Source: Deltaproteobacteria bacterium (GTDB taxonomy: Bacteria > Myxococcota_A > UBA9160 > PR03). Taken from it: 64,000 bases of DNA. The notes beneath the pieces were generated by a model that was not told where the DNA came from, searched no databases, and saw nothing but the letters and a program-made list of their open reading frames with translations. Each line of letters starts with the position of its first letter. Position 1 is the stretch's first letter. Both the position numbers and the translations under genes were made by a program. Shown here one piece after another: positions 1-64,000 of this stretch. The stretch covers positions 133,497 through 197,496 of the forward strand of contig JAPSFT010000001.1 of assembly GCA_035063765.1 (NCBI GenBank), given 5' to 3'.

Positions 1-1350
1 CTCGCTCGCGGCCCGGTAGCCCCGCACCGTCTCGGCGATCTCCGCCAGGTAGCGGCGCCGGGCGCCGGGCAGGAGCGGCGCCGCCGGTCCGGGCGCATCC
101 GCCTCCTCGCCGGCGGCCGGCAGCCCGGCGCCCTCGAGCCGGGCCGCGAGCGCGCGGTAGAAGCGCTCGCAGCCGGGGTCCTGGAAGCGGCTCGCGACGG
201 TGGCGAAGACCGGCACCTCCGCGCCCGCGCCCGGGTGGTTGCGCCGCCACTGCTTGCGCACGTCACGCAGGGCGTCCTCGGCGCCGTAGCGGTCGGCCTT
301 GTTCAGGACGACCAGGTCCGCGAGGTCGAGCATGTCGATCTTCTCGAGCTGCGAGGGCGCGCCGTACTCGGGCGTCATCACGTAGACCGAGATGCCGGCG
401 AGCTCGGTCACCTCGGAGTCGCTCTGGCCGATGCCCGCGGTCTCGACCAGCAGGAGGTCGAAGTCGGCGGCCTGGAGCACCGCCAGCGCGTCGCGCACGG
501 CCTGCGAGAGCGCCAGGTGCATCTGGCGCGTGGCGAGCGAGCGCACGAAGATCCCGGGCGCGTCGATCGCGTTCATCCGGATCCGGTCGCCGAGGAGCGC
601 GCCGCCCGTGCGCCGGCGGGTGGGATCGACGAGCAGCGCGCCGATCGTGAGCGCGGGCTGGTCGCGGCGCAGGCGCCGGATCACCTCGTCCACGACGCTC
701 GACTTGCCGGCCCCGCCGGTGCCCGTGAAGCCCACGACCGGCGCCGGCGCGCGCCGCCGCCGCGTCGCCAGGGTGCGCCGCACGGCCTCTACGCGCGGGC
801 CGCCCGCGGCGCCGTGCTCCTCGAGCCAGCTCACGAGCCGCGCCACCGCCCCGGGCGCGCCCGGCGCGAGCCGCGCGAGGCAGTCGTCGGGGTCGGCGGC
901 CGGCCGCCGGGCGGCCTCCTCGAGGATCACGCGGATCATGCCCTCGAGGCCGAGGCGGCGGCCGTCCTCGGGGCCGAAGATGCGCGCGACCCCGCCGGCG
1001 TGGAGCGCCTCCGCTTCCGCCGGCGTGATCGTCCCGCCGCCGCCTCCATACACCCGCACGTGTCCAGCACCGGCTTCGCGCAGGCGCTCCACGAGATAGC
1101 GGAAGAACTCCATGTGCCCGCCCTGGTAGGACGAGATCGCGACCGCGTGGGCGTCCTCCTGGACGGCCGCGCCGACCACCTCCTCCACCGCGCGGTCGTG
1201 CCCGAGGTGGATCACCTCGGCACCCTGCGCCTGGAGGAGCCGGCGCACGATGTGGATCGCCGCGTCGTGGCCGTCGAAGAGCGAGGCCGCGGTGACGACC
1301 CGTACGGGGCCCCGGGCGGCCCCCGCCTCGGGCACGCGCGCGGCGCTCAC
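1..1350 (-). CDS. icmF: Isobutyryl-CoA mutase fused (IcmF), N-terminal part, cut by window edge
   Basis: Adenosylcobalamin-dependent acyl-CoA mutase fused to its own G-protein chaperone; the family interconverts isobutyryl- and n-butyryl-CoA (some members use isovaleryl/pivalyl-CoA). About 450 codons are visible from the GTG at 1350. Residues ~15-150 are a B12-binding domain with the FDGHDAA lower-ligand motif, SSYQGGH and YGGGGG. Residues ~200-430 are a MeaB-like GTPase with P-loop GFTGTGGAGKSS, VETAGIGQSDS and the base-recognition NKAD. The order B12 domain then GTPase is diagnostic of IcmF rather than methylmalonyl-CoA mutase. The mutase barrel lies outside the window. The GTG overlaps the TGA of the MerR gene (GTGA), so the two are probably translationally coupled. 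Confidence 0.93.
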   Translation of the reverse strand, partial: MSAARVPEAGAARGPVRVVTAASLFDGHDAAIHIVRRLLQAQGAEVIHLGHDRAVEEVVGAAVQEDAHAVAISSYQGGHMEFFRYLVERLREAGAGHVRVYGGGGGTITPAEAEALHAGGVARIFGPEDGRRLGLEGMIRVILEEAARRPAADPDDCLARLAPGAPGAVARLVSWLEEHGAAGGPRVEAVRRTLATRRRRAPAPVVGFTGTGGAGKSSVVDEVIRRLRRDQPALTIGALLVDPTRRRTGGALLGDRIRMNAIDAPGIFVRSLATRQMHLALSQAVRDALAVLQAADFDLLLVETAGIGQSDSEVTELAGISVYVMTPEYGAPSQLEKIDMLDLADLVVLNKADRYGAEDALRDVRKQWRRNHPGAGAEVPVFATVASRFQDPGCERFYRALAARLEGAGLPAAGEEADAPGPAAPLLPGARRRYLAEIAETVRGYRAASE

Positions 1351-1787
1351 GGCGCCTCCCGCTTGCGCGCGCGCAGCGCGCCGGCCCGGCTGGCCGCGCG
1401 GGCGCGGTACTTCTCGATCTGGTCGCGCAGGTCCACGAGCTCGGCGATCCGCCCGTCGAGCTCCGCGAGGCGCCGGGCCAGGAGCTGGTCGAGGCGCTCG
1501 AGCATGGCGGCGGTCGAGCCCCCGAGCGCGTGGACGGCGTCGAGCTCGCGGATCTCCGCGAGCGGGAGGCCGAGGAGCTGGAGGCGCTGGATGAAGCGCA
1601 GCCGCTCGAGCTGCTCGGCGCCGTAGACGCGCCGCCCGCCGGCGCGCCGGCGCACGCCGGGCAGGAGCCCGAGCTCCTCGTAGTAGCGCAGCGTGCGCGC
1701 GGAGAGGCCGGTGCGCGCGCAGACCTCGCCGATCGCCAGGAGCGGCTCCTCGCGCGGTCCGGACCGGGGACTCGTTTGCCAGCTCAC
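1347..1787 (-). CDS. MerR-family transcriptional regulator
   Basis: A 146-residue DNA-binding regulator. Residues ~17-85 form a MerR winged helix (LLAIGEVCARTGLSARTLRYYEELGLL), followed by a long coiled-coil dimerisation helix (~95-135) ending in an Arg/Lys-rich tail. There is no cysteine metal-sensor loop, so a metal sensor is unlikely. It sits between a carboxyltransferase gene and icmF in an acyl-CoA operon, which suggests a LiuR-like regulator of branched-chain or acyl-CoA catabolism (inference from context). The start is GTG at 1787; an imperfect palindrome overlaps it. No other start is better supported. Confidence 0.88.
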   Translation of the reverse strand: MSWQTSPRSGPREEPLLAIGEVCARTGLSARTLRYYEELGLLPGVRRRAGGRRVYGAEQLERLRFIQRLQLLGLPLAEIRELDAVHALGGSTAAMLERLDQLLARRLAELDGRIAELVDLRDQIEKYRARAASRAGALRARKREAP

Positions 1788-1797
1788 GTCAACTGGC
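1778..1797. promoter_or_regulatory. Imperfect 20-bp palindrome at the MerR gene start (possible operator)
   Basis: On the minus strand the site reads GCCAG, a 10-base centre containing TTGACGT, then CTGGC; 16 of 20 positions obey dyad symmetry. It overlaps the GTG start of the MerR gene. MerR proteins commonly bind palindromes at their own or operon promoters, so autoregulation is plausible. I do not see a matching -35/-10 pair with the usual 19-20 bp spacer around it. Confidence 0.3.
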
Positions 1798-1862
1798 TAG
1801 CACGGGCCGCGACCGGCCGCCAGCCGCCCCTCCCCCGCCTGGCCCCGCCTGGCTTCGGGCCG

Positions 1863-3395
1863 CTACATCGGGACGATCGCGCGCCGCTTCGGGAGCGCCG
1901 GGTCGCGCGGGCGCCCGGCGATTCCGGCCAGGCGCGCCACCAGCTCGTCGCGCAGCGCCTCGGGCGCGACGATCGCGTCGATCACGAGCTCGCTCGCGAG
2001 CCGCTCGACGTCGATGTCCTCGCGGTACTCGGCGCGCAGCTTCTCGACGGCCGCGGCGCGCTCGCCCTCGGGCATCGCCTGGAGCTTGTTGTAGTAGACG
2101 GCGTTCACGGCCGCCTCCGGGCCCATCACGGCGATCATCGCGGTGGGCAGCGCGAGGCAGACGTCGGGCGCGAAGCCCGGGCCCGACATCGCATAGAGGC
2201 CGGCGCCGTAGGCCTTGCGCAGCACGACGGAGATGCGCGGCACGCTCGCCTCCGACACCGCCTGCACCATCTTCGCGCCGGCCCGGATGATGCCCTGGCG
2301 CTCGACCTGCTTGCCGATCATGAAGCCCGGCACGTCGGCCAGGTAGAGGAGCGGGAGTCCGTAGGCGTCGCACAGGCCGATGAAGCGCGCCGCCTTGTCG
2401 GCGGAGTCCACGAAGAGCACGCCGCCCTTCACCTTCGACTGGTTCGCGAGGACGCCGACCGCGCGGCCGTCGATCCGCGCGAAGCCGGTCAGGAGCTCGC
2501 CGGCCCAGAGCCGCTTCAGCTCGAACCAGGAGTCGGCGTCGACGAGGCGGTCGATCACCTCGCGCACGTCGAAGGGCTTGTTCTCGTCCCGCGGGATCGC
2601 GGCTTCGATGCCGGCCGGGTCCTTCGCGGGCGGGCGCGCCTCGGCGCGCGGCGCCGGGTCGCCGGCGCGCAGGGGCAGGTAGGCGAGGCAGGCGCGGGCC
2701 GCCGCGATCGCCTCGCGCTCGTCCTTCGCGAGCCAGTCGCCGAGGCCCGAGACGCTGCAGTGCATGCGCGCCCCGCCCATCTCCTCGAGCGTGGTCTGCT
2801 GGCCGATCACCATCTCGGCCATGCGCGGCGAGCCCAGGTACATGCTCGCGTTGCCCTCGACCATGAAGAGCACGTCGCAGAAGGCCGGGATGTAGGCGCC
2901 GCCCGCCGCGGAGGGGCCGAAGAGCAGGCAGAGCTGCGGCACGTAGCCCGACATCCGGCACTGGTTCGCAAAGATGCGCCCCGCGCCGCGGCGCCCCGGG
3001 AACATCTGGATCTGGTCGGTGATGCGCGCGCCGGCCGAGTCCACGAGGTAGAGCAGCGGCACCGCCAGCCGCTCGGCCGTCTCCTGGATGCGCAGGATCT
3101 TCTCGACCGTGCGCCAGCCCCAGGAGCCGGCCTTCACCGTCGAGTCGTTCGCCATCACGCACACCGGTCGGCCCGCGACGCGCCCGCTGCCGGTGACGAC
3201 GCCGTCGGCGGGCAGGTCGCCGGCCAGGCTGTTGGCGAAGGCGGCGTCCTCGACGAAGGAGTCCGGGTCGAGGAGGAGCGCGAGGCGCTCGCGGCAGAAG
3301 AGCTTGCCCTCCTCGCTCGCCTTGGCGTGGTACTTCGGCTCTCCGCCCTTGCGGATCCGCTCGAGGCGGCTGCGCACGTCGTCGCCGGTCTTCAA
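1863..3395 (-). CDS. Acyl-CoA carboxylase beta (carboxyltransferase) subunit
   Basis: A 510-residue carboxyltransferase that moves CO2 from carboxybiotin to an acyl-CoA. Two crotonase-fold halves are visible: the N half with GPSAAGGAYIPA and MYLGSPRMAEM, the C half with GVLANQS, DVPGFMIG and RKAYGAGLYAM, matching the paired oxyanion-hole loops of PCC/MCC/GCC beta subunits. The substrate cannot be assigned from sequence; the neighbouring HMG-CoA lyase would fit methylcrotonyl-CoA. No biotin carboxylase/BCCP alpha subunit is in the window. The start is taken as TTG at 3395, which overlaps the TGA of mvaB (TTGA) and gives a normal family length. A long upstream extension of this reading frame is only an open frame across mvaB and hbd. 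Confidence 0.92.
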   Translation of the reverse strand: MKTGDDVRSRLERIRKGGEPKYHAKASEEGKLFCRERLALLLDPDSFVEDAAFANSLAGDLPADGVVTGSGRVAGRPVCVMANDSTVKAGSWGWRTVEKILRIQETAERLAVPLLYLVDSAGARITDQIQMFPGRRGAGRIFANQCRMSGYVPQLCLLFGPSAAGGAYIPAFCDVLFMVEGNASMYLGSPRMAEMVIGQQTTLEEMGGARMHCSVSGLGDWLAKDEREAIAAARACLAYLPLRAGDPAPRAEARPPAKDPAGIEAAIPRDENKPFDVREVIDRLVDADSWFELKRLWAGELLTGFARIDGRAVGVLANQSKVKGGVLFVDSADKAARFIGLCDAYGLPLLYLADVPGFMIGKQVERQGIIRAGAKMVQAVSEASVPRISVVLRKAYGAGLYAMSGPGFAPDVCLALPTAMIAVMGPEAAVNAVYYNKLQAMPEGERAAAVEKLRAEYREDIDVERLASELVIDAIVAPEALRDELVARLAGIAGRPRDPALPKRRAIVPM

Positions 3396-4318
3396 TGCTC
3401 CTCCCGTGCGCGCTGCCTCGCCCCGAGCCTCGCGCGGAACACGCGGCCCGGAAGCGGCCGCCTCAGCACCTCCTGCTCGAGCCACGCGCTCGCGTCCACG
3501 AGCGCGTCGAGGTCCACCCCGGTTGCGATGCCGGCGCGCCCGAAGAGGTCCACGACGTCCTCGGTCGCGACGTTGCCCGACGCGCCCGGCGCGTAGGGGC
3601 AGCCGCCGAGCCCCCCGAGCGAGGCGTCGAAGGTGCGCACGCCCGCCTCGTAGCCCGCCTGCACGTTGGCGAGGGCACGCCCCCAGGTGTCGTGCAGGTG
3701 GAGCGCCACCCGCTCGAGGGGCGCCGCGCCCGCCACGGCGGCGACCAGCGCGCGCACCTGCGCGGGGTGGCCCACCCCGATCGTGTCGCCGAGCGAGATC
3801 TCGTCCGCGCCGAGCGCCAGGAGCTGCTCGACGAGCGCCACCACCGCCGCCACCGCCACGTCCCCCTCGTAGGGGCAGCCGCAGACCGTGGAGACGTAGG
3901 CGCGCAGCCGCACGCCCTCCGCGCGCGCGCGCTCCGCCACCGGCCGGAAGCGCTCGAGGTGCTCGGCGATGCCGCGGTTCACGTTCCTGCGGTTGTGGGT
4001 CTCGCTCGCCGACACGAAGAAGGCCGCCACCGGGAGCCGCGCCGCGCGGAAGCGCTCGTAGCCGGCCTCGTTCGGCACGAGGGCGCTGAACACCGCGCCC
4101 GTGTCGCGCGGGAGCTGCGCGCACAGGGCGTCGGCGTCGGCGAGCTGCGGGATCCACTTCGGCGAGACGAAGGAGGTCACCTCGACGCGGCGCAGCCCCG
4201 CGCCCACGAGCCGCGCGATCCACGCGGCCTTGGCGCCGGTCGGCACCGTCTCGGGCTCGTTCTGGAGCCCGTCGCGCGGGCCGACCTCGTAGAGGACGAC
4301 GCCGGCCGGAGCACGCAC
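3392..4318 (-). CDS. mvaB: Hydroxymethylglutaryl-CoA lyase
   Basis: Cleaves HMG-CoA to acetyl-CoA and acetoacetate, the last step of leucine catabolism. The 308-residue protein is a DRE-TIM barrel: the metal/substrate motif EVGPRDGLQNE is at residues ~11-21, VEVTSFVSPKW follows, HLHDTWGRA supplies metal-ligand histidines, and the catalytic-Cys loop GGLGGCPYAPGASGN is near residue 235. Length and motifs agree with bacterial HMG-CoA lyase. The start is GTG at 4318, three bases after the hbd stop. It is in one operon with thiolase and hbd upstream and the carboxyltransferase downstream. Confidence 0.95.
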   Translation of the reverse strand: MRAPAGVVLYEVGPRDGLQNEPETVPTGAKAAWIARLVGAGLRRVEVTSFVSPKWIPQLADADALCAQLPRDTGAVFSALVPNEAGYERFRAARLPVAAFFVSASETHNRRNVNRGIAEHLERFRPVAERARAEGVRLRAYVSTVCGCPYEGDVAVAAVVALVEQLLALGADEISLGDTIGVGHPAQVRALVAAVAGAAPLERVALHLHDTWGRALANVQAGYEAGVRTFDASLGGLGGCPYAPGASGNVATEDVVDLFGRAGIATGVDLDALVDASAWLEQEVLRRPLPGRVFRARLGARQRAREEH

Positions 4319-4321
4319 CGC

Positions 4322-5182
4322 CTACGCGCCGTACTGGTAGAACCCGCGGCCCGTCTTGCGCCCGAGCCAGCCCGCCTCGACCCGCTTCTTGATCTCGAGA
4401 CAGGGCCGGTAGCGCGGCTCGCCGTACTCGGTGTAGAGGCTGTCGAGGATCGCGTAGACGACGTCGAGGCCGACCAGGTCCGCCAGCGCCAGGGGCCCCA
4501 TCGGGTGGTTGCAGCCGAGCTTCATGCACTCGTCGATGCCCTTGGCGTCGGAGACGCCCTCCTGGAGCGCGAAGGCGGCCTCGTTGATCATCGGGAAGAG
4601 CACCCGGTTCACGACGAAGCCCGGCGCGTCCTTCACGTCCACCGGCACCTTGCCGAGGTCTTCGGCGAGCGTGCGCACGCGCGAGAGGGTCGAGTCGGCC
4701 GTGTTCAGGCCCGCCACGATCTCGACGAGCTTCATCGCCGGCACGGGGTTGAAGAAGTGCATCCCCACCACGTGCCCGGGCCGCTTCGTGAACGACGCGA
4801 GCTTCGTGATGGAGAGGCTCGAGGTGTTGCTGGCCAGGATCGCGTCCTCGCCGAGGATCCCGTCGAGCTTCTGGAAGAGCTCGCGCTTGAGCTCGAGCTC
4901 CTCGGGCGCCGACTCGAGCACGATGTCGCAGGCCTTGAGCTCCTCGAGCGGCACGACCCCGCGGATGTGCTCCTGGATGGCCTCCACCTGCGCGGTCGAG
5001 AGCTTGCCCTTCGCGGCCAGGCCCGAGAGCGCCTTGTCGATCTTCGAGAGCCCCTTGTCGACCGAGTCCTGCTTGCGGTTCTGGAACAGCACCTGGTAGC
5101 CGCACTGGGCGGCCACCTGCGCGATCCCGCAGCCCATGGTGCCGGTCCCGATCACCCCGATCACGAGCGACTTCTGCGTCAT
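4322..5182 (-). CDS. hbd: 3-hydroxybutyryl-CoA dehydrogenase
   Basis: NAD(P)-dependent oxidation of 3-hydroxyacyl-CoA to 3-ketoacyl-CoA. The 286-residue protein begins at ATG 5182 with a Rossmann motif (VIGVIGTGTMGCGIAQ), followed by the active-site segments SNTSSLSI and GMHFFNPVPAMKLVE (catalytic His) and the C-terminal dimerisation domain with NHPMGPLALADLVGLD and GWLGRKTGRGFYQY. Length is typical. It lies two bases downstream of the thiolase stop, so thiolase and dehydrogenase act together on acetoacetyl-CoA/3-hydroxybutyryl-CoA. The codons upstream of the ATG in this frame belong to an overlapping frame of the thiolase gene and are not used. Confidence 0.96.
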   Translation of the reverse strand: MTQKSLVIGVIGTGTMGCGIAQVAAQCGYQVLFQNRKQDSVDKGLSKIDKALSGLAAKGKLSTAQVEAIQEHIRGVVPLEELKACDIVLESAPEELELKRELFQKLDGILGEDAILASNTSSLSITKLASFTKRPGHVVGMHFFNPVPAMKLVEIVAGLNTADSTLSRVRTLAEDLGKVPVDVKDAPGFVVNRVLFPMINEAAFALQEGVSDAKGIDECMKLGCNHPMGPLALADLVGLDVVYAILDSLYTEYGEPRYRPCLEIKKRVEAGWLGRKTGRGFYQYGA

Positions 5183-5184
5183 GG

Positions 5185-6366
5185 CTAGACCAGCTCCACG
5201 CCCATCGCGACCGCCTCGCCGCCGCCGATGCAAAGGGTTGCGATGCCCGTCTTCTTGCCCTGCTGGCGCAGCGCGTGGAGCAGCGTCACCACGACGCGCG
5301 CCCCCGAGCAGCCGATCGGGTGGCCGAGCGACACCGCGCCGCCGTGCACGTTCACGCGCTCGTGCGGGATCGCGTGGTCCTTCATCGCGGCCATCGTGAC
5401 CCCGGAGAAGGCCTCGTTGATCTCGTAGAGGTCCCAGTCGAGCGGCTTCGTCTTCGTGCGCTCGTAGAGCTTCGCCAGCGCGTGGACCGGCGCGATCGTG
5501 AACCACTTGGGCTCCACGGCCGCCGTCGAATCGGCGACGATCCGCGCCAGCACCTGGTAGCCGCGCGCCCTGGCCGTCTCCGCCGAGGTGAGCAGGAGCG
5601 CCGCGGCGCCGTCGTTCAGCGTCGAGGCGTTGGCGGCCGTCACGGTGCCCTCTTTCGAGAAGGCCGGGCGCAGCCCCGCCATCTTGTCGAGCTGCACGCG
5701 CTTGGGCTCCTCGTCCTCGTCCACGAGGGTCTCGCCCTTGCGATCCTTCACGGTGACGGGGACGATCTCCTCCTTGAAGCGCCCCTCCTTCTGCGCGGCC
5801 TGGGCGCGCTGGTAGGACGCGGTGGCGAAGGCATCCTGGTCCTTGCGCGTGAAGCCGTACTTGGCGGCGACCATGTCCCCGCAGTTGCCCATGTGCATGT
5901 TGTCGTAGGGATCCCAGAGGCCGTCGTGGATCATCGTGTCGACGATCTCGCCGTTGCCCATCCGGTAGCCGCTGCGCGCCTTGGGCAGGCAGTAGGGCGC
6001 GTTGGTCATCGACTCCATGCCGCCGGCGACCAGCACCTCCGCGTCCCCGACCAGGATCTCGCGGCGGGCGAACATCATGGCCTGGAGGCCCGAGCCGCAG
6101 ACCTTGTTGATCGTGATCGCGCCGACGCCCACCGGGAGCCCCGCCTTGATCACGGCCTGGCGCGCGGGCGCCTGGCCCATCCCGGCCGGGAGCACGTTGC
6201 CGAGGATCACCCGCTCGACGTCGGCGCGCTTGGCACCGGCGCGCTTCACGGCCTCGTCGACGACGACACCGCCCAGGTCCGCGGCCGAGAGCGGCGAGAG
6301 CGCCCCCTGGAACGACCCGATCGGGGTCCGTACGGCGCTGCAGATCACGACCTCGGTCTTGCTCAT
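5185..6366 (-). CDS. Acetyl-CoA acetyltransferase (thiolase)
   Basis: Interconverts acetoacetyl-CoA and two acetyl-CoA, or thiolyses longer 3-ketoacyl-CoA. The protein has 393 residues, the family norm. The nucleophilic Cys lies in NKVCGSGLQAM (~residue 89), with NEAFSG, the catalytic His in GGAVSLGHPIGCSGAR, and the second Cys in TLCIGGGEA. It is the first gene of the acyl-CoA operon, 54 bp downstream of the era stop. Biosynthetic (PhaA/AtoB) and degradative roles cannot be separated; the neighbours favour degradation. Confidence 0.95.
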   Translation of the reverse strand: MSKTEVVICSAVRTPIGSFQGALSPLSAADLGGVVVDEAVKRAGAKRADVERVILGNVLPAGMGQAPARQAVIKAGLPVGVGAITINKVCGSGLQAMMFARREILVGDAEVLVAGGMESMTNAPYCLPKARSGYRMGNGEIVDTMIHDGLWDPYDNMHMGNCGDMVAAKYGFTRKDQDAFATASYQRAQAAQKEGRFKEEIVPVTVKDRKGETLVDEDEEPKRVQLDKMAGLRPAFSKEGTVTAANASTLNDGAAALLLTSAETARARGYQVLARIVADSTAAVEPKWFTIAPVHALAKLYERTKTKPLDWDLYEINEAFSGVTMAAMKDHAIPHERVNVHGGAVSLGHPIGCSGARVVVTLLHALRQQGKKTGIATLCIGGGEAVAMGVELV

Positions 6367-6420
6367 GGCGCTCTCCGGCTGGGGTGGCAGACGGAGGACG
6401 TTACCGGAGGGGCCGATCGA

Positions 6421-7308
6421 TCAGCAATAGCCGAGTGATTTCAGCCGCTTCGGCTTCCGGGCCCAGCCCGGCTCGGGCTTCACCCACAGGGCCAGGTGGA
6501 CCTGCCGCCCGACCAGGCGCTCGATCTCCCGGCGCGCCTGGATGCCGATCGCCTTGATCTGCCCGCCGCCCGCCCCGATCACGATCCGCTTCTGCGAGGC
6601 CCGCTCGACCAGGATCGTGGCCCGGATCCGGACGAGCGCGGGGTCCGACTCGTCGAAGTCCGTCACCTCGACGGCGATCCGGTAGGGCAGCTCCTGCGCG
6701 AGCGCCTCGAAGGCCGCCTCGCGCACCGCCTCGGCCGCCAGGAAGCGGAGCGGGCGGTCGGTCAGCTCCTCGCCGGGGTAGAAGGCGGGGGCCTCGGGCA
6801 GGAGCGGGACGAGCTGCTCGAGCAGGGCGTCGATGCCCGCGCCGGTCCTGGCGGACACGCGCAGCGCACCGGCAGCACCCTCGACGCCCGGAGGCGGCCA
6901 GGGCACTCGCTCGGCCCCCGGCCGGTCGCCCTGCGTCGCGACGAGCAGGACGGGCGTGGCGCGAGCGGCGAGCCGTGCCAGCCACCCGTCGTGGAGCGGC
7001 TCCCAGCCGCGGAGGGCCTCGACCAGGAGCAGCGCCACGTCGCAGTCGCGCGCCGCCTCCTCGGCCACGGCGCGCATCGCCGATTCGAGCGGCCTTCCGC
7101 CCGCCAGGAAGCCCGGCGTGTCGACGAGGAGGAGCTGGGCGTCGGGGCGGTGCAGGATCCCGAGCAGCCGGCTGCGCGTCGTCTGGGGCCGCGCGGTCAC
7201 GATCGCGAGCTTCTCGCCGAGCAGCCGGTTGAGGAGCGTCGACTTCCCGGCGTTCGGGCGCCCGAGCAGCGCCACGACACCCGCGCGGTGCGCCGGCCCG
7301 GTGCTCAG
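6421..7308 (-). CDS. era: GTPase Era
   Basis: Ribosome-assembly GTPase that binds the 3' end of 16S rRNA. Residues ~1-170 are a G domain: G1 GRPNAGKS, G2 region PQTTRS, G3 DTPG, and SARTG as the G5 loop. G4 reads TQGD in place of the usual NKxD, which is unusual. The C-terminal KH domain has IRATILVERASQKRIVIGAGG. About 295 residues, normal for Era. No ATG, GTG or TTG stands at the expected N-terminus: a CTG at 7308 overlaps the rnc stop (CTGA), and the first standard codon is a GTG at 7275 just before the P-loop strand. CTG 7308 is chosen because it restores the usual Era N-terminal spacing and keeps the overlap pattern of this operon. Confidence 0.9.
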   Translation of the reverse strand: MSTGPAHRAGVVALLGRPNAGKSTLLNRLLGEKLAIVTARPQTTRSRLLGILHRPDAQLLLVDTPGFLAGGRPLESAMRAVAEEAARDCDVALLLVEALRGWEPLHDGWLARLAARATPVLLVATQGDRPGAERVPWPPPGVEGAAGALRVSARTGAGIDALLEQLVPLLPEAPAFYPGEELTDRPLRFLAAEAVREAAFEALAQELPYRIAVEVTDFDESDPALVRIRATILVERASQKRIVIGAGGGQIKAIGIQARREIERLVGRQVHLALWVKPEPGWARKPKRLKSLGYC

Positions 7309-8060
7309 GATGCGTCCGCCAGCGCCCGCCGCAGCGCCTGCTCCGCCGCCGCCCGCTCGGCCGCGCGCTTGGTGCGCCCCTGCGCGCGCCCCCAGACCTC
7401 GCCCTCGAGCCGCACCTCGACCGCGAAGCGCTCGTCGTCGGACTCGATCCCGCTGTCGCCGATCCCGACGTAGCGCGGTGTCGTCTTCAGGGTGGCGTGC
7501 GCCCACTCCTGGAAGCGCGTCTTGGGATCGGCCGCGAAGGCGTCGGAATCGGGTGCCAGCGCCCCGGCGAAGAGGCGGCGCGCGAGGGCCACGACCGGCT
7601 CGAGCCCGCCGTCCAGGTAGACGGCGCCGACCACCGCCTCGAGCACGTTCGCGAGGATCGAGTCCTTCTCGACGCCGGCCTTGCGCTCGGTGCGACCGAG
7701 GCGCACGTGCTCGGGGATCCCGAGCGCCCGCGCATAGGAGGCGAGCGCGCGTGTGTTGACGAGCGCCGCGCGGGCGCGCGTCAGGTGCCCCTCCTCCCAG
7801 CTCGGATGCGCTTCGAAGAGGAGCCGCGCGGCGGCGAGCCCGATCACCGCGTCGCCCAGGAACTCGAGCCGCTCGTAGCCGCGCGTGCCGTCGCGCTCGT
7901 GGGCGTAGGAGGGATGCTGGAGCGCGGTCTCGAGCAGCGCCGCCTCCGCGAAGCGGTGTCCGAGCCGGGCCTCGAGCGCCGCCTGCGCCGGCGGCGGCGC
8001 GAGGCCGCTCCCCGGCGCCCGTTCGGGCGGGCATTCCGCGGGGCTCCTCGGACCGCTCAC
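7305..8060 (-). CDS. rnc: Ribonuclease III
   Basis: Double-strand-specific endoribonuclease of rRNA processing and RNA decay. The 251-residue protein has an N-terminal Pro/Ala-rich stretch (1-25), the RNase III signature YERLEFLGDAVIG (~60-75), the second acidic cluster ANVLEAVVGAVYLDGG, and a C-terminal dsRNA-binding domain (DPKTRFQEWAH ... GRAQGRTKRAAERAAAEQAL). GTG start at 8060 overlaps the mnmA TGA. The rnc-era pairing is conserved in many bacteria. Confidence 0.96.
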   Translation of the reverse strand: MSGPRSPAECPPERAPGSGLAPPPAQAALEARLGHRFAEAALLETALQHPSYAHERDGTRGYERLEFLGDAVIGLAAARLLFEAHPSWEEGHLTRARAALVNTRALASYARALGIPEHVRLGRTERKAGVEKDSILANVLEAVVGAVYLDGGLEPVVALARRLFAGALAPDSDAFAADPKTRFQEWAHATLKTTPRYVGIGDSGIESDDERFAVEVRLEGEVWGRAQGRTKRAAERAAAEQALRRALADAS

Positions 8061-9124
8061 GCGAGCGCCTCCTCGATCCAGCCGCCGCCGAGCACGCGCT
8101 CGCCGTCGTAGAAGACCGCGGCCTGCCCGGGGGTCACGGCCTCGACGGGCGCGTCGAAGCGGACCGTGGCCGCGCCTTCCGGCGCGGGCTCGACGCAGGC
8201 CCCGGCACCCGCGTGGCGGTGCCGCACCCGCACCTGCGCGCGCACCGGCGCGGGCGGCGGCGCCCCGGCCACCCAGCGCGTGCCGGAGAGGCGCGCGCCC
8301 CCCGCCCCGAGCCCCTCGCGCGGCGCCACCACCACGCGGTTGCGCGCGGCGTCGAGCGCCTTCACGTAGACGCGCCGGCCGAGCGCCACGTCGAGCCCGC
8401 GGCGCTGGCCGACCGTGAAGCGGTGGACCCCGGGGTGCCGGCCGAGGGTCCTTCCCGCCTCGTCGACGACCTCGCCCGGCCCCGGCGCCGCGCCCGGCCG
8501 CAGCGCCTCGACGACGGCGGCGTAGTCGCCGTCCGGGACGAAGCAGATCTCCATGCTCTCGGGCTTGTCGGCGGTGGCGAGCCCGAGCGCGCGGGCGCGG
8601 GCTCGCACCTCGGCCTTGTCGAGGACGCCCACGGGGAAGCGCGCGTGCGCGAGCTGCGCGGGCCCGAGGTCGAAGAGGAAGTAGGACTGGTCCTTCGCCG
8701 GGTCGGCGCCGCGCAGGAGCGCGACCGCGCCGGTGGCGGGATCGCGCTCGGTGCGCGCGTAGTGGCCGGTCGCCACCGCGTCAGCCCCGAGCGCGCGGGC
8801 ACGCGCGACGAGCCGGTGGAACTTGAAGCGCCCGTTGCACGCGACGCAGGGGATCGGCGTCCGGCCCGCGAGGTAGGCGTCGGCGAAGCTCTCCATCACT
8901 TCGCGGCGGAAGTCGTCGGCGTAGTCGGCGACGTAGAAGCGGATGCCGAGCCGCCGGGCGACGCGGCGCGCGTCCTCGACGTCGTCGAGCGAGCAGCAGC
9001 GCGAGCCGCTGCCCGCGAGCCGCATCGTCACGCCGATCACCTCGTGGCCCTGCTCGACGAGCAGCGCCGCCGCCACCGACGAATCGACCCCACCCGACAT
9101 CGCGACGAGCACGCGCGCGCTCAC
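8057..9124 (-). CDS. mnmA: tRNA 2-thiouridylase MnmA
   Basis: Makes 2-thiouridine at the wobble base of tRNA-Lys/Glu/Gln. The PP-loop ATP pyrophosphatase motif SGGVDSS is at residues ~10-16. The two catalytic cysteines are in PCVACNGRFKFH and MEICFVPDGD, and QSYFLFDL and the C-terminal beta-barrel follow. 355 residues from GTG 9124, which overlaps the TGA of the upstream cysteine desulfurase (GTGA). That gene probably provides the sulfur donor. The reading frame continues upstream across the desulfurase gene, but that part is noise. Confidence 0.96.
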   Translation of the reverse strand: MSARVLVAMSGGVDSSVAAALLVEQGHEVIGVTMRLAGSGSRCCSLDDVEDARRVARRLGIRFYVADYADDFRREVMESFADAYLAGRTPIPCVACNGRFKFHRLVARARALGADAVATGHYARTERDPATGAVALLRGADPAKDQSYFLFDLGPAQLAHARFPVGVLDKAEVRARARALGLATADKPESMEICFVPDGDYAAVVEALRPGAAPGPGEVVDEAGRTLGRHPGVHRFTVGQRRGLDVALGRRVYVKALDAARNRVVVAPREGLGAGGARLSGTRWVAGAPPPAPVRAQVRVRHRHAGAGACVEPAPEGAATVRFDAPVEAVTPGQAAVFYDGERVLGGGWIEEALA

Positions 9125-10278
9125 GGCCGGGATCCGGCGCCGGCCGCGCGCACGCGCGCCACGAGGTCCGGGAGGAGCGCCAGGACGCGCTCCACCTGGG
9201 CCGCGTCGTTGCCGAGGCCCAGGCTCAGGCGCAGCGCGCTGCGCGCCTGCGCCGGGGTGCGGCCCATCGCGAGCAGGGCCGTCGAGGCGTGCAGCGCGCC
9301 CGAGGCGCACGCCGCGCCGGCGGAGGCGGCGATGCCCTCCCCGTCGAGCGCCTCGACCAGCAGATCGGCGGGGACGCCCGCGAGCTCGACGTTCAGCGTA
9401 TTCGGGAGCAGAGGCGCGCCCGCGCCGTTGCGACGCACGCGCGGCACCTTGGCGGCGATCCCGTCCCAGAGCCGGTCGCGCAGGGCCGCGGCGGCAGCCG
9501 CCCGCTCCGGAAGCTCCGCGGCAACGAGCGCCGCCGCGACGCCGAGCCCGACGATCCCCGGCGCGTTCACGGTGCCCCCGCGGCGCCCGCGCTCCTGCCC
9601 TCCACCGCGCAGCCAGGGCTCGAGCTCCCAGCCGGCGCGCACGACCAGGAAGCCCACCCCCTTCGGGCCGTTGAGCTTGTGGGCCGAGGCCGAGAGCAGG
9701 TCCACCGGCACCCGATCGAGGCGCACGGGGAGCTTCCCCAGGGCCTGGGTGGCGTCGGCGTGGAACGGGACGCCTCGCATCCGACACCGCTCCGCGACGG
9801 CCTCGATCGGCGACACGACGCCCGTCTCGTTCTGCGCCCAGATGCAGGAGCAGAGCGCCGGCTTCGCCTCGAGCGCCGCGTCGAGGGCCGCGAGCTCGAG
9901 GCGGCCCTCCCCGTCCACGGGCACCTGCGCCATGCCGAACCCCTCCCCTGCGAGCGCCACCAGGGGCTCGGCGACCGAGGGGTGCTCGACGGCGCTCGCG
10001 ACCAGGGTGCGGCCCCGCGCCCCCGGCCCGCGCGCAATCCCGTGGATCGCGAGGTGGTTCGCCTCGCTGGCGCCACTCGTGAATACCACCTCGGAGGGTC
10101 GTACACCGACGAGCGCCGCCACCTGCTCGCGCGCCTTCTCGACGGCGGCGCGCGCCCGTGCCCCTTCGGCGTGGACGCTGCTCGGGTTGCCGTAGAGGTC
10201 GCGCAGCGCGCGCGCCATCGCCTCGGCGACCTCGGGTCGCAGCGGCGTCGTGGCGTTGTGGTCGAGGTAGATGCGCAT
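9121..10278 (-). CDS. Cysteine desulfurase (IscS/NifS family)
   Basis: PLP enzyme releasing sulfur from cysteine as an enzyme persulfide for tRNA thiolation and probably Fe-S assembly. 385 residues start with YLDHNATTPLRPEV. The cofactor His is in SAVEHPSV, Asp in FHADATQALG, the PLP lysine in SASAHKLNGPKG, and the active-site Cys in ASAGAACASGALHAS (~residue 327). No IscU/IscA/IscR genes are adjacent; direct coupling to mnmA suggests a main role in tRNA 2-thiolation. Start ATG 10278. Confidence 0.95.
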   Translation of the reverse strand: MRIYLDHNATTPLRPEVAEAMARALRDLYGNPSSVHAEGARARAAVEKAREQVAALVGVRPSEVVFTSGASEANHLAIHGIARGPGARGRTLVASAVEHPSVAEPLVALAGEGFGMAQVPVDGEGRLELAALDAALEAKPALCSCIWAQNETGVVSPIEAVAERCRMRGVPFHADATQALGKLPVRLDRVPVDLLSASAHKLNGPKGVGFLVVRAGWELEPWLRGGGQERGRRGGTVNAPGIVGLGVAAALVAAELPERAAAAAALRDRLWDGIAAKVPRVRRNGAGAPLLPNTLNVELAGVPADLLVEALDGEGIAASAGAACASGALHASTALLAMGRTPAQARSALRLSLGLGNDAAQVERVLALLPDLVARVRAAGAGSRP

Positions 10279-10357
10279 GACGGGGCGCCTCGCGGCGCGG
10301 CCGCCGGACCCTACCGGCCGTGGCCGGGACGGTCAACGGACGGGCCGGCGGCCCCGG

Positions 10358-11698
10358 TCAGCCCGCGGGCGGCGCGCCATCGCCCGCGGCGAGCTCCGCC
10401 AGCGAGCGCTCGCGCAGCAGGCGGCCGAGCTCGCCTTCGAGCTCGTGGAAGAGCGTGGCGAGGGGCGGATCCGAGGCGACCCGGCGCAGGGCGGCGTCCG
10501 CGGGCCCGCGCAGCGCGCTCAAGAGCTCGGCGACGCGGATGCTCTCGGCCGCACGGCCGAGCTGGAAGCCGTCGAGCTTGTCGTCACCGCGCGGAGCGAC
10601 CACGCCCGCCCGCTCGAAGTCGTCGAGGATCGAGCGCACCGTGCGCACGGGAACGTCGAGGTCGTTCGCCAGCTCCTCCGCCGTGAGCCCGCCCGCGCCG
10701 GCGCGGAAGGCCCTCGCCATGCGCGTGGCCAGCGCGAGGCCGACCGCCTCGCGCTCGGCGGGGCGCGGCTCCTCGCCCACGCGTGCCTGGCGGAAGGTGG
10801 CGAGGTTCTGGAGCGCGAAGGCGAGCTCGGCGCCGAGCAGCACCACCACCCACGAGAAGTAGATCCAGACCAGCAGCACCGGCAGCGCCGCGAAGCTCCC
10901 GAAGAGCGCGTTCGCGCGCGCGACGCCGACCTGGAACGCCACGTAGCCGGCCTGCAGCGCCGAGAAGCCGAGGGCGGCCACGGCCCCCCCGGCCAGGGCC
11001 GGGAGCGGGCGCACCGTCGTGTTGGGGAGGAACCAGTAGAGGAAGGTGAAGGCGGCCCAGAACAGCACGGTCGGCGCCTGGTGCAGCCCCATCCTGAAGA
11101 GGCGCTCGAGCAGGGGCATCTCGAGCAGCCGTGTGACGAAGGCGTCGCTGCGCAGGCTCGCCCCGAGCGAGAGCGCCACCGTGAGCAGGAGCGGCGACAC
11201 GACCAGGACCGCCAGGTAGTCCGGAAAGCGCCGGATCAGGGGCCGCTGGCGCGCCACCCCCCAGATGTAGTTGAGCGCCTTCTCCACGTTCGAGAGCGCC
11301 AGCACCGTCGTGAGGAAGAGCGTGGCGCCGCCCACCGCGCCGAGGCTGCGGAAGTCCACCCTTCGCACGAGCTCGAGGATCCGCTCGCCCGCCTCGGGGC
11401 TCACCGCCCCGATCTGGCGCGCCACCAGGGTGATCAGCGAATCGCCGGCCCCGAAGACCTCGACGAGGCCGATCGCGAGCGCGAGCAGCGGGATCAGCGA
11501 GAGCATCGTGAAGTAGGTGAGCGCGCTGGCCCGGAGCATGGTGTGGTTGCGCGCGAGCCCCTGCGCCACGATCACGCAGACCTGGAGCGCCTGGCGGCCG
11601 AGCCGCACGAGCAGCCGTGCCCCCTCGCTGCGCTGCCACAGCTCGTGGTCGAGGTAACGCTGGATCCGAAGCCGGCGCGCCTCGAGGGCGGCGATCAT
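10358..11698 (-). CDS. YihY/BrkB-family inner-membrane protein with C-terminal winged-helix-like domain
   Basis: A 446-residue polytopic membrane protein of the YihY family, once misnamed RNase BN; its role is unknown. Six hydrophobic segments lie at residues ~45-300, with the family motif LRASALTYFTMLSLIPLLALAIG at the start and LYWFLPNTTV and VWIYFSWVVVLLGAELAFA near the end. Residues ~330-400 resemble a winged helix (LTAEELANDLDVPVRTVRSILDDF) found on the longer members. Start ATG 11698 overlaps the TGA of the ComEA-like gene (ATGA). Earlier codons in this frame lie inside that gene and are not used. Confidence 0.9.
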   Translation of the reverse strand: MIAALEARRLRIQRYLDHELWQRSEGARLLVRLGRQALQVCVIVAQGLARNHTMLRASALTYFTMLSLIPLLALAIGLVEVFGAGDSLITLVARQIGAVSPEAGERILELVRRVDFRSLGAVGGATLFLTTVLALSNVEKALNYIWGVARQRPLIRRFPDYLAVLVVSPLLLTVALSLGASLRSDAFVTRLLEMPLLERLFRMGLHQAPTVLFWAAFTFLYWFLPNTTVRPLPALAGGAVAALGFSALQAGYVAFQVGVARANALFGSFAALPVLLVWIYFSWVVVLLGAELAFALQNLATFRQARVGEEPRPAEREAVGLALATRMARAFRAGAGGLTAEELANDLDVPVRTVRSILDDFERAGVVAPRGDDKLDGFQLGRAAESIRVAELLSALRGPADAALRRVASDPPLATLFHELEGELGRLLRERSLAELAAGDGAPPAG

Positions 11699-12120
11699 GG
11701 CGCGCAGGCCCCGGCGCCGATCTCGATCCAGTCCGCGAGCCGCGCCCGCGCCACCGGGCCGATCCCGGGGACCCGTTCCAGGTCCGCGGGCGCGCAGAAG
11801 GCACGAGCACGCGCCGCGCGCGCGATCGCAGCGGCGCGCGCCGGGCCGATCCCGGGCAGGGCCTCGAGCGCGCGCGGCGACGCCACGTTCGGGTCGAGCC
11901 GGCGGCCGAAGAGGAGCGCGGCGGCGCCGGCCGGCGCCGGCCCGGCGCCGCTTGCCTCGCTCGCCGGACACGCGACGCTCGCGAGCCCCGCTCCCGGACG
12001 CTGCCGCGGCTGCGGACACGGGTCCGGAGCGACGCCCGGCGGCTCGACGCCGTACGCGAGCGCGAGCAGCGCCAGCACCGCCGCCGCGCGCGGCGCCCCG
12101 CCTCCCGCGCCGGCGCTCAC
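11695..12120 (-). CDS. Small ComEA-like helix-hairpin-helix protein with N-terminal membrane anchor
   Basis: A 141-residue protein with a hydrophobic N-terminus (AAAVLALLALAYG, signal peptide or anchor), a low-complexity Pro/Ala linker, and a C-terminal pair of helix-hairpin-helix motifs: LDPNVASPRALEALPGIGPARA and DLERVPGIGPVARARL. This is the ComEA layout for non-specific DNA binding at the cell surface during uptake. No other competence genes are nearby, so a role in transformation is only a guess. GTG start at 12120 overlaps the aspartate kinase TGA. Confidence 0.72.
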   Translation of the reverse strand: MSAGAGGGAPRAAAVLALLALAYGVEPPGVAPDPCPQPRQRPGAGLASVACPASEASGAGPAPAGAAALLFGRRLDPNVASPRALEALPGIGPARAAAIARAARARAFCAPADLERVPGIGPVARARLADWIEIGAGACAP

Positions 12121-13355
12121 TCGGGCTTCGGCGCCCCGGCGCCGTGCTCGAGAAACGCCTCGTGCAGCTTGCGCACGGCCAGATCGGTCGACGCATCCTC
12201 GATCACCACCGAGATCTTGATCTCGCTGGTCGAGATCATCTGGATGTTGATCCCGTTGTCGGCGAGCACCTGGAACATCTTCGAGGCCACGCCCGCGTGG
12301 TCCTTCATCCCGAGCCCCACGATCGACACCTTGGCGATCCGGTCGCTCCCCTCGACGCCGGCGGCGCCGATCTCGCGCCCCGCCTGGCCGGCGAAGTCCA
12401 GGGCGCGCTTCCAGTCGGCCTTGGGGACCGTGAAGGTGATGTCGGTGGTTCCGTCCTGGCTCACGTTCTGGACGATCATGTCGATCACGATGCCGGCGTC
12501 GGAGATCGGCGTGAACAGGCGCGCCGAGATCCCCGGCTGGTCCTTCAGCCCGCGCACGCGGATCTTGCCCTCGTTGCGGTTGTAGGTGACCCCCGAGACG
12601 ACGAGCCCCTCCATCACGTCCTCCTCCGGCCCCACCCACGTGCCCTCCGAATCGTCGAAGCTGGAGCGCACGTGGATCGGCACCCGATAGTGCATCGCGA
12701 ACTTGACCGAACGGATCTGCAACACCTTGGCCCCGAGGCTCGCCATCTCGAGCATCTCGTCGTAGGAGATGCGCGCGAGCTTGCGCGCCCCCGGCACCAG
12801 GTTGGGATCGCTGGTGTAGACCCCCTGCACGTCGGTGAAGATCTCGCAGACGTCGGCCCGCAGGGCCGCCGCCACCGCCACCGCCGAGGTGTCGGACCCG
12901 CCGCGGCCGAGCGTCGTGATGTTGCCCGCGTCGTCGATGCCCTGGAAGCCGGCGATCACGGCCACGGTGCCCGCGTCGAGGGCGTCGAGGATGCGCTGGG
13001 TGTCGATGCTCTGGATGCGGGCGCGGGTGTGGGCGGCGTCGGTCCGCATGCCGATCTGGGCGCCGGTGAAGGAGCGTGCCTTGTGGCCGAGACGGTGGAT
13101 CGCCATCGCGAGCAGGGCGATCGTCTTCTGCTCGCCGGTCGAGACCAGCACGTCGTACTCGCGCGGATCCGGCTGGTCGCCGCCCGCGTCCTGGGCGAGC
13201 GCCACGAGCGCGTCGGTCTCGCCGGCCATTGCCGACACCACCACGGCCACGCGATGGCCCTGCTCCGCCGTGGCCACCACGCGCCGGGCGACGCGCCGGA
13301 TGCGCTCGACGTCGGCCACGCTCGTGCCGCCGAACTTCTGGACGATCAGGGCCAC
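12117..13355 (-). CDS. lysC: Aspartate kinase
   Basis: First step of the Lys/Thr/Met/diaminopimelate pathway. 412 residues: amino-acid kinase domain with [11 protein letters not shown] at the N-terminus, [15 protein letters not shown] and [14 protein letters not shown], then two ACT domains (~265-400) that normally bind lysine/threonine for feedback control ([32 protein letters not shown]). Length matches the single-chain aspartokinase II type. GTG start at 13355. It lies 49 bp downstream of tsaE. Confidence 0.95.
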
Positions 13356-13404
13356 CTTCGGAACTCCCTCTGCGCGAGGACCTTCGCGCGCGCGCCACCG
13401 GCTG

Positions 13405-13947
13405 TCACGAGCTCCGTCCGGCCTCGCCTCGCTGCACGCTCGCGCCGCTCGCCTGCCTGCCTTCGACGGTCCACCGGCCGATGGCCTTCCAGGCCTGCTC
13501 GCCGGTCGCCCGCAGCTCGATCTCCCGCGCCTCGGGCCCGCCCTGCGCCGGCCGTGTGATCCGCACTTCGATCCGGTCCGCGGGCAGGCTCGCCGGGAAG
13601 CGGTCTGCCCACTCCACCGCCACCACCGTGCCCGGCACGAGCAGGTCCAGGAATCCCGCCGCCTCCAGCTCCGCCTCGCTGCCGATCCGGTAGAGGTCCA
13701 CGTGGGCCAGGCGCCGGCGCCCGGGATACTCGCTCGCGATCACGAAGGTCGGGCTCGCCACCAGCGCGGGGTCGACGCCGAGCCCTTCGGCGAGGCCCCG
13801 CACCCATTCCGTCTTGCCGGCGCCGAGCGGCCCGATCAGCGCGACCACCAGCGGGCCCCCGGCGTCCGCGAGCACGGCGTCGATGGCGGCCCCGAGCGCG
13901 CTCGCCGCCCGGCGGCTCTCGGCGGCGCTACGGGAAGGGAAGCGCAA
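13405..13947 (-). CDS. tsaE: tRNA threonylcarbamoyladenosine biosynthesis ATPase TsaE
   Basis: ATPase partner of TsaB/TsaD in t6A37 formation. The P-loop [21 protein letters not shown] and the family segments [20 protein letters not shown] and EWADRFP are present. About 180 residues from a TTG at 13947, 20 bp inside the end of nnr, similar to other tight overlaps here; the start is uncertain. The tail after residue ~150 is variable and Arg/Gln-rich. Confidence 0.9.
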
Positions 13948-15562
13948 GAGCGGCTCCCGTCCCCCGGCCCTCCGCTGCGCCGCGGCGAAGCGCCTCGATC
14001 GCCTCCGGCAGCTCGGCGGCGACCTCCCCCGCCAGCACGCCCGCCCGTCCGCGCCGCGCCGAGAGCCGGTCGCCCGCCTGCCCGTGCAGCCACGCTCCCA
14101 GGACCGCGCTCTCGAAGGCACCTCCTCGTCTCGAGGGCCGCTCCTGCGCGAGCAGCGCCGCGATCACGCCCGTCAACACGTCCCCGGTCCCGCCGGTCCC
14201 GAGCGCCGGCCCACCGGTCGGGTTCACGGCGACCCGCCCATCGGGCGCCGCCACCACCGTGGCGGCTCCCTTCAGGACCACCACCGCCCCCGACCCCTCG
14301 GCGAGCCGCCGGGCCGACCCCACGCGATCGCGGTTCACGTCGGCCGCGGAGGCGCCCAGCAGGCGGGCCGCCTCGCCGGGATGGGGGGTGAGAATAGTGG
14401 CGGCCCTGCGGCCCTTCAACGCGCCGAGCGCGCCCTCGCGGCCCCGCGCAGGCGCGCCGAAGGGGAACAGACCGTCGGCGTCGACGACCAGCGGGCGCGC
14501 GATCCTCGGCGCCAGCTCGCGCACGAGCTTCCGGGTCTCCTCCGTGCGCCCGATGCCGGGGCCGAGCGCCACGACGTCGCGCTCGCGCGCGAGCGCGAGG
14601 AGCGCGCCGAGCGCCGCCGCCGCCAGACCGCCCTCGGCGCCGTCCGGCACCGGCGCCGTCATCATCTCGGTGCACTTCACCTCGAGGATCTCGTTCACGC
14701 CGGCCGGACACGCGATCGTGACGAGGCCCGCGCCGGCTCGGGCGGCGGCCTCGGCCGCCAGCGCCGCGGCGCCGGTCGTGCCGCGCGCGCCGGCGATCAG
14801 CAGCACGTGGCCGAAGCTCCCCTTGTGGCCGTCGGGAGGCCGCGCCGGCAGCCGTGCGGCGGCCGCCGGCGCCGTCCACAGCTCGGCGTCGGCGCGGACG
14901 CCAGGCGCCGCATCCGCGATTCCGATGCGTGCCACCACGATGCGCCCGGCGAGCGTGCGCCCGGGCTCGAGCGCCAGGCCGAGCTTGGGAAGCGCGATCG
15001 TCACCGTGAGATCGGCCGCCACGCAGGGGCCGTGGCACTGTCCCGTGTCGGCGTCGAGCCCCGAAGGCAGGTCCACGGCCACCACGCAGGCGCCGGGACG
15101 CGCCGTCGCGATGCGCTGGATCGCCGCCGCGACCGCTCCCGTGACGGGGCGCGTGAGCCCGGTTCCGAAGAGGGCGTCCACGATCACGGCGGCGCCGGCG
15201 GTCCGGAGCGGAGCGCCGATCGCGACCGGCACGCCCGCGGCCCGCGCGCGGGTCAGGTTCGCGGCCGCATCCGGTGCGAGCCGCTTCGGCTCCGCCACGA
15301 GCGCGGCCCGGACCGGCACCCCGAGCAGCGCCAGATGGCGCGCGGCCACGAGCCCGTCGCCGCCGTTGTTGCCGGCGCCGCACACGACGAGCACGTCACC
15401 CGGGCGCGCCGCCGCTGCCCGCGCCGTCAGGACCGCCTCGGCCACCGCACGGCCGGCGCTCTCCATCAAGAGGGCACCCGCGACGCCCAGCGTCTCGATC
15501 GTGTGTCGGTCGAGGGCTCGCATCGCCGCCGCGCCCACCAGCGGCCAGACGCCGTCTCGCAT
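13928..15562 (-). CDS. nnr: Bifunctional NAD(P)H-hydrate epimerase / ADP-dependent dehydratase
   Basis: Repairs hydrated NAD(P)H. Residues ~1-215 are the YjeF_N epimerase ([40 protein letters not shown]). Residues ~230-530 are the YjeF_C dehydratase ([40 protein letters not shown], and [19 protein letters not shown] with the catalytic Asp). 544 residues from ATG 15562. In many relatives acpS lies between pdxJ and this gene; here the gap is only 28 bp and acpS is absent. Confidence 0.94.
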
Positions 15563-15590
15563 CCGGGGGAGAGTACCCGAGCGGAGCGCG

Positions 15591-16301
15591 CTAGCCGAGC
15601 TCGGCACGGAGGTCGCGGACGGCGCGGTCGATCCCGACCAGCAGCGCCCGCGCGACCAGCTCGCGGCCGACCGCGGCCCCTTCCACGACGGGAGCCGCCA
15701 CGAGCACCGCACGCAGCCGGCGCGCGTCGAGCGCCCCGCCCGCGCGCACGGGCAGGCGCAGCTTCGCGGCGAGCCGCGCGGCGTCGCCGAAGCGCTCGAG
15801 CGCGGGCTGGCGCTCGCCCTCGGGCAGGTCCACGAGCGCGGTCGTGACGAGCTCGACGCCGGCCACCTCGGCGCCGCGCGCGGCCTTCACGGCTTCGAGG
15901 TCCGGGGCCACCCGCGCCCAGGCCGGGATCCCGGCCTCGCGCAGCGCCCGCACGGCGGCGATCGTCGGCCCGCGCAGCGCCGCGGGATCGAGCGCGCCCG
16001 CCTCGCAGGCGCCGCGCAGCGGCTCGGCCGCCAGCAGCACCCGGTCCGGCCGGACCTCGAGCGCCATCTTCAGGAGCGACGGCGCCGGCGCGAGCCGCAG
16101 CTCGAGCTCGCGGGCGGTGCGGCGCACGTCGTGCAGGTCGCTCTCCCGCACCGGACGCAGGCCCTCGTGGACCCCGAGCCGGACGCCGTCGGCGCCCGCC
16201 GTCTCCGCCGCCATCGCCGCCACCGCGAGGCGCGGCTCCTCGCGGCCTCCGGCCTCGCGGAGCGCGGCCACGGCGTCGAGCGAGGCCACGAGCCCGCGCA
16301 T
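15591..16301 (-). CDS. PdxJ-like protein with substituted catalytic residues
   Basis: A 236-residue TIM-barrel protein that lines up almost gap-free with pyridoxine 5'-phosphate synthase PdxJ over its first ~95 residues (e.g. GADGV, then SDLHDVRRTA, then LLKMALEVRPDRVLLAAE). The residues essential in E. coli PdxJ are replaced: the IDHIATLR His is Ala (LDAVAALR), TVHLRED is RLGVHEG (His45 to Gly, Arg47 to His), NLEMA is ELRLA (Glu72 to Arg) and NAGHGL is RAGGAL (His193 to Gly). The locus (downstream of glmM, upstream of nnr) is the normal pdxJ locus. The frame is intact, so it is probably a retained paralogue with another or no catalytic role, not a pseudogene. The ATG shares one base with the glmM stop. 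Confidence 0.75.
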   Translation of the reverse strand: MRGLVASLDAVAALREAGGREEPRLAVAAMAAETAGADGVRLGVHEGLRPVRESDLHDVRRTARELELRLAPAPSLLKMALEVRPDRVLLAAEPLRGACEAGALDPAALRGPTIAAVRALREAGIPAWARVAPDLEAVKAARGAEVAGVELVTTALVDLPEGERQPALERFGDAARLAAKLRLPVRAGGALDARRLRAVLVAAPVVEGAAVGRELVARALLVGIDRAVRDLRAELG

Positions 16302-17668
16302 CAGCCCTCGCCTCCGAGCGCGCGACGCAGCTCGTGGGCGATCGCGTCGGCGTACTCGCGCACGCGGCTCTCGTCGTCGCCCTCCACCATCACGCGCGCC
16401 TTCGGCTCCGTGCCGCTGTAGCGGATCAGTACGCGCCCGCGGCCGTCCATCGCCTTCTCGACCTTCTGCACCGCCGCCTGCAGGCTCGGCAGGCTCTCGA
16501 GCGGCCGCTTCTCGGCGACGCGGACGTTCACGAGCACCTGCGGGAAGCGCTCGATGTCCGCGACGAGCTGCGAGAGGGGCTTCTCCTTGCGCCGCATGTA
16601 GGCGAGCGTCTGGAGCGCGGTGACGAGGCCGTCGCCGGTCGTGTTGTGATCGAGGAACACGACGTGGCCGGACTGCTCACCGCCCAGGTTGTAGCCGCCG
16701 GCCCGCATCTCCTCGACGACGTAGCGGTCGCCGACCGCCGTCCGCACCAGTCCGAGCCCCAGCTTCTCGACCGCGCGCTCGAGCCCGAGATTGCTCATCA
16801 CGGTGGCGACCACCGCGTTGCCCCGGAGCGTCCCGCGCTCGACCATGTCGCGCGCCGCGAGCGCCAGCACCGCGTCGCCGTCGACCAGGTTGCCCTTCTC
16901 GTCCACCAGCAGGCAGCGGTCGGCGTCGCCGTCGAGGGCGATGCCGACGTCGGCGCGCAGCTCCCGGACCTTGGCCTGCACCGCCTCGGGCGCGATCGCG
17001 CCGCAGCCGTCGTTGATGTTGCGCCCGTTCGGGCTCACGCCTTCGGCGAAGACCTCGGCGTCGAGCTCCGTGAGCACCGTGGGCCCGACCTTGTAGGCGG
17101 CGCCGTTTGCGCAGTCGAGCACGATGCGCAGGCCCTCGAGGGTCTGCTCGCGCGGGAAGGTCTTCTTCAGGAACACCACGTAGCGGCCGGCGGCGTCCTC
17201 GATGCGCTGCGCGCGGCCGACCTGTTCGGCGGGCGCGCGCAGCGAGGCCAGCGCGCCGCTCACGATCAACTCCTCGATGCGCGCCTCGATCTCGTCCGGG
17301 AGCTTCCAGCCGTCGTGCGAGAAGAACTTGATCCCGTTGTCCTGGTACGGGTTGTGGCTGGCGGAGATCATCACGCCGGCGTCGCAGCGCATGTCGGCGG
17401 TGAGGAACGCCATGCCGGGGGTCGGGATCGGACCGACCTGGAGCACGTCCACGCCCATCGAGCAGATCCCGGCGACCAGGGCGTTCTCGAACATGTAGCC
17501 CGAGAGGCGGGTGTCCTTGCCGATGATGATGCGATGGCGCTCGCCCCCGCGGCGGCGGAAGACCTGGCTCACCGCCTGCCCGAGCGCCAGGGCCATCTCG
17601 GCCGTCATGGGCTCGACGTTGGCGCGCCCCCGCACGCCATCCGTCCCGAACAGCTTCCGCTCTGCCAT
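16301..17668 (-). CDS. glmM: Phosphoglucosamine mutase
   Basis: Converts glucosamine-6-P to glucosamine-1-P for peptidoglycan and LPS precursors. 455 residues: FGTDGVRG at the N-terminus, the phosphoserine loop [17 protein letters not shown] (~residue 103), the metal loop [13 protein letters not shown], sugar loop [10 protein letters not shown] and phosphate-binding [15 protein letters not shown]. It follows cdaA and cdaR; the cdaA-cdaR-glmM order is a conserved c-di-AMP/cell-wall operon and GlmM is known to bind and inhibit CdaA in Firmicutes. Confidence 0.97.
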
Positions 17669-17702
17669 GTTCCCCCTGCCCCGGGATCTGCGAAACCAGC
17701 CG

Positions 17703-18377
17703 CTAGACCGGCGGCTCGGGCTCGGGCGCCGGCTCCGGCTCGATCCGGACCCGCACGGTCACGGTCCGGGGGTCATCCGCCCACACGTGCCCAGCCCCCG
17801 GCGACACCCGCACCTCGCGCTCCAAGGTCCCGGTGGCGCCCGTCACGTCGATCATTTCGGTCACCACCTCGGAAAGCCGTAGCACCTCGGAGCGCGCTCC
17901 GGTGATCCGCACCCGCGGGGGGCTGATCTCGATCTTGCCGATCTTGTAGCCCTGCGCGGGCCGGCCCTCGACGTCCGCCCGGACCTTCACCGGGCGGGTC
18001 GCGCGGCGCTCGAAGGTGAGCGAGATCTCGGCCGGCGAGCGGCCCACGACCTTCGAACCGGGCGGGAACTCGAAGCGTGTCAGGTCCACCTCGTAGCCCG
18101 CACGGCCCGGCTTCGCACCGCTCACGTCGAGGGCGTACTCGAAGTCGGCCGGTTCCAGGTTGCGCAACGCGACCATGCTCCCCGACACGCGCACGTTTAC
18201 CGATTCGACGCTCTGGTCGACGACCACCAGCTCGTCCGAGAGGTCGTGCAGCGTGACCGGGATGTCGAAGCTGCGGTCCACGTTCGAGGAGCCGCGCGCG
18301 ACGGTCCACAGGAAGACCGCGATGGCGACGGCCAGGACCTTGAGCCCGAGGTTCGCGAAGACGTTCGGGATTCTCAT
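17703..18377 (-). CDS. cdaR: YbbR-domain membrane-anchored protein (CdaR-like)
   Basis: 224 residues: one N-terminal transmembrane helix ([18 protein letters not shown], ~12-29), then tandem extracytoplasmic YbbR beta-domains (~37-115 and ~120-210) and a Pro/Glu tail. CdaR proteins modulate the diadenylate cyclase CdaA encoded just upstream (9 bp gap). This version has fewer YbbR repeats than the Gram-positive CdaR. Confidence 0.88.
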
Positions 18378-18386
18378 GGCGGGTCG

Positions 18387-19322
18387 CTACGCCTCGCGGC
18401 GGCCGGTCGCTGCGGGCGCACCCGCCGCCAACCGGTGCGCGCCAGGGTGCGCGCCGGGGTGCGCGCCGGGGTGCGCGCCGGCCTCCGTACTTCCGCGCAG
18501 CTCCTCGTCGCCCGCTCCGGACCGCTCGAGCCTTCCGCCGGCCAGGATCTCCCGCAGCACCTCGCGCAGCCGCGGCCCGTCGAGGTCGCGCACCATCTCG
18601 CCGGCGTAGACCACCGAGATCGCCGAGGTCTCCTCCGAGACCACCACCACCACCGCGTCGCTCTCCTCGGTGATCCCGACGGCGGCACGGTGCCGTGTTC
18701 CCAGCCCCTCGGGCAGGTTCTCGCGGAGGGTCAGGGGCAGGACACAGCCGGCCCACGCGACGCGCCCATCCTGGATCACGACCGCGCCGTCGTGGAGCGG
18801 CGAGAGCGGCAGGAAGAGCGAGAGGAGCAGTTCCTTGGTGACGGCGGCGTCGAGCGGCGTGCCGGCCTCGATCAGGTCGTTGAGGCGGGTCTCGCGCTCG
18901 AGCACGAAGAGCGCGCCCACGCGCCGCTGCGCGAGGGCCTGCGCGGCGCGCACCACCTCCTCGAGGATCTGGCTCGCCTCGCTGCGCGAGATCGATGGGA
19001 AGACGCCACGCCCCACCCGGGCCAGCGCGCGACGGATGTCCTGCTGGAACAGCACGATGATGATCAGCACGGCCGAGGACAGGAAGTTGGCGAGGATCCA
19101 CTGCACGGTGCCGAGCCCGAAGGCCTGCGACGCCAGGCTCGCGCCGGCCAGGATCATGAGCCCGACCAGGATCTGCACTGCGCGCGTGCCGCGGATCAGG
19201 AGGAGCAGCCAGTAGACGCCGAACGCGACGAGCACGATGTCCATCGTGTCGCGCACCGGGTCGAAGCCCCAGGCCATGTCGCGCGCGAACTCGCGCAGGG
19301 CGTTCCAGAGGTACTCGATCAC
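18387..19322 (-). CDS. cdaA: Diadenylate cyclase CdaA
   Basis: Membrane enzyme making c-di-AMP from two ATP. 311 residues: N-terminal membrane helices (VLVAFGVYWLLLLI, ILVGLMILAGASLA, LSSAVLIIIVLFQ), then a DAC domain with DGA (SPLHDGAVVI) and RHR (LGTRHRAAVGITEESDA). The C-terminus carries four His-Pro-Gly-Ala repeats from a 12-bp tandem repeat, likely a flexible tail. GTG start at 19322 overlaps the folP TGA. Confidence 0.95.
   Translation of the reverse strand: MIEYLWNALREFARDMAWGFDPVRDTMDIVLVAFGVYWLLLLIRGTRAVQILVGLMILAGASLASQAFGLGTVQWILANFLSSAVLIIIVLFQQDIRRALARVGRGVFPSISRSEASQILEEVVRAAQALAQRRVGALFVLERETRLNDLIEAGTPLDAAVTKELLLSLFLPLSPLHDGAVVIQDGRVAWAGCVLPLTLRENLPEGLGTRHRAAVGITEESDAVVVVVSEETSAISVVYAGEMVRDLDGPRLREVLREILAGGRLERSGAGDEELRGSTEAGAHPGAHPGAHPGAHRLAAGAPAATGRREA
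18434..18481. repeat. 12-bp tandem repeat, four copies, inside cdaA
   Basis: Four consecutive copies of GGTGCGCGCCGG (the first with one change) encode the repeated Ala-His-Pro-Gly tail of CdaA on the minus strand. Copy number could vary by slippage without changing frame. Confidence 0.9.
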
Positions 19323-20206
19323 GGCTGCGCTCCCGCCCCCACCCCGGCACCGGGGTCCCGGGCCGCTGCGCGGAGCGCGCGGCCGACCGCAGCGGCGCGG
19401 ACCGCGCCGGCCACGTCGTGGACGCGCAACGCGTCGGCGCCCGCGAAGACGGCAACCGCGCAGGCCGCGACCGTGGCCGTCTCGCGGCGCTCGACCGGAT
19501 CTCCCGTCAGCGCACCCAGGAAGGCCTTGCGCGAAGGGCCGACGAGCAGCGGCCGCCCGAGCCGTACGGCGAGCTCCCCCGCGCGGGCGAGGAGCCCGAG
19601 ATTGTCCTCGACGCGCTTTCCGAAGCCGATGCCCGGATCGACGACGATCCGCTCGGGTGCGACGCCCGCGGCCTCGGCGGCCGTCACGCGCGCGGCGAGC
19701 TCGTCGCCCACCTCGCCGACCACGTCGACGAAGCGGGGAGCGTCCTGCATCGTCGCGGGCACGCCGCGCAGGTGGCCGAGCACGAGGGTGGCACCCGCCC
19801 GTGCCGCCACCTCGAGCAGGCGCGGCTCGAAGCAGCCCCCCGAGACGTCGTTCACCACGACCGCACCGGCCTCCAGCGCCGCTCGGGCCACGGCGGCCTT
19901 GCGGGTGTCGATCGAGATCGGGAGCGGGCTCGCCTTCGCGAGCGCCTCGACCACCGGAAGCACGCGCGCGAGCTCGCACTCGACCGGCACCGCGAGCGCC
20001 CCGGGCCGCGTCGACTCGCCGCCGACGTCGAGCACGTGGGCGCCTTCGGCCGCGAGCCGCTCCGCCTCGCGCACCACCGCCTCGACGTCGGGCCGCCCGC
20101 CGTCCGGGCCCATCCAGCGGCCGCCGTCGGAGAACGAGTCGGGCGTCAGGTTCAGGACGCCCACGATCGTGACCCGGTTGCGCGGGAAGATCGGGCTTTG
20201 CTGCAC
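19319..20206 (-). CDS. folP: Dihydropteroate synthase
   Basis: Condenses p-aminobenzoate with dihydropterin pyrophosphate in folate synthesis. 295 residues from GTG 20206. Signatures: VGVLNLTPDSFSDGG, HVLDVGGESTRPGA, ISIDTRKAAVA, VVNDVSGG, VVDPGIGFGKRVEDN, PLLVGPSRKAFLG and the C-terminal RVHDVAGAV. 56 bp after ftsH; ftsH-folP-cdaA-cdaR-glmM is a common gene order. Confidence 0.95.
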   Translation of the reverse strand: MQQSPIFPRNRVTIVGVLNLTPDSFSDGGRWMGPDGGRPDVEAVVREAERLAAEGAHVLDVGGESTRPGALAVPVECELARVLPVVEALAKASPLPISIDTRKAAVARAALEAGAVVVNDVSGGCFEPRLLEVAARAGATLVLGHLRGVPATMQDAPRFVDVVGEVGDELAARVTAAEAAGVAPERIVVDPGIGFGKRVEDNLGLLARAGELAVRLGRPLLVGPSRKAFLGALTGDPVERRETATVAACAVAVFAGADALRVHDVAGAVRAAAVGRALRAAARDPGAGVGAGAQP

Positions 20207-20262
20207 GGCGCCCTCCCGCGCCCGACCTTCTCCTGGAGAGCTCGCACGCCCTCCGCGACGGA

Positions 20263-22197
<1,935 letters not shown>

Positions 22198-22309
22198 CTC
22201 TCGTCGTTCCCTCGACCGGGCGTCTGTCGGGGCGCGGTTCCGGCCGCGGGTGCGGATCGGCCCGCCAACCCACCGGCAGAACGGCAGAAATCGTTGAAGC
22301 CATCCCAGG

Positions 22310-23407
22310 TTAGCATGGGCCCACCGGGCGCAAGCCGAAGCGGCCGAGGCGGAACCCCCGCGCGTCGCGGAGCAGGCGAAGCGCCGCAGGAAGCTCGAGA
22401 CACGCGCCGGGCCGGGCCTCGCGCAGGAAGGCCAGGGCGCGATCCAGGTGGACGCGGCTCACGTCGCGGCCGCCGCCGAGCTGGTGGAGCGCGCGGCGCA
22501 GCAGCCGCCGCGCGAACGCGTCGGGGGTGCGATCGCGCTCCCAGCCGTGCGCCTCGATCCGCAAGCCCGCCTCCCCGCCGTCGCCGCCCGGGACCGGGCG
22601 GAAGCGGCGCCCGGCCTCCTCCGCCACGAGGGCGTCGATCCAGCCGGCTTCCTCCCTCGCTGCTTCGGCCAGATCGCCGAGCGCCCTGAGCAGGCCCGGG
22701 TTGAAGGCCGCGCGCAGGCCCGGCAGCCAGTCGTGGCGCAGGCGGCTGCGGGCATAGTGCCGGTCCGCGTTGCTCGGATCCTCGCGCCAGACGAGATCAC
22801 GAGCGGCGGCGTAGGCGAGCACCTCGGCGCGGCTCGCCCGCAGGAGCGGACGCACGAAGACGCCGTCCTCGCTGCGCGGCGCGATCCCGCCGAGCCCCGC
22901 CGGCCCGACCCCCCGCAGCAGCCGCAGCAGGACGGTCTCGGCCTGGTCGTCCGCGGTGTGGGCGGTGGCGATCCGCCCGGCGCCGAGCTCGCCCGCGAGG
23001 CGGCGCAGCGCGCGCTCGCGCAGGCGGCGGGCCGCCTCCTGGACGGTCGGCCGCGCGCGGCTCGAGACCGCTTGCGCGCGGGCCGCACGCGGCTCGACCC
23101 GCGCCGACGCGAACGGCACGCCGAGCTTCTCCGCGAGCGCGGCCACCGCCGCCTCGTCGACGTCGGCCTCGACCCCGCGCAGCGAGTGGTTCACGTGCGC
23201 GATCGAGACGCGCAGGCGGTGGCGCCGGGCGCGCTCGACGAGGGCGACCACCAGCGCCGTCGAGTCCACCCCGCCCGAACAGGCGACCGCGACCGCACGG
23301 CCGGCCACGTCGAGCGGGCCGAGCGCGGCGTCGAGCCGGCGCAGGAGCGCGGGCCGGGCTGGGCTGCGCCGCCCGCGCCTGTGCGCCTCGCTCGCGTCCG
23401 CGCCCAC
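22310..23407 (-). CDS. tilS: tRNA(Ile)-lysidine synthase
   Basis: Modifies C34 of tRNA-Ile(CAU) to lysidine. The PP-loop [11 protein letters not shown] is at ~residues 42-52, followed by AHVNHSLRG and [19 protein letters not shown], and [23 protein letters not shown]. 365 residues, between the short Aquifex type and E. coli length; the far C-terminal domain is reduced. GTG start at 23407 after an Arg-rich lead. ftsH follows 112 bp downstream. Confidence 0.93.
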
Positions 23408-23474
23408 TTCCGGCCCTCCTCGACTTCCCTGGCGGACGCGCCCGACTATGCCTCGCTACGAGGCGGCCGGCTCG

Positions 23475-24335
23475 CTAGCGCAGCGCGCTCGCCTCGCCGA
23501 CCAGGACGCGCGTGCCGTCGCCCTTCTCGACCCAGACGTCGCAATGGACGCGGGTCCGCGTGCCCTCATTCGATTCCTCGCGCACCCGGCCGCGGGCGGT
23601 CACCGACTCGTCGACCCACAGCACGTTGGTGAGCTTGAGCGAGGCCTTGCCGCCCTCGACCCAGCCCGTCCCGAAGGCGTCCTGCATCACCTGGTGCACG
23701 AAGCAGGTGGTCATCATCCCCTGCACGACGATGTTGGGGAAGCCGAGCTTCTTCGCCTCGCCGGCGTCCGTGTGGTAGTTGCGGCCGGGGCCCGAGAACA
23801 TCCAGCAGCGCCGCCCGTCCACGCTCTTCGCAAGCGGTGCAAGCTCGGGGCCCGTGGCGGTCGGGAAGGGGGCGGGCGGCGCCTTCTTCTCCTTCGCGGT
23901 CTGCTCGTCGACGACGAAGCCCGCCGCATCCTTCTGCCGGGGCGGCAGGAACGACTGGTGCGTGCGGCCGCGCACGAGCAGGCGGCCGTCGCAGGCGTCC
24001 ATGACGTCGGTCTCGTTCACGACGTAGTCGCGGCCGCGCTTGTGGTAGCGCTCGACGATCGTCGAGCGCGTGCGCACCGGGCCGGCCAGCGGGATCGGCT
24101 GGTACAGCTCCCAGTCCTGGCGTGCGTGGAGGTTCCCGAACAGGTTCTGCAGGTACCACTCGCCGAGGACCTTGTAGCACTCGGAGTGGAAGAGCAGCGA
24201 CGGTGCGATGCTCTGGTAGTGCGGGCTCGGGTCGGCGAGCGCGTCGGCGTAGAAGCGCACGAGCGACGGTGTCACCTCGTAGACGTTCGAGCCGCAGTGG
24301 CGGCCGACGAAGGCGGGCTCTCCCTTCAGGTTCAT
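23475..24335 (-). CDS. MaoC-like double-hotdog acyl dehydratase
   Basis: 286 residues with an N-terminal FAS1-like dehydratase half (EVTPSLVRFYADALADPSPHY) and a C-terminal MaoC half (GRNYHTDAGEAKKLGFPNIVVQGMMT, where Asp and His are the usual hydratase residues). Likely hydrates or dehydrates an enoyl/3-hydroxyacyl-CoA. ATG 24335 is chosen over the adjacent GTG 24338 because GGAG sits five bases before the ATG but only two before the GTG. It is divergent from an acyl-CoA synthetase across 70 bp, suggesting co-regulation. Confidence 0.85.
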   Translation of the reverse strand: MNLKGEPAFVGRHCGSNVYEVTPSLVRFYADALADPSPHYQSIAPSLLFHSECYKVLGEWYLQNLFGNLHARQDWELYQPIPLAGPVRTRSTIVERYHKRGRDYVVNETDVMDACDGRLLVRGRTHQSFLPPRQKDAAGFVVDEQTAKEKKAPPAPFPTATGPELAPLAKSVDGRRCWMFSGPGRNYHTDAGEAKKLGFPNIVVQGMMTTCFVHQVMQDAFGTGWVEGGKASLKLTNVLWVDESVTARGRVREESNEGTRTRVHCDVWVEKGDGTRVLVGEASALR

Positions 24336-24405
24336 CACGGCTCCTTCGGGGCCCAGCTTACGCAGCCTCGCGCCGCCCCGCCCGCTCCGCTATCGACCCG
24401 AGCCG

Positions 24406-25944
24406 ATGCCCCGGAACGCGCTTCACAACGCGGGCGGCTGGCTGCGCTGGCGCGCCTCGGCAACCGGCACCCGGCCCGCCGTGCGCGACGAGGCCCGCGC
24501 CCTCTCCTACGCGGAGCTCGAGGCGCGCGCCGCCCGCTGCGCCGGCTGGCTCCGCGCCCGCGGCGTCGGCCCGGGCGACCGGGTGGCGATCCTGATGAGC
24601 AACCGCTCGCCGTTCCTGGAAGCGGTCTTCGCGGCGGCCCGGCTCGGGGCGATCGCGCTCCCGCTCAACACGCGCGCGGCTCCGCCCGAGCTGCGCGAGC
24701 TCCTCGACGACGCCGAGCCCGCGGTGCTGCTCCACGACGTCGAGCTCGAGGCGCTGGCGCAGCGGGCCTGCGCCCAGGCGGAGCGGCCGCCCGAACGGCT
24801 CGCGACGGGCAGCGCTCCGGACGCCTACGAGGCCGCGCTCGCGGCGAGCGAGCCGGTCCTCGACGTCGTTCCGGTGTCGCCCGAGGACCCGATGATCCTG
24901 ATGTACACCTCGGGCACCACCGGGGTTCCCAAGGGCGCCCTCCTGCCCCACCGCAAGACGCTCTTCAACTCGCTCAACGCCCAGCTCTTCTTCGACCTCT
25001 CGGGGCGCGACCGGGTGCTCGTGGTCGTACCCCTCTTCCACTCCTTCGGGCTCCAGATCCTGTCGATCCCGGCCCTCTACGCCGGCGCCAGCCTCGTGCT
25101 CCAGCGCCACTTCGACGCGGCCGCGCTCTGGGACGCCGCCGAGACCGAGCGGATCACCTTCTTCGGCGGGGTCCCGACCATGTTCGGCGAGCTCCAGAGC
25201 GCCTTCGACGCCCGCCCCGGCCGCGACCTCTCGGCGCTGCGCTTCGCCTTCACCGCCGGTGCCGCGATCCCCGTCGAGCGCATCCACGCCTTCCACGAGC
25301 GCGGGATCCTGCTCGAGCAGGGCTTCGGGCAGACGGAGACCTCGATCCTGTGCTGCCTCGACGCGGCCGACGCCCTGCGCAAGGCCGGCAGCGTCGGCCG
25401 GCCCGTCTTCCACGCCGAGCTGCGTGTGGTGGACCGGGAGGCCATCGAGGGGCATCCCGGGGGCTGGCGCGACGTCGCGCCCGGCGAGACTGGGGAGATC
25501 GTCGTGCGCGGGCCGATCACGATGACCGGCTACTGGCGAAGGCCCGAGGCCACCGCCGAGGTGCTGCGCGAGGACGGCTGGCTGCGGACCGGCGACCTGG
25601 CCACGATCGACGCCGAGGGCTACGTGACGCTCGTCGGCCGCGCCCGCGACCTCTTCATCTCGGGCGGCGAGAACGTCTACCCGGCGCAGGTGGAGCAGTG
25701 CTACGCCGCCCACCCGGCGGTCCGCGAGATCGCGGTGGTGGGCGAGCCCGACCCGCGCTGGGGCGAAGTGGGCTGCGCCTACGTCGTGCTGGCGGCGGGC
25801 GCGGCACTCGACCCCGACGGGCTCCGCGCCTGGGGGCGCGAGCGGCTCGCGTCGTTCAAGGTGCCGCGGCGCTGGGTGGCGGTAGCAGCGCTGCCGCGCA
25901 CCGTCACCGGGAAGGTGCAGAAGCACCGCCTCCCGGCCGGCTGA
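24406..25944 (+). CDS. Acyl-CoA synthetase (AMP-forming)
   Basis: Activates a carboxylic acid to its CoA thioester via acyl-AMP. 512 residues: P-loop MYTSGTTGVPKGALLPH (~165-182), FGQTETS adenine loop, TGYWRRPEATAEVL, TGDLATIDAEGYVTLVGRARDLFISGGENVYP and catalytic lysine in PRTVTGKVQKHRL. Class resembles medium/long-chain FadD and benzoate-type ligases; substrate unknown. The 3' end overlaps the convergent GT9 gene by 41 bp. Confidence 0.92.
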   Translation: MPRNALHNAGGWLRWRASATGTRPAVRDEARALSYAELEARAARCAGWLRARGVGPGDRVAILMSNRSPFLEAVFAAARLGAIALPLNTRAAPPELRELLDDAEPAVLLHDVELEALAQRACAQAERPPERLATGSAPDAYEAALAASEPVLDVVPVSPEDPMILMYTSGTTGVPKGALLPHRKTLFNSLNAQLFFDLSGRDRVLVVVPLFHSFGLQILSIPALYAGASLVLQRHFDAAALWDAAETERITFFGGVPTMFGELQSAFDARPGRDLSALRFAFTAGAAIPVERIHAFHERGILLEQGFGQTETSILCCLDAADALRKAGSVGRPVFHAELRVVDREAIEGHPGGWRDVAPGETGEIVVRGPITMTGYWRRPEATAEVLREDGWLRTGDLATIDAEGYVTLVGRARDLFISGGENVYPAQVEQCYAAHPAVREIAVVGEPDPRWGEVGCAYVVLAAGAALDPDGLRAWGRERLASFKVPRRWVAVAALPRTVTGKVQKHRLPAG

Positions 25945-26974
25945 GCCGGCGCGCGGCGGCGACGACGGCGGCCACGTCCGCGCCAGTGGGATCGACGATC
26001 GCCTCGCCCTGCGGCGGCCGCGGGCCCCAGCGATCGGCATTCCCCTTGCGGAAGACGGCAACCGTCGGGGTACCCGCCGCGATCGCGAGGTGCATCGGTC
26101 CCGCGTCCGGCGTCACGGCCACCGCGCAGCGCGACAGCAGCGCCGCCACGCGCCGCACGTCGGGCTCGCGGACGAAGGCAGCGGGCGCGAGCGCGCGGCG
26201 AAGCTCGGCCTCGCGCGCCGCCTCCTCGGGCCCGATGAACACCATCGGGTGGAGTCCATCGCCCCGCAGCGAAGCCACCACCGCCGTCGCGCTCGCGAGC
26301 GGCCATCCCTTCCCCTTCCGCTCCCGCCCCCCCACGAAGACGCCGGCCGTGGGCCCCGCCGCGATCATGCCTGCCGCCCACGAGCGCTCGTCCTCCGACA
26401 GCACCAGGTTGCGCTCGTGCCGCGCGGCCACCCCGAGCGAGCCCAGGTACTCGTTCACGCGGTCGACCTTGTGACGCGCGCGTGGCGCCGGGACGGTGCT
26501 CGTGAAGTACACGTTGCCCTGCGCGCGCCGGCAGCCGATGCGATGGGGCGCGCCCGAGGCCCACACGAGGAAGCCGCCGAGCGAGCTGGTCGCGGGACTG
26601 AGGTGCACGGCGGCGCCGTAGCCCTCGCGGCGCAGCGCCCGGATCAGGCGCAGGAGCCGGAGCGGACGCCCGAGGTCGCCGCGCGCAACGGTGTGTACGC
26701 GCTCGATGCGCTGTCCGCGCAGGACCGGCGCCGCCGCCGGCCCACCCAGGAGGTCGAAGCGCGTCGCCGGGCACGCCTCGGTGAGCGCTGCGACCGCGGG
26801 CGTCGCCAGCAGCGTGTTGCCGAGCCGGAAGTTCACGTGGACGAGCAGCACCCGTCCGAGATCGGCGAGCTTCGGAAGCGGTGCATCGCCAGCCGGCGCC
26901 CAGGGCACCACGGCCCGCAGCGCCGCCGCGCGCGCGCGGCGGCGCAGGCGATGGAGCGACGCGCGCCTCGACAT
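25904..26974 (-). CDS. Glycosyltransferase family 9 (heptosyltransferase-like)
   Basis: 356 residues from ATG 26974. GT-B fold with the GT9 start VLLVHVNFRLGNTLLATPAVAAL, a C-terminal donor site with FVGGRERKGKGWPL and the family signature VTPDAGPMHLAIAAGTPTVAVF. GT9 enzymes add heptose or related sugars to LPS core; no other LPS genes are adjacent. Converges on and overlaps the acyl-CoA synthetase by 41 bp, which is unusual and could give antisense interference. Confidence 0.88.
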   Translation of the reverse strand: MSRRASLHRLRRRARAAALRAVVPWAPAGDAPLPKLADLGRVLLVHVNFRLGNTLLATPAVAALTEACPATRFDLLGGPAAAPVLRGQRIERVHTVARGDLGRPLRLLRLIRALRREGYGAAVHLSPATSSLGGFLVWASGAPHRIGCRRAQGNVYFTSTVPAPRARHKVDRVNEYLGSLGVAARHERNLVLSEDERSWAAGMIAAGPTAGVFVGGRERKGKGWPLASATAVVASLRGDGLHPMVFIGPEEAAREAELRRALAPAAFVREPDVRRVAALLSRCAVAVTPDAGPMHLAIAAGTPTVAVFRKGNADRWGPRPPQGEAIVDPTGADVAAVVAAARRLSRPGGGASAPSR

Positions 26975-27113
26975 GGAGGGAGAGCCTATGACACGGCACG
27001 CGCGAAGGCCTGCGCCGCCCGTGCGCTCGCCCTGTCGCGCACCGGACGAGGGAGATCGTCCCGGCCACGGTGTACGATCCCGGAAGCCGCAGCACGGCGA
27101 GAGGGAGCCTCCC

Positions 27114-27485
27114 ATGAGGATTCGTCGGATCCGCAAGGTCGTCTGGATCGTCGCGATCGTCCTGGGGGCGGGCGCTGCCGCCGCCCAGGAGGCCGGGAAG
27201 CCAGGGCCCGGCACCCCGAGCGCGGAGCAGCGAAGCGCCATGGCGGAGATCCACCAGGGAATGGCCGACTGCCTGCGCTCGGAGAGCCCCGTCGACGAGT
27301 GCCGCGCCCAGATGCAGAGCCGCTGCCGGGCGATGATGGGCGCGGAGGGCTGCCCCATGATGATGGGCAGGGGCCACGGGATGATGGGCGGGGGCGGCGG
27401 GATGATGGGTGGGGGCGCCATGGGCGGGCCGACGGGCGGCCCGATGGCGCCGGGTGCGCCGAAGCCGCCCGACGCGGGCCCGTAG
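27114..27485 (+). CDS. Small exported Met/Gly-rich protein with four cysteines
   Basis: 123 residues, not recognised. A signal peptide is clear (RIRRIRKVVWIVAIVLGAGAAAAQ, cleavage near residue 25). The mature part has a helical segment with four Cys and then MM-rich glycine repeats (MMMGRGHGMMGGGGGMMGGG) and a Pro tail. Clustered Met with His and Cys resembles periplasmic Cu(I)/Ag(I)-binding or other metal-buffering proteins; this is inference. GGGAG lies before the ATG at 27114. Confidence 0.75.
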   Translation: MRIRRIRKVVWIVAIVLGAGAAAAQEAGKPGPGTPSAEQRSAMAEIHQGMADCLRSESPVDECRAQMQSRCRAMMGAEGCPMMMGRGHGMMGGGGGMMGGGAMGGPTGGPMAPGAPKPPDAGP

Positions 27486-27538
27486 CGCGTAGCGCAACGG
27501 GGCCCGACCCCGGCGCGTGCGGCTTGGGCGGGGGATCG

Positions 27539-27615
27539 TGGTGGCGGTGCCCAGACTCGAACTGGGGACACGCGGCTTATGAAACCGCTGCTCTAACCGA
27601 CTGAGCTACACCGCC
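27539..27615 (-). tRNA. tRNA-Met (CAT)
   Basis: Full cloverleaf on the minus strand: acceptor GGCGGTG/CACCGCC, D arm TAGCTCAGTCGGTTAGAGC, anticodon stem GCGGT/GCCGC around TTCATAA (anticodon CAT), T arm CCCAG TTCGAGT CTGGG, discriminator A and a genomically encoded CCA. The GGC start and D-arm resemble elongator tRNA-Met; a lysidine-modified tRNA-Ile (CAT) is possible but less likely. It lies between two unrelated genes with no integrase nearby. Confidence 0.96.
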
Positions 27616-27664
27616 CGAGCATCGCGAAGGGTCGCGAAACGGGCGCTCAAGCTAGCAGAGCGGG

Positions 27665-28339
27665 CTACTCGCGCTCGGGGCGCGGGCTGTTCGGCTGGAC
27701 GGCCGGGGCGGCCTTGGGCTCCTCGGGCATGCGCGCGGCCCCGAGCTGGTCGACGGCGCGCTCGAGGGCCTCGACCCGGCGGCGCAGCTCGGCGAGCTCG
27801 CCGCCCCCACCCACGGGCGCTGCACCCGCTGCCGCCGGGGCCTCGCCCGCGTCCGTGCCGAGCACCCGCGCGGTGATGCGCTCGGAGACGCCGTCGAGCA
27901 TGGGGATCAGGGCCCCGAGCGTGGCGGCCTGCGCGAAGATCTGCTGCGGCTCGCCCTCGCCCTCCGTCCGGGCGAGCTGGAGATCGAGGCTTGCTCCCTC
28001 GCCGAAGCGCGTGAAGGAGCCGAAGACCACCCAGGTGCCCCCCGCCCGCCTGGCGGCGGCGCGCGCGGCCTCGACATCGGTGGTGGCGGCCGCCGTCTCG
28101 TCGACCTCGAGCACCGCCAGGCGCGGGTCGCGCCCGAGACGCGCGACGAGCATGTCCGAGAGGCCCTGCTGGAGGTACTCGCGGCTCTCGCTGCTGTGGA
28201 CGAGCACCGGAAGCAGCGCGACCCGCACGCGCTCGGCCGACGCCGTGCCAGCGGTGAGCGCGAGCAGCGCGCCGAACACGAGCGCGAGCGGGCGATGGCG
28301 CCCGGCGCGGGGCGCAAAGCGCCTGGCCCTCGGGATCAT
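27665..28339 (-). CDS. Exported TolB/FlgO-like protein with C-terminal coiled coil
   Basis: 224 residues. N-terminal signal peptide (LALVFGALLALTAGTASA, cut near residue 35), then an alpha/beta domain of the TolB-N/FlgO/CsgG kind (VRVALLPVLVHSSESREYLQQGLSDMLVARLGRDPRLAVLEVDE ... WVVFGSFTRFG). The end has GELAELRRRVEALERAVDQLGA, a short coiled coil, and a disordered tail. Such domains occur in periplasmic lipoproteins linked to outer-membrane secretion; the function here is unknown. It follows the kinase gene by 41 bp on the same strand. Confidence 0.7.
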   Translation of the reverse strand: MIPRARRFAPRAGRHRPLALVFGALLALTAGTASAERVRVALLPVLVHSSESREYLQQGLSDMLVARLGRDPRLAVLEVDETAAATTDVEAARAAARRAGGTWVVFGSFTRFGEGASLDLQLARTEGEGEPQQIFAQAATLGALIPMLDGVSERITARVLGTDAGEAPAAAGAAPVGGGGELAELRRRVEALERAVDQLGAARMPEEPKAAPAVQPNSPRPERE

Positions 28340-28380
28340 CAGGCGGCCTCCACTGCGCGCGCGGGGCGCGCGAGCGGGCT

Positions 28381-30114
28381 CTACCTACCACCGCCCTCCG
28401 TGGGGGTCAAGCGCGGGCCGCGCGCCGGAAGCAGCACGCGGAAGGTGGCGCCGCGACCCTCGAGGCTCTGCACCTCGATCCGCCCGCCGTGATCGGTCAC
28501 GATGCGATGGCAGATCATGAGCCCGAGGCCCGAGCCCTGGTCCGGGCCCTTGGTCGTGAAGAAGGGATCGAAGACCCGCTCGAGATCCTCGCTGCGGATC
28601 CCGTAGCCGTCGTCGGCGACCTCGAGGCTGGCGGCCTCCGCGCCCTCGAGCTCGGCCGGACCGACGCGCACCTGCACGTGGCCCATCGGCGCTTCACCCG
28701 CTGCGCCGTGCCCCGGGCGGGCGGTCGCGTGGATCGCGTTGACGAGGAGGTTCAGCGCCACCTGGTGCAGGTGGTCGCGCACGCCGACCACCTTCGGCAG
28801 GTCGCCCTCGTGCTCGACGGTGATCTCGACCCGCGCGCGGCCCGCCTCGGACGCGAGCAGCGCCACCGCCTCGGCCACGACCTCGCCGAGGTCGCAGGCC
28901 GCGCGCGTCCTCTCCTCACCACCTTCGCGGCCGAGGCTCCCCATCGCGCGCACGAGCGCGTGGATGCGGTCCACCTCGCGCAGGCCCAGGTCGTGGTAGT
29001 CGTGCCAGAACTCACGGTCGTCCTCGTGGCGCTTGGCGGGCGCGAGCGTGAGGAAGGTGCGGATCGCCACCAGCGGGTTGTTGATCTCGTGGGCGAGGCC
29101 CGCGGCCAGCGTGCCGAGCGTCCCGAGGCGGTCCGCACGGCGCACCTGCTCGCGCTCGCGCCGGAGGTCGGCGACCAGGCGCGCGTTCTCGATCGCGATC
29201 ACGGCCTGCGCCGCGAGCCCGTCGAGCAGCGTGTAGTCCGAAGCGCCGAAGCCCTCGCCGCCGCTCCGGTTGTCGGCAGCGAGCGCGCCGATGACGCCGG
29301 CGTGTCCCACCAGCGGCACCACCAGGATCTCGTCCGCGGCCACCTCGGTGGCGAGCCGGCGCACCGGGCCCTCGAGCTCGGTGAGCTCGCTCATGCGAAC
29401 GATCTGGGTGCGGTTCTCGAGCAGCCGCGCGACGAAGCCGGGCGCCGTCCTGGCGGGCACGTCGAGGTCGAGCAGGCGCGCCGACGGGCCGTCGCCGGCG
29501 CCTGCCGAGCAGCGGATCGCCTGCAGGCGCGTCCGGGTCTCGTCGAAGAGGAACACGATGCCGCCGTCGAAGCCGAAGTCACCGGTCACGGTGGCGAGAA
29601 TGCGGTCGAGGAGAGGGATCAGCTCGAGCTCGCGGTTCAGGAGCTTCGCGGCGCGGTTGAGCGCCTCCATCTCGTAGAGCAGCTCCTCCCGCTCGCGCAG
29701 GAGCGCGTACATCTCGATGCCGGTGCGGAGCGCGAGCCGCATCTCCTCGGGCCGCCACGGCTTCGCGACGTAGCGATAGATCCAGCCGTTGTTGATCGCC
29801 TCGGAGAGCGTGGCAGCGTCACCGTAGGCGGTGACCAGGATGCGCACGGTGCGCTCGTCCACCTCGCGCACCTTGGCGAGCAGCTCGACGCCGCTCATCC
29901 CGCCCATGCGATGATCCGAGAGCACGAGCGCGGCGGGGTGGTCATGGAGGCTCTGGAGCGCCTCCTCGCCGCTGCGCGCGGTGCGGATCTGGAACTCGCG
30001 CCGGAAGCCCAGCTCGAAGACGCGCAGGTTCTCGGGCTCGTCGTCGACGAAGAGGATCGGGTACTCGCGATGGTCGAGGAGCCGATCGACCCTAGGACCG
30101 AGACGCGGTCGCAT
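28381..30114 (-). CDS. Cytosolic REC-GAF-histidine kinase
   Basis: 577 residues, no transmembrane segment. Residues ~17-135: response-regulator receiver (ILFVDDEPENL, phospho-acceptor Asp67 in LSDHRMGG, Lys in VAKPWRPEE). Residues ~150-320: GAF sensor domain. Residues ~330-570: HisKA with the phospho-His in LAAGLAHEINNPL and HATPase with DHLHQVALNLLVNAIHA, DDGYGI and GSGLGLMICHRI. The start overlaps the preceding kinase by 23 bp, so the two form an operon. The receiver could take phosphate from that kinase and set this kinase's activity (inference). Confidence 0.92.
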   Translation of the reverse strand: MRPRLGPRVDRLLDHREYPILFVDDEPENLRVFELGFRREFQIRTARSGEEALQSLHDHPAALVLSDHRMGGMSGVELLAKVREVDERTVRILVTAYGDAATLSEAINNGWIYRYVAKPWRPEEMRLALRTGIEMYALLREREELLYEMEALNRAAKLLNRELELIPLLDRILATVTGDFGFDGGIVFLFDETRTRLQAIRCSAGAGDGPSARLLDLDVPARTAPGFVARLLENRTQIVRMSELTELEGPVRRLATEVAADEILVVPLVGHAGVIGALAADNRSGGEGFGASDYTLLDGLAAQAVIAIENARLVADLRREREQVRRADRLGTLGTLAAGLAHEINNPLVAIRTFLTLAPAKRHEDDREFWHDYHDLGLREVDRIHALVRAMGSLGREGGEERTRAACDLGEVVAEAVALLASEAGRARVEITVEHEGDLPKVVGVRDHLHQVALNLLVNAIHATARPGHGAAGEAPMGHVQVRVGPAELEGAEAASLEVADDGYGIRSEDLERVFDPFFTTKGPDQGSGLGLMICHRIVTDHGGRIEVQSLEGRGATFRVLLPARGPRLTPTEGGGR

Positions 30115-32944
30115 CGTGAGCCTCCACCGGCAATCCCAGGGTGAACGTGGCGCCGGCGCCCGGGGTGGAGCGCACCGCGAGGGAGCCGCCGTGCGCCTCC
30201 GCGATCCGCCGGCAGATCGAGAGACCGAGCCCCGTCCCGCGCCCGGCGGCCTTGGTGGTGAAGAACGGCTCGAAGATGCGTTCGGCCTGCGCCGGCTCGA
30301 CCCCCGGGCCGTCGTCCGACACCGTGACCTCGACCCCCCGGCCCGAGGCCGAGCGGGCCGCCCGGACCCGGACGGTGCCCCCCGTCTCTTCGAGCGCTTC
30401 CGCAGCGTTCTTGAGCAGGTTCAGGAAGAGCTGCTTGAGGGCGCCGGCGTCCCCCTCGATCAGGGGCAGGTCGGGCGCGATCTCGCGCTCGAGGCGGATC
30501 CCCTTGCTCGCGAGGGAGGAGCCTACGATCGCGAGGGTCGACCCGAGGGCATCGGCCACGTCCGTGTGCCTTTGCCCTCGTTCCCCTGGGGCACCGAAGT
30601 CGCGGAGGTCCGCGACGAGCCGCCCGGTCCGTTCCAGGCCCTCGATCACGATCGCGACCAGCTCGTCGAGCGTCGCCACCGCCTCCTCGAGCCCGATCTC
30701 GCCCTCGAGCCGCTGGAGCTCGCCCACCCGCTCGGGGAGCTTCGACGCATCGCACCAGTCGATCGCGGCCAGCCGGCCGGCGAACTCGCGCACCTCGCCG
30801 ACCGTCTCGCGGAGCACGCGGAGCGAGTTCAGGGCGAAGTTCACGGGGTTGTTGACCTCGTGCGCCACGCCGGCCGCCAGCTCACCCACCGCCGCCAGCC
30901 GCTCGGAGTGGATCAGTTGGACCTCGGTCGCTCGCAGGTGCTGGAGCGCGCGGTCGAGGGCCGCGTTCTGCTCCGCGAGCTCCTCCTGGAGGAGGCGAAG
31001 CCGCACGAGCGCGCGCGCCCGGGCCAGGAGCTCGCGCGGATGGAAGGGCTTCGTCACGTAGTCGTCGGCCCCGAGCTCGAGGCCCTGGATCTTCATCTCG
31101 CGCTCGGCCTTCGACGTGACCAGCATGACCGGCACGCCAGCCAGCGCCGCGTCGCCCTTGATCGCCTCGCACAGCTCCGTCCCGGACATCTCGGGCATCA
31201 TCACGTCGGTGACGACGAGCGCTGGCATGCGCTCGCGCACGAGCTCGAGCGCCTCCCGGCCGTTGCGTGCCGGCCGCACCGCGAACTCGGCGCCCAACAG
31301 GTGGGCCAACAGGCGCCGCATGTCGGCGTTGTCCTCGGCGACCACCACCTCCGGCCGCTGCGCGGGCGACACAGCGGCGGCATCCGGCGTCCTGCCCTCG
31401 GCCGCCTCGAAGCGCTCCACCGTCCGCTCGAGCTCGACGGTCTTGTAGCGGGCGGCGTAGCTGTCCCCGTCGATCGGCAACGATCCGCGCGCATCGTCCT
31501 CGGCGTGGTGATCGAGATCCGCAGCGATCGCGTCGAACGAGCGGCGGAGCGTCACGCCGCGGCCGTCGTCGGTCCGCACCACCTCCTCGGCGTCCGCGTC
31601 CTCGGTGCCGAGCGGCAGGAAAACGTGGAACTGGGAGCCGTGCCCCAGGCCCTCACTCGTCGCCCACGTCCGCCCGCCGTGCAGCGCGACGAGCTCGCGC
31701 ACCAGGGAGAGCCCGATCCCCGTGCCTTCGTGCCGCCGTGTCGCCGAGCCGTCCACCTGGGCGAAGCGGTCGAACACCCGCTCGAGCTCATCGGGCGGGA
31801 TGCCCGCGCCCGTGTCCGCGACGATCAGCTCGACGCCCGCCGGGAGCTCCTCTCCCGGCTCCGCTGCTTCCGCCCGGGCTCCCGATGCTGGCTGCGCGCT
31901 CACCGTGATCCGCCCGCCGGGATCCGTGAACTTGAGCGCGTTCCCGACCAGATTCACGAGCACCTTCTCGAGCGCGTCCGGATCCGCGTTCACGATCGGC
32001 AGCCCACTCACCCATTCCGCCTCGAGTGCCACCCGCTTCCGCTCCGCCATCGCTCGCGCGCTCTCGACCACCTCCTCCACCGCCCTCGCGAGCTCGAGCG
32101 GCTGCCGGTGCACCTCCATGAGCCCACTCTCGATCCGGGCATGGTCCAGCAGGTTGTTGATCAGCTTCAACAACCGCAGCGCGTTCTTGTGCATCGTCTC
32201 GAGATAGGACCGCTGCGCCGGCGGGATCGCCCCAAACTCCCCCGCCAACATCGAATCGAGCGGCGCAAGCATCAACGTCAGCGGCGTCCGCAGCTCGTGG
32301 TGGATGTTTGCGCTGAACCGCGATTTGGCCTCGTCCAGCTGGCGAAGCTGATCGCGCGCGCTTTCGATCTGCCGACGTCGCACGAAATCCTTGAAACGCC
32401 CCGAATCAAGCATGGCCGCGCTCGCCATGCCCACAATCCCACCTGATGCCAAGAAGATCAGATGAATCGCAAACGCTCTCGAGAACCCACCTAGTCCGAA
32501 CACTGGTGCCGCCACGAACGCCCCGAGAGCGAGCGCAACCAGTAGCGCTGTCTGCCTCGCATTCACCGGCACCATCACCGGCACACCCATCACGAACAGC
32601 ATCAGGCCTACATAGTAGTCAGTCGTGCTCGGCGAGTCCGTCTGATACACCACGGCGACCAGCATCCCCAGTGTTGCGAGGGTGACGGTCCACATGGCTC
32701 CAACCGGGTGCAATGAGTACCCACGAAACAGAACCGCGAACAGGACCAAGAAGAGCAGCCCTCGCCATACGAGCATGTCCCACGACTGGATCGGGAACGC
32801 AAATCTATCCAGTCCGCTAAAAATGATGTTGATACCTATCGTGACACCAGCACCTATTCGGACATGGTTGGGCATCAGAACACGGTCGAGTTCCGCTCGG
32901 AACTCGAGGTACGCTGACGGCTCCTTGATGTTCGAGGGATCCAT
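30092..32944 (-). CDS. Membrane hybrid kinase with two kinase cores (HK-REC-HK)
   Basis: 950 residues. Six predicted membrane helices (~28-180) with little periplasmic sequence; first kinase core with His216 in SANIHHELRTPLT and an HATPase (LVNLVGNALKF, DTGAGIPPDE, GTGIGLSLV). A receiver follows at ~530-650 with Asp in VVTDVMMPEMSG (~579) and Lys in YVTKPFHP. A short coiled coil leads to a second kinase core with His ~694 in LAAGVAHEVNNPVNF, then FLNLLKNAAEAL, DDGPGV and GTGLGLSICRRI. This suggests an internal relay. The 5' third, coding the membrane part, is less GC-rich than the rest of the gene and joins the low-GC island. Confidence 0.92.
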   Translation of the reverse strand: MDPSNIKEPSAYLEFRAELDRVLMPNHVRIGAGVTIGINIIFSGLDRFAFPIQSWDMLVWRGLLFLVLFAVLFRGYSLHPVGAMWTVTLATLGMLVAVVYQTDSPSTTDYYVGLMLFVMGVPVMVPVNARQTALLVALALGAFVAAPVFGLGGFSRAFAIHLIFLASGGIVGMASAAMLDSGRFKDFVRRRQIESARDQLRQLDEAKSRFSANIHHELRTPLTLMLAPLDSMLAGEFGAIPPAQRSYLETMHKNALRLLKLINNLLDHARIESGLMEVHRQPLELARAVEEVVESARAMAERKRVALEAEWVSGLPIVNADPDALEKVLVNLVGNALKFTDPGGRITVSAQPASGARAEAAEPGEELPAGVELIVADTGAGIPPDELERVFDRFAQVDGSATRRHEGTGIGLSLVRELVALHGGRTWATSEGLGHGSQFHVFLPLGTEDADAEEVVRTDDGRGVTLRRSFDAIAADLDHHAEDDARGSLPIDGDSYAARYKTVELERTVERFEAAEGRTPDAAAVSPAQRPEVVVAEDNADMRRLLAHLLGAEFAVRPARNGREALELVRERMPALVVTDVMMPEMSGTELCEAIKGDAALAGVPVMLVTSKAEREMKIQGLELGADDYVTKPFHPRELLARARALVRLRLLQEELAEQNAALDRALQHLRATEVQLIHSERLAAVGELAAGVAHEVNNPVNFALNSLRVLRETVGEVREFAGRLAAIDWCDASKLPERVGELQRLEGEIGLEEAVATLDELVAIVIEGLERTGRLVADLRDFGAPGERGQRHTDVADALGSTLAIVGSSLASKGIRLEREIAPDLPLIEGDAGALKQLFLNLLKNAAEALEETGGTVRVRAARSASGRGVEVTVSDDGPGVEPAQAERIFEPFFTTKAAGRGTGLGLSICRRIAEAHGGSLAVRSTPGAGATFTLGLPVEAHDATASRS

Positions 32945-33106
32945 CGGCCGCTACATCGGCCGACGCGCTCCCTTCCATGAGCCAGCGAGACCCACGATGA
33001 AACGCTAAAGACCATCGGCTGCTATCGCTGGATCCGCCGAAGCAGGTGTGGGTGCGAGAGCAACAGCCGATCCGCCAACGCGTACCGCAGCGCTATTCTC
33101 GCAGCG
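32945..33106. other. Intergenic stretch with a 14-bp near-perfect direct repeat
   Basis: 162 bp between two same-strand genes. It holds CGGCCG inverted copies near 32942-32960 and, at its left end, GCAGCGCTATTCTC followed directly by GCAGCGCTAGTCTC (33087-33114), the second copy running into the stop codon of the PilZ-fusion gene. No clear terminator or gene. Confidence 0.5.
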
Positions 33107-35659
33107 CTAGTCTCGCGCCCTAGCAACAAGCACAATGGCCTGCGGGGGATCTCCGAATGATCGCAAGCAGTCAACGACCTCGAAGCCCGCGTCTTCCAGC
33201 ATCGAGGCCATCTCGTCGCTATCGAGGAACCGAAACACCCCCGCTTCCTCCAAGTCCAGGATCCGAGCTGCTTCATTTAAAAACTGCCGTGTGGATGCCT
33301 CGAGCATGCGCTCGGAAGCCTCACCGAATACCTCACGGGCGCGACCCGCACGTAGCTCGTCCACTCCCTCGAAGAACACCCTTGAGGGGTCCGTGTCCTT
33401 CCGCATGGTCGACGCTACTACGCGTCCACCAGGTCGGATCGCTGGCCGAAGATCCCGGAGAAGATCGGCTGGGTCACTGACGTACCCAAGAAGAAGCGAG
33501 AGCAACGCCGCGCTGTATCGCTTCGGAGTGAAGATCCGCTGTCGATCTCGGTGATCTTCGAGATTGCAGCATTCGAACGTGACTCCCATCCTCATACAAG
33601 TCGCGATTCCTAGTCGGGCTCTTGCTCGCTCAAGAGCCTCCTCTACGAAATCAATCTCGTCGATTGAGATACCTCGCAATTCGTAGCCACGTTCGACGAG
33701 GCCAAGAGGAAACGAACCCGTCCCGGACCCTACATCGGCGATTCTGTCGCCGTCGACTAGTCTCAGTGCGTCAATCTGCACGTTCATCAGAGTCCGATAC
33801 GCGCTGCTGGCGTTCATCAGCTCGATCCCGAGGTGGCCGTCTTGGCCAATCAAGTAGCTCCGCCAGAAATCGCGCAGCTGAAGGGATACCTTGGGCACTC
33901 GTGCCCGTTCAGCTGTTCGCCTTTCCTCAAGAAGCCTCAGGTCTGGAAGTACGCCAGCGACTTTGCGTCCCGTCGCTATCGAAGCAGTCTCGGCAGCCAC
34001 AAGCTGAAAGACCTCCAACGCCTCGAGGCTGCTTCGTAACTGGTGCCCTGTCGGGACCTCGATCAAACGGCGACCCTCACGTTGACCGCAACCCAGAATC
34101 TCTCCAACCCGGTCTAGCTCGAGCCAACCGTCGTAAGCTCCGTGGATCCAAGTGATCGGTACGCGAATTGCCTCCATATCCCGGCGGGCGTCCTCGAGGA
34201 ATGGTAGGCGTAAGTCGATCGCATCGCGGACGATCCCATCGACGTCCACCCTTACCCCCATCACCTCTTGTGATCCAAAAGCCAGGCCACGCTCAAAACC
34301 GCCGACGTAGTCCACTCCGCCTGAAACAGCGCGTAGGCCCGATTGAAGATCAGGTGTCCCGACGACACTCACCCACCCAGCGAAGGTCCGGCCGCCGTCG
34401 AGCAGAACGGCACGCCGTCCCTCAATCGATGCTGCACTGAAGGTAATCAAGACGACCTTGGCGCAGTTGAGTTGACCGGATTCGGTCATAAACTGCGCGG
34501 CCGCGGAGATATCCTCGATCGCGTGCGACAGCCTGAAGGCAAGATGCTCCGAGCTGGACGCACTGAAGCCAGGCTCCTTATACGACTCCCCTCTTCGTCG
34601 AGTCCCATCGAATCGCAACACCGCTACGCCGCATCCTGCCTTTCGAAACGTCTCGACAATCGTGAGGGCGAGGGGCAGAAGGGTTTCCTTTGTTCGGCCC
34701 CATGCAGGAGGAATCACGACGCTGGTGATCGGCCCCTCCGCTTCCGTGCGATCGAGGATCCCCCGAAGGCGTTCGCCACGAGAGTTTTCGAAGTCGACGA
34801 GTTCAATCGGGTGCGATGCTATCGCGCTCCCGCGAGACCACACGCGTGCTCTGGCCGCGGCTGCCCCGGCCGACAACAGGTTCACTCCTGTTCGAACACG
34901 CTGCCAACGGCTGGAATCCGCGATTCGTTCCCGACGCTCCACTGCGAGCGGCGGAGTATGTCTTGCTTCGCTGATCGCCATTCCCGCGCACGTCCAATTG
35001 CGAGGCGAAGCCATCGGCTTGAGGTGCTTGATTTGACCCCAACGCATGGTACCGGCCAGGTCGCCATTCTCGAAGCGAACCTCGAGCGTCTCACCCAGAC
35101 GAACGTTCGGATGACCAGCCAAGCAGACGTTGAGACCCACTGGTGAGTAGTCCTCGACAACAGCATCCGAAGACCAACCGGATTCAATGCTCCGAACTCG
35201 AACTGTCCACTTCGAAGGACCGTCGCTTGTTAAACGGTTACGATCCCGTCTTTCGGCGACGTAGAGAATCGTGGGAATCGAGATGCGCGCCGCGGGCTGG
35301 GAGAGGTCGTCGATTGCCAGCGTGGTGAACGAGAAGACCCGCCCATCCACTCCAAAGCGAAGCAGGAACCTGCTTCCTGCCGAACCCTCGAGACCTGAAG
35401 TTCGTACGACAAGATGATCTTCTTCGACCGCTCGGATCCGCGCCTGTTCCGCCTCACCCGTGATCGTGCGCCGGCCGCTCAGGACCAGGCGTGAGGTACA
35501 GGCGACTCTGAAGAGCTCGCGTATCACGGCTCCGTCCGAAACAGCGCCCGCGTGCAATCGACTCAGGGTGGTGTTCGAAACCCCGAAATCGGGCTGGAGT
35601 GCCACGTCCCCCCCCGCGACTGATGGCGACGCATCGGATTCCTGCGTCGAACGCGACAA
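33107..35659 (-). CDS. YcgR-type PilZ - LuxD-like acyl hydrolase - SAM methyltransferase fusion
   Basis: 850 residues, three modules. (1) Residues ~40-230 look like a YcgR c-di-GMP receptor: a PilZN-like beta barrel, then PilZ with RxxxR (Arg138-Arg142) and DYSPVG (170-175, the DxSxxG motif). (2) Residues ~285-590 are an alpha/beta hydrolase resembling the LuxD acyl-transferase of bacterial luminescence: VAVLRFDGTRRRGES, nucleophile in LITFSAASIEG (Ser408 or Ser411), SVVGTPDLQSGL, Asp510 in HGAYDGW, His539 in PTGHQL, and the LuxD-like tail LPDLRLLEERR. (3) Residues ~600-850 are a class I methyltransferase with DVGSGTGSF (642-650). Inferred role: c-di-GMP-controlled acyl transfer or release coupled to methylation. 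Start TTG 35659 is weakly supported. Clearly lower GC than the flanks. Confidence 0.82.
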   Translation of the reverse strand: MSRSTQESDASPSVAGGDVALQPDFGVSNTTLSRLHAGAVSDGAVIRELFRVACTSRLVLSGRRTITGEAEQARIRAVEEDHLVVRTSGLEGSAGSRFLLRFGVDGRVFSFTTLAIDDLSQPAARISIPTILYVAERRDRNRLTSDGPSKWTVRVRSIESGWSSDAVVEDYSPVGLNVCLAGHPNVRLGETLEVRFENGDLAGTMRWGQIKHLKPMASPRNWTCAGMAISEARHTPPLAVERRERIADSSRWQRVRTGVNLLSAGAAAARARVWSRGSAIASHPIELVDFENSRGERLRGILDRTEAEGPITSVVIPPAWGRTKETLLPLALTIVETFRKAGCGVAVLRFDGTRRRGESYKEPGFSASSSEHLAFRLSHAIEDISAAAQFMTESGQLNCAKVVLITFSAASIEGRRAVLLDGGRTFAGWVSVVGTPDLQSGLRAVSGGVDYVGGFERGLAFGSQEVMGVRVDVDGIVRDAIDLRLPFLEDARRDMEAIRVPITWIHGAYDGWLELDRVGEILGCGQREGRRLIEVPTGHQLRSSLEALEVFQLVAAETASIATGRKVAGVLPDLRLLEERRTAERARVPKVSLQLRDFWRSYLIGQDGHLGIELMNASSAYRTLMNVQIDALRLVDGDRIADVGSGTGSFPLGLVERGYELRGISIDEIDFVEEALERARARLGIATCMRMGVTFECCNLEDHRDRQRIFTPKRYSAALLSLLLGYVSDPADLLRDLRPAIRPGGRVVASTMRKDTDPSRVFFEGVDELRAGRAREVFGEASERMLEASTRQFLNEAARILDLEEAGVFRFLDSDEMASMLEDAGFEVVDCLRSFGDPPQAIVLVARARD

Positions 35660-35750
35660 GCCTACCGAGGTTGAACCAAGAAGTGCTACGGGCCTTTACG
35701 CGCAGAGCTGCGGGGCCCGGAGAGCCCCCCCCCGGGGGGGCGGGGGGGCG
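35660..35750. terminator. GC-homopolymer hairpin between the regulator and fusion genes
   Basis: Directly after the regulator's TGA (35751) the sequence has runs of G and C (35725-35750) that can pair as a long pure-GC stem, plus GCAGAGCTGC near 35702. It could stop transcription from the regulator, but there is no T tract and such runs are also error-prone in sequencing. Confidence 0.35.
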
Positions 35751-38700
35751 TCAGCCCGAAGCGATTCTCTGATGGAGGTGCGCCATACCGAGCTTCGCCG
35801 CGCGTGCGCGAGCCTTCCCGCGTAGAGCTTCGATCTCGCTTGGAGCGCGCCCATTCCGCCGCCATACCCGGGCGAGTCCCGCTTCCGAGTGCGCCAACCA
35901 AGGCTCGCCTTCGCACCGGGCGCCTTCCTCGATTGAGCGCCCGTACCACGCCTCTGCCTCCGAATAGAGCCCCATCGTCTCGGAGAGCATTCCGAGATAC
36001 CGCGCTACGGGACCCCAAGTCATTACACAGAATCCCAGAACCAAAACGCGACCCTCAAGAGGAAGCAGTAGCCCCCGCAGCACTTCAGCAGCATCCGCGC
36101 GCCCAAGCAACACCGCCGACTCGCTCATCGCCACTAGCGCGGTCGGCCAATCGAGACGTCGATGCGCTCTCCCACTCACTTCTGCGAGAAGCTCATCGAG
36201 CTCCCTTGAGGCTGCACGAGCTTCTCCGCTCAACGCCAACCCCCAACAGCGACTCGCACGCCAGCCAATGAACACGGGATAACGGTTGCTCGCCGCTTCC
36301 GATATCGCAACGACCTCCGCTCCCGCCCCTCTCTCCGCCGCGTGTATGATCGACTGCGCCATCTTACTCAGGAACACATTCGCATCCCCAATTCGCCTTC
36401 CAATCTCTACACATCGCGCCATACTCTCTTCCGCGCGAAGGAACCGCCCTGTATGAAGCGCTCGCGCCGCGTCGAGCAAATGCCCATACCAGAGTGGTTG
36501 CGGTTGCTTGAGATCACGTGCTAACACGCGGAACTCCGCAGCCGATCTATCGAATGCGCCCATCTCTCCGCACTCGAGCTCACCGACACACTGGTGCAGC
36601 AGGGATACCGCCAGCGCTTCTTTGCTGCCAATCTCACGAGCAATACCGACTGCTTCAGTCGCCAACTCTCGACGCGCATCCACCTCGTATGGTGTCCATT
36701 CAGCCAGCCACCTGGCGAGAATGACCTGAAGCCTTATTGCCGGATCCCATGCTCCTCTGACCAAGGCTGCTGCGTGCCGACTTTGCGCAATGCATTCCTC
36801 TCCGTCCTCCGACCAGAACAGCGCAGCCCCTAGACGCGCCATCACTAGAGCACGCCACTGCTCCTCACCCGTATCCAACGAGGCCAGTGCTCGGCGGAGA
36901 ACCGAAACCAAGAACTCATCTGGCACTCCCGCTTCGACCGCAAAGAACCCTGGCGCTGCACCGATCGCGGCCTCCGCCAACAACCCGGGTGCCGCGATCG
37001 AGTCCGCCACTCTCGCCGCACGTTCGAAGGTCTGCCGGGCTGCTGCCCGGTCGCCCGAGCGAAGCTGTTCTGTGCCCATCCTCAGCAAGATCGCGCAATG
37101 GCGCTCAAACCCTTCGCTCCACGCGCCCTCGGCTATCCGCAACGCCCGCCCAAAGTGGACCGACGCTTCTTCGTATGCCAATCCATCACTCGCGGCACGC
37201 CCAGCCTCGCAAGCCAAATCAATAGCTCGCTCAGCTCCACAAACCTCGATCGCCTCCCCGAAGTGGTATGCGATCTCCGGCAAACGCTCACGCCGCATCG
37301 GCTCAAATCTATCAAGAACCTCGCCAATCGCGGCGTGGAGTTGAGTACGTTCCGGATCGTCGAGGCCCTCGTACAACACATCTCGCACAAGGGCATGCGA
37401 GAACCTCCACCGCTCCCTGTCCCCGCCAATCCGTGTGACAACCCCTCCCGACGAGGCCTCACGCAGAGCCGTGCACACCCTGTTGCTATTCCATCCGACA
37501 GCACGTTGGACGAGCCAGCTCTCGAACTCACGCCCCACAACTGCCGCTACTCGGAGCAACTTCCTACCGTCAGAGCTTAAGGCGTCAACCTGCCGCACGA
37601 CCGCATCCCGGACTGTCCGCGGCAATGCGCCCGCGACCCGCCCTGTCGCTTCCGGATCACTCGGCAGAAATGGCAGAAGCTGCCACAAGAAAAAGGGATT
37701 CCCGTTCGTAAGATTCCCGATCGCATCCGTCTGCTCAGGCGACGGCGTTCGCCCCGTCGCTCTCCGTATCAGCTTTGCAATGTCGCTCGATCCCAGTCCT
37801 TCAAGGGCCAACGTGATACCATCCACACGTCGCGAGATCGTGGACACGAGATCCAATCGACCTTGCTCCGACTCCAGCTCCAGCCGCCGGTACGTAGCCA
37901 GCACGAGCATGTGCTCCTCTTGGAGATCGTGCAGAACGAAGTCGAGGAGGAGCAATGTCGACATATCAGCTCGATGGATATCATCGAGAACCAGTACAAG
38001 AACACGGCCCGCGCTTGCTCGCCGAAGAAACCGAGCGAAGCTGTCGAATAGCCGAAATCGTGCGTTAGCCGGCGGCAGCACATTGGAAGCCGATTCGGAG
38101 GCAGATCGCAGCCCAGGAACCCATGCTGCGATCTCTGGAGCATCACACGCGAGCATCTGCGCTGCATCCCGATTCACTTCGCCCTCGCAGAGCTGCTTCG
38201 CGATGTGGCCCCATGGCCAGAACGAGGGAGCACCCTCCTCTTCGCGACACCGTCCAACTGCAACGAGCGCACCCACGTCACACGCGATCGAGGCGAACTC
38301 CTCGGTCAGGCGCGACTTACCGATTCCTGGCTCTCCCAAGATGCACGCGAACCGGGCGCGCGAACCGCCCCGGCTCGAGAGTAGATCTGTAAGAGCTGAC
38401 AGCTCGAAGTCTCGGCCGACGAACGATGTCGATGTCGTAGCGTCCCTACCTAGGGGCTCCTTCTGGCAGTCCTCGACTTCTGTGTGAAGGCGATATCCCC
38501 GCCCTCGATGCGTAATGATTACCTGAGCCCTCTTCGCGTTATCTCCGAGAGCCCGACGCGCTGCGGCTATCGCGACGGTCAAGGATCCCTTCGATACCGC
38601 TCGGCCCTTCCAGAGAACGCGAAATAGCTCGTCGTTTGGCACAATTCGACCACGATTCTGAAGAAGGTAGGCAATCAGGTCGAAGACCCTGCGCTCGATC

Positions 38701-38780
38701 GGGACTACTTGGCCACCGCGCCGCAGTTCGAAGAGCCGAAGATCGATTTCGCAGTTACCGAGACGGATCGTGTTCGTCAC
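35751..38780 (-). CDS. Winged-helix / AAA (STAND) / TPR transcriptional regulator
   Basis: 1009 residues. Residues ~1-100: OmpR/CadC-type winged helix (VVPIERRVFDLIAYLLQN, VITHRGRGYRLHTEV). Residues ~118-450: AAA/STAND ATPase with VGRDFEL, Walker A GEPGIGKSRL (149-158), Walker B VLVLVLDDIH and the GNPFFLWQLLPFL region. Residues ~470-1000: tandem TPR-like helices (AGRAASDGLAYEEASVHFGRALRIAEG). Such proteins sense a signal by the TPR part, use ATP to assemble and activate promoters. GTG start at 38780 with GAGGG upstream and a palindrome beyond. It precedes the PilZ fusion on the same strand (91 bp), the likely target (inference). Confidence 0.88.
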   Translation of the reverse strand: MTNTIRLGNCEIDLRLFELRRGGQVVPIERRVFDLIAYLLQNRGRIVPNDELFRVLWKGRAVSKGSLTVAIAAARRALGDNAKRAQVIITHRGRGYRLHTEVEDCQKEPLGRDATTSTSFVGRDFELSALTDLLSSRGGSRARFACILGEPGIGKSRLTEEFASIACDVGALVAVGRCREEEGAPSFWPWGHIAKQLCEGEVNRDAAQMLACDAPEIAAWVPGLRSASESASNVLPPANARFRLFDSFARFLRRASAGRVLVLVLDDIHRADMSTLLLLDFVLHDLQEEHMLVLATYRRLELESEQGRLDLVSTISRRVDGITLALEGLGSSDIAKLIRRATGRTPSPEQTDAIGNLTNGNPFFLWQLLPFLPSDPEATGRVAGALPRTVRDAVVRQVDALSSDGRKLLRVAAVVGREFESWLVQRAVGWNSNRVCTALREASSGGVVTRIGGDRERWRFSHALVRDVLYEGLDDPERTQLHAAIGEVLDRFEPMRRERLPEIAYHFGEAIEVCGAERAIDLACEAGRAASDGLAYEEASVHFGRALRIAEGAWSEGFERHCAILLRMGTEQLRSGDRAAARQTFERAARVADSIAAPGLLAEAAIGAAPGFFAVEAGVPDEFLVSVLRRALASLDTGEEQWRALVMARLGAALFWSEDGEECIAQSRHAAALVRGAWDPAIRLQVILARWLAEWTPYEVDARRELATEAVGIAREIGSKEALAVSLLHQCVGELECGEMGAFDRSAAEFRVLARDLKQPQPLWYGHLLDAARALHTGRFLRAEESMARCVEIGRRIGDANVFLSKMAQSIIHAAERGAGAEVVAISEAASNRYPVFIGWRASRCWGLALSGEARAASRELDELLAEVSGRAHRRLDWPTALVAMSESAVLLGRADAAEVLRGLLLPLEGRVLVLGFCVMTWGPVARYLGMLSETMGLYSEAEAWYGRSIEEGARCEGEPWLAHSEAGLARVWRRNGRAPSEIEALRGKARARAAKLGMAHLHQRIASG

Positions 38781-39244
38781 CAGAGGGGTCCCTCATGCTG
38801 AAGCCAGTCTATATCGGCTCCGATAGCTCGACTACTCCTGGAGGTTGTTTCTGTGTCACCAGCCACTGATCCCAGCTCCTACTCCCATGAACGACAGTTC
38901 CTCTCCTGGGAGGGTCGCTAACCAGCTCCCGGGCTCATCAACCTGCCGATTGCGCCCCGCCCGATCGGTCCCACTCGCCTTCGGTGCCCGGACCATCTGA
39001 TCGGAGAACGCAGTTCGGAAATGGGGACCTGAGCGCATTTGCCGCAAGGGATATCCCTCGCATAGGATCGAGTGGAAAGGGGGTTCTCGTCCGAGACGGC
39101 CGGTACGATTCCTTATCGCCAACCGCACCTACACTGGCCCTCTCCGACATGCACCTCTACGACATCGTCTGCGACCGCGACTCGGATCTGCCCACCCTAC
39201 CTGGGCGCCTCACCAGAGGGATCATCAGAGGGAGCACGCGACTC
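38781..39244. other. 464-bp divergent intergenic region at the right edge of the low-GC island
   Basis: Lies between the minus-strand regulator and the plus-strand acyl-CoA synthetase. It contains the palindrome at 38812-38825 and otherwise no recognisable gene. Base composition changes from the island type to the high-GC type near its right end. An open frame in phase with the synthetase extends back to 38984, with an ATG at 39149, but the extra residues do not look like a synthetase N-terminus. Confidence 0.6.
38812..38825. promoter_or_regulatory. Perfect 14-bp palindrome upstream of the AAA/TPR regulator
   Basis: TATCGGCTCCGATA has six-base arms and a two-base centre, 32-45 bp upstream of the regulator's GTG. 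Position and symmetry suit an operator for autoregulation or for a divergent promoter. OmpR-type domains more often bind direct repeats, so the binder is unknown. Confidence 0.4.
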
Positions 39245-40810
39245 ATGTTCACCGTTACGACGCACGCAAAGAAGCATCCGGACCGCGCCGCGGTGGTCTA
39301 TGGGAATGGCGAGAACGTCGAAAGCTACGGGGTGCTGGAGGAGCGGTCGCGGCGGCTTGCTCATCTGTTCCGGCGCTGGGGGCTCGAGCCTGGCGACTGC
39401 GTCGCGTTGCTGCTCGGAAACGATGACTCGTTCTTCGACGTGTTCTGGGCGTGCCACAGGGCTGGCCTCTACTTCACGCCGGTGAACTGGCACCTGCAGC
39501 GGGACGAGGTGCAGTACATCGTCGAGAACTGCGATGCGGGGGCATTCCTCGCGCACGCGCGGTTCGCGGAGATCGCGGCGGAGGTGGCGCACGGGGCGCC
39601 TCGGCTGCGCGTCTCGGCGAGCGTCGGCGGGGCGATCCCGGGGTTCCGGGCGCTCGAGGACGAGGTGGCGAGTGCGCCGGCCGATGCTCCGCTTGTCGAG
39701 GAGCTCGAGGGCTCGGTGATGTTGTACTCGTCGGGCACGACGGGGCGCCCGAAGGGCGTGCGGCGGCCGCTCGCTCGCGTGCCGGCGGGCGATCCCGCGG
39801 CGGCGATCGTGGCGGTGGGACTGCTCGGCATGTTCGGAATGAGGGAGGGCGACGTCTACCTGTCGCCTGCGCCGCTCTATCACGCTGCACCGCTGCTCTT
39901 TGCGTCCTCGCAGCATCGGATTGGGGCGACGACCGTGGTGATGCGGCGCTTCGAGCCCGAGGAAGCGCTGCAGATCATCCAGGAGCGACGCGTGACGACG
40001 TCCCAGTGGGTGCCGACCCACTTCAAGCGCCTGCTCTCGCTACCCGAGGCGGTACGCGCACGCTACGACGTGTCGTCGCTGCGCGTCGCCGTGCACGCGG
40101 CTGCTCCCTGTCCGATCGCCGTGAAGGAGGCGATGATCGGCTGGTGGGGGGATGCCATCCAGGAGTACTACGCCGGCACGGAAGGGGGTGGAACGTTGAT
40201 CCGGGCCCAGGAATGGCTGACGCACAAGGGATCGGTCGGACGTCACTGGACCGGTGGGAAGATCCATCTCTTCGACGACGAAGGGCGCGAGGTCGAGGAA
40301 CCCAACCGGGAGGGGGCGATCTACTTCGAGGCGCCGCCGGATCCGGCAGCCCGCTTCAACTACTACAAGGACGAGCAGAAGACCGCCGGCACCTACCGTG
40401 GCGATCTCTTCACGATCGGCGACATCGGCTACCTGGACGCCGAGGGCTACCTCTACCTCACCGATCGGCAGTCCAACATGATCATCTCGGGAGGGGTGAA
40501 CATCTACCCGCAGGAGACCGAGAGCCACCTGGTCACGCATCCGAAGGTCTACGACGTGGCGGTGATCGGCGTGCCCGACGACGAGATGGGTGAGGCGGTG
40601 AAGGCGGTGGTGGTGCCGGCTGCGGGCTGCGCGCCTGGCCCCGCACTCGCCGACGAGCTGATCGGCTACTGTCGCGCTCACATCGCACACTACAAGTGCC
40701 CGCGCACGATCGACTTCGTGGACGAGCTTCCGCGTACCGAGACCGGGAAGATGCAGAAGCGCAGGCTGCGCGACCGCTACTGGCAGGGCCACGCCGGCCG
40801 GCTCGTGTAG
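39245..40810 (+). CDS. Acyl-CoA synthetase (FadD-like)
   Basis: 521 residues from ATG 39245. Opens with HAKKHPDRAAVVYGNGE, AMP-binding loop LYSSGTTGRPKGV, YYAGTEGGG adenine motif, TIGDIGYLDAEGYLYLTDRQSNMIISGGVNIYPQE hinge and RTETGKMQKRRL with the catalytic Lys. Fatty or aromatic acid substrate not determined. First gene of a plus-strand set (rhomboid, SDR, exported protein). GGGAG stands ten bases before the ATG. GC content is high, unlike the region just upstream. Confidence 0.92.
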   Translation: MFTVTTHAKKHPDRAAVVYGNGENVESYGVLEERSRRLAHLFRRWGLEPGDCVALLLGNDDSFFDVFWACHRAGLYFTPVNWHLQRDEVQYIVENCDAGAFLAHARFAEIAAEVAHGAPRLRVSASVGGAIPGFRALEDEVASAPADAPLVEELEGSVMLYSSGTTGRPKGVRRPLARVPAGDPAAAIVAVGLLGMFGMREGDVYLSPAPLYHAAPLLFASSQHRIGATTVVMRRFEPEEALQIIQERRVTTSQWVPTHFKRLLSLPEAVRARYDVSSLRVAVHAAAPCPIAVKEAMIGWWGDAIQEYYAGTEGGGTLIRAQEWLTHKGSVGRHWTGGKIHLFDDEGREVEEPNREGAIYFEAPPDPAARFNYYKDEQKTAGTYRGDLFTIGDIGYLDAEGYLYLTDRQSNMIISGGVNIYPQETESHLVTHPKVYDVAVIGVPDDEMGEAVKAVVVPAAGCAPGPALADELIGYCRAHIAHYKCPRTIDFVDELPRTETGKMQKRRLRDRYWQGHAGRLV

Positions 40811-40818
40811 GAGCGCCC

Positions 40819-41589
40819 GTGTTCCCGCTCCGCGACGACAATCCCCAGATCCTCACGCCCTTCGTCACCTACGCGATCTTCGCGCTGAACATCGCGGCCT
40901 GGATCTTCCTTCAGGGGCTCGGCAGCCAGATTCCGCTCGTGACCTCGGTGTGCGACCTCGGCCTCGTCCCGGGCGAGCTGCTCGGCAACGTCGCCGCGGG
41001 CGCCTCCGTGCCCCTCGGACCCGGCCTCGCGTGCGTGGTGGATCCGCAGCCCTCGTGGATCACGCTCTTCACCCACATGTTCCTGCACGGGGGCTGGATG
41101 CACCTGATCGGGAACATGTGGTTCCTGTGGATCTTCGGCGGCAACGTCGAGGACTCGATGGGGCACTCGCGATTCGCGCTGTTCTACCTGCTCTGTGGCC
41201 TCGCAGCCGCCGCACTCCAGATCGTCTCGAAGCCCGACTCGATCGTCCCGATGGTGGGCGCGTCGGGCGCGATCGGCGGGGTGATGGGCGGCTACGTAGT
41301 CCTCTATCCGCGCGTGCGGGTGCACATGCTGGTGGTGCTCGGCTTCTACATCACGACGATCGCGGTACCGGCCCTGTTCATGCTCGGGTACTGGTTCCTG
41401 ATCCAACTGATCGGGGGCGCGATGGCGATCGGTGACGAGCGAGCTGGCGTGGCGTTCTGGGCGCACGTAGGAGGCTTCGCGGCGGGGACGCTTCTGGTGC
41501 TCGTCCTCCGCAAGCCCGAGCTCGTGGCCCGCCATCCGTACCATGGATGGAGCGACCCGTCCGGCAGCGGCTGGAAGGTCTCGTCTTGA
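40819..41589 (+). CDS. Rhomboid-family intramembrane serine protease
   Basis: 256 residues with six or seven hydrophobic helices. Catalytic Ser in VGASGAIGGVMGGY (~residue 155) and His in FWAHVGGFAAG (~225); loop 1 has the typical HMFLHGGWMHLIGNMWFLWIFG with oxyanion residues. GTG 40819 follows GGAG and comes eight bases after the synthetase stop. Substrates unknown. Confidence 0.94.
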   Translation: MFPLRDDNPQILTPFVTYAIFALNIAAWIFLQGLGSQIPLVTSVCDLGLVPGELLGNVAAGASVPLGPGLACVVDPQPSWITLFTHMFLHGGWMHLIGNMWFLWIFGGNVEDSMGHSRFALFYLLCGLAAAALQIVSKPDSIVPMVGASGAIGGVMGGYVVLYPRVRVHMLVVLGFYITTIAVPALFMLGYWFLIQLIGGAMAIGDERAGVAFWAHVGGFAAGTLLVLVLRKPELVARHPYHGWSDPSGSGWKVSS

Positions 41590-42521
41590 GGAAGGAGCGC
41601 TGGGGTACGGAGGCGATCCCGCCGCTCGGCGGCAAGGTCGCGATCGTGACGGGTGCCAGCAGCGGAATCGGCCTCGAGACGGCGCGTGCGCTTGCTCACC
41701 GCGGTGCGCGGGTGGTGCTCGCGTGCCGCAACCCGGAGAAGGCGCGCGCCGCCGAGCGCGAGGTCAAGGAGGCGGCACCCGCGCCCGCCGCGGTCCTCTC
41801 GCTCCCGCTGGACCTCGCCGACCTCGCCTCGGTTTCCGCCTTCGCCGATACGTTCCGCGACGCGCATGCGACCCTCGACCTCCTCGTCAACAACGCGGGC
41901 GTGATGGCGACCCCCCTGCAGCGCACCGCGGATGGCTTCGAGATCCAGCTCGGCACCAACCACCTGGGGCACTTCGCGCTGACGGGCCGCCTCCTCGACC
42001 TGCTGCTCGCGGCGCCCGCAGCGCGGATCGTCACCGTCAGCAGCTCGATGCACCGCCCGGGCCGGATCGCGTTCGACGACCTCCAGAGCGAGCGCTCCTA
42101 CCGGCCATGGCGCGCCTACCAGCAGAGCAAGCTCGCCAACCTGCTCTTCACCTTCGAGCTCCAGCGCCGGCTCGCCGGCACGCGCGCGATCGCGGTCGCC
42201 GCACACCCCGGCTACGCGGCCACCCAGCTCCAGGTGGTGGGCCCGAGAGCCCGCAACGCGGCGCTCATGACCTGGGCCGCGGGGCTCGGCAACCGCCTGT
42301 TCGCGCAGAGCGCGGCGATGGGCGCCCTCCCCTCGCTCTACGCGGCGGCGGCGCCCGGCGTCCGCGGCGGCGAGTTCTTCGGCCCCGGTGGCTTGCTCGA
42401 GATGCGCGGGCATCCGCGCCGGGTCCGCCCCGGCAGGCGGGCACGCAACGAACAGGTGGCGGCGCGCCTCTGGGCGGCGTCGGTGGAGCTCACCGGCGTG
42501 GGCTACGAGGCGCTGTCGTGA
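41586..42521 (+). CDS. Short-chain dehydrogenase/reductase
   Basis: About 311 residues of the classical/retinol-dehydrogenase-like SDR group: VAIVTGASSGIGLETARAL, LVNNAGVMATP, VTVSSSMH and the catalytic YQQSK. NAD(P)H-dependent oxidoreduction of an unknown alcohol or ketone. Start TTG 41586 overlaps the rhomboid TGA and has GGAAGG seven bases upstream; an ATG at 41547 without a ribosome site would add 13 residues read out of frame from the rhomboid end. Confidence 0.9.
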   Translation: MRKERWGTEAIPPLGGKVAIVTGASSGIGLETARALAHRGARVVLACRNPEKARAAEREVKEAAPAPAAVLSLPLDLADLASVSAFADTFRDAHATLDLLVNNAGVMATPLQRTADGFEIQLGTNHLGHFALTGRLLDLLLAAPAARIVTVSSSMHRPGRIAFDDLQSERSYRPWRAYQQSKLANLLFTFELQRRLAGTRAIAVAAHPGYAATQLQVVGPRARNAALMTWAAGLGNRLFAQSAAMGALPSLYAAAAPGVRGGEFFGPGGLLEMRGHPRRVRPGRRARNEQVAARLWAASVELTGVGYEALS

Positions 42522-43003
42522 GGAGGTACCCGACACCGGCAGGATGGCTCGTAGCCCTCCTGTTCGTGCCGGGCCTGGCGCAGGCCGGTGACGCTGCGCG
42601 CGACGGCCTGCGCCGACTCGAGGCGCAGGAGCAGCGCATGCGCCTCGAGGATCTGCGCACCGGCGCGCACCGGCGCCTCGAAGCGGACCGCCTGCGCCAC
42701 ATCGGCGATCCCATCTCGATCGAGCGTGCGCACAGACGCTGGCGTGCCGAGGATCGCCAGCGCGACTTCCGGCGCGACCGCGAGAGCGAAGCGATCGAGC
42801 GGGCGGTCGACGCAAACGAGCAGATCGAACGTGCTACGGAGCGGCTGCCCGGTCCCCGGGCGGCCCCTCCCGAGGCAACTGCCGCCGCCCGCGACGCCTT
42901 CGAGCGCGAGCGCTCCGACCTCGAGAACCGCCAGCGGCTCGAGCGCCTGCGCCGCGATCCCGCTCGGCTCCAGGGCCCCGGAGTGCGCCGCTACCCGCCT
43001 TGA
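42518..43003 (+). CDS. Exported Arg/Glu-rich helical protein
   Basis: 161 residues, family not recognised. Signal peptide residues ~1-24 (AGWLVALLFVPGLAQA) then a highly charged helical body with many RxxE/ExxR pairs, ending RRYPP. GTG 42518 overlaps the SDR TGA. Could be a periplasmic or lysozyme-inhibitor-like small protein; no function is claimed. Confidence 0.65.
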   Translation: MRRYPTPAGWLVALLFVPGLAQAGDAARDGLRRLEAQEQRMRLEDLRTGAHRRLEADRLRHIGDPISIERAHRRWRAEDRQRDFRRDRESEAIERAVDANEQIERATERLPGPRAAPPEATAAARDAFERERSDLENRQRLERLRRDPARLQGPGVRRYPP

Positions 43004-43126
43004 AGTCGGCACTCGCGAAGCCGGCACGGGAAGTTGGCGCGCCGCGGCCGGCGTGAGGGGTGGAGATGGCTCCGGGGCGGGCGGGACGACCCTCGAGCCC
43101 GCCCGCCGCCGTCGCGCACCGGCCGC

Positions 43127-43153
43127 GGCGCCCCGTGATCCTCGCGGGGCGCC
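43127..43153. terminator. 9-bp GC hairpin between convergent genes
   Basis: GGCGCCCCG and CGGGGCGCC pair around a nine-base loop, between the exported-protein gene (+) and the sigma-factor gene (-). No T tract follows. A second small hairpin, GTGAC/GTCAC, lies just to the right (near 43153-43169). A bidirectional terminator is likely from position. Confidence 0.5.
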
Positions 43154-43227
43154 GTGACGGATCCGGTCACAAGAGACGCGCGCCCCCCCCGCAAGCGATG
43201 CGACCGAGCCGATTTCTTCACAGGCTC

Positions 43228-44610
43228 TCAGGCCACCTCTGCGTACGAATCGAGGGTGCTCGCCAGGTGGTCGGCCTTCCCGCCGCGGCGCAGCCGCTCG
43301 AGCGCGCGCGCCTCGATCTGGCGCACCCGCTCGCGCGAGAGGCCGAGCCGCTGCCCGATCACCTGGAGCGTCTGGGGCGACTCGCCGCCGAGTCCGAAGC
43401 GGCACTCGATCACGGTGCGCTCGCGGGGCTCCAGGTCGTCGAGCACGGCGCGCATCGTCTTCTCGATCTGGAAGCGGTCGAGGTCGTCGGCGGGGTCGCC
43501 CTGGTTCTCGTCGGCGAGCGCGTCGTCGACGGTGAGCGAGTCCGTGCCGGTGAGCGGGGAGTGCGCAGAGACGATCGGCGTCATCGTGGACACCAGGCGG
43601 TCGGCGTCGAGCGGCGCAAGCCCGAGCTCCTCGGCGATCTCCGCCCGGCCCGGCTCGCACGCGAGGCGCGTGCGGAGCCTTGCCTCCACGCGCTTGTACT
43701 TGAGCTGGAGATCGTAGACATGAGAGGGCGCGCGCACCGTGCGCGAGTGCTTCTGCACGGCGCGGATCATCGCCTGGTGGATCCACCAGGCGGCGTAGGT
43801 CGAGAACTTGTGACCGCGATGATGGTCGAACTTCTCGACTGCTCGGATCAGGCCGAGATTTCCCTCCTGGATCAGATCGAGGAATGCGACGCCCATGCCG
43901 CGATACTGCTTGGCGAACTTGACCACGAGCTTCAGGTTGTGCTGCACGAACTCCTGTTTGGTGTCGCCATAGGCGGCGAGCGCCGCATCGGCGGTGCGGA
44001 TCCGGCCCTGCCGGAGCGTTGCGCCGGCCCCGCGGCGAGCCTCGGACGCGCGCTCGAGCTCGGCCTCGCGCCAGGCCTGGACGATCACCTCGAAGGCGAG
44101 CTCCGCCCGGCGGACGGCAGCGGCGATCTGGCGATCGAGCCGCTCCGTCTGCGCCACGGGGCTGCGGCTACGGCCGCCTCCGGGCGCAAGGGCGTGGCGC
44201 CGCTCGAGCAGCCGCTCGACCGCGCGCAGCGACCGGTCGACCTGCGCCGAATGGTCGCGCCGCGAGCCGTCGAGGTGGTGCGCCGAGAGCGCGGCCGTCA
44301 CGTGCCCGTGGGCTTTGCGCGCGCGCCAGCGACGCACGATCGCGCGGGCGGTGGCGGGCAGCGCGAGGGCGCTGGCGAGGAACTCGTTCCGGCACGTCTC
44401 GAGCGTGGCGGCCAGCTCGAACTCCTGCTCGCGCGAGAGGATCGGTGTCGCGGAGATCGAGCGGATGTACGACACCAGGGCGTCGGCCTCGCTGCCGGAG
44501 CCCGCCGGCCGCTCGGCCGCGGCGCCCTCCTCTCCGTGTCGCGGGCGGCGCTCATCGGGCCGCGCGTAGGACGACTCGCCCTCCGTCCAGTCCCGGTCGT
44601 CGAGATCCAT
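43228..44610 (-). CDS. RNA polymerase sigma-70 family factor (group 2-like)
   Basis: 460 residues. Region 1.2 ([24 protein letters not shown]), a ~110-residue non-conserved insert, region 2 ([55 protein letters not shown]), region 3 (EIAEELGL) and region 4 ([33 protein letters not shown]). It lacks the long acidic region 1.1 of RpoD, so it is an alternative RpoD/RpoS-like factor, perhaps for stress or stationary phase. ATG 44610; the leader holds two hairpins. Confidence 0.92.
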
Positions 44611-44636
44611 GCGTCCTCGCTCCCTCCTGAAAGAAC

Positions 44637-44678
44637 GGCCCCTCGAGGAGAGGCCGGAAGGGGTCCCTCGGGACCCCT
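44637..44678. promoter_or_regulatory. Two adjacent inverted repeats in the sigma-factor leader
   Basis: 44637-44655 can fold GGCC.CTC/GAG.GGCC with one mismatch. 44659-44678 is a near-perfect palindrome, AGGGGTCCC, two bases, GGGACCCCT. They sit 27-68 bases upstream of the sigma-factor start within the 217-bp divergent region shared with the ferritin-like gene. They may be an operator or a leader RNA structure. Confidence 0.4.
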
Positions 44679-44827
44679 GTCGCGGACACGCGAGCCAGTA
44701 GGATGCAATGCGCAGGCCAGCTCCCCTGGGGACCGAGATCGCGCACCCCCTCGACGGCAACGCTCGCATGGCACCAGCGGGGGTGAGCGGATACGCTGGC
44801 GCGGCGCCACTCCGAGGGTCCTCCGCC

Positions 44828-45847
44828 ATGGCCGAAGCCAGCTCCGTCAACCAGCTCCAGCAGCGCGACCGCGAGCTCGAGACCATCCTTGCGTCCTTCG
44901 ACACGAGCTACGTCTGGAACTACGGGACCGTGAAGGAAGGGCTGCGCGACCTCTACGAGAAGGCGAAGCGCGACCAGTGGAACGGGACCACGCAGCTCGC
45001 CTGGAGCACCGAGGTCGATCCCGAGAGCGAGATCATCCCCCAGACGATCAACCCGATCGCGTCCTACGGCCCCTTCCAGAAGCTCGACGCGAAGGAGCGC
45101 GCGCGGCTGCGCCACGCGCAGATCGCCCTCCAGCTCTCCCAGTTCCTGCACGGCGAGCAAGGGGCCCTGATCGTCGCGTCCCAGCTCGTCGGCGGCGTAC
45201 CCTGGATCGACGCCAAGTACTACGCGGGCACCCAGACGATGGACGAGGCCCGCCACGTGGAGGTGTTCAGCCGCTATCTGCGCGACAAGCTCGAGTGGGA
45301 GTGGCCGATCAACGAGAGCCTGAAGGAGCTCCTCGACGCGACGATCAAGGACTCGCGCTGGGACTTCAAGTACCTGGGAATGCAGATCATCATCGAGGGC
45401 CTGGCCATGGCGGCCTTCGGCAACCTCTACCAGCTCGCCCAGGAGCCGCTCCTCAAGGAGCTGCTCAAGTACGTGATGAAGGACGAATCCCGGCACGTCG
45501 CATTCGGTGTCCTCTCGCTGCGCGACTACTACCGGGACGTTCCCCCGGTGGAGATGCGCGACCGGGAGGACTTCATCATCTACGCCTGCGAGCTGATGCG
45601 GAACCGCCTCGTCGGCGACCAGCTCGCCGACGCCATGGGGTGGAACCGCAAGGAGGTGCAGGAGGTGGTGCTGGCCTCCGTGCCGGCCCAGATGTTCCGC
45701 AAGGTCCTGTTCATGCGGATCGTTCCCAACCTGAAGAAGCTGGGCCTCCTGACCCCGAAAGTACGCGAGGCCTTTGCCCGTTTGGACATTTTGCAATTCG
45801 AGGACTACGACGCCGAGGCCGCCGACCGCCAGCTCGGGTTCCTCTGA
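44828..45847 (+). CDS. Ferritin-like diiron protein
   Basis: 339 residues of helical ferritin/R2-like fold. All six expected iron ligands can be placed: Glu110 (HGEQGAL), Glu140 and His143 (MDEARH), Glu190 (IIEGLAM), Glu220 and His223 (KDESRH). Probably an O2-activating oxidase or oxygenase rather than storage ferritin; substrate unknown. ATG 44828 chosen because similarity-like helical sequence starts there; 40 upstream codons are leader. Divergent from the sigma factor. Confidence 0.85.
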
Positions 45848-45858
45848 GTCCACGCCCG

Positions 45859-48267
45859 GTGTCGGCCTGGAGCCCCGGTCCGCCGCTGCCGCGCAAGCGC
45901 CGCACCGCCATCGCCCGGCGGCTCGCGGCCGCACTCGCCGGCCGCCGCGAGGCGCGCTCGCGCCCGGCGCTGGTCGCCGCGAACCTGCCGGCCCTCGTGG
46001 GGCGCCTCGAGATCGTCCGCGACGCCCGCGGGCTGGCCCACGTCTACGCCGAGTCCGAGCGCGATCTCTACGCCGCGCTCGGCTTCCTCCAGGCCGCCGA
46101 CCGCTTCACCCAGATCGACCTGCTTCGCCACCTCGGCGCCGGCCGGCTCTGCGAGCTGATCGGGAACCTGCGCGCCCCCGCGCGTACCCACGAGCTGCTC
46201 GCGGGCCGCCGCGTCGCCGACCTCGACGGCTTCCTGCGTCCCCTCGACTTCGAGGCCGCGAGCCATCGCGACCTCGACAAGACCCCGCCGCGCGCGCGCG
46301 CCTGTGTCGAGGCCTTCGCCGAGGGCGTGAACGCTGCGCTGCGGGCGATGGACGGCGTGTATCCCGCCGAGTACCTGGGGCTCGGCCGCGTGCGGCCCTG
46401 GCACCCCGCGGACTGTCTCGTCGCGGCGCGCGCCAGCGGCTTCACGGTGACCCTCATCAACCTCGAGAACGAGCTCACCTTCGACGCGGTGCGCATCGAG
46501 GTCGGCGACGCGCTCGCGCGACGCCTGGTTCCCGAAGCGCCCTGGGAGCACGCGCCGCGCCTCGAGCGGCGTGGCGAAGGCACGCTCCCCGCACCCCCGA
46601 TGCACCTGCCCTCGGGCGGCAGCAACAACTGGGCGGTGTCGGGAGCGCGCAGTGCCTCGGGAGCGCCGGTGCTGGCCGGCGACCCGCACGTGCCGCTCCT
46701 CCCGCTGCCGACCTACTGGTATCCCGTGCACCTCGAGTGCAGCGAGTATCGGGTCCAGGGCGGCTGCTTCCCGGGCTATCCCGCGTTCGGCTTCGGCCAC
46801 AACGGCTTCCTCGCCTGGAGCTGTACGACCGCCTTCCGCGACGCCTGGGACCTGGTCCGCCTGCACCGGCTGCCGGACGACCCGACGCGCTATCGAACGC
46901 CCGAGGGCACGGGCGAGATCACCGCGCATCGCGAGCGCCATCGGGCCCGCTTCGGGCGCCACGTCGAGCTGCGCTGGGAGTCGTGCGCCCACGGCGTCGT
47001 GTACCCGGGCTGGACCCACGACGACGGCGCCGACCTCGCGGTCCGCTACGTCCCGAGCGACACCGGGCGCTATCTGGCCGGCTATCTCGCGCTCGCCGCC
47101 TCCCGCACGCCCGCCGACCAGCACGCCGCCCTCGCCGAGATCCACGAAGGGCCCTTCGACTTCAACCACGTCTGGGCGCACCGCGACGGAGCCTTCGGCT
47201 GGCAGGTCTTCGGCAAGCTGCCGCGACGGCGCCGCGACGGGCTCTTCGCGCGCGACGCGCACGACCCCGACGCGCAGTGGGAGGGCTTCGTCCCCTTCGA
47301 GGAGATGCCGCGTGCCGGCGATCCGGCCGCCGGCTACGTCGCCACCGCGAACGCCTGCACCGATCCGGCCCAGTGCGGCCCGCTGGCGACGCACGCCCAC
47401 TTCGAGCCGCGCTACCGCCAGGACCAGATCGAGGCGCGCCTCGCCGCCACGCCCGCGCACCGCGCCGAGGATTCGATGGCGCTCCAGGCCGACGTCCTCG
47501 CCGCCTACGCGCCGGAGCTGCGCGACGCGCTGCTCGCGCTCCTCACGCCCGCACCCGACACGCGCGAGGCAAGCGCCTGCGCGCTGCTCGGCGCGTGGGA
47601 CGGGAGCTTCGACGCCGGGTCCGCCGCCGCGCCCCTCTTCACCTTCACGCGTCGCGCGCTCGCCGACGCCTGCTACCTGGCCGTGCTCGGCCCCAAGGTG
47701 GGGCCGCGTTTCGCGGCCGGCCGGCGCGCGGCGCCGCGCCTCGCGCGGCTCCTGCTCGATGCCGGCGACCCCCTGCGCGCCGACATCGAGCGCGCCGCCG
47801 GCCGCCCGCTCACCGCGCTCGCGGCGGAGGCCCTGCGCGCGGGCATCGAGCGGGTCGAGCGCCACTGCGGCGCCGACCCCGCCCGCTGGCGCTGGGGCGA
47901 CATCCAGCGCGCGCGGCTCGGCACCCTGCTGGCGGAGCTCCCGCTCCTCGGTCCGCGCCTGCTCGCCCTCGACGCGCCCTTTCCGGGCGACGACTACACG
48001 GTGAGTCCCTCCCGCTCGCTCGACGAGGGACGCCGGCTGCGCGCCTTCGTCGCCGCCTCGAGCCGCTTCGTCTGCGACCTCGCCCGTCCCGACGAGGCGT
48101 GGTTCGCGCACTCCTCGGGTCCGAGCGGAGATCCGGGCTCGGCCTGGCACGCGAACCTGAGCGGGCCGTGGTCGCGTTTCGAGTACTTCCGCTCCGCACT
48201 CGGGCCGCCCGAAGGGGTCGCGGACCCGGTCGAGCGGCTCGTCGTGCCGGCCCCGCGGCGTGGCTGA
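45859..48267 (+). CDS. Penicillin-acylase-family Ntn hydrolase
   Basis: 802 residues from GTG 45859. Family start VRDARGLAHVYAESERDLYAALGFLQAADRFTQIDLLR, the beta-chain Ser nucleophile in GGSNNWAVSG (~residue 255), GDPHVPLLPLPTYW, and the C-terminal Arg/Asn catalytic region. Self-cleavage would give a ~28-kDa alpha and ~60-kDa beta chain. Substrates in the family are penicillins, N-acyl-homoserine lactones and acyl-amides. No clear signal peptide is seen, unlike secreted homologues. The end overlaps the next gene by 8 bp. Confidence 0.9.
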   Translation: MSAWSPGPPLPRKRRTAIARRLAAALAGRREARSRPALVAANLPALVGRLEIVRDARGLAHVYAESERDLYAALGFLQAADRFTQIDLLRHLGAGRLCELIGNLRAPARTHELLAGRRVADLDGFLRPLDFEAASHRDLDKTPPRARACVEAFAEGVNAALRAMDGVYPAEYLGLGRVRPWHPADCLVAARASGFTVTLINLENELTFDAVRIEVGDALARRLVPEAPWEHAPRLERRGEGTLPAPPMHLPSGGSNNWAVSGARSASGAPVLAGDPHVPLLPLPTYWYPVHLECSEYRVQGGCFPGYPAFGFGHNGFLAWSCTTAFRDAWDLVRLHRLPDDPTRYRTPEGTGEITAHRERHRARFGRHVELRWESCAHGVVYPGWTHDDGADLAVRYVPSDTGRYLAGYLALAASRTPADQHAALAEIHEGPFDFNHVWAHRDGAFGWQVFGKLPRRRRDGLFARDAHDPDAQWEGFVPFEEMPRAGDPAAGYVATANACTDPAQCGPLATHAHFEPRYRQDQIEARLAATPAHRAEDSMALQADVLAAYAPELRDALLALLTPAPDTREASACALLGAWDGSFDAGSAAAPLFTFTRRALADACYLAVLGPKVGPRFAAGRRAAPRLARLLLDAGDPLRADIERAAGRPLTALAAEALRAGIERVERHCGADPARWRWGDIQRARLGTLLAELPLLGPRLLALDAPFPGDDYTVSPSRSLDEGRRLRAFVAASSRFVCDLARPDEAWFAHSSGPSGDPGSAWHANLSGPWSRFEYFRSALGPPEGVADPVERLVVPAPRRG

Positions 48268-49447
48268 CTCCTGGACGAACTGGTCGGGCGCCGTCACCTG
48301 CGCACCGCACGCGGTGGTCGAGGCCCATGACGAGGCCGAGATCGCAGCGATCGTCCACGTCGCGGGCCGCGAGGGGCGCACCGTGCGGCCGCTCGGCGCC
48401 GGGCACTCCTCCTCGCCGCTTTGCGCGACCGACGGCGTGCTGCTCTCGCTGGCACGCTGGCAGGGCATCGAGGCCGTGGATCCCGCGGCGGGCACCGCGC
48501 GGGTCCGCACGGGCACCGATCTCCACGAGCTCGGCCACGCGCTCCACGAGCACGGCCTCGCCCTCCACAACCTGGGCGACATCGATCGCCAGACGCTCGG
48601 GGGCGCGCTTGCGACGGCCACCCACGGCACGGGCCGTGCGCTCGGGAACCTGGCCTCCGCGGTGACGGGGCTGCGCTTCGTGCGGGCGGACGGCGAGATC
48701 GCAGAGCTCGATGCGCTGCGCTCGGCCGACCGGAACCTGCTGCGGGCCGCGCGCGTGTCGCTCGGGGTGCTCGGCGTGATGACGGCCGCCACGCTGCGCG
48801 TGGTACCCGCCCATCGCCTGCACGAGCGGGTCTGGCAGTCCCCGCTCGACGAGGTCCTGGCGCGCCTGGACGAGTGGGTCGCCGCCGCCCGCCACTTCGA
48901 GGTGCTCTACTACCCGAGGCACGACATCGCCGAGTGTCGGTCGATCCATCCGACCGAGGCGCCGCCCGCGTCGGTTTCCGACCGCGAGGGCGAGCGGATC
49001 GGCTGGAGTCACGAGATCCTGCCCTCGCTGCGCGAGCAGAGGTTCCACGAGATGGAGTACTCGCTCGCGGAGGCGCTCGGCCCGGCCTGCTTCCGCGAGA
49101 CGGCGGCACGGCTGCGCGCCGGCGACCCGGGAGCCGCCTGGCCGCTCGGGTACCGGACGGTCGCCGCCGACGATGCGTTCCTCAGCATGGCGCACGGGCG
49201 CGAGACCGTGTCGATCTCGGTACACCAGGACGCGCGCCTGGCGCCCGAACCTCTCTTCGCGGCGCTCGAGCCGATCGCGGTCGAGGCCGGCGGGCGGCCG
49301 CACTGGGGAAAGTGGCATCGCCTCGATGCCGAGGGGCTGTCGCGGGTGTACCCCGGCTGGGGGCGCTTCCGTGCGATCCGTCGCGGCCTCGACCCACGCG
49401 GAGTGTTCCTGAGCCCGGCCCTGCGAACGCTGCTCGGCGAGCCCTAG
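48260..49447 (+). CDS. FAD-linked aldonolactone-oxidase-like protein
   Basis: 395 residues. FAD-binding PCMH domain with PLGAGHSSSPL (GxGHS, the His is the covalent flavin site in relatives) and DRQTLGGALATATHGTG, then a D-arabinono-1,4-lactone-oxidase C-terminal domain ending HWGKWHRL and GVFLSPALR. Likely oxidises a sugar lactone or polyol with O2 or a carrier. GTG 48260. The stop codon TAG at 49445 lies in CTAG, which also supplies the TAG of the convergent kinase gene. Confidence 0.88.
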   Translation: MADSWTNWSGAVTCAPHAVVEAHDEAEIAAIVHVAGREGRTVRPLGAGHSSSPLCATDGVLLSLARWQGIEAVDPAAGTARVRTGTDLHELGHALHEHGLALHNLGDIDRQTLGGALATATHGTGRALGNLASAVTGLRFVRADGEIAELDALRSADRNLLRAARVSLGVLGVMTAATLRVVPAHRLHERVWQSPLDEVLARLDEWVAAARHFEVLYYPRHDIAECRSIHPTEAPPASVSDREGERIGWSHEILPSLREQRFHEMEYSLAEALGPACFRETAARLRAGDPGAAWPLGYRTVAADDAFLSMAHGRETVSISVHQDARLAPEPLFAALEPIAVEAGGRPHWGKWHRLDAEGLSRVYPGWGRFRAIRRGLDPRGVFLSPALRTLLGEP

Positions 49448-50949
49448 GTATCACGTCCGGCCGCTGCGAGCACCGGCGCCACGTGGCGCGCCCAGTCGAG
49501 ACGCGGGCGGTGGTGCTGGAAGAGCCCGCCGAGCGTCCCGAAGACGCGCGCCAGCATCACGAAGTCGTCGGGCAGGGTCGTCACCGGATCCTGGCGAACC
49601 GCTTCGAGAACACCCAGCAGCTCCGCCTCGAGCGCCTCGCGCGAGAGCCAGGCCTCGTCGCCGGCGGCGAGCCTGCGGAAGGCGCCGAGCAGGGCGTCGG
49701 CGAAGACCAGCAGGGAGTCGGGCGCGCCGCTGCGGGTCGCGAAACCGAGCGCGCCGAGCTCCGCGGCGGCGGCCTCGCGGCGGCCCGCGAGGACGGCCCC
49801 GAGGAGCGCCAGGTAGCGCCGTCGCCGCGAGGGCGTGAGCTCGCGCGAGCAGCCGAAGTCGAGGACGACGAGGGCCCCGTCGGGCGCCACCAGCAGGTTG
49901 CCGGGGTGCGGGTCGGCCTGGAAGACGCCCGCCTCGAGCACCATGCGCAGGTAGGCCTCGAGCAGGAGCCCGAGCGTCTCGTCGAGGCGTGCGCCGGCTT
50001 CGGCGTCACCGGCGTCGCGCGCGACGCGCCACTCGTCGAGGACGCCGGCGATCCGGCGGCCCTCGCAGAAGCTCGCCGTGAGCACGCGCTCGCCGCAGCG
50101 CTCGGGCCGGCTGCGCGGAACGCGGATCCGCGGGTGGCTCGCGAAGTGGTCGGCGAGCCGGTCCATCACGAGCGCTTCGCGCGCGAAGTCGAGCTCGGCG
50201 GAGACGGCCGCGCGCACCTCGGTCGTGATGGCCGCCCAGTCCGCCTCGGGCAGGAGCGAGCGCACACCGGCCACGAAGCCCTCGAGGAGACCGAGGTCGA
50301 GATCGAGGAGCGACTCGACGTGCGGCCGGCGCACCTTCACCGCCGCGGCCGTGCCGTCGGGCAGGACCGCGCGGTGGACCTGGGCGATCGAAGCCGCCCC
50401 GACCGGCTCGGGATCGAAGCGCGTGAAGAGCGCCTCGAGCGCGGCCCCGAGGTCGTCCTCGACGACGGCGCGCACCGTCTCGAAGGAGAGCGGTGGCGCC
50501 GCGTCCTGGAGCCGCGAGAGCTCGGCGATCCAGGCCTCCGGGAGCAGGTCCGGCCGCGCGGAGAGCATCTGCCCGATCTTCAGGAGGCCGGCGCCGTGGC
50601 GCGCACTCGCCTCCTGGAAGCGCCGGGCGTTGTGGGCGTGGAGCGCATCGAGGCGCTCGCGCGCCGACGCCTCCGACAGGAAGGCCGCCCGGATCGCGTG
50701 CAGCCGGTAGCTCAAGGCCACCTGCCCCACCACCCAGCTCGTCGCTGCGAGCCGTGCCGACCCACCGGGCCAGCGCGCGGCCTCGCGCGCGAGCTCGCGG
50801 CCGTCCTCGGCGAGCGCCTCCCAGTCGCGCCGCACCTCGCGCCAGCCCGTCGAGGCGCGCTCGGCGAGCCCGCGCAGCTCCCACGCCGTCTCCTCCACCC
50901 AGCCGAGCGCTCCGTCGATCGCCTCGATCCAGCGTGTCGCTCCGCTCAT
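49444..50949 (-). CDS. ABC1/AarF/UbiB-family atypical kinase
   Basis: 501 residues. The KxGQ motif (LLKIGQMLSARPDLLP), Ala-rich loop PVGAASIAQVHRA, VKVRRPHVESLL, catalytic QADPHPGNLLV and metal-binding LDFGCSREL. UbiB/COQ8 relatives have ATPase activity supporting isoprenoid-quinone synthesis or lipid homeostasis. No transmembrane C-terminus is present. ATG 50949 overlaps the TGA of the RHH regulator (ATGA). Confidence 0.9.
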   Translation of the reverse strand: MSGATRWIEAIDGALGWVEETAWELRGLAERASTGWREVRRDWEALAEDGRELAREAARWPGGSARLAATSWVVGQVALSYRLHAIRAAFLSEASARERLDALHAHNARRFQEASARHGAGLLKIGQMLSARPDLLPEAWIAELSRLQDAAPPLSFETVRAVVEDDLGAALEALFTRFDPEPVGAASIAQVHRAVLPDGTAAAVKVRRPHVESLLDLDLGLLEGFVAGVRSLLPEADWAAITTEVRAAVSAELDFAREALVMDRLADHFASHPRIRVPRSRPERCGERVLTASFCEGRRIAGVLDEWRVARDAGDAEAGARLDETLGLLLEAYLRMVLEAGVFQADPHPGNLLVAPDGALVVLDFGCSRELTPSRRRRYLALLGAVLAGRREAAAAELGALGFATRSGAPDSLLVFADALLGAFRRLAAGDEAWLSREALEAELLGVLEAVRQDPVTTLPDDFVMLARVFGTLGGLFQHHRPRLDWARHVAPVLAAAGRDT

Positions 50950-51455
50950 GCGCCTCCTCCGGCGCTCGCGTCGTCGGCGAGCGCGTCGATGCAGCTTCCG
51001 CACAGCCATGCACGGGCATGGCCGGGCTCGTCGCTGAGGCCCGCGTGGGCCTCGCTCCCGCGCGCCATCGCGCGCCCGCAGCGCGAGCAGTCGGCGGTCT
51101 GGTTCAGGACGACGCGGTTCCACGCGAAGACATGCGACAGCGCCGCGTCCGGACCCCCTTCGAGCCCCACTCCCGGATCCGCCGGCGCCTCGGTACGGGC
51201 CGGCTCCCGGCGCGCGACACCCGCCGCGCGGCGGGCGTCGCTCCCGACCCTCCGCACGAGCTCGACCGAGTCGTCGACCAGCGCGTCCACGTTCGCGACC
51301 ACCCCGTCGACGAGCTGGAAGGCGTCCTCCAGCACGTTGCGGACCAGGTGCGAGACGGTGAGCCGGCGCCGGCGCGCCTCGCGCTTGAGCGTGGTCTCGA
51401 GATCGCGCGGGACGCGGGTCTGGACGATCCGGTCCTTCGGTCGATCGGGCTCCAC
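50946..51455 (-). CDS. Ribbon-helix-helix protein with C-terminal zinc-ribbon-like cysteines
   Basis: 169 residues. N-terminal RHH DNA-binding motif (RIVQTRVPRDLETTLKREARRRRLTVSHLVRNVLEDAF, ~9-46), a central helix (LVDDSVELVRRVGSDA), and a C-terminal CSRCG ... LCGSC pair typical of a zinc knuckle. GTG 51455 has GGAGG five bases upstream. It precedes and overlaps the AarF kinase gene and probably controls itself and that gene from the repeated site at 51485-51510. Confidence 0.82.
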   Translation of the reverse strand: MEPDRPKDRIVQTRVPRDLETTLKREARRRRLTVSHLVRNVLEDAFQLVDGVVANVDALVDDSVELVRRVGSDARRAAGVARREPARTEAPADPGVGLEGGPDAALSHVFAWNRVVLNQTADCSRCGRAMARGSEAHAGLSDEPGHARAWLCGSCIDALADDASAGGGA

Positions 51456-51484
51456 CGGTCCCTCCGCCCTGGAACACGGCCCAG

Positions 51485-51510
51485 CATACGATGTATGACA
51501 GCGTATGACA
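51485..51510. promoter_or_regulatory. Operator-like direct and inverted GTATG repeats upstream of the RHH gene
   Basis: On the plus strand GTATGACA occurs twice with a 10-bp period (51493-51500, 51503-51510), preceded by CATAC (51485-51489) in inverted orientation. The spacing of one helical turn fits tandem RHH dimers. It lies 30-55 bp upstream of the RHH start in otherwise GC-rich DNA. Confidence 0.6.
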
Positions 51511-51586
51511 AGGGCGCCCGAGCCCGCCCCAGCTTCCAGCCAAGCGGTTGCGCCGTGCCGGGGTCCCCCGTGCCGGGGAGCGGCTC

Positions 51587-52723
51587 TCAGCGCTCCTCGA
51601 TCGGCCGGTAGCGCCGGTCGGTCGGGCCGACGTACTTCCCGCGCGGGCGGTAGATCCGGTTGTTCTGGTACTGCTCGAGCACGTGGGCGCACCAGCCCGA
51701 GACGCGGCTCGCCGCGAACACCGGCGTGAACAGGTCGATCGGGATCCCCATGCTGAAGTAGACGGTGGCCGAGTAGAAGTCGACGTTCGGGATCAGCCCC
51801 TTGCGATCGTGCATGTACTCTTCCATCGCCGCGCTCATCTCGTAGAGCTCGGGGCGGCCGGTCTCGGCCGTCAGCTCGGCGCTCATCTGCTTCAGGATCG
51901 CGGCGCGCGGGTCACCCTCCTTGTAGACCCGGTGGCCGAAGCCCATCACCTTGCGCTTGGCCGCCATCGCCTCGTCGAGGTAGGCCTCGAGCCGCTTCGG
52001 GGTGCCGACCTCGAGCAGCATCCGCATCACCTGCTCGTTGGCGCCGCCGTGGAGCTCGCCCTTCAGCGTGCCGATCGCCGACATGATGCTCGAGTACATG
52101 CCCGAGAGCGTGCTCGAGGTGACCCGCGCCGAGAACGCCGAGGCGTTCAGCTCGTGGTCGGCGTGGAGCACGAGGCAGGTCTCGAACTGGCGCACGCGGC
52201 GTGCGCTCGGCTCCTTGCCGTGCAGCATGTACAGGAAGTTCCAGGCCAGCGAACGCCCGGGCAGCGGCTGGAGCGGCCACTGGCCGCTCCGCACCCGGTC
52301 GTAGGCGGCGACGATCGTCGCGAGCCGCGCCGTCAGCCGCACGGCCTTGCGGTGGTTCGCCTCGTAGCTCAGCACGTTCGCGTCGGGGTCGTGGAGCGAC
52401 AGCCCGGCCACGACGGCGTGCAGGAAGTCCATCGGATGGACCTCCGTCGGCAGGCCGTGGAACCAGCCGAAGGACTCCGGCGGCAGCGCCATCGCCTCGT
52501 CCATCTCGCGCTGGAAGCGCGCCAGCTCCTCACTGGTCGGCAGGTTGCCGAACCAGAGCAGGTAGACGACCTCCTCGAAGGTCGCGTGTGCGGCCAGATC
52601 CTCGATCGTGTAGCCGCGATAGAGGAGCGTCGTGCCCGCGATCGTGCTGATCCCGGTGCTGCACGCCACCACGCCCTCGAGCCCGCGGTCGAGGGCGCCC
52701 TCGTAGACCTGGACCTCGCTCAT
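51587..52723 (-). CDS. Citrate synthase (or 2-methylcitrate synthase)
   Basis: 378 residues, the short type I/Gram-positive class. Active-site His in LKGELHGGANEQVM, His in MGFGHRVYKEGDPRA and Asp in PNVDFYSATVYF. Condenses oxaloacetate with acetyl-CoA; some family members use propionyl-CoA, which would fit IcmF-linked propionate-type metabolism. Start ATG 52723; the GxxGxxTxL lead (STGISTIAGTTLLYRGY) is normal. Confidence 0.93.
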   Translation of the reverse strand: MSEVQVYEGALDRGLEGVVACSTGISTIAGTTLLYRGYTIEDLAAHATFEEVVYLLWFGNLPTSEELARFQREMDEAMALPPESFGWFHGLPTEVHPMDFLHAVVAGLSLHDPDANVLSYEANHRKAVRLTARLATIVAAYDRVRSGQWPLQPLPGRSLAWNFLYMLHGKEPSARRVRQFETCLVLHADHELNASAFSARVTSSTLSGMYSSIMSAIGTLKGELHGGANEQVMRMLLEVGTPKRLEAYLDEAMAAKRKVMGFGHRVYKEGDPRAAILKQMSAELTAETGRPELYEMSAAMEEYMHDRKGLIPNVDFYSATVYFSMGIPIDLFTPVFAASRVSGWCAHVLEQYQNNRIYRPRGKYVGPTDRRYRPIEER

Positions 52724-52803
52724 GGCCGGTCCTTTCGGCTGGGGTTGCGCCGAGCTTAGCCCCGGGTCCGCGCGCCGGCGCCCTCGTTCCGGAGGCCGGA
52801 ACG

Positions 52804-53640
52804 TCAGCGCGATTGCGTGCGGCCGCGCTCCTGGACGCTGCGGCGGCGCGCGGCGACGTCGGCGGGCGCGACCGAACGGGCGTGCTCGATCGAGGCGCGG
52901 GCCTCGAGGCGCAGCGCCTCGCCGAGCGTCGTAGCTCCGCCCTCACGGTGCAGGCGCTTGATCGCGCGCACGGTGCGCGCATCGCAGGAGAGGATGTCGC
53001 GGGCGAGACCGCGGCAGGTCGGCAGGAGCTCCGCGGGCGCGACGACGCGGTTCACGAGGCCCCATGCGCAGGCCTGCTCGGCGCCCAGGAAGTTGCCGGT
53101 GAAGGCGAGCTCCCGGGCGCGGCCGGGGCCGATCCAGCGCGGCAGGAGCTGCGAGATCCCCCAGCCCGGCACGATCCCCACCCGCGCGTGGGTGTCCGCG
53201 AAGCGCGCCTCGCTCGACGCGACGAGGAAGTCGCAGGCGAGCGCCAGCTCGAAGCCGCCGGTGATCGCGAAGCCGTTGACGGCGCCGATCACCGGCACCG
53301 GGCAGGCGCGCACGGCGGCGATCATGTCGCCCTCGCCGATCATCGCCGCCGGACCCGAGGGGGCGGGGGGCTGGACGGCTGGGCGGGAGGACTCGGCACC
53401 CGGGGTCTCGCCGCCCATCTCCTTCAGGTCGAGGCCGGCGCAGAAGGCGCGCCCGGCGCCCGTCACGATCACGGCGCCGATCGCGGCATCCTCGGCGATC
53501 TCGTGGAAGGCGCGCGCCAGGGCCTCGCGCAGCGCTCTCGAGAGCGCGTTCATCGCGTGGGGTCGGTTCAGCGTGAGCAGGGCGACGCCGTCCTCGCGCT
53601 CGACGAGGAGGACGGGCGGAGCGGCGGACGGGGTGGCCAC
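52804..53640 (-). CDS. Enoyl-CoA hydratase/isomerase family protein
   Basis: 278 residues, crotonase fold. VALLTLNRPHAMNALSRAL, AGRAFCAGLDLKEMGG (first oxyanion NH), NGFAITGGFELALACDF (second) and Glu in HARVGIVPGWG. Start GTG 53640 with GGAG eight bases upstream. Hydrates enoyl-CoA in beta-oxidation or related. Divergent from a histidine phosphatase (73 bp gap). C-terminus Arg-rich. Confidence 0.92.
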   Translation of the reverse strand: MATPSAAPPVLLVEREDGVALLTLNRPHAMNALSRALREALARAFHEIAEDAAIGAVIVTGAGRAFCAGLDLKEMGGETPGAESSRPAVQPPAPSGPAAMIGEGDMIAAVRACPVPVIGAVNGFAITGGFELALACDFLVASSEARFADTHARVGIVPGWGISQLLPRWIGPGRARELAFTGNFLGAEQACAWGLVNRVVAPAELLPTCRGLARDILSCDARTVRAIKRLHREGGATTLGEALRLEARASIEHARSVAPADVAARRRSVQERGRTQSR

Positions 53641-53713
53641 GAGGGACTCCTTCGCGTGGGCGCCGCTATGATACGCGCTCCGCGCCGCGCCCCTGCCAGC
53701 CCTCGGGAGCGAG

Positions 53714-54484
53714 ATGTCGCCCGCGCCTGCCCGTCCTGCCGACCCGCACGAGCCCGGCGCGATCTCGCGCCGCGAGGAGCGCCTGCGGCTCGACGCGCAG
53801 GTGGAGATCGTGCTGCTCCGCCACGGCGAGCCGGACTGGACGCCGGGGGGCGGCCTGTCGGTGACGGATGCGGCCCTGACCGCGCGCGGGCGCGCGCAGG
53901 CGGAGGCGGCGGCCGCCCGCCTGGCCGGCGAAGGCATCGACGCCCTCTACGTGAGCCCGCTGCGCCGCGCGCGCGAGACGGCCGAGCCGCTCGCCAAGGC
54001 GACCGGCCTCGAGCCGCAGGTCGTCGACGGGCTCGCCGAGATCAGCATCACGCTGGACGGCCTGTCGCAGGCCGAGGTCGACACCTACTTCCTGCGGGCG
54101 GCGCAGCGGCGTCTCGGCGAGCACTGGAGCGGCTGGCCGGGCGGCGAGAGCTTCCGCGACTTCCATGCCCGCGTGACCGGCACCCTGGCGGCGCTGCTCG
54201 TGCGCCACGGCATCGCGCGCGAGAGCGAGGACGAGTTCACGATCTGGACGCACCCGCCCCAGCGACGCCGGATCGTGCTCGTCGCCCACGGCGGCACCAA
54301 CGCGGTCGGGCTGACCCATCTGCTCGACGTGCCGGCGGTGCCCTGGGAGTGGAACCGCTTCGAGCTCGAGCTCGCGGCCTACGCGGTCGTGCAGTCGCGG
54401 CCGGTCGGCATGACGGGCTTCGTCTGGTGCCTGCAGAACTTCAACGAAGTGGACCACCTGCGGGCCGTGGGCCTGCACGCATAG
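53714..54484 (+). CDS. Histidine phosphatase family protein
   Basis: 256 residues of the phosphoglycerate-mutase-like fold: LLRHGEPD (catalytic His ~38), SPLRRARETAEPL and the second His in VLVAHGGTNAVG. Phosphatase on a small phosphate ester or mutase; substrate unknown. Ten bases before the next hydratase gene, so one transcription unit with it. Confidence 0.88.
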   Translation: MSPAPARPADPHEPGAISRREERLRLDAQVEIVLLRHGEPDWTPGGGLSVTDAALTARGRAQAEAAAARLAGEGIDALYVSPLRRARETAEPLAKATGLEPQVVDGLAEISITLDGLSQAEVDTYFLRAAQRRLGEHWSGWPGGESFRDFHARVTGTLAALLVRHGIARESEDEFTIWTHPPQRRRIVLVAHGGTNAVGLTHLLDVPAVPWEWNRFELELAAYAVVQSRPVGMTGFVWCLQNFNEVDHLRAVGLHA

Positions 54485-54494
54485 GAGGTGGGAG

Positions 54495-55304
54495 ATGTCG
54501 GATCGCGTGATCGTGTCGGTGCAGGACGGGGTCGCCGACGTGCGGATGAACCGCCCGGACAAGCTCAACGCCATCGACGTGCCGATGTTCCAGGCGCTTG
54601 CCGAAGCGGGCCGCGCGGTGGCGCGCGACCGCAGCGTGCGGGCGGTGGTGCTCTCCGGCGAGGGGCGCGCCTTCTGCGCGGGGCTCGACATGGGCTCCTT
54701 CCAGGCGATGGCGGGCGGTGGCGCGCGCGGCGGGCCGAACCTGCTCGGGCGCGACGGGGGCGAGAGCCCCGCGAACTTCGCGCAGCTCGCCGGATGGGTC
54801 TGGACCGAGGTGCCCGTGCCGGTGATCGCCGCGGTGCACGGGGTCGCCTATGGCGGCGGCCTCCAGATCGCGCTCGGAGCGGACCTGCGACTGGTGGCGC
54901 CCGACGCACGGCTCTCGGTGATGGAGATCAAGTGGGGCCTCGTCCCCGACATGAGCGGCACCCAGACCCTGCGCCGGCTCGTGCGCCTCGACGTCGCCAA
55001 GGAGCTGACCTTCACCGGCCGCGTGGTCGGCGGCGCCGAGGCGGTCGCCCTCGGCCTCGCCACCCGTGTCGAGGCCGAGCCGCGCGCGGCCGGGCTCGCG
55101 CTCGCCGCGGAGATCGCGGCGCGTTCACCCGACGCGATCCGGGCCGGCAAGCGGCTGCTCGACGAGTCGGGCCGGGTGTCGGTGGCGGAGGGGCTCGCGC
55201 TCGAGGAGCAGCTCCAGCGCGGGCTCATCGGCCGCCCCAACCAGATCGAGGCCGTGAAGGCGAACCTGGAGAAGCGCCCGCCGCGCTTCTCGGACCCGGA
55301 CTAG
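54495..55304 (+). CDS. Enoyl-CoA hydratase/isomerase family protein
   Basis: 269 residues: VADVRMNRPDKLNAIDVPMF, GRAFCAGLDMGSFQ, HGVAYGGGLQIALGADLRLV, MEIKWGLVPDMSGTQTL. Good ribosome site AGGAGGTGGG before ATG 54495. Second crotonase of the window, distinct in sequence from the one at 52.8 kb. Followed by a strong hairpin terminator. Confidence 0.94.
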   Translation: MSDRVIVSVQDGVADVRMNRPDKLNAIDVPMFQALAEAGRAVARDRSVRAVVLSGEGRAFCAGLDMGSFQAMAGGGARGGPNLLGRDGGESPANFAQLAGWVWTEVPVPVIAAVHGVAYGGGLQIALGADLRLVAPDARLSVMEIKWGLVPDMSGTQTLRRLVRLDVAKELTFTGRVVGGAEAVALGLATRVEAEPRAAGLALAAEIAARSPDAIRAGKRLLDESGRVSVAEGLALEEQLQRGLIGRPNQIEAVKANLEKRPPRFSDPD

Positions 55305-55308
55305 AGCG

Positions 55309-55341
55309 GGCGCGAGTGGGGCTGATTGCCCCACTCGCGCC
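55309..55341 (+). terminator. Strong 14-bp stem hairpin after the hydratase gene
   Basis: GGCGCGAGTGGGGC pairs perfectly with GCCCCACTCGCGCC around TGATT, starting five bases after the TAG of the hydratase. No T tract follows, but stem and place make transcription termination very likely. Confidence 0.8.
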
Positions 55342-55434
55342 GTCACGCGCCACGCCGCGACCGGGCGGCTCGCCCGGAAGCCGGCGCAAGCGGTACGTCG
55401 GTTGCATCGCAAGGACCCAGGAGGCCTTGCACCG

Positions 55435-56589
55435 ATGCCCGCAGTGGATCGCCTCGCCGTCCGGCCGCTCCCGCAACTCGACGAGCTCCGAGCCTGGGTC
55501 GCACCCGGCCCCGGCCCGCGCGTCACCGTCCATCTCCCGATCCAACGCGCCGTCCCCGACCTCCGCCAGAACGCACCCTTGCTCGAGCGCGCCGCGCGCG
55601 AAGTGGAGGCGCGTCTGCTCGCGCTCGGTGTCGATCCTGCGCGCGCGGGCGCACGCGCCGCGGCGTTGCTCGCGATCGACCTCGAGCTCGCCCGCCTGCC
55701 CGCCGGCACGCGCGCCCTCGTCGCGCTCCAGGACAGTCGTGCGCTCCATGCGATCGCGCTTCCCGATTCGACACCGTATCGCGTAGACGTGGGAGAGAGC
55801 TTCGTGCTGCGGCCGCTCCTGCAAGCGCTCCAGCGCCATGCTCCGTTCCGGGTCCTGACGGTGTCGCTGAACCGCGTTGCACTCTGGGAGAGCGGCCCGG
55901 ACGGACTGCGCGAGACGCCGCTGGCCGGTGTGCCAGCGAGCCTCCCCGAGGCGCTCGGCCAGGAGCTCACCGCAAAGCAGATCCGCGTGCGAGGGACCGG
56001 CCGCGGCGGCACGCAGCCGGTCTTCTACTCGCACGGAAGCGCCAGGGACGAGCGCAAGCTCGACCTCCAGCGCTTCCACGAGGCGCTGGCGCGTACCCTC
56101 GGCCCCGCCCTCGCCGACCGCGCATCGCCGATCGTGCTCGCCGCCACCGAGGACCACCAGGGCGGCCTGCGCGCGCTCGTGAAGCTGCCTTCGCTGCTCG
56201 GCGAGGCGCTCGTCGGCAACTTCGATCACGCGACCGCCGCCGAGCTGGCCGAGCGTTGCGCGCCGGTCGTCGAGCGCTGGCGGGCACGCCGCGCCGATCA
56301 GGCTGGCGAGGACTGGGAGCGCGCGCGCAACCGCGGCAAGGCGATCGACCTGCTCGACGACGTCGGGGCCGCCGCGCTGGCAGGGCGGGTCTGGCGGCTG
56401 TGGATCGACGCCGAGCGCTCGCTGGCGGGGCGCCTCGATCCCGACACCGGCTGCACGCTCCGTGGCGACGGCTACGGGGACGCGCTCGACGCGCTCTGCG
56501 AGCTGGTGCTGGCGCGTGGCGGAGAGGTCATCCCCGTCGACGCGGCCCGGCTGCCTTCGGCCAACGGCGTGGCCGCCGAGCTGCGCTGA
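55435..56589 (+). CDS. baeRF3-like (bacterial archaeo-eukaryotic release-factor family) protein
   Basis: 384 residues. N-terminal LRAWVAPGPGPRVTVHLPIQR, followed by FVLRPLLQALQRHAPFRVLTVSLNRVALWE, typical of the eRF1-related baeRF family, with an alpha/beta middle domain and C-terminal L7Ae-like segment (LAGRLDPDTGCTLRGDGY, AELVLARGGEVIPV). The family is thought to act on stalled or hibernating ribosomes but is barely characterised. GGAGG precedes ATG 55435. Operon-linked to the CBS-DksA gene. Confidence 0.75.
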   Translation: MPAVDRLAVRPLPQLDELRAWVAPGPGPRVTVHLPIQRAVPDLRQNAPLLERAAREVEARLLALGVDPARAGARAAALLAIDLELARLPAGTRALVALQDSRALHAIALPDSTPYRVDVGESFVLRPLLQALQRHAPFRVLTVSLNRVALWESGPDGLRETPLAGVPASLPEALGQELTAKQIRVRGTGRGGTQPVFYSHGSARDERKLDLQRFHEALARTLGPALADRASPIVLAATEDHQGGLRALVKLPSLLGEALVGNFDHATAAELAERCAPVVERWRARRADQAGEDWERARNRGKAIDLLDDVGAAALAGRVWRLWIDAERSLAGRLDPDTGCTLRGDGYGDALDALCELVLARGGEVIPVDAARLPSANGVAAELR

Positions 56590-56602
56590 GAGAGGAGCTG
56601 CG

Positions 56603-57397
56603 ATGGAAGCCCGCGTGAAGGCCCTGATGAGCGGCGATCCCGTCTCGGTCGACGCCGACGCCTCGGCGCTCGAGGCCTTCGAGCGCATGTGGGAACGTGG
56701 GATCCGCCACCTCCCGGTGTGCGACGCCGAGCGGCGCGTGATCGGCGTGCTCTCGATCGAGGACGTGCGCGCAGCCCTGCCCTTCCCGATCAGCCTGCGT
56801 CGCGCGCTCGCGCCGGGCGAGCGCGCGGCGGCGCGCGAGTGGCGGGTGGGCGAGATCATGAGCCACGCGCCCGAGACGCTCGGGCCCGAGCAGTCCGTGG
56901 CCGAGGCCGCCGAACGCATGGCCGAGCACCGGATCGGCTGCCTCCCGATCGTCGACGACGAGGAGCGGCTCGTCGGGCTGCTCTCCGAGACCGACGTGCT
57001 GTGGGCGCTCGCCACCTCGCTCGGCCTGCGGCGGGACGACGGCCGGCGCGGTCGCGCCGCCGACCTCGCAGCGCTCGTGGCCGAGCTCGAGCGCGAGCGA
57101 GAGCAGATCCGCACGCGCCTCGAGCGCAGCCAGGCCGGGGAGCGCGAACTCGAGCAGAGCGAGCGCGAGCTCCCTCTCGACGAGGCCGAACGTGGGGCCG
57201 ATCGGGCTGCGATCGAAGCGGCGCGCACCCTCGACGAGATGGCACTGCAGCGACTGGCAGCGATCGACCGCGCGCTCGACCGCGCGGGCCAGCAGCAGCT
57301 CGGCGTCTGCGAGCGCTGTGGTGGCTCGATCCCGGTGCCTCGGCTGCGCGCGCTGCCCGGCACGACGACCTGCATCGCCTGCGCTCGCGGGCGCTAG
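56603..57397 (+). CDS. CBS-pair protein fused to a DksA/TraR-type zinc finger
   Basis: 264 residues. Two CBS domains (~1-60 and ~75-135: VKALMSGDPVSVDAD, HLPVCDAERRVIGVLSIEDVRAAL; IMSHAPETLGPEQSV, GCLPIVDDEERLVGLLSETDV), a coiled-coil (~155-215) rich in Glu/Arg, and a C4 zinc finger CERCGGSIPVPRLRALPGTTTC. A DksA-like tip on an adenosine-nucleotide sensor would let nucleotide levels tune RNA polymerase. GAGAGGAG before ATG 56603. Confidence 0.85.
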   Translation: MEARVKALMSGDPVSVDADASALEAFERMWERGIRHLPVCDAERRVIGVLSIEDVRAALPFPISLRRALAPGERAAAREWRVGEIMSHAPETLGPEQSVAEAAERMAEHRIGCLPIVDDEERLVGLLSETDVLWALATSLGLRRDDGRRGRAADLAALVAELEREREQIRTRLERSQAGERELEQSERELPLDEAERGADRAAIEAARTLDEMALQRLAAIDRALDRAGQQQLGVCERCGGSIPVPRLRALPGTTTCIACARGR

Positions 57398-57410
57398 CCA
57401 GGCGCCGCGC

Positions 57411-59933
<2,523 letters not shown>

Positions 59934-60063
59934 GGACGACCAACTTCACCTCCAGACGCTCATCTCCAGACGGATGCGCCGCTCCGGCGTGCAGCCACGG
60001 CGCCCGGGGCGATGCACCGCGCGACGCGCGCCCGCTCGGGGACAGGCCCGGGGGGGGGGGGGG
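59934..60063. other. Non-coding gap with 15-G run (60050-60064)
   Basis: Between the recQ start and the MYXO-CTERM fragment. The 15 consecutive G, beginning after a C-rich segment, is the longest homopolymer in the window. No gene is readable across it. It could be natural, a sequencing error or an assembly join. Confidence 0.7.
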
Positions 60064-60405
60064 GTAGCGCGACGCGCGGGCTCGGGCGGCGCGAGCGCGG
60101 GCTCGGGCGGCGCGAGCGCGGGCTCGGGCGGCGCGAGCGCGGGCTCGGGCGGCGCGAGTGCGGGCTCGGGCGGCGCGAGCGCGGGCTCGGGCGGCGCGAG
60201 CGCGGGCTCGGGCGGCGCGAACGCGGGCTCGGGCGGCGCGACCGCGGCGTCCGCGGACGATGGCGGCTGCGGCTGCCGGGTGGCGCCGGCGCGCACGAGC
60301 GCGACGGCCGCGCTTGCCGCGCTCCTCGGAGGGCTCTTGCTCGGCGCGCGTCGCCGGGTGCGCTCGGGCCGCGGGGTTCCGCGCCGGACCGACCTCCCCT
60401 CCTGA
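60064..60405 (+). pseudogene. Headless 3' fragment of a MYXO-CTERM-type surface protein
   Basis: The frame encodes a run of eight AGSGGAS-type heptads and then DDGGCGCRV, a ~20-residue hydrophobic stretch (ATAALAALLGGLLLGA) and RRRVRS. This is the MYXO-CTERM sorting signal of Myxococcota surface proteins (Cys-containing lead, membrane helix, Arg cluster). No start codon or N-terminal domain exists: upstream is the 15-G run and recQ on the other strand. It is a truncated gene, or the gene was cut by an assembly break. Confidence 0.7.
60076..60243. repeat. 21-bp tandem repeat, eight copies
   Basis: Eight units of GCGGGCTCGGGCGGCGCGAGC-type (168 bp) encode the Ala-Gly-Ser-Gly-Gly-Ala-Ser linker of the MYXO-CTERM fragment. 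The last two units vary (Asn and Thr in place of Ser). Not a CRISPR: no spacers. Confidence 0.95.
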
Positions 60406-60426
60406 GCCGGGAGCAACGGCGCGCTC

Positions 60427-61656
60427 ATGAGCCTCGACGTCGTCATCGTCGGCGCGGGCACCGCCGGCGCGGCGGCCGCGCTCGCTTGCGCGAAGGCGGG
60501 GCTCCGCACCCTGTGCGTCGATCGACGACCGCTCGCGGAGGCCGGCGCGCGCTGGGTGAACGGGGTCGCGGCCGCTCACTTCGACGCGGCCGGCCTCGCG
60601 CGCCCGGAGGCCTCCGAGCTCCGCAGCGCCGGTGGGCTCTTTCACCTCGTCGCCGGTTGGGGCCCGAAGCGTGTCCGCGTCGCGCGCAGCGCGGTGCTCG
60701 AGGTCGACATGCGCGCGCTCGGCGCGCGGCTGCGCGCGCTCGCGGAGGACGCAGGCGCGGAACTCCTCGGCGAGGTGAGCGTAGGCACCGTCGACGGCCG
60801 CACGCTCGACTCCTCCGCAGGCCTGCTCCGGGCGCGCTATTTCGTCGACGCGAGCGGGCTCGCGGGCGCGCGCTTGCTCGGGCAGCCGCGCGTCCGGCGG
60901 GAGGACCTCTGCGCCGCGGCGCAAGAGGTGCGACGAGTGCGCGATCCCGGGGCCGCGCGCGCGTACTTCGAGCGGAACGCGGCCGCGCCGGGGGACGCGC
61001 TCTGCTTCACCGGGATCGCGGGCGGGTATTCCATCGTGAACGTGCGGCTCGAAGGCGACGAGGTGAGCCTGCTCACGGGCTCCATCCCGGCGCTCGGCCA
61101 TCCCTCGGGGCGACAGCTCCTCGACGACTTCGTGGCCGGCGAGCGCTGGATCGGCGAGGTGGTGTTCGGCGGCGCCCGCCCGATCCCGCTCTGCGCTCCG
61201 CTCGCGCGGCTCGCCTCCGAGAACGTCGCGCTCATTGGGGATGCCGGCTGCCAGGTGTTCGCCGCGCACGGCTCCGGGATCGGGCCGGGGCTGGTCGCCG
61301 CGCGACTGCTCGCCGAAGCGCTCGCGCGAGGCGAGGGTCCGCGCGGCTACGCCGCCGAATGGCACCGCAGGTACGGGCGTCTGTTCGGCGCCTATGATTG
61401 GTTTCGTCGCTTCTCGAGCTTGCTCGGCCCCGCCGACCTCGAGCTCTTGCTCGACAGTGGGCTGCTCGACGATGAGTCCGCGCGCGCCGGACTCGAACAG
61501 CGACTGCCTGCGCTCGCGCCACGCGCGCTCCCCGCGAAGCTCGCCGGGCTCTACCGCGCGCGACGGCTGGCGGGTCCGCTCGCGGGGCTCGTCGCGCGGC
61601 GAGCGAGCAACCGAGTCGCCGAAGCGGTCACGCGCCGCACGCGTGACCGCGCGTGA
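60427..61656 (+). CDS. FAD-dependent oxidoreductase (geranylgeranyl-reductase-like)
   Basis: 409 residues. N-terminal dinucleotide fold VVIVGAGTAGAAAALACAKAG, a DxR-like tract (CVDRRPLAEAG), and second FAD motif VALIGDAGCQVFAAHGSGIGPGLVAARLLAEAL. Groups with flavin monooxygenase/GGR-type enzymes; substrate unknown. GGGAG before ATG 60427. 113 bp upstream of the MATE gene. Confidence 0.87.
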   Translation: MSLDVVIVGAGTAGAAAALACAKAGLRTLCVDRRPLAEAGARWVNGVAAAHFDAAGLARPEASELRSAGGLFHLVAGWGPKRVRVARSAVLEVDMRALGARLRALAEDAGAELLGEVSVGTVDGRTLDSSAGLLRARYFVDASGLAGARLLGQPRVRREDLCAAAQEVRRVRDPGAARAYFERNAAAPGDALCFTGIAGGYSIVNVRLEGDEVSLLTGSIPALGHPSGRQLLDDFVAGERWIGEVVFGGARPIPLCAPLARLASENVALIGDAGCQVFAAHGSGIGPGLVAARLLAEALARGEGPRGYAAEWHRRYGRLFGAYDWFRRFSSLLGPADLELLLDSGLLDDESARAGLEQRLPALAPRALPAKLAGLYRARRLAGPLAGLVARRASNRVAEAVTRRTRDRA

Positions 61657-61769
61657 GGCGGCCGCTGCGCCGCTCCTCCTCCGACCCGTGTGACGGCGCG
61701 GGTTCACCGCTCACGTGAAGCTCGGGTGCGCTTGCGGCGTTCAAGGGGTGAGGCACACTGCCGCGCCCC

Positions 61770-63140
61770 ATGCAGCTCGAGCTCGTGAGCGAACCCACTC
61801 GCCCGAGGCCACCCCTCGGCGACGAGGCGCGCGCGCTCGTGCGCCTCGCCATCCCGCTCGCCGCCGCGAACCTCGGGCAGATGCTGATCGGCGTGGTGGA
61901 CACCGCGGTGGTCGGCCGGCTCGGCGAGGTCGAGCTCGGCGCCGCGGGCATCGGCAACACCATGTACTTCGGTGTCACCATCATCGGCATGGGCCTCATG
62001 CTCGGCCTCGACCCGCTGGTGAGCCAGGCGATCGGCGCGGGTGAGCGCCGCCACGCGCTGCACCTGCTCTGGCAGGGCGTCTGGCTCGCGGTGGCTGCCG
62101 GGCTGCCGCTCTCGCTCGTCATCCTCGGGCTCGGCGCCGCGCTCGAGCGCATGGGGCTCGCACCCGAGACGGCCTCCGCCGCGCGCGCCTACCTCATCCC
62201 GCGACTCCCGAGCCTCCTACCCTATCTCGCCTTCGTCGCGTGCCGCAGCTACCTCCAGGCGGTGAGCGTGACGCGCCCGGTGGTGGTCTCGGTGGTGGTC
62301 GCTAACGTGCTGAACGTCCCCTTGAGCTGGGCGCTCGTGTTCGGCTTCGAGAGCCTCGCCATCCCCGCGCTCGGCATCGCCGGCGCCGCCTGGGCGAGCA
62401 CGGTATGCACTTTGGCGCAGCTCGCGGTCTTGGTGGTGGCGGTTCGGCGCGAGTCAGCGGGGCTCGAGGGCAGCTCGTGGCGGCCGGAGCGCGACGCGAT
62501 GCTGCGCGCGTTCCGCATCGGCTTGCCGGTCGGGCTCACCTTGCTCGCCGAGTTCGGCGTGTTCGGGCTGGTGAACGTGCTCATGGGCAACATCGACGCG
62601 CGCACGCTCGCCGGGCACCAGGTCGCCATCACGCTCGCGAGCACGACGTTCATGGTTCCGGTCGGGATCGGCGCAGCCGCCTCCGTGCGAGTCGGCAACG
62701 CGATCGGGCGCGGCGACGCCGCGGGCGCGCGCCTCGCCGGGCTCATCGCGCTCGGCGGGGGGCTCGCCTTCATGAGCCTCTCCGCGCTCGCCTTTCTCGT
62801 CTTCCCGCGCGAGCTCAGCCGCATCGTGACCGATCAGCCGGACGTCATCGAGGCGGCGGTGCCGCTCATCGGGATCGCGGCCATGTTTCAGCTCTCGGAC
62901 GGCGCGCAGGCGGTCGCCGCGGGCGCCCTCCGTGGCGCGGGCGACACTCGCTTCCCGCTCTTCGCGAACCTGGCGGGGCACTACCTGGTGGGGCTGCCCA
63001 TCGGGGCCGTCTTCGGATTCGCGCTCGGGCGCGGCGCGACCGGGCTCTGGTGGGGGCTCAGCGCCGGGCTCACCGGGGTCGCGCTCTCGCTGTCACTCCG
63101 CTTTCTCCGCCTCTCGGCCCGACCGCTCGCCCGGGCGTGA
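61770..63140 (+). CDS. MATE-family multidrug/toxin efflux transporter
   Basis: 456 residues, 12 hydrophobic helices. DTAVVGRLGEVELGAAGIGNTMYF and GLDPLVSQAIGAG near the N-terminus; the second half repeats it with NVLMGNIDARTLAGHQVAI and ALRGAGDTRFPL. NorM-like Na+ or H+ antiporter. Overlaps the NUDIX gene by the GTGA junction. Confidence 0.92.
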   Translation: MQLELVSEPTRPRPPLGDEARALVRLAIPLAAANLGQMLIGVVDTAVVGRLGEVELGAAGIGNTMYFGVTIIGMGLMLGLDPLVSQAIGAGERRHALHLLWQGVWLAVAAGLPLSLVILGLGAALERMGLAPETASAARAYLIPRLPSLLPYLAFVACRSYLQAVSVTRPVVVSVVVANVLNVPLSWALVFGFESLAIPALGIAGAAWASTVCTLAQLAVLVVAVRRESAGLEGSSWRPERDAMLRAFRIGLPVGLTLLAEFGVFGLVNVLMGNIDARTLAGHQVAITLASTTFMVPVGIGAAASVRVGNAIGRGDAAGARLAGLIALGGGLAFMSLSALAFLVFPRELSRIVTDQPDVIEAAVPLIGIAAMFQLSDGAQAVAAGALRGAGDTRFPLFANLAGHYLVGLPIGAVFGFALGRGATGLWWGLSAGLTGVALSLSLRFLRLSARPLARA

Positions 63141-63838
63141 CCCCGCCCGGGCCGCGCCTTGCTAGACTCATTCGCGCCGTGGACCCCGCCGAGAGCCCGC
63201 TCACGCCCGAGGTCGTTCGGGCGGCCCTCGCGCTGCCGAGCCCGCTGCCGGCGATACCGCCGCCGGCCAGCGCGCGGCCGGCGGCGGTGGTCGTGCCGGT
63301 GCGACTCGACGAGGCGCCGCGCGCGCTCTGCGTGTTCCGCTCGCGCGCGCTCCGCGAGCACCCCGGCGAGGTCGCATTTCCAGGTGGAAAATGTGATCGC
63401 GATGACGCGAGCCTGGAAGCCACCGCGCTCCGCGAGCTCCGCGAGGAGCTCGCGGTCTCGCCCGGCGAGGTGACCCTGCTCGGCGCGCTCACGCCGATCC
63501 CGGTCATCACCGGGCGCTACCTCATCCATCCCTTCGTGGCCGCGCTCGACCCGCGCGCCCGGCCGCGCGTGGCGAGCGCAGAGACCGAGCGGATCGCCGA
63601 GCTCCCGCTCCTCGCCTGGCTGGAGGGCGGCCGCCGCCACGGCGCGGTCGCCTCGAGCTTCGGCGACGCGCCGATCTTGCTCCCGCATTTCGAGGTCGAG
63701 GACCGCATCCTCTACGGGGCGAGCGCCTTCATCTTCTTCGAGCTCATCTCGCGCCTGGCGAGGTTCCGCGGTCGAGAGCTGGCGCCACCCGTCGTCACGA
63801 ACGAGCTGCCCTGGGCGGGGCGCTACCGCGAGCCGTGA
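63137..63838 (+). CDS. NUDIX hydrolase, CoA pyrophosphatase type
   Basis: 233 residues. LREHPGEVAFPGGKCDRDDASLEATALRELREELAV contains the NUDIX box plus the upstream GEVxFPGGK lead typical of NudL/NUDT7-like CoA diphosphatases, then PIPVITGRYLIHPFVA. Would split CoA to 3',5'-ADP and phosphopantetheine. Start GTG 63137 overlaps the MATE TGA; a GTG at 63179 is the alternative. Confidence 0.85.
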   Translation: MTPPGPRLARLIRAVDPAESPLTPEVVRAALALPSPLPAIPPPASARPAAVVVPVRLDEAPRALCVFRSRALREHPGEVAFPGGKCDRDDASLEATALRELREELAVSPGEVTLLGALTPIPVITGRYLIHPFVAALDPRARPRVASAETERIAELPLLAWLEGGRRHGAVASSFGDAPILLPHFEVEDRILYGASAFIFFELISRLARFRGRELAPPVVTNELPWAGRYREP

Positions 63839-63860
63839 CGCGCGGCCGCGCCGCCCCGCG

Positions 63861-64000
63861 CTACTCGGGGCAGGGCGTGCCGAGCGGCGCCGGCGCGGGC
63901 AGAGTGGCGCGGCCGGTGTCGAGGTAGCTCCGGAAGAAGCAGCCGTACTGATACTTCACCTGGTCGAGCTGCGCGTAGATGTAGTGCGGGTCGATGATGC
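63861..64000 (-). CDS. C-terminal end of an unrecognised protein, cut by window edge
   Basis: 46 codons of open frame on the minus strand reach the window end: IDPHYIYAQLDQVKYQYGCFF ... PLGTPCPE then TAG at 63861. Two Cys in a Tyr/Phe-rich stretch suggest an exported protein. It converges with the NUDIX gene (22-bp gap). No family recognised. Confidence 0.5.
   Translation of the reverse strand, partial: IIDPHYIYAQLDQVKYQYGCFFRSYLDTGRATLPAPAPLGTPCPE

Follow-up and report, generated by a model that had tools for sequence, protein, structure and literature searches.

What does a bacterium make with a single polypeptide that joins a c-di-GMP receptor module, an acyl hydrolase and a methyltransferase, and which genes act together with it? 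The question is raised by a gene in the 64,000-nucleotide stretch of DNA analyzed here (the window), which comes from a Deltaproteobacteria bacterium. In the original prediction, the gene product was read as a PilZ module, a LuxD-like hydrolase and a methyltransferase in this order, and the order is upheld by profile and fold searches. Based on sequence, predicted structures and analogy with known systems, we lean somewhat toward the view that the fusion protein uses two enzyme activities to synthesize a fatty-acid-derived signal, that the adjacent hybrid kinase with six transmembrane (TM) helices is the receptor of this signal, and that the synthase and sensor are exchanged together. The features of the locus are listed in Table 1.

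Table 1. Positions of the fusion gene, its domains and its neighbors in the window.
Feature	Position	Strand	Remarks
REC-GAF-HisKA-HATPase protein	28381..30114	-	Overlaps the end of the hybrid kinase gene by 23 bp; PhcR layout plus a GAF domain
Hybrid histidine kinase	30092..32944	-	Six-TM sensor, HisKA-HATPase-REC-HisKA-HATPase; accompanies the fusion gene at all informative loci
Sensor domain of the kinase with six membrane helices, aa 1-200	32345..32944	-	Low GC3 as in the fusion gene; GC3 steps up at codon -15 relative to the H-box (near 32344)
Low-GC island (sensor domain, fusion, regulator)	32344..39240		About 58-64% GC vs 68-76% outside
Fusion protein, 850 aa	33107..35659	-	YcgR-like PilZ module, LuxD-like acyl hydrolase and SAM methyltransferase; proposed signal synthase
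Class I SAM-dependent methyltransferase	33110..33889	-	Residues 591-850; DVGSGTG motif at 642-648
LuxD-like alpha/beta acyl hydrolase	33890..34813	-	Residues 283-590; triad S408-D510-H539
YcgR-N-like barrel and PilZ domain	34925..35578	-	Residues 28-245; RxxxR, R138/R142; DxSxxG, D170/S172/G175
Winged-helix (Trans_reg_C), AAA_16 and TPR regulator	35751..38780	-	91 bp upstream of the fusion gene; low GC
FadD4-like acyl-CoA synthetase	39245..40810	+	Flanks the low-GC island; homology and synteny from about 39245

The fusion gene and its family

The 850 codons of the fusion gene are uninterrupted by a stop codon. The full-length AlphaFold model has a mean pLDDT of 85, and the TTG start and the first ~27 residues, which have low pLDDT values and are unaligned, are uncertain. 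Searching whole genomes, we found the fusion, complete or nearly so, in single open frames in 28 further genomes from the same order (about 35-50% identity), and most of these relatives are about 36-43% identical to the window protein over the full length. Because these genomes keep one open frame, the gene is not a frameshift join, and the continuous frames in so many genomes rule out a fusion created by a sequencing error. A query of genome contigs with the single protein gave no relatives, but an alignment query did recover them, and the same three-domain order is encoded at 51 named loci in Myxococcota and Acidobacteriota/Aminicenantes, some of which are truncated at contig ends. The spread is patchy, with a whole-protein match in one of six genomes of the window's own family, of which at least two assemblies miss the region.

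The full-length fusion is conserved in Myxococcota, and the Acidobacteriota/Aminicenantes form is longer (~1180 aa in the Acidobacteriota synthases). In two remoter relatives (L030 and L031, 25-27% identity), the PilZ region is in tandem and the methyltransferase carries an insertion. Across 48 fusion proteins, R138, R142, G175, G226, S408, D510, H539, D642, G644, G646, and D670 are invariant. Some Acidobacteriota synthases have a receiver-like domain at the N-terminus. In L055, it is a Pfam match scoring 28.4 where the cut-off is 30.2, and this protein also has a second PilZ stretch. On visual inspection, L061, L063, and L080 appear to retain the phospho-accepting aspartate of the receiver, whereas most other Acidobacteriota N-termini displayed have another residue there; judging from these sequences, direct phosphorylation of the Acidobacteriota synthases by the kinase has possibly disappeared or given way to something else. 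Three loci labeled Acidobacteriota, Thermoanaerobaculia, and Spirochaeta (L038, L050, and L054) carry Myxococcota-type versions, reflecting either mislabeled MAGs or transfer. In the open-access literature, we found no description of the fusion architecture, none with LuxD and PilZ together, and none joining quorum sensing, both phyla and PilZ.

Three domains in one polypeptide

With the window fusion as a single sequence, Pfam matched the methyltransferase alone, and therefore a family alignment was built. The RxxxR (138-142) and DxSxxG (170-175) motifs, which had been pointed out after a YcgR-like barrel, are kept across the family: R138, R142, G175, and an Asp or Asn at position 170 are each found in 48 of 48 proteins, and a Ser or Thr at position 172 in 47 of 48. 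Pfam PilZ gave no match with the window protein alone and matched 17 of 29 family members (best 2.4e-14). The AlphaFold model of residues 28-245 (pLDDT 87) was searched with Foldseek, and all 17 PDB matches at E ≤ 0.001 were two-barrel c-di-GMP receptors of the YcgR, PP4397, VCA0042, MrkH, MotI, and PlzA types; the sequence of the module matched the PDB weakly (E 0.014-0.04). YcgR, PP4397, and VCA0042 share the two-barrel fold and both motifs with the module of the fusion. They are flagellar-brake or stand-alone receptors, whereas the window module is fused to two enzymes. The source genome encodes GGDEF proteins (10 matches above the cut-off). From the motifs and the modeled fold, we infer that the signal output is set by c-di-GMP.

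The originally proposed resemblance of the middle domain to LuxD is borne out by both types of searches. The best PDB match of the hydrolase family profile is LuxD of Vibrio harveyi (1THT, 1.3e-6), with the second-best match at 0.0036, and 1THT is the sole PDB match at E ≤ 0.1 of a profile spanning the two phyla (1.6e-6). It also ranks at the top in Foldseek (6.6e-13, with a TM-score of 0.79 on the target). S408, D510, and H539 align one-to-one with positions 114, 211, and 241 of the 1THT chain, which we take to be the LuxD triad. The triad had been proposed with either Ser408 or Ser411 as the nucleophile; S408, D510, and H539 are each present in 48 of 48 proteins, whereas residue 411 is mostly Ala in the family and this option falls away. 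Pfam Acyl_transf_2 (PF02273) matches 16 of 33 hydrolase domains (best 3.6e-10); its cut-off is passed by the Acidobacteriota protein L055 (23.2 vs 20.3), and the window domain is without a Pfam match. A generic S33 hydrolase was also considered. Hydrolase_4 matches 13 relatives, but LuxD and Acyl_transf_2 give more and better matches. LuxD, a myristoyl-ACP thioesterase of bioluminescent Vibrio, is thus the closest match of the domain in both sequence and fold, nearer than other alpha/beta hydrolases, which makes hydrolysis of acyl-ACP or acyl-CoA its putative activity. The lux operon encodes LuxD as a single-domain protein, whereas the window domain lies within a three-domain protein and has no luciferase context.

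The SAM motif originally noted as DVGSGTGSF proved sound: Pfam Methyltransf_23 matches the window methyltransferase with 1.9e-11, and the D642-x-G-x-G residues are present in 48 of 48 proteins. Both the Rossmann-like fold and the DxGxGxG motif are present, placing the domain in class I. Its matches are many and all belong to generic class I SAM families, none of which fixes the acceptor. An S33-only hydrolase, an absent PilZ domain or a frame joined by error had each been named as grounds for abandoning the original prediction, and none of them was found. Its reading as second-messenger-gated synthesis of a methylated acyl product is partly supported and is the best available, with the chemistry and the gating remaining putative.

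Partner kinase, neighboring genes and the low-GC island

We surveyed the linkage to the hybrid kinase by crude gene calling and tblastn in the 51 named loci and the window. A relative of the kinase lies downstream on the same strand in 45 of 45 informative loci, either directly or after an MMPL exporter gene. In the seven loci without a kinase, the contig runs out no more than about 540 bp from the fusion gene, except in L038, where 2.3 kb remain and are filled by an MMPL gene; these loci are uninformative because they contain too little downstream DNA. In the window, 162 bp separate the fusion and kinase genes. The start of the kinase gene and the end of the fusion gene overlap by 4-38 bp in most Acidobacteriota loci, which suggests translational coupling. 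The kinase consists of six hydrophobic helices followed by an H-box, a HisKA-HATPase core and a receiver, with a second HisKA-HATPase in the Myxococcota form. Distances of the fusion and the whole kinase correlate strongly (r of 0.95 overall, 0.79 within Myxococcota, and 0.87 within Acidobacteriota), as is expected of co-inherited genes.

The sole significant PDB match of the six-TM sensor is the six-TM domain of the diguanylate cyclase ImcA from Pseudomonas aeruginosa (8WCN, 1.3e-5). The output of ImcA, which has been studied for its iron response (PMC10904736), is a GGDEF domain and not a kinase. Among curated sensor families, the six-TM domain of the window protein matched MASE8 below the cut-off only, and NCBIfam gave nothing consistent.

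The REC-GAF-HisKA-HATPase gene follows the hybrid kinase in the window and several relatives and is absent next door in other loci. An MMPL exporter gene adjoins the fusion gene in 20 loci; it lies between the fusion and kinase genes in many Myxococcota loci, is divergent on the other side in others, and has no counterpart in the window operon. Relatives of the winged-helix regulator occur near the fusion in seven other Myxococcota-type loci, and it is possibly an output or input regulator of the system. The acyl-CoA synthetase, the open reading frame of which as listed begins at 38984, too early compared with the start indicated by homology and synteny, had been pointed out as a neighbor. We rejected it as a conserved partner, since a relative lies near one other locus only and the gene is outside the low-GC island.

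The layout recalls the phcBSRQ quorum-sensing operon of Ralstonia, in which a methyltransferase gene is followed by a sensor kinase gene and a REC-kinase gene; the same order and domain types are found in the window and several other loci. In Ralstonia, the SAM methyltransferase PhcB produces methyl 3-hydroxymyristate or 3-hydroxypalmitate, PhcS senses the product, and PhcR is a soluble REC-kinase; the sequences of PhcB and PhcS separate the strains that use one signal from those that use the other (PMC8578825). Balancing selection acts on phcB and phcS according to a study that likens the system to agr (PMC6580516). These strain types and the balancing selection resemble the mosaic of synthase and sensor described below. 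PhcB is described as a methyltransferase only, whereas the window enzyme is fused to thioesterase-like and PilZ domains, and the window-type kinase, unlike PhcS, is of hybrid type, containing a receiver and two kinase cores. Neither a phcA-like regulator nor phcQ was identified, and plasmid searches for a relation to PhcB and PhcS returned generic matches or none at all. The analogy to the Phc operon is a resemblance in layout and logic, not one of membership. A lipid-type autoinducer synthase is encoded beside a multi-TM kinase in RpfF/RpfC (DSF), LqsA/LqsS, and CqsA/CqsS as well. The synthase folds of RpfF, LqsA, and CqsA differ from the fusion, and the likeness is again one of gene layout.

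The sensor domain, the fusion gene and the regulator gene form a low-GC island, in which GC drops to about 58-64% from about 70-75%, over approximately 32.3-39.2 kb of the window. Two genomes, one of the same genus (G001) and one of another genus of the same family (G002), are syntenic on both sides of the island with 72-77% nucleotide identity. At the left edge, the G001 contig ends at window position 32367 and the G002 contig at 32341; at the right edge, the G002 contig begins at 39245 and the G001 alignment stops at 39240, about 400 bp before the contig end. These contig breaks are supporting evidence only, because composition or coverage can also cause breaks.

The left junction of the island falls within the kinase gene. 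GC3 in the window kinase steps from 0.69 to 0.92 at codon -15 from the H-box, and steps in other Myxococcota lie at -10 (L035 and L036), -11 (L048), -17 (L043), +7 (L052), and -53 (L037). Each was located as a single changepoint along the kinase gene, with a likelihood ratio that was reached in 0 of 100 shuffles. At the Myxococcota step loci, GC3 is about 0.63-0.78 in the fusion, MMPL, and sensor regions and about 0.85-0.94 in the remainder of the kinase and the next gene. Other TM kinases of the source genome show a half-to-half difference of -0.03 (sd 0.05, n=10) compared with -0.21 here, which rules out the idea that membrane domains have low GC3 in general. The controls with other large differences (L125 and L116) have very long open frames and steps 92-144 codons before the H-box, and their low-GC3 parts are probably non-coding upstream sequence. 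Most loci lack a GC3 step, and none is clear near the junction in the L032-L034 or L040-L047 group. In three low-GC Aminicenantes loci (L060, L066, and L067), GC3 of the fusion and sensor is above that of the kinase, the reverse of Myxococcota, with the reversed step near -16 in L066 and L067.

The recurrence of the junction in separate lineages, which is otherwise hard to explain, points to recombination that joins a conserved kinase core to a variable block of sensor plus synthase. We read the low-GC block as a swappable signal/receptor cassette, with exchange between strains suggested by the common composition and the position of the step. Tree distances gave a mixed picture of co-inheritance. 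In FastTree distances for 21 loci, used without a species tree, the Spearman correlations were 0.71 for sensor and hydrolase, 0.49 for sensor and kinase, and 0.38 for sensor and methyltransferase, and the partial correlations with the sensor were 0.60 for the hydrolase and 0.17 for the methyltransferase. The hydrolase thus appears to follow the sensor and the methyltransferase does not, and we set distance correlation aside as proof of co-evolution.

A proposed lipid signal and its alternatives

A thioesterase, a methyltransferase, an exporter and a membrane kinase occur together, and therefore the simplest account is a fatty-acid signal that is made, exported and sensed by one operon. In the mechanism we propose, c-di-GMP would bind the PilZ module, identified by its motif and fold, and set the activity. 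The LuxD-like domain would free a fatty acid from acyl-ACP or acyl-CoA via S408-D510-H539, a substrate suggested by the triad and the homology, and the methyltransferase, given its SAM fold, would methylate it, most simply at the carboxyl group, in which case a methyl ester would be formed, as by PhcB. The product would leave the cell by diffusion or through MMPL, which is adjacent in relatives but not in the window. The six-TM sensor, as linkage and domain content suggest, would detect the product and signal via the kinase, its receiver and the REC-GAF-kinase. Joint exchange of the synthase and sensor domain between strains on a conserved kinase chassis would keep signal and receptor matched.

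More tentatively, with our confidence falling a little short of an even balance, the locus may represent a new type of cell-cell communication shared by Myxococcota and Acidobacteriota, in which a c-di-GMP-gated thioesterase-methyltransferase makes the signal, a six-TM kinase receives it, and a module of synthase, exporter and sensor recombines at a fixed junction to give strain-specific dialects, similar to agr or comQXP but with a lipid. If so, a lipid-signal quorum system would be added to two phyla, in which, to our knowledge, few have been described. One polypeptide would tie signal production directly to c-di-GMP, which normally lies downstream of such signals, and a signal synthase and a receptor domain would apparently be exchanged together while the rest of the kinase stays conserved.

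The fusion may instead make or modify a methylated acyl surface component under c-di-GMP control, with MMPL placing this component, the kinase monitoring the envelope and no signal passing between cells. MMPL transporters often move structural lipids, a surface lifestyle is commonly under c-di-GMP control, and the exporter gene indeed adjoins the fusion at those 20 loci. By itself, this envelope role would leave unexplained why, in seven loci, the composition of the synthase is matched by the sensor half of the kinase alone and why the kinase is obligate in Acidobacteriota, where no MMPL gene adjoins. The obligate kinase, the MMPL genes in relatives and the cassette boundary within the kinase gene together lead us to favor a signal over a surface lipid, and we regard the latter as unlikely.

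Two other roles are much less probable. CheR and CheB add and remove methyl groups on receptors, and the fusion, which combines a methyltransferase with a serine hydrolase in a single polypeptide beside a receptor kinase, has the parts needed to adapt the kinase or another receptor in this way, with PilZ setting the balance; we consider this highly improbable, given that the hydrolase is closest to LuxD and no Che-type family is among the Pfam matches. Marginally less probable still is that the hydrolase, the triad of which is intact, destroys a methyl-ester signal while the methyltransferase acts elsewhere. Serine hydrolases do cleave fatty-acid methyl esters, but the domain is closer to an acyl-ACP thioesterase than to known esterases, and fusing a remover to an enzyme that adds methyl groups would be futile in the absence of regulation. 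That two or three genes were joined through a sequencing or assembly error, or that the resemblance is due to chance, can practically be dismissed, given a continuous frame in independent genomes of two phyla and invariant residues in all three domains.

A fatty-acid desaturase gene adjoins the fusion on the opposite strand in L051 and L052 (with a Pfam match in L052 and the same cluster in L051), which fits a fatty-acid product of the fusion protein. A protein combining kinase-like and deoxycytidylate-deaminase parts (cluster c14) is encoded near the fusion in five Myxococcota loci, including L037 (5840-6838).
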